This document shows, one piece after another, positions 1 to 12,097 of a stretch of 12,097 nucleotides of DNA. Under the pieces are notes generated by a model. That model saw nothing but the letters and a program-made list of their open reading frames with translations, did not search any database and was not told the origin of the DNA. The stretch is from Bacteroidaceae bacterium (GTDB lineage Bacteria; Bacteroidota; Bacteroidia; Bacteroidales; Bacteroidaceae). Location of the stretch: assembly GCA_021443285.1 (NCBI GenBank), contig JABUUG010000041.1, positions 1 to 12,097 on the forward strand. The letters run 5' to 3'. The position numbers were made by a program, and so were the translations under genes. The stretch's first letter is position 1. The number at the start of each line of letters is the position of its first letter.

Positions 1-194
1 CTGAATTATTCTGCAATATTTGTATCTATTTTGTTATCTCGTTACTCCCTCTGTTTCTCAATACAAAACCAGAACTACCAAGTTTTCAAACGGTTAAGAC
101 GCTAACAAGTCTCCCGAAAAGTAACGGATTCGCATTCCAGCAGACTAAAACAATTCGTAAAATTCACGAAATTCGTCGAAAAAATATTATGTCC
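1..194. other. Gene-free left edge downstream of the antiterminator gene
   Basis: I see no convincing coding region here. On the minus strand this is the sequence just downstream of the upxY-like gene, so an operon it controls would start here or further left, outside the window. The only clear structure is a short 9-bp tandem repeat at 153-179, listed separately. No strong GC-rich terminator hairpin is visible, which fits read-through into downstream genes but does not prove it. Confidence 0.5.
153..179. repeat. Three 9-bp tandem units of ATTCG type
   Basis: Three consecutive 9-mers are visible: ATTCGTAAA, ATTCACGAA and ATTCGTCGA. They share the frame ATTCNNNNA with an exact period of 9. 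The array begins 15 bp beyond the stop codon of the minus-strand antiterminator gene. With only three imperfect units chance is possible, but the period matches the 9-bp array after trmD in this window, although the unit sequence differs. Confidence 0.45.
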
Positions 195-899
195 TTAGGC
201 TCCACATGCTGCTGAGTCTGCAGGACATGATTTACTGTCAATCCCTATGTACTCCACACCCGTAACGTCTATGCGGGCACACAGCACTCCGGGGATTTCC
301 AACTGGAGAGTCTTGTTTTTTGAACCGCGGCGACTTATCAGGATACCGGTGTAGCCATTCAGCGTACCACCAACTATAAGAACCTGCTTCCCTGTCAGGC
401 TATCTGGAATGTCTTCTGGCCTGAAGTATGTAACATGTTCTGCCTTCTGCACCGCCTCAACAAATCTTGTCATCTCCTTCTCTGGGACCACCATAGGTTC
501 ATACTGACTGCCACCCCTTACATAGCGGTACTGCAGGGTGGGGGTCCTGTCAATCACAGGGTTCATATCTTCCCGTGTGGAATGCACAAAGAGGAGGCTG
601 GGAATGAAGGGCACATAGCGTGCCGTGCGCTTGCCATTTCGGGTCAAGATGCGGTGTATCAATGGGGTGAACACTTCAAAACCGAGCTCACCGAGCATCT
701 TGTAGGCAGGTAGCAAAGCATTGCTCCGCTTGAGGTCGCGAAGCACAAACCACTGCATCTGCTTTGGCTTTTCTTCGCCTTTAGACACTTCTCTTATTCC
801 TGTATGGGGCTGCAAATCATTGCTTTCCATACAGTTACGTTCGTTCTGCGATAAAGTTTGTCCGTCTTCCTGCGAACAAGGCCCCTGCGCAACAGACAT
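195..899 (-). CDS. UpxY/NusG-family transcription antiterminator
   Basis: Likely a specialised NusG/RfaH-type factor that rides on RNA polymerase and allows read-through of one long operon, as UpxY proteins do for Bacteroides capsular polysaccharide operons. From the ATG at 899 it has 234 residues. An NGN-like domain starts near residue 48 (MQWFVLRDLKRSN) and includes RYVPFIPSLLFVH and YRYVRGG. A KOW-like segment (LTGKQVLIVGGTLNGYTGIL) lies near residues 168-187. The TTG at 908 is a possible but less likely start, because ATG follows three codons later. Starts at 830 or 758 would remove a polar N-terminal tail of 23 or 47 residues. That tail is longer than usual for this family and is rich in Gln, Glu, Ser and Asn. 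The gene points to the left edge, so the controlled polysaccharide-type operon is presumably outside the window. The family call is secure; the target operon is inferred. Confidence 0.88.
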   Translation of the reverse strand: MSVAQGPCSQEDGQTLSQNERNCMESNDLQPHTGIREVSKGEEKPKQMQWFVLRDLKRSNALLPAYKMLGELGFEVFTPLIHRILTRNGKRTARYVPFIPSLLFVHSTREDMNPVIDRTPTLQYRYVRGGSQYEPMVVPEKEMTRFVEAVQKAEHVTYFRPEDIPDSLTGKQVLIVGGTLNGYTGILISRRGSKNKTLQLEIPGVLCARIDVTGVEYIGIDSKSCPADSAACGA

Positions 900-1094
900 T
901 TTTTTCAAAAAAAAGATGCAAGGAACATTCTACCCCGACAATTCACCAGAAGAATATTAAGGGCTGTCATGAGCGCCATGAGAACAACATAAAATTGCTT
1001 CTCAAACGCACATTAATTCGGGCGCAAAGATAACAAAAAAGAGCATATGGGTGGTCTGACAAACGTGTTTTTTCACTTTTCTGCTCACTTTTTC
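900..1094 (-). other. Leader region of the antiterminator gene
   Basis: This 195-bp gap separates the stop of the FISUMP-type gene from the upxY-like start. If transcription begins just left of the -7 box at 1025-1032, the untranslated leader is about 115-120 nt. Leaders of upxY-type operons are known to matter for antitermination, so its length is notable. It contains a CATGAG direct repeat with a 9-bp period (around 969-983) and a T-rich run in the RNA just before the ATG (complement of 907-914). I found no flanking inverted repeats that would indicate an invertible promoter. Confidence 0.4.
1025..1032 (-). promoter_or_regulatory. Candidate -7 box for the upxY-like gene
   Basis: On the minus strand the sequence reads TATCTTTG, an exact fit to the Bacteroidota TAnnTTTG consensus. 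The nearest clean TTTG (-33-like; complement of 1060-1063) is 27 bp upstream, longer than the usual spacing of about 19-20 bp, so only the -7 element is well supported. Confidence 0.5.
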
Positions 1095-1754
1095 TTATCT
1101 AATGTTACACTCTGTAACGGGGCGAACCGTAAATCCATGGAAACGGCGGTAGTCATACCAGTCGAAATAGTCCGAAAAGTTAAGGAGAAGATACGAACAC
1201 TGCGACCCATCCTCCAACGGGGTCGATGACCAGAAATAGCCATCAACACCATCATCATAGAGCGAAGTGCCATGACGATAACCAGTTGCAGGAAGGAATA
1301 TAGACTTGCCATTATGCCTGCTCGTTAACTTACGTCCATACACGCCGTTCTTGGTTGTCCAAGTCTCTATAGTATTGCCTATCAGTTCCTTTATCTCGTT
1401 GAGAGTAGGTATACGCCATAATCCACCCCAGTTCTTTGCAGCTGCGTCGTATGAGGGCGCAAGAGCACCTTCACTACTCAATATGCCGCTTGAGTACATC
1501 TGCGCCATATTCTTGTTGTATGTGAGACAGTTGCTGGGAGAATAATCGCTCTTTGCACTTGTCTCGCCCCACGCAAAATAGTCCCCATATTCCTCTGGAC
1601 GGTTTGCCCCCACATTACACGTCGCCCACTTTACACCGCTTGGCAAACCGAGGTCGACATACTCATGAGCATTATGTGTCTGGGGCTTCTGCGCATTTCC
1701 ACTTACACAGAATAGTAGTATGAGGAACGAGAAAAAGAAGTATTGCTTGTACAT
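1095..1754 (-). CDS. Secreted FISUMP-domain protein
   Basis: A 219-residue exported protein of unknown function. Residues 1-21 form a signal peptide: a positive start (MYKQ), a hydrophobic FFFSFLILLFCVSG stretch and a GNAQ cleavage region. The cysteine in LLFC is preceded by Phe, so it is a poor lipobox and signal peptidase I processing is more likely. The mature part carries the pattern of the Fibrobacter succinogenes major paralogous domain: EYVDLGLPSGVKWATCNVGA near 31-50, YGDYFAWGET near 56-65, a WRIPT block near 113-117, FLPATGYR near 153-160, YFWSST near 173-178, and a closing GFTVRPV. Such proteins are common and often multicopy at the surface of Prevotella and relatives. The role is not established; surface or carbohydrate-related functions are guesses. 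It has its own promoter, so it is probably not in an operon with the antiterminator gene. Confidence 0.85.
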   Translation of the reverse strand: MYKQYFFFSFLILLFCVSGNAQKPQTHNAHEYVDLGLPSGVKWATCNVGANRPEEYGDYFAWGETSAKSDYSPSNCLTYNKNMAQMYSSGILSSEGALAPSYDAAAKNWGGLWRIPTLNEIKELIGNTIETWTTKNGVYGRKLTSRHNGKSIFLPATGYRHGTSLYDDGVDGYFWSSTPLEDGSQCSYLLLNFSDYFDWYDYRRFHGFTVRPVTECNIR

Positions 1755-1842
1755 CTTGAAAGTTCTTTTAGTTAAGAAACAAAGAAAATAACGGAGGGGG
1801 GAGGACTTGATTTATTGCTCCTGTTTTTATTTGTAATGTGGG

Positions 1843-1872
1843 CAAATTTAGGAACAATCTGTAATTTGCAAA
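1843..1872 (-). promoter_or_regulatory. Candidate promoter of the FISUMP-type gene
   Basis: On the minus strand a TTTG (complement of 1869-1872) is followed after 18 bp by TAAATTTG (complement of 1843-1850). This fits the Bacteroidota -33 TTTG / -7 TAnnTTTG promoter closely. It predicts a transcript start near 1836 and a leader of about 80 nt before the ATG at 1754. Confidence 0.6.
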
Positions 1873-1950
1873 AGTTTTTCAAAGAAATGTTGAGATAGAT
1901 ATTCAGATACCATAAGTAACACCTACGCAATAAATACGGCATACTTATGT

Positions 1951-2078
1951 CAGTACTTTTATGCCTAAGTACTGCAGTAATCCATGCCAAGTACTGCAGT
2001 AATCCATGCCCAAGTACTGGAGTAATCCTATAGAAGTACTGCAGTACTTCATGCTAAAGTACTGGAGTAAATCGCATA
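1951..2078. repeat. Tandem array of a palindromic 22-23 bp unit
   Basis: Five units begin at 1967, 1989, 2012, 2034 and 2057, each starting AAGTACTG(C/G)AGTA. The first two are identical over 22 bp. The fourth contains the perfect 14-bp palindrome AGTACTGCAGTACT. A partial sixth copy (CAGTACTTTTATGCC) precedes them at 1951-1965. Each unit has a palindromic half (AGTACTGCAGTA) and a non-palindromic half (ATCCATGCC or variants). The spacing of about two helical turns would put repeated sites on one DNA face, as at a multi-site operator, but that role is inference. Confidence 0.85.
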
Positions 2079-2089
2079 TGGCAATATCT

Positions 2090-2120
2090 ATTAAAGAGGA
2101 GTTAAAGAGGAGTTAAAGAG
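2090..2120. repeat. Short 11-bp GAGTTAAAGAG array
   Basis: Two perfect 11-bp units GAGTTAAAGAG (2099-2109 and 2110-2120) are preceded by a partial one (2090-2098). The following GGGCAATGGTTTC loosely resembles the core edge of the mirrored arrays found later in the window. No complementary right arm follows, so it looks like a half element or remnant. Confidence 0.6.
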
Positions 2121-2250
2121 GGCAATGGTTTCTATGATGGTGGGGTTAAGAATTCTTATAGTGGCAAAGCAAGTTCATAATAAAAAGAACTGCTTGGGTT
2201 TAAGAATTATCATTAATTATCATGGCGTCAGGCGACTATATCTGCAAGAA

Positions 2251-2282
2251 TTTCGGCAGATAGTTTGTTTTTCCTAATTTTG
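2251..2282 (+). promoter_or_regulatory. Candidate promoter of the patatin-trmD pair
   Basis: TAATTTTG at 2275-2282 matches the TAnnTTTG -7 consensus exactly. A weak -33-like TTTC is at 2251-2254, 20 bp upstream. A transcript starting near 2289 would exclude the TTG at 2265 as a start codon and favours the GTG at 2307 for the patatin gene. Confidence 0.55.
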
Positions 2283-2306
2283 CAGTCGCATCTATATAGT
2301 GCGCGC

Positions 2307-3152
2307 GTGAACATTAATAACAACATAGGGTTGGTGCTGGAAGGCGGGGGCATGAGGGGTGTCTTCACCTGCGGCGTGCTGGATGCGCTGATGGAGGCTG
2401 GAAGATGGTTCAACTATGTGGTGGGAGTGTCGGCGGGTGCCGGTAACGGCGCATCGTACCTGAGCCGGCAGATAGGGCGCGCGAAGGTGTCTAACATAGA
2501 GCTCATGGACAAATACCACTATGTAGGGCTGCACCATCTGCTGAAGAAGGGCTGCATCTTCGACCCCGACCTGCTCTACGACAAGTTTCCCAAAGAGATA
2601 TACCCCTTCGACTTCGACACCTATCGAGACAACCCTGCCGTATTCGAGATTGTTACCACCAACTGCCAGACGGGAAGGGCGGAATATCTGACGGAGAAGA
2701 ACGACCACGAAAGACTGCTGAGACTGCTTCGAGCAAGCGGCAGCCTGCCCTACGTGAGCAGGATAGTAGAGGTGGACGGTCAGCCGATGCTCGACGGGGG
2801 GCTTACCGACTCGATACCCATAGAACGCGCAATGGCACTGGGACACGAGAAAAATGTGGTGGTGCTGACACGCAACAAGGGCTACCGCAAGAAGGACAAC
2901 GGATGGAAGGTGCCGCCGTTCATCTACAGCCAATACCCCCGCCTGCGCCTCGCACTGTCTTCGCGCGCAAAGTTATACAACAGCCAGCTCGACCTGATTG
3001 ACAAACTGGAGAGCGAGGGAAAAATCATAGTGATACGCCCCCAGAAGCCGATAGAGGTGGACAGGCTGGAGAGGGACACAAGGAAACTCCTACGGCTGTA
3101 TAATGAGGGGTATGAGATGACAAAAGAGAAGATAATGCAAAAGGAGATATAG
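2307..3152 (+). CDS. Patatin-like phospholipase (RssA/YjjU-like)
   Basis: A cytoplasmic-type serine lipid acyl hydrolase of the patatin family, 281 residues from the GTG at 2307. The patatin pieces are in order: the oxyanion-hole glycine run [18 protein letters not shown] starting about residue 10, the nucleophile elbow [13 protein letters not shown] (G-x-S-x-G) near 40, and the catalytic Asp motif [10 protein letters not shown] near 165-175. Ser and Asp would form the catalytic dyad. No signal peptide or membrane segment is visible. A reading from TTG at 2265 would add 14 residues but starts upstream of the predicted transcription start, and homology-like sequence only begins near [11 protein letters not shown]. 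The gene ends 14 bp before trmD, so the two are probably co-transcribed. The natural substrate is unknown; membrane phospholipid turnover is the usual guess. Confidence 0.88.
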
Positions 3153-3166
3153 AACACCAAATATTC

Positions 3167-3847
3167 ATGAGGATAGACATAATCACAGTATTGCCCGAAA
3201 TACTTGAGGGCTTTGTAAACACATCGATACTCGGTAGGGCGCAGAAGAAGCAATTAGCCGAAATACACCTGCACAACCTGCGCGACTACACGCAAGACAA
3301 ATGGAGGCGTGTGGACGACTATGCCTACGGCGGACAGGCGGGCATGGTGATGCAGTGCGAACCCATAGACCGCTGCATAACAGCGCTGAAAGAGGAACGC
3401 GACTACGATGAGGTGATATACACCTCGCCCGACGGAGAGCAGTTCTCACAGCCCATCGCAAACCAACTGTCCCTGCTCAACAACGTGATAATACTCTGCG
3501 GCCACTACAAGGGCATCGACCAGCGAATACGCGACCACCTCATCACACGGGAGATATCCATCGGCGACTATGTGCTTACGGGCGGAGAGCTGGCGGCGGC
3601 AGTAATGGCAGACGCCATAGTGCGCATCATTCCCGGAGTGATAACCGACGAGCAGAGCGCACTCTCCGACTGCTTTCAGGACAACCTGCTCTCAGCACCC
3701 ATCTACACCCGACCCGCCGACTACAAGGGATGGAAGGTGCCTGACATCCTGCTCTCCGGCCACGAGGCAAAGATACGCGACTGGGAAATGGAACAGGCTA
3801 TAGAACGGACCCAGAGGCTCAGACCAGAGCTGCTAAAAGGGAGTTAA
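3167..3847 (+). CDS. trmD: tRNA (guanine37-N1)-methyltransferase
   Basis: Methylates N1 of G37, next to the anticodon, in tRNAs with G36, using S-adenosylmethionine; this prevents +1 frameshifting. The length, 226 residues, is normal for the family. The N-terminus [12 protein letters not shown], the segment [14 protein letters not shown] near 50-63, the SPOUT knot pieces [13 protein letters not shown] near 109-121 and [14 protein letters not shown] near 131-144, and the C-terminal segment with SGHEAKI are all typical of TrmD. The start is ATG. It lies 14 bp after the patatin gene, not in an rpsP-rimM-trmD-rplS operon as in many Proteobacteria. The stop codon TAA (3845-3847) is part of a GGAGTTAAAAG stretch that looks like the first unit of the downstream array. 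Confidence 0.95.
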
Positions 3848-4087
3848 AAGAGATTGGGGGAAGTTAAATGAGTTAAGGGAGTTAAGGGAGTTAAAGGAGT
3901 TAAAGGAGTTAAAGACAAATGACTTTTTCTCAGATACGGGTTGAAATTGGTACTAAACAGGTAATGTCTTTAACTCCTTTGACTTCTTTAACTTCTTTAA
4001 CTTCCCAAAATATCTCCTTTAACTCCAAAAAGAAAAACACCCCAAACTCCCAAAAGAAAAACTTCCTCTAACTTCCCGTAACTCCCA
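3841..4087. repeat. Mirrored 9-bp arrays around a core, copy 1 (trmD-ligA)
   Basis: The left arm (about 3861-3917) is built from 9-bp units of the type GAGTTAAAG or GAGTTAAGG, at least five in a row. The right arm (about 3964-4012, with decayed units to 4087) has the complement with the same 9-bp period (CTTTAACTT/C). The core edges are GACAAATGAC at 3914-3923 and GGTAATGTC at 3960-3968, with 36 bp between. The innermost AAAGGAGTTAAAGACA of the left arm is exactly complementary to the start of the right arm, so a long hairpin is possible. It fills nearly all of the 251 bp between trmD and ligA. It could act as a bidirectional terminator or be a non-autonomous repeat element; neither is shown. 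Confidence 0.8.
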
Positions 4088-4098
4088 ATTTAAATATT

Positions 4099-6123
4099 AT
4101 GGACGACTTCAAGGCACATATAGCCACCCTGCGCCGGCAGTTGCATGAGCATAACCACAACTACTACGTCATGAACTCTCCGACAATTTCCGACCGAGAG
4201 TTCGACGAAATGATGCACAGGCTGCAGGAACTGGAGGCACAACACCCGGAACTATACGACCCGAACTCCCCCACACAGCGCGTGGGTTCCGACCTTCAGG
4301 AGGGCTTCACGCAGCGGCAGCACAAGCACCCCATGCTGTCGCTGGCAAACACGTACAACGAGGCAGAGGTGGCGGAGTTCTACGACTCCGTATCACGCGG
4401 CCTCAACGGCGAGCCTTTCGAGATATGCGCGGAGATGAAGTACGACGGACTCTCCATATCGCTGACATACATAGACCGCAAACTGGCATATGCAGTAACG
4501 CGCGGAGACGGAGTGAAGGGCGATGACGTAACGCAGAACGTGAAGACCATACGAAGCATACCACTCATTCTGACAGGCGACAACATACCCGACGAGTTTG
4601 AAATCAGGGGCGAGATACTCATGCCGTGGAAAAGCTTCGACAGGCTGAACAAGGAGCGCGAGCAGCAGGAAGAACCGCTGTTTGCCAATCCGAGAAACGC
4701 TGCCAGCGGCACACTTAAAAGCCTGAACAGCAAGGTTGTGGCACAACGGCAACTCGACGCATACCTCTACTACCTCATCCTCCCGGAGCAAGACCCGCAG
4801 GACCTCTTTGCCGTAAGCCAAAAAGGGCACTACGAAAACCTGCTGATGGCGGAGCAATGGGGGTTCAAGATTTCGCAGGGCATGAGGCTGTGCAAGACGA
4901 AAGAGGAGGTGCTGCAGTTCATAGACTACTGGGACGATGAGCGCAAGAACCTGCCCGTTGCCACTGATGGAATAGTGCTGAAGGTGAACTCGCTGAGGCA
5001 GCAGAAGAACCTCGGATTCACCGCAAAGTCGCCACGATGGGCAATAGCATACAAGTTCAAGGCAGAAAGGGCAACGACACGCCTCAACTCGGTGTCGTTC
5101 CAAGTGGGGCGGACAGGAGCCATAACCCCCGTAGCCAACATGGACGCAGTGCAACTCTCCGGCACTACCGTGAAACGGGCCACTCTGAACAACGAGGACT
5201 TCATCAGGCAGTTTGACCTCCACATAGGCGACAACGTGTATGTGGAAAAGGGCGGCGAGATAATACCGAAGATAGTGGGCGTGGACAAGGACAGCAGAGT
5301 GGCAGACGCCGTGCCAGTGCAATTCATCACCCACTGTCCCGAGTGCGGCGCAGAGCTGGTGAAGAATCCCGGCGAGGCTGCCTACTACTGCCCGAACAGC
5401 AGCCAATGCCCGCCACAGATAAAGGGTAAGATAGAGCATTTCGTGTCGCGCAAGGCTATGAACATCATGGGCTTGGGTGCGGAAATAATAGAGCATCTCT
5501 ACAACAGCGGACTGATAACCAACATAGCCGACCTCTACCAACTGCGTGTGGAGCAGCTGAACGGCGACGGCAGCAAGCAGAAGTCGGCACAGAACATCAT
5601 CAACGCGATAGAGGCGAGCAAGCAGGCGACATTCGAGAGGGTGCTCTTCGCGCTTGGAATACCACAAATCGGCGAGACCACAGCAAAGATTCTCGCCCGC
5701 AGATTCATCTCGCTCGACAACCTCATGGCAGCCGACCCGCAGACACTGACTGACACAGACGGTGTGGGGCAGGTGCTTGCCGAGTGCATAACGCGCCATT
5801 TCGCCGACGGCAAGAACCGGGAAATCATAGAACGCCTCAGGCAGTACGGCCTGCAGTTCCAGATTTCCGAGGACCAGCAGGCGGCAAAGACCAACCGTCT
5901 TGAAGGGATGTCAATAGTTATCTCCGGAGTGTTCACCCACCACAGCCGAGACGAATACAAGGTAATCATCGAGCAGAACGGCGGCAAGAAGGTCGGGTCG
6001 ATAAGCAAAAAAACATCCTTCATCCTTGCGGGCGAGAATATGGGACCCGCAAAACTGGAGAAAGCTCAGGCACTGAACATAAGAATAATGAACGAGGAAG
6101 AGTTCCTGCAGTTAATAAGTTAA
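4099..6123 (+). CDS. ligA: NAD-dependent DNA ligase LigA
   Basis: Seals nicks in duplex DNA in replication and repair, with NAD+ as adenylate donor. The 674 residues match the usual length. Domain Ia at the N-terminus contains [19 protein letters not shown], which binds NMN. The adenylation motif K-Y-D-G is at 114-117, with K114 as the predicted AMP-lysine. Other nucleotidyltransferase motifs are [11 protein letters not shown] (about 197-207), TDGIVLKV (289-296) and [10 protein letters not shown] (314-323). An OB fold follows. A four-cysteine zinc finger uses C413, C416, C431 and C437. Helix-hairpin-helix repeats lie around 440-585, and a BRCT domain occupies about 599-674. The start is ATG. 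The gene is flanked on both sides by mirrored repeat arrays, and its TAA stop lies within the AAGTTAAAGG unit of the next one. Confidence 0.97.
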
Positions 6124-6216
6124 AGGAAGTAAAAGGACAATACTTACTGACTATAAAACACATATGTCCCTTAACTTCCGCTGCAGCATAACTTCCTCTA
6201 ACTTCCTTTAACTTCC
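6117..6216. repeat. Mirrored 10-bp arrays around a core, copy 2 (ligA-oxidoreductase)
   Basis: The left arm (6117-6139) has two 10-bp units, AAGTTAAAGG and AAGTAAAAGG, leading into ACA. The right arm (6165-6216) has the complement, TGTCCC then units such as TTAACTTCC, also at a 10-bp period (CTCTAACTTC, CTTTAACTTC), interrupted by GCTGCAGC at 6180-6187. The core between the GGACA and TGTCC edges is about 25 bp and diverged from copies 1 and 3. The stop codon of ligA (6121-6123) is inside the first unit, and the start codon of the next gene lies 22 bp past the right arm. Confidence 0.7.
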
Positions 6217-6237
6217 AACTTATCAAACATACCAACA

Positions 6238-7425
6238 GTGGAAATCATTCACTTCAACACCCTTATAATCGGCGGCGGTCCTTCAGGGAGCAGTTGCGGC
6301 ATAAGGCTTCGCAAAGAGGGGGCGGAGTGCTGCATTGTGGACAGGCGCACCTTTCCACGCACAAAACTCTGCGCAGGACTGTTCACCCATAAGTCACAGC
6401 AGTGTCTGCGCCACCTGCTCGGCGAAGAGGATTACAGCAAGGCCATCAACACCTCGCTGATGTCACAAGAGGCAAGGTTCTCCCTCTACCGCGGCATGGA
6501 CGAGCTGGTGACCTGCGACCTTACCGACCGTAATCTCCAGCCGAAACAGTTGCGCGACACCGACTGCCGCATAATGCTTCTCAGCCGTCCAAAGCTTGAT
6601 GAGTTCCTTTTGCGGCATTTCCAGAAGATGGGAGGAACGGTCATGGAAGGCGACGCACTGAAGGCGGTGGATTTCGAGAGCAAGACCGCCACACTGTCAT
6701 CGGGCAGACAGATACAATTCGACAACCTGATAGCCGCCGACGGCGCCAACAGCTCTGTGGAGCGTCTGTTGGCAAAACATGACAGCAGTTTCAAGAAAAG
6801 ACCCGATGACGCCCTGTGTCTTGAGATAAATGTTGACAGGGAAGACCTTAACATGGACGGCGTAAGGATATACTTCGACATAGTACCCAACAGCTATGCA
6901 TGGGTGTTTGCGAAAGGAGAGAAAACCTGCATCGGACTTGTAAAGGAGGGGAAAGAAGGGAAAGAAAGTGTCAGCCAGATAATGACCTCCTTCTGCCGGA
7001 AAATTGGAGTGAAGAACATGGAGAAATATCCTCTGAAAGGTGCTATGCTCCCCTTCAACAGCCTGATGGAGAAACCCGCATACAAGGACTTCTTATATTT
7101 CATTGGTGATGCCGCCGGGCTTGTAACCCTCCCCACTGGCGAAGGCATATACTTTGCACTGCAAAGCGGGGTGTATGCAGCGGAAAGTGTTCTGTCTCAG
7201 CTGCATACGGAACAATACCTAAAGAAAGTGGAATACCTGCACCGCATAATCCACCGCGGGCAGTATTACCAAAAACTTTTAGAAACACCCCGATACATTT
7301 CCTTCCTCTACCGACACGCATCGCGCAACGCACGCTTCATAACATACTTCTACCTGACACAAATAGAGCGTGCAAGCCACGAAGCATTCTGGAAGGTTGT
7401 GTTGAGATATAAGATTGGGAAGTAA
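6238..7425 (+). CDS. FAD-dependent oxidoreductase, geranylgeranyl reductase-like
   Basis: A 395-residue flavoprotein of the family that includes geranylgeranyl reductases and p-hydroxybenzoate hydroxylase-type enzymes. The N-terminal Rossmann motif TLIIGGGPSGSSCGIRL (8-24) ends in the acidic residue of IVDRR near 33-37. PRTKLCAGLF (40-49) resembles the K-x-C-x-G segment of geranylgeranyl reductases. The second FAD contact is FDNLIAADGANSSVERLL (161-178) and the third is the GDAAG motif at 290-294 followed by LPTGEGIYFALQSG. No signal peptide or strong membrane helix is seen. Likely chemistry is NAD(P)H-dependent reduction of an isoprenoid double bond, for example in a quinone or lipid tail, but the substrate is unknown. 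The start is GTG; no better in-frame start is obvious. Residues about 236-244 carry a small EGKEGKES repeat from a 9-bp DNA duplication. Confidence 0.82.
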   Translation: MEIIHFNTLIIGGGPSGSSCGIRLRKEGAECCIVDRRTFPRTKLCAGLFTHKSQQCLRHLLGEEDYSKAINTSLMSQEARFSLYRGMDELVTCDLTDRNLQPKQLRDTDCRIMLLSRPKLDEFLLRHFQKMGGTVMEGDALKAVDFESKTATLSSGRQIQFDNLIAADGANSSVERLLAKHDSSFKKRPDDALCLEINVDREDLNMDGVRIYFDIVPNSYAWVFAKGEKTCIGLVKEGKEGKESVSQIMTSFCRKIGVKNMEKYPLKGAMLPFNSLMEKPAYKDFLYFIGDAAGLVTLPTGEGIYFALQSGVYAAESVLSQLHTEQYLKKVEYLHRIIHRGQYYQKLLETPRYISFLYRHASRNARFITYFYLTQIERASHEAFWKVVLRYKIGK

Positions 7426-7452
7426 GCCCCCCAGCCCCCTGAAGGAGGAGCT
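7423..7452. repeat. C-rich repeat over the oxidoreductase stop codon
   Basis: The sequence from the stop codon reads TAAGCCCCCCAGCCCCCTG then AAGGAGGAGCT. Apart from four substitutions it matches the left arm of the palindromic element inside the response-regulator gene (AAGCCCCCCTGCCCCC then TAAAGGGGGAGCTT). It looks like a single arm of the same family. The TAA stop of the upstream gene is its first three bases. The short inverted repeat CCCCCT/AGGAGG is imperfect, and a termination role is doubtful. Confidence 0.65.
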
Positions 7453-7502
7453 AAAAGTTTGACACAGCTATGGATTGCGCCTTAACCTTCTGTTAATACC
7501 GA

Positions 7503-7537
7503 TGTAACGGGAATGTAACACCAAGAGAGTACTTTTG
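7503..7537 (+). promoter_or_regulatory. Candidate Pho box and promoter of the phosphate transporter
   Basis: TGTAAC occurs at 7503-7508 and again at 7514-7519, an exact 11-bp period, with a related TGTTAA at 7491-7496. After a 10-bp gap comes TACTTTTG (7530-7537), an exact TAnnTTTG -7 box. No TTTG -33 element is present where expected. This arrangement copies PhoB-dependent promoters, in which direct repeats at an 11-bp period replace the upstream promoter element. The predicted transcript start is near 7544, about 16 nt before the ATG. PhoB binding is inferred from geometry and from the neighbouring phoB-like gene. Confidence 0.55.
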
Positions 7538-7559
7538 CGCCCAAAAAACATTATATTGC

Positions 7560-9839
7560 ATGAGTACAATCTATCTTGGCATCGTAATATTCCTAATCCT
7601 GTTAGCAATATTCGACATCGCAGTGGGCGTCAGCAACGACGCCGTTAACTTCATCAATTCCGCCATCGGCAGCAAGGCGGCAACGTTTCGGACAATCATC
7701 ATCGTAGCCGCCATCGGTGTCTTTACGGGAGCATCGCTCTCCAACGGCATGATGGACATCGCTCGCCACGGCATCTTCACGCCATCCTATTTCTCCTTTG
7801 AGGAGGTGATGTGCATCTTCCTCGCCGTAGTGGTTACTGACGTGGTGCTGCTGGACATCTTCAACTCCATGGGTATGCCCACATCCACCACCGTCTCGAT
7901 GGTATTCGAGTTGCTCGGCGGTGCCTTCGCCATCTCTATGCTGAAGGTGATGGGCGACAGCAGTCTCTCCCTCGGCATACTGCTCAATACTGACAAGGCG
8001 TTCCAAGTGATTATCGCCATATTCATGTCTGTGGCGGTGGCGTTCGTCTTCGGATGGATAGTCCAATACATCACACGCATAATCTTCACCTTCACCTACA
8101 GCAAAGGAGCGAGAATAAGGCAGGGCGTATTTGCAGGACTGAGTCTTACTGCAATAGTCTATTTCCTGCTAATCAACGGGTTGAAAGGGTCGTCGCTGAT
8201 GACGCCTCAGCTTAAGGCCTTCATCGACGGAAATACGATGGAGATAGTGGCAGGTTGCTTTGCCCTCTTCACACTGCTGATGACGGTGCTGACACTGCTG
8301 AAAGTGAATGTCCTGCGCATAGTGGTTCTTGCCGGCACCTTCGCGCTCGCCATGGCGTTCGCCGGCAACGACCTTGTGAACTTCATCGGCGTAACGCTGG
8401 CGGGCATATCCTCCTATCAGGACTTTGTGGCCAACGGCTCCGGCGATGCCTCCACATTCATGATGACATCGCTGATGGAGTCTGCCAAGACACCAATATT
8501 CTACCTCATCGGGGCAGGAATAATAATGGTTGTGGCACTCACCACGAGCAAGAAGGCACACAATGTGGTGAAGACCTCCGTCGACCTTGCACGTCAGGAT
8601 GAGGGCGACGAAATGTTCGGTTCTTCGCATGGCGCACGTTCGCTTGTACGCAACACGCTCGCCGTTACAAAAACCGTCTGCCGCTTCACCCCCACCCCAC
8701 TGCGCCACTATATTGGCACTCGTTTCAATGTGCAGGAAGCGGAACTGAAAGACGGAGCTGCCTTCGACCTACTTCGCGCAGCAGTAAACCTTGTGCTCGC
8801 CGGTCTGCTCGTGGCACTCGGCACTTCCTTCAAGCTGCCGCTGTCAACAACGTATGTTACCTTCATGGTGGCAATGGGTTCATCGCTTGCCGACAGGGCA
8901 TGGACAAGAGAATCGGCGGTATTCCGAATCACGGGCGTGTTGTCCGTCATAGGCGGATGGTTCATAACAGCTGGAGTAGCATTTATCTTCGCTTCAATAG
9001 TATGTGCAACGATGTATTATGGCGGAATAACACTGATGCTTGCCTTCATTGTCCTGGCAGTCTTCCTCCTAATACGCAGCAATATAAAATATGCAAAGAA
9101 GGCAAAGCAGAAGGATGAACTCAACGAGATATTCAGGGAGCTCGCATCACTGCCACAGCCCCGTCCGGGTTCTGCCGATACCGCACAAATCTACAACGAG
9201 GCACACAGGCTCATAGCCAGACACAGCAAACTGTCGAACATTGAGATTCTCGACTTCGTGCGCTACGAGTTCAGGCAGATGGCAGACGCCTTCTTCAACG
9301 ATGACTACAACAGCATAAAACATTCCTACTCGCATCTTGAGGACGAGCGCAAACGCTGGAAACGCATACGCCGCCGTGAGATTATCGGCATGAGACGCAT
9401 AGACCCGATGGTGGCAATAGAGAAAAACACCTGGTTCTTCCTCGCCAACAACGCCGCCAGCCAGATGATTTACTGCCTCAAGCGACTCTCCGAACCCCTT
9501 ATCGAGCATCTCGGCAATCGTTTCTCACCCCTTCCGCAGGAGGTCTATATGTCTTATACAGCTATCAGCGAAGAGATATACCCACTCTTCGGACGCACCA
9601 TAACAATGCTGCAAGACGACGACTTCACACTCGCCGACGACATACGCCGCGATGCCCAGCAGTTGCAGGCCAGACTTTCCAGTCTGCGTAAGCAACACAT
9701 CGACACGATGACGGCACACTCGCAAGGAAACGGTGCAAGCAACGCCGAACTCGTGTATATAAACATCATCCAGGAGACGCAAGAACTTATAGGTTCCCTC
9801 CGCCACCTCATACGCGGACTTGCCAGACTTAGACAATAA
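7560..9839 (+). CDS. PiT-family phosphate transporter with PhoU-like C-terminus
   Basis: An inner-membrane, ion-coupled inorganic phosphate transporter of 759 residues. Both inverted halves of the PiT fold show their signature pairs: SNDAVNFINSAIGSKA (25-40) with GMPTSTTVSMVFELLG (105-120), and AGNDLVNFIGVTLAG (268-282) with KLPLSTTYVTFMVAMG (425-440). About ten or more hydrophobic segments run up to residue 505. Residues about 510-759 are soluble, charged and helical, with spaced segments such as ILDFVRYEFRQMADAFFNDD (563-582) and a closing VYINIIQETQELIGSLRHLI (732-751). This pattern resembles PhoU, which in other bacteria links phosphate transport to PhoR signalling. A candidate Pho box lies upstream and PhoB/PhoR-type genes follow, so phosphate-starvation control is likely. 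The transporter call is firm; the PhoU-like assignment rests on pattern and length only. Its TAA stop begins a C-rich hairpin. Confidence 0.9.
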   Translation: MSTIYLGIVIFLILLAIFDIAVGVSNDAVNFINSAIGSKAATFRTIIIVAAIGVFTGASLSNGMMDIARHGIFTPSYFSFEEVMCIFLAVVVTDVVLLDIFNSMGMPTSTTVSMVFELLGGAFAISMLKVMGDSSLSLGILLNTDKAFQVIIAIFMSVAVAFVFGWIVQYITRIIFTFTYSKGARIRQGVFAGLSLTAIVYFLLINGLKGSSLMTPQLKAFIDGNTMEIVAGCFALFTLLMTVLTLLKVNVLRIVVLAGTFALAMAFAGNDLVNFIGVTLAGISSYQDFVANGSGDASTFMMTSLMESAKTPIFYLIGAGIIMVVALTTSKKAHNVVKTSVDLARQDEGDEMFGSSHGARSLVRNTLAVTKTVCRFTPTPLRHYIGTRFNVQEAELKDGAAFDLLRAAVNLVLAGLLVALGTSFKLPLSTTYVTFMVAMGSSLADRAWTRESAVFRITGVLSVIGGWFITAGVAFIFASIVCATMYYGGITLMLAFIVLAVFLLIRSNIKYAKKAKQKDELNEIFRELASLPQPRPGSADTAQIYNEAHRLIARHSKLSNIEILDFVRYEFRQMADAFFNDDYNSIKHSYSHLEDERKRWKRIRRREIIGMRRIDPMVAIEKNTWFFLANNAASQMIYCLKRLSEPLIEHLGNRFSPLPQEVYMSYTAISEEIYPLFGRTITMLQDDDFTLADDIRRDAQQLQARLSSLRKQHIDTMTAHSQGNGASNAELVYINIIQETQELIGSLRHLIRGLARLRQ

Positions 9840-9880
9840 GCCCCCCTACCCCAGTTACCACCCCTAAAGGGGGGGCTTAT
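9837..9880 (+). terminator. C-rich hairpin at the transporter stop codon
   Basis: TAAGCCCCCC (9837-9846) is perfectly complementary to GGGGGGCTTA (9870-9879), giving a 10-bp stem with an inner CCCCTAAAGGGG hairpin option. TTTAT follows. It could work as an intrinsic terminator between the transporter and the regulator genes, though the U-tract is short. It belongs to the same C-rich family as the elements at 7423 and inside the response-regulator gene. The stop codon of the transporter is its first three bases. Confidence 0.6.
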
Positions 9881-9897
9881 TTATAGAACCCACTTTT

Positions 9898-10626
9898 ATG
9901 AAGAAGATTCTTGTTGTAGATGACGAGCAGGACATAGCGGAGATACTGCAATACAATCTCTCCGCTGAAGGCTATGACGTGGATACTGCCTTTTCCGCAG
10001 AGGAAGCCCTGAAGAGAGACCTTACGCAATACGACCTGCTCCTTCTTGATGTAATGATGGGCGAGATTTCGGGCTTCGGACTCGCACGTCTCATGAAGCA
10101 AAAGTCACAGACAGCCCACATACCCATCATATTCATCACCGCCCTCAGCGGCGAAGAGGAGATTGTCAAAGGGCTCGACATAGGCGCAGACGACTATATC
10201 GCCAAACCCCTGTCGATCAAGGAAGTGAAGGCAAGGGTAAGGGCTGTGCTCAGAAGATTCCCCCAAGCCCCCCTGCCCCCTAAAGGGGGAGCTTACCTTA
10301 ACACCCCCTTTAGGGGGCAGGGGGGCTTGGGGCAGGGAGCTTCCATAGTCCATGAAAACCTCGTCATAAACCTTGACGAAATGACCGTAACCGTTGAAGG
10401 CAAAGCCATAGAACTTACACGCCTTGAGATGGAAATCCTCATTTTCCTACTCAAGAACAAAGGAAGGGTATATACACGTCAGGAACTCATCGACCGCCTT
10501 TGGCCTAAAGACACCGTTGTTCTCGAGAGAACCGTTGACGTGAACATCACCCGACTGCGCAGAAAGATTTATCCCTACGGAGAAAACATAAAGACAAAGA
10601 TTGGATATGGCTACTACTTCAAATAA
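9898..10626 (+). CDS. PhoB-like OmpR-family response regulator with inserted palindrome
   Basis: A DNA-binding response regulator of 242 residues, probably the phosphate regulator PhoB. The receiver spans about 1-120, with acidic D8 and D9, phospho-acceptor D51 (LLLLDVMM), T81 and K103 (AKP). The winged-helix effector spans about 150-242 and ends ERTVDVNITRLRRKI and GYGYYFK, close to PhoB (E-D-R-T-V-D-V-H-I-R-R-L-R in E. coli). Between them, residues 122-145 (PQAPLPPKGGAYLNTPFRGQ then GGLG) are encoded exactly by a 72-bp inverted repeat related to nearby intergenic sequence. Without it the protein would be 218 residues, nearer the family norm. The insertion is in frame and in the flexible linker, so function may be kept. 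The start is ATG, 58 bp after the transporter gene. The downstream kinase gene overlaps its end by 20 bp. The PhoB name is likely but not certain. Confidence 0.9.
   Translation: MKKILVVDDEQDIAEILQYNLSAEGYDVDTAFSAEEALKRDLTQYDLLLLDVMMGEISGFGLARLMKQKSQTAHIPIIFITALSGEEEIVKGLDIGADDYIAKPLSIKEVKARVRAVLRRFPQAPLPPKGGAYLNTPFRGQGGLGQGASIVHENLVINLDEMTVTVEGKAIELTRLEMEILIFLLKNKGRVYTRQELIDRLWPKDTVVLERTVDVNITRLRRKIYPYGENIKTKIGYGYYFK
10261..10332. repeat. 72-bp perfect inverted repeat embedded in the regulator gene
   Basis: Two 29-nt arms (10261-10289 and 10304-10332) are perfectly complementary across a 14-nt spacer. Each arm also contains CCCCC-TAAA-GGGGG or its complement, so smaller hairpins are possible. 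The length of 72 bp is 24 codons without a stop in the gene's frame. The arm matches the C-rich elements at 7423-7452 and 9837-9880. A degenerate piece of the right arm (GGGGCAGGGAGCTT, 10329-10342) follows, so the true insert may be a little longer. No clear target-site duplication is seen. Confidence 0.93.
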
Positions 10627-11929
10627 ATTTCTCACCCTTAACCGCTATTCCTTCGCCAACAGGATGTTCTGTAGCGTTGTCGGAATATTCCTGCTTCTGG
10701 CGCTGATGTTTCTCGTCTTCCAATATCAAAGGGAAACAGCATACAAGGTCGACATACTACACAACCGCCTGCAGGTGGTGAACCATCAGATAGATCAGTG
10801 CTGGACAGACTCCACCAGCCCCAAGTTACCATCCCCACGCAAGCAAGACATACAGAAGATTGAGGCTTCCGTAAAAGGCGTGAGGATAACAGTGTTTTCC
10901 ACCGACGGAAAGGTACTGTATGACAACGTGAACACCGTTTCCACAATGGAGAACCACATAGACCGGCAGGAAATCAGACAGGCACTTCAGGACGGCGATG
11001 GATACGACATAAAGCGAAACTCGCAGACCATGGGCGAGAAGTTCTTCTACTCCGCCACACTATTCCCTAAAAGAGGCATCATCATACGGTCTGCACTGCC
11101 CTATAACAGCCAACTATACAAAGACCTCACCATCGACAAGACCTTCGTGTTCTTTATCGTAGCCATCACCATAGTGCTGTGCCTCATACTCTACCAGATA
11201 GCCCGCCGACTCGCCCTCACAGAACACCTGAAGGTGGAAGATGAGAAGCTCCAACTCAAAAGGCAGCTCACCCAAAATGCCGCACACGAACTCAAGACAC
11301 CAACCGCAACCATCAGTGCATACCTCGAAACACTGCTCAACGACCCTGACATTGACGAGAAAAACCGCCGACACTTCCTTGAGCGTAGCTACGCACAGTG
11401 CCAACGCATGGTTAACATACTCTCCGACATGTCCGCATTGGCTAAGATGGACTCCATACAGACTGTAAAAGAGCATCTTCGCATAAACCTCAACGAACTG
11501 CTGCAAGGCATACACGACGATGTCCGGCAAGCTCTCGATGAAGCGGAAATGACGCTCAAAATCAATGTCTCCAACAGCATGGCACTCGGCGACCGCAGCC
11601 TCATCTACTCCATCTTCCGCAATCTCATAGACAACGCCATCGCATACGCCGGACACGGCAAGAGTATCACCGTCGCAGCGACACAGATTAACGACCACAC
11701 ACTCGAGTGCTTCGTCAGCGACAATGGAGTCGGAGTGCCACCCGAACACCTCCCACACCTCTGCGAACGCTTTTACAGGATAGACAAGGGACGATCACGA
11801 AAGCTCGGCGGTACAGGACTCGGACTTGCCATCGTCAAGAATGCCATACACCTGCACGGCGGCGAAATAAACCTTATGCAGACACCCAACGGCGGACTGA
11901 CTGTGAGATTCACACTTCCGACACAATAA
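10607..11929 (+). CDS. PhoR-like membrane sensor histidine kinase
   Basis: The partner kinase of the upstream regulator, 440 residues from the ATG at 10607; a TTG at 10601 would add two residues. Transmembrane helices lie at about 20-39 and 178-198. The 138-residue periplasmic segment contains VRITVFSTDGKVLYDN (92-107) and a TMENHIDRQEIRQAL stretch (113-127), resembling the extracytoplasmic PAS-like sensor of PhoR-type kinases. The H box is NAAHELKTPTATI with phospho-acceptor H227. ATP-binding motifs are the N box FRNLIDNA (N339, N343), G1 DNGVGVP (372-378), the F box CERFYRID and G2 GGTGLGLAI (401-409). No clear HAMP or cytoplasmic PAS domain separates TM2 and the H box; only about 25 residues lie between. 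The 20-bp overlap with the regulator gene suggests translational coupling. Phosphate sensing is inferred from the neighbours. Confidence 0.9.
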   Translation: MATTSNKFLTLNRYSFANRMFCSVVGIFLLLALMFLVFQYQRETAYKVDILHNRLQVVNHQIDQCWTDSTSPKLPSPRKQDIQKIEASVKGVRITVFSTDGKVLYDNVNTVSTMENHIDRQEIRQALQDGDGYDIKRNSQTMGEKFFYSATLFPKRGIIIRSALPYNSQLYKDLTIDKTFVFFIVAITIVLCLILYQIARRLALTEHLKVEDEKLQLKRQLTQNAAHELKTPTATISAYLETLLNDPDIDEKNRRHFLERSYAQCQRMVNILSDMSALAKMDSIQTVKEHLRINLNELLQGIHDDVRQALDEAEMTLKINVSNSMALGDRSLIYSIFRNLIDNAIAYAGHGKSITVAATQINDHTLECFVSDNGVGVPPEHLPHLCERFYRIDKGRSRKLGGTGLGLAIVKNAIHLHGGEINLMQTPNGGLTVRFTLPTQ

Positions 11930-11950
11930 AGGCAACATCTGTTTATACAG

Positions 11951-12075
11951 AAGTTAAAGGAAGTGGAGTTAATGTGGAGTTAAGGAAGGTAAAGTGGGGT
12001 TAAAGTGACAAATGACTTCTGCACAAAAAGGTAATGTCACTTTAACTCCACTTTAACTCCACATTAACTCCCCTT
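11951..12075. repeat. Mirrored 11-bp arrays around a core, copy 3 (after phoR-like gene)
   Basis: The left arm (about 11951-12010) has units near 11 bp such as GTGGAGTTAAT and TGGGGTTAAAG. The right arm (12034-12075) has CACTTTAACTC twice and CACATTAACTC once, an exact 11-bp period. Core edges GACAAATGAC (12007-12016) and GGTAATGTC (12030-12038) are the same as in copy 1, here only 13 bp apart. The variant unit GTTAATGTGG of the left arm is mirrored by CCACATTAAC in the right arm, so the two arms track each other. It lies 22 bp after the kinase stop codon and runs almost to the window end. Confidence 0.8.
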
Positions 12076-12097
12076 CGCTACACTTAAATAACTCTCC

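Follow-up and report, generated by a model that had tools for sequence, protein, structure and literature searches.

An in-frame palindromic repeat in a Bacteroidaceae response regulator linker, and its probable kinship with DUF559 nuclease units

The response regulator gene shown above carries, in the linker between its two domains, a 72-bp stretch that belongs to a dispersed repeat, lies in frame and is absent in full from the listed homologues. This stretch is probably a nuclease-less, MITE-like member of a repeat family whose halves are the terminal inverted repeats (TIRs) of units encoding a DUF559 endonuclease of the Vsr/EDxHD type, inserted in frame into the regulator gene. A wider proposal stands at about even chances, namely that hairpin-like TIRs and DUF559 form an undescribed class of mobile elements, which enters genes in frame without splicing, persists in essential enzymes as an additional domain and sheds nuclease-less palindromes that lengthen proteins; in-frame palindromes and EDxHD nucleases are each already known. 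The window, i.e. the whole stretch of 12,097 nt that was analysed, stems from a metagenome-assembled genome (MAG) of 2.56 Mb in 309 contigs that is 76.8% complete.

The palindrome at the regulator locus and its copies

The reading frame of the regulator begins at position 9898, and the 72 nt are therefore exactly codons 122-145, placed between the Pfam domains Response_reg (residues 4-115) and Trans_reg_C (residues 168-241). The two arms of 29 nt each are 100% complementary, with 14 nt between them (Table 1); the observed inverted-repeat score was matched by none of 200 codon shuffles of the linker, and the RNA fold of the element reaches -86.9 kcal/mol (z -6.74, with 0/200 equally stable shuffles). 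The inverted repeat cannot be a product of chance. The same geometry, perfect arms around a short spacer making up 24 in-frame codons between the domains, had been proposed in a first-pass annotation made from the letters alone, and it was confirmed by inverted-repeat search, the open reading frame and Pfam. Each half-element end consists of a C-rich tag and a C/G hairpin, and on each strand two of its three frames are open. No Rfam family matched the window at gathering scores.

Table 1. Coordinates of the palindrome and related features in the window, and positions of DUF559 units inside or fused to host proteins
Feature	Position or locus	Strand	Basis
Intergenic half-element AAGCCCCCCAGCCCCCTGAAGGAGGAGCT, directly after TAA (7423-7425) of gene 6238-7425	7424..7452	+	
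Intergenic half-element, arms 9835-9846 / 9870-9881, overlapping TAA (9837-9839) of gene 7560-9839	9835..9881	+	
OmpR/PhoB-type response regulator gene, 242 aa, carrying the insert	9898..10626	+	ORF list, Pfam
Palindromic element, 72 bp = codons 122-145 (PQAPLPPKGGAYLNTPFRGQGGLG), interdomain linker	10261..10332	+	inverted-repeat search, Pfam, orthologue alignment, homologue listing
Left arm = half-element: tag CAAGCCCCCC, 2 nt, hairpin CCCCCTAAAGGGGG	10261..10289	+	inverted-repeat search, genome core search, G156 comparison
Spacer, 14 nt; place that holds DUF559 in the G116 and G351 units (putative homology of position)	10290..10303	+	
Right arm, exact reverse complement of left arm	10304..10332	+	inverted-repeat search
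LeuRS	L345: between chain residues 236 and 237		solved structure
LeuRS	L385: between chain residues 236 and 240		solved structure
LeuRS	L400: before editing domain, as L345/L385		Pfam only
LeuRS	L344: behind editing domain		Pfam only
MetH	L409: between two B12 domains; no TIR at score 14		
Methylmalonyl-CoA mutase	L383: between catalytic and B12 domains		
MiaB-like radical SAM enzyme	L387: DUF559 inside, one open frame		
ABC-F ATPase	L338: DUF559 inside, one open frame; no TIR at score 14		
MazG	L327: DUF559 inside, one open frame		
NAD epimerase	L346 and L348 (L348 by eye); neither with TIR at score 14		
Helicase	L343: DUF559 behind P-loop		
CCA-adding enzyme	L436: DUF559 inside, one open frame		
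GAF-type methionine sulfoxide reductase	L441: chain 58/63		solved structure
Another DegT aminotransferase	L422: DUF559 inside, one open frame		
N-terminal host fusions	SpoU L322, guanylate kinase L349, HisF L388		Pfam
DUF559 fused in frame to IspF N-terminus, eight genus loci	L328, L330, L332, L342, L357, L358, L360, L362		by eye

The DNA of the arms is repeated throughout the MAG. The arm core CCCCCTAAAGGGGG has 11 matches (6 forward and 5 reverse), two of which are the regulator arms, and a control read backwards has 0; allowing up to one mismatch, CCCCCTNNAGGGGG is found at 30 places versus 2 for its control. The first-pass annotation had pointed to related copies at 7423-7452 and 9837-9880 as intergenic; both are real and both are intergenic save for the TAA stop codon that they share with the gene upstream. 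These half-elements (7423-7452 and 9835-9881) start at that stop (TAAGCCCCCC), so that their ends look as if they supplied or overlapped the stop codon, and half-elements in such a position may have a role as 3′-end hairpins. The second one ends 16 nt upstream of the regulator ATG. Elsewhere in the window, at 3837-4077, 6117-6214 and 11951-12085, long imperfect inverted repeats between genes are built from other dispersed repeats, of the AGTTAAAGG / GGAGTTAA type.

Repeat-derived peptides inside unrelated proteins, proposed at the outset as a check, were found in the same genome. An esterase (Pfam PF22244) contains about 24 extra residues around GTPFRGIGGLP that are derived from the repeat, lie in frame and are missing from all 119 of the 119 homologues listed. 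Further candidates for in-gene copies are NuoN (C276) and an ORF (C18), presumably topoisomerase IV-like, which has a C-terminal insert and no Pfam match. In a sugar MFS transporter (C130), APQSPEGG..SPIRGQRGL occupies the loop between the two halves of the protein and its DNA matches the repeat; this copy was rejected as a clean insertion because this loop varies and exceeds that of a 90% identical homologue by only about 5 residues. A homologue of this transporter (P0149) has another repeat-like peptide (PPTSPQGEDNHPDDSSLPHVGESEG) in the same loop, seen at the protein level only.

The repeat is by no means restricted to this genome. A scan of contigs yielded at least 126 full elements among at least 120 stretches, most of them in Bacteroidota, some in Thiotrichaceae/Marithrix and some, of another type, in Clostridia. 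At the Clostridia loci L072, L092, L144, L164 and L167, the core matches a long palindrome of a different kind (CACCTTCCCCTAAAGGGGAAGG). In-frame copies were found in a DUF2400 protein of Mucilaginibacter (L111), whose domain spans the insert, in a molybdopterin oxidoreductase of Larkinella humicola (L124), where the copy separates two Pfam domains, and in a glycosyltransferase (L123), and several proteins of genus relatives carry more than one copy (L195, L216, L200, L192). As open frames served to detect the in-gene copies, disrupted genes would have escaped; the lengths of the 126 elements listed, most of them intergenic, are distributed without bias over the three residues modulo 3 (49, 39, 38).

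Age of the insertion and recurrent use of the linker

The full insert is present only in the window regulator among 30 aligned orthologous loci (0/29 others) and in none of the 120 closest homologues listed, which are the best 120 of 7,999 scored. No close relative with an empty insertion site was found. The nearest relative, in genome G156 (73% identity), instead holds QAPQPLKG in its linker, and 23 of 28 bases of the underlying DNA agree with the half-element, which here too starts 6 nt after the conserved RAVLRR; none of 5000 shuffles reaches this match, and the next best of the other distinct linkers attains 17/28. We read the G156 piece as the decayed left half of the same old insertion, whose right half would have been lost. 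Because a decayed left half is kept at the same offset in the nearest relative, the insertion is probably old and probably predates the split between the window lineage and G156; independent insertions at the same base in both lineages are possible but less likely. The arms in the window are identical despite this age and have therefore probably been renewed, either by template switching within the palindrome or by a later inverted duplication of one half through which the second arm was regained.

These observations modify the original interpretation, which is thus partly supported. Spread of a dispersed repeat in frame into the linker stands, with the full insert lacking from the other 29 aligned orthologues and from 120/120 listed homologues; residues 122-145 as a whole are indeed missing from the relatives aligned, as the suggested alignment had been meant to reveal, and the arm core recurs at other places in the genome. 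Neither outcome that would have spoken against it, a linker conserved across distant genera or an arm occurring nowhere else, appeared when looked for. The perfect arms had been ascribed to a recent event or to ongoing arm-to-arm correction: the former is unlikely given the decayed half in G156, and the latter, or inverted duplication of a half, fits better. The description as an intergenic repeat holds insofar as the repeat is dispersed, and it can be extended, since by its architecture the palindrome would be the end pair of a TIR-bounded DUF559 unit, and units of this kind are in turn found within the frames of host genes.

The linker of this regulator family has received another palindrome as well. 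Over 99 orthologue loci there are 79 distinct linkers of 12-38 residues (median 17), and clear inverted repeats occur in two of the 79, that of the window and that of L048 in genome G138 (score 23, 0/200 shuffles). The insert in L048 belongs to a different palindromic repeat family (CATTGACCATTGACC), with 28 matches in the G138 genome, and lies in frame in the same linker. A palindrome in the linker of L238 (G345), whose score is reached by 1/200 shuffles, was not counted as a second foreign palindrome, because 1/200 is weak among 79 linkers and the DNA is not repeated in the G345 genome. Several listed homologues carry other repeat-like linker peptides, e.g. NQGDRSRDSL..GPVPLI, at the protein level only.

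DUF559 units with inverted-repeat ends

Half-elements of the same kind frame genes for DUF559 nucleases. TIRs were scored as the best ungapped inverted match between the 220-nt flanks of DUF559, with a threshold of 14. The genus set of 72 loci comprises the 30 best by E-value, 40 chosen loci (some of them for long frames) and L195 and L200; 59 of the 72 score at least 14, with a median of 27. Flanks cross-paired between different DUF559 loci reach the threshold in 15.2% of 600 pairings (median 9), a rate raised by the likeness of the C-rich ends across all families, and controls at the same loci gave 0/143 for random windows and 0/25 for other ORFs. The 13 loci with no TIR at score 14 include the in-frame units L338, L346, L348 and L200 (score 11). 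When loci were ranked by nothing but their resemblance to the L195 nuclease, 23 of the 30 in that set score 14 or more, with L414 counted as a miss owing to a mis-set domain stretch, and in the 25 genomes reached through elements of the contig scan 18 of 30 DUF559 loci do so. Ends of the CCCCTAAAGGGG type were seen at DUF559 units of Spirosoma (L386), Bacteroidia (L391), Bacteroidales (L392) and Marithrix (L384), with one change in L391 and L392.

TIRs and nucleases diverge in concert: over 61 of 97 loci, those with a TIR score of at least 20, the Mantel correlation is -0.645 (0/2000 permutations), and it remains at -0.529 for the 1743 pairs with a protein distance above 0.35. This pattern shows the ends and the DUF559 gene descending together as a unit, which speaks of linkage and not of catalysis.

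The closest connection with the window element is provided by three genomes, G116, G117 and G351, whose units contain the same core CCCCCTAAAGGGGG or a near-identical one. In G117 (L195) two full elements frame DUF559, in one open frame within a DegT-type aminotransferase; projected onto PDB 2po3, the host sequence stops at residue 184 and resumes at residue 187, and the ends GCCCCCCAGCCCCCTAAAGGGGG and GCCCCCCCGCCCCCTAAAGGGGG are shared by the element with the nuclease-bearing unit. The arrangement in G351 (L415) is half-element, DUF559, half-element, with ends AGCCCCCCTATCCCCCCTAAAGGG, in the same aminotransferase gene and at the same site as L195/L413 of G117, and in G116 (L200) half-elements within a different gene enclose a nuclease that shares 84% identity with its G117 counterpart. 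The presence of the same unit in two genes, in G117 and G116, is the most direct sign of mobility here. Ends shared with a nuclease-bearing unit, the hallmark of a MITE-like derivative, are thus found in G117 and G351; the MAG of the window has no such unit.

DUF559 units lie inside, or are fused to, a range of host proteins (Table 1), and at two of the IspF loci, L342 and L358, a further repeat peptide was noted inside IspF. The site of the unit is shared between the aminotransferases of G117 and G351. The LeuRS units have diverged (44-64% identity, and 44-58% for those at like sites) and are not each other's nearest relatives, which would point to a permissive place that such units may have entered more than once rather than to one homing lineage.

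By sequence profile, DUF559 has the catalytic residues and the fold family of EDxHD enzymes: it matches PDB 3hrl at E 4.7e-32 and, at E 1.1e-6, the nuclease of a mobile intron, 3r3p, and E24, Q44, D53, E64, D66, H70 and D79 are invariant in 58 sequences. In published work, a gene with DUF559 is counted among the EDxHD homing nucleases (PMC9403480) and DUF559 among Vsr-like enzymes (PMC12907096), and a transposase/DUF559 segment of Legionella is described as a recombination hotspot (PMC12308824). Within the open-licence PMC literature, mostly judged by titles and passages, neither a TIR-bounded DUF559 element nor a repeat with CCCCTAAAGGGG / CCCCTTTAGGGG was found described; the lone text match for the latter concerned NarL.

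Origin of the palindrome and comparison with known systems

A tentative sequence of events can be drawn up for the reading as a nuclease-less derivative. The autonomous form would be a unit of TIR, DUF559 and TIR with the endonuclease as its sole gene. The nuclease would recognise, nick or cut the hairpin ends, the unit would then be copied or moved, and internal deletion would leave pairs of ends behind. Since two frames out of three are open on each strand of an end, insertions of suitable length and phase would lengthen the host protein by a Pro/Gly-rich peptide; selection would keep in-frame copies in interdomain linkers and loops, as the open frames suggest, and template-switch correction or inverted re-duplication may keep the arms alike. 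That DUF559 drives the mobility is what we infer from this architecture.

The distribution of DUF559 over genomes bears on this proposal and on two of its competitors. DUF559 is present in 15 of the 25 genomes reached through contig-scan elements and in 120 of 200 sampled genomes of the genus; 8 of these 200 have the element, and DUF559 and PF01797 each occur in 6 of the 8, so that presence does not discriminate between the two. DUF559 has no match in the window's own MAG (76.8% complete) nor in the element-rich genome G027, for which mobility in trans, loss of the autonomous copy or gaps in the MAG may each account. Element-rich genomes lacking DUF559 are also what one would expect if the palindrome were self-contained, like the palindromic elements of Rickettsia (RPEs), and spread by template switching, recombination or another route without any relation to DUF559. 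RPEs have, to our knowledge, no enzyme-bearing partner. In 6 of 122 elements (L071, L103, L115, L149, L170, L180) the arms continue into the locus-specific flank (null 0.19%), a pattern consistent with an inverted duplication as well as with entry into a (terminator) hairpin already in place. Against such a self-contained repeat stand the framing of DUF559 by TIRs and the exact-core units in G116, G117 and G351, and we regard it as unlikely.

Somewhat less plausible is a REP-like palindrome of the kind known from Proteobacteria, with a RAYT/IS200-type HUH transposase (PF01797) as its mover and DUF559 a mere passenger that collects near repeats. The six of eight element-bearing genomes with PF01797 include the window's own, with one partial match, and REPs inside genes are described for RAYT systems in passages of PMC3733652; on the other hand, the element-rich genomes G027 and G156 have no PF01797 match, and CCCCTAAAGGGG was found in 0/12 PF01797 loci examined (the own partial match lies outside the 12), five of which have TIRs of other sequence. 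The C-rich ends frame DUF559 instead, and the GTAG/CGTC tag of REPs was not seen in the consensus half-element. Neither presence, which did not by itself separate RAYT from DUF559, nor flanks support RAYT as the mover.

That the element is bypassed or spliced out rather than translated, in the manner of a byp-like hairpin or an intein, is very improbable. Its hairpin is strong, and DUF559 units occur in essential proteins at positions that inteins also occupy, the one after a helicase P-loop being an example, yet the copies examined, though found by their open frames, keep an open and in-phase frame, a Pfam scan of host proteins bearing DUF559 showed no Hint/intein domain, and DUF559 with its ends takes up the whole of the 150-180 aa inserts. 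The idea that there was no insertion and that a C-rich Pro/Gly linker arose by local duplication in the window lineage can draw on the variable length and sequence of this linker across the family, but it is hardly tenable, as it is contradicted by the same DNA at many other places of the genome and by the same half at the same offset in G156.

If the wider proposal of an undescribed element class is true, its spread through Bacteroidota, with ends of the same type in one gammaproteobacterial MAG, would mean that new linkers and domain fusions arise from it generally. In-frame palindromes have so far been associated with Rickettsia and a few REP systems, without a named mover; here they are tied to a testable enzyme and its ends, in phyla that are tractable in the laboratory. 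Should DUF559 be the mover, a 'domain of unknown function' would gain a role, many Pro/Gly-rich linkers and DUF559 fusion proteins would be explained, and the tolerance of proteins to insertion would become visible in nature, with LeuRS loops and regulator linkers entered more than once.

Several known systems share parts of this picture. RPEs, which PMC3733652 mentions, are palindromic repeats that lie in frame in unrelated protein genes and also between genes, and the window element is likewise a palindrome open in frame inside a protein gene; it probably differs in sequence and lies in another phylum, and DUF559 units are known to share the ends only here. REP/REPIN sequences with their RAYTs are short hairpins with a tag, often in inverted pairs, mostly intergenic and sometimes in genes, according to PMC3733652; here there is no GTAG or CGTC at the foot of the hairpin, the tag of the half-element reads AAGCCCCCC, and the enzyme between the ends is a nuclease of the Vsr-like kind instead of an HUH transposase. 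PINSR of Prevotella intermedia/nigrescens is also a dispersed intergenic repeat of Prevotella, but at 188 bp, and stated in PMC4755523 to be without terminal inverted repeats, it does not belong to the window family. The ShiLan domain is an in-frame insertion that carries an endonuclease without the hallmarks of inteins or introns (PMC11855218); its nuclease is of the HNH type, hidden in another frame of a phage methylase gene, whereas DUF559 is in the frame of its host and is accompanied by TIRs. The Vsr-like EDxHD homing endonucleases (I-Bth0305I, PDB 3r3p) share with the present enzymes the match to the DUF559 profile and the conserved E, Q, D, E-x-D-G, H and D; the units described here differ from them in that the gene is bounded by hairpin TIRs, with no intron or intein, and in that nuclease-less derivatives exist.
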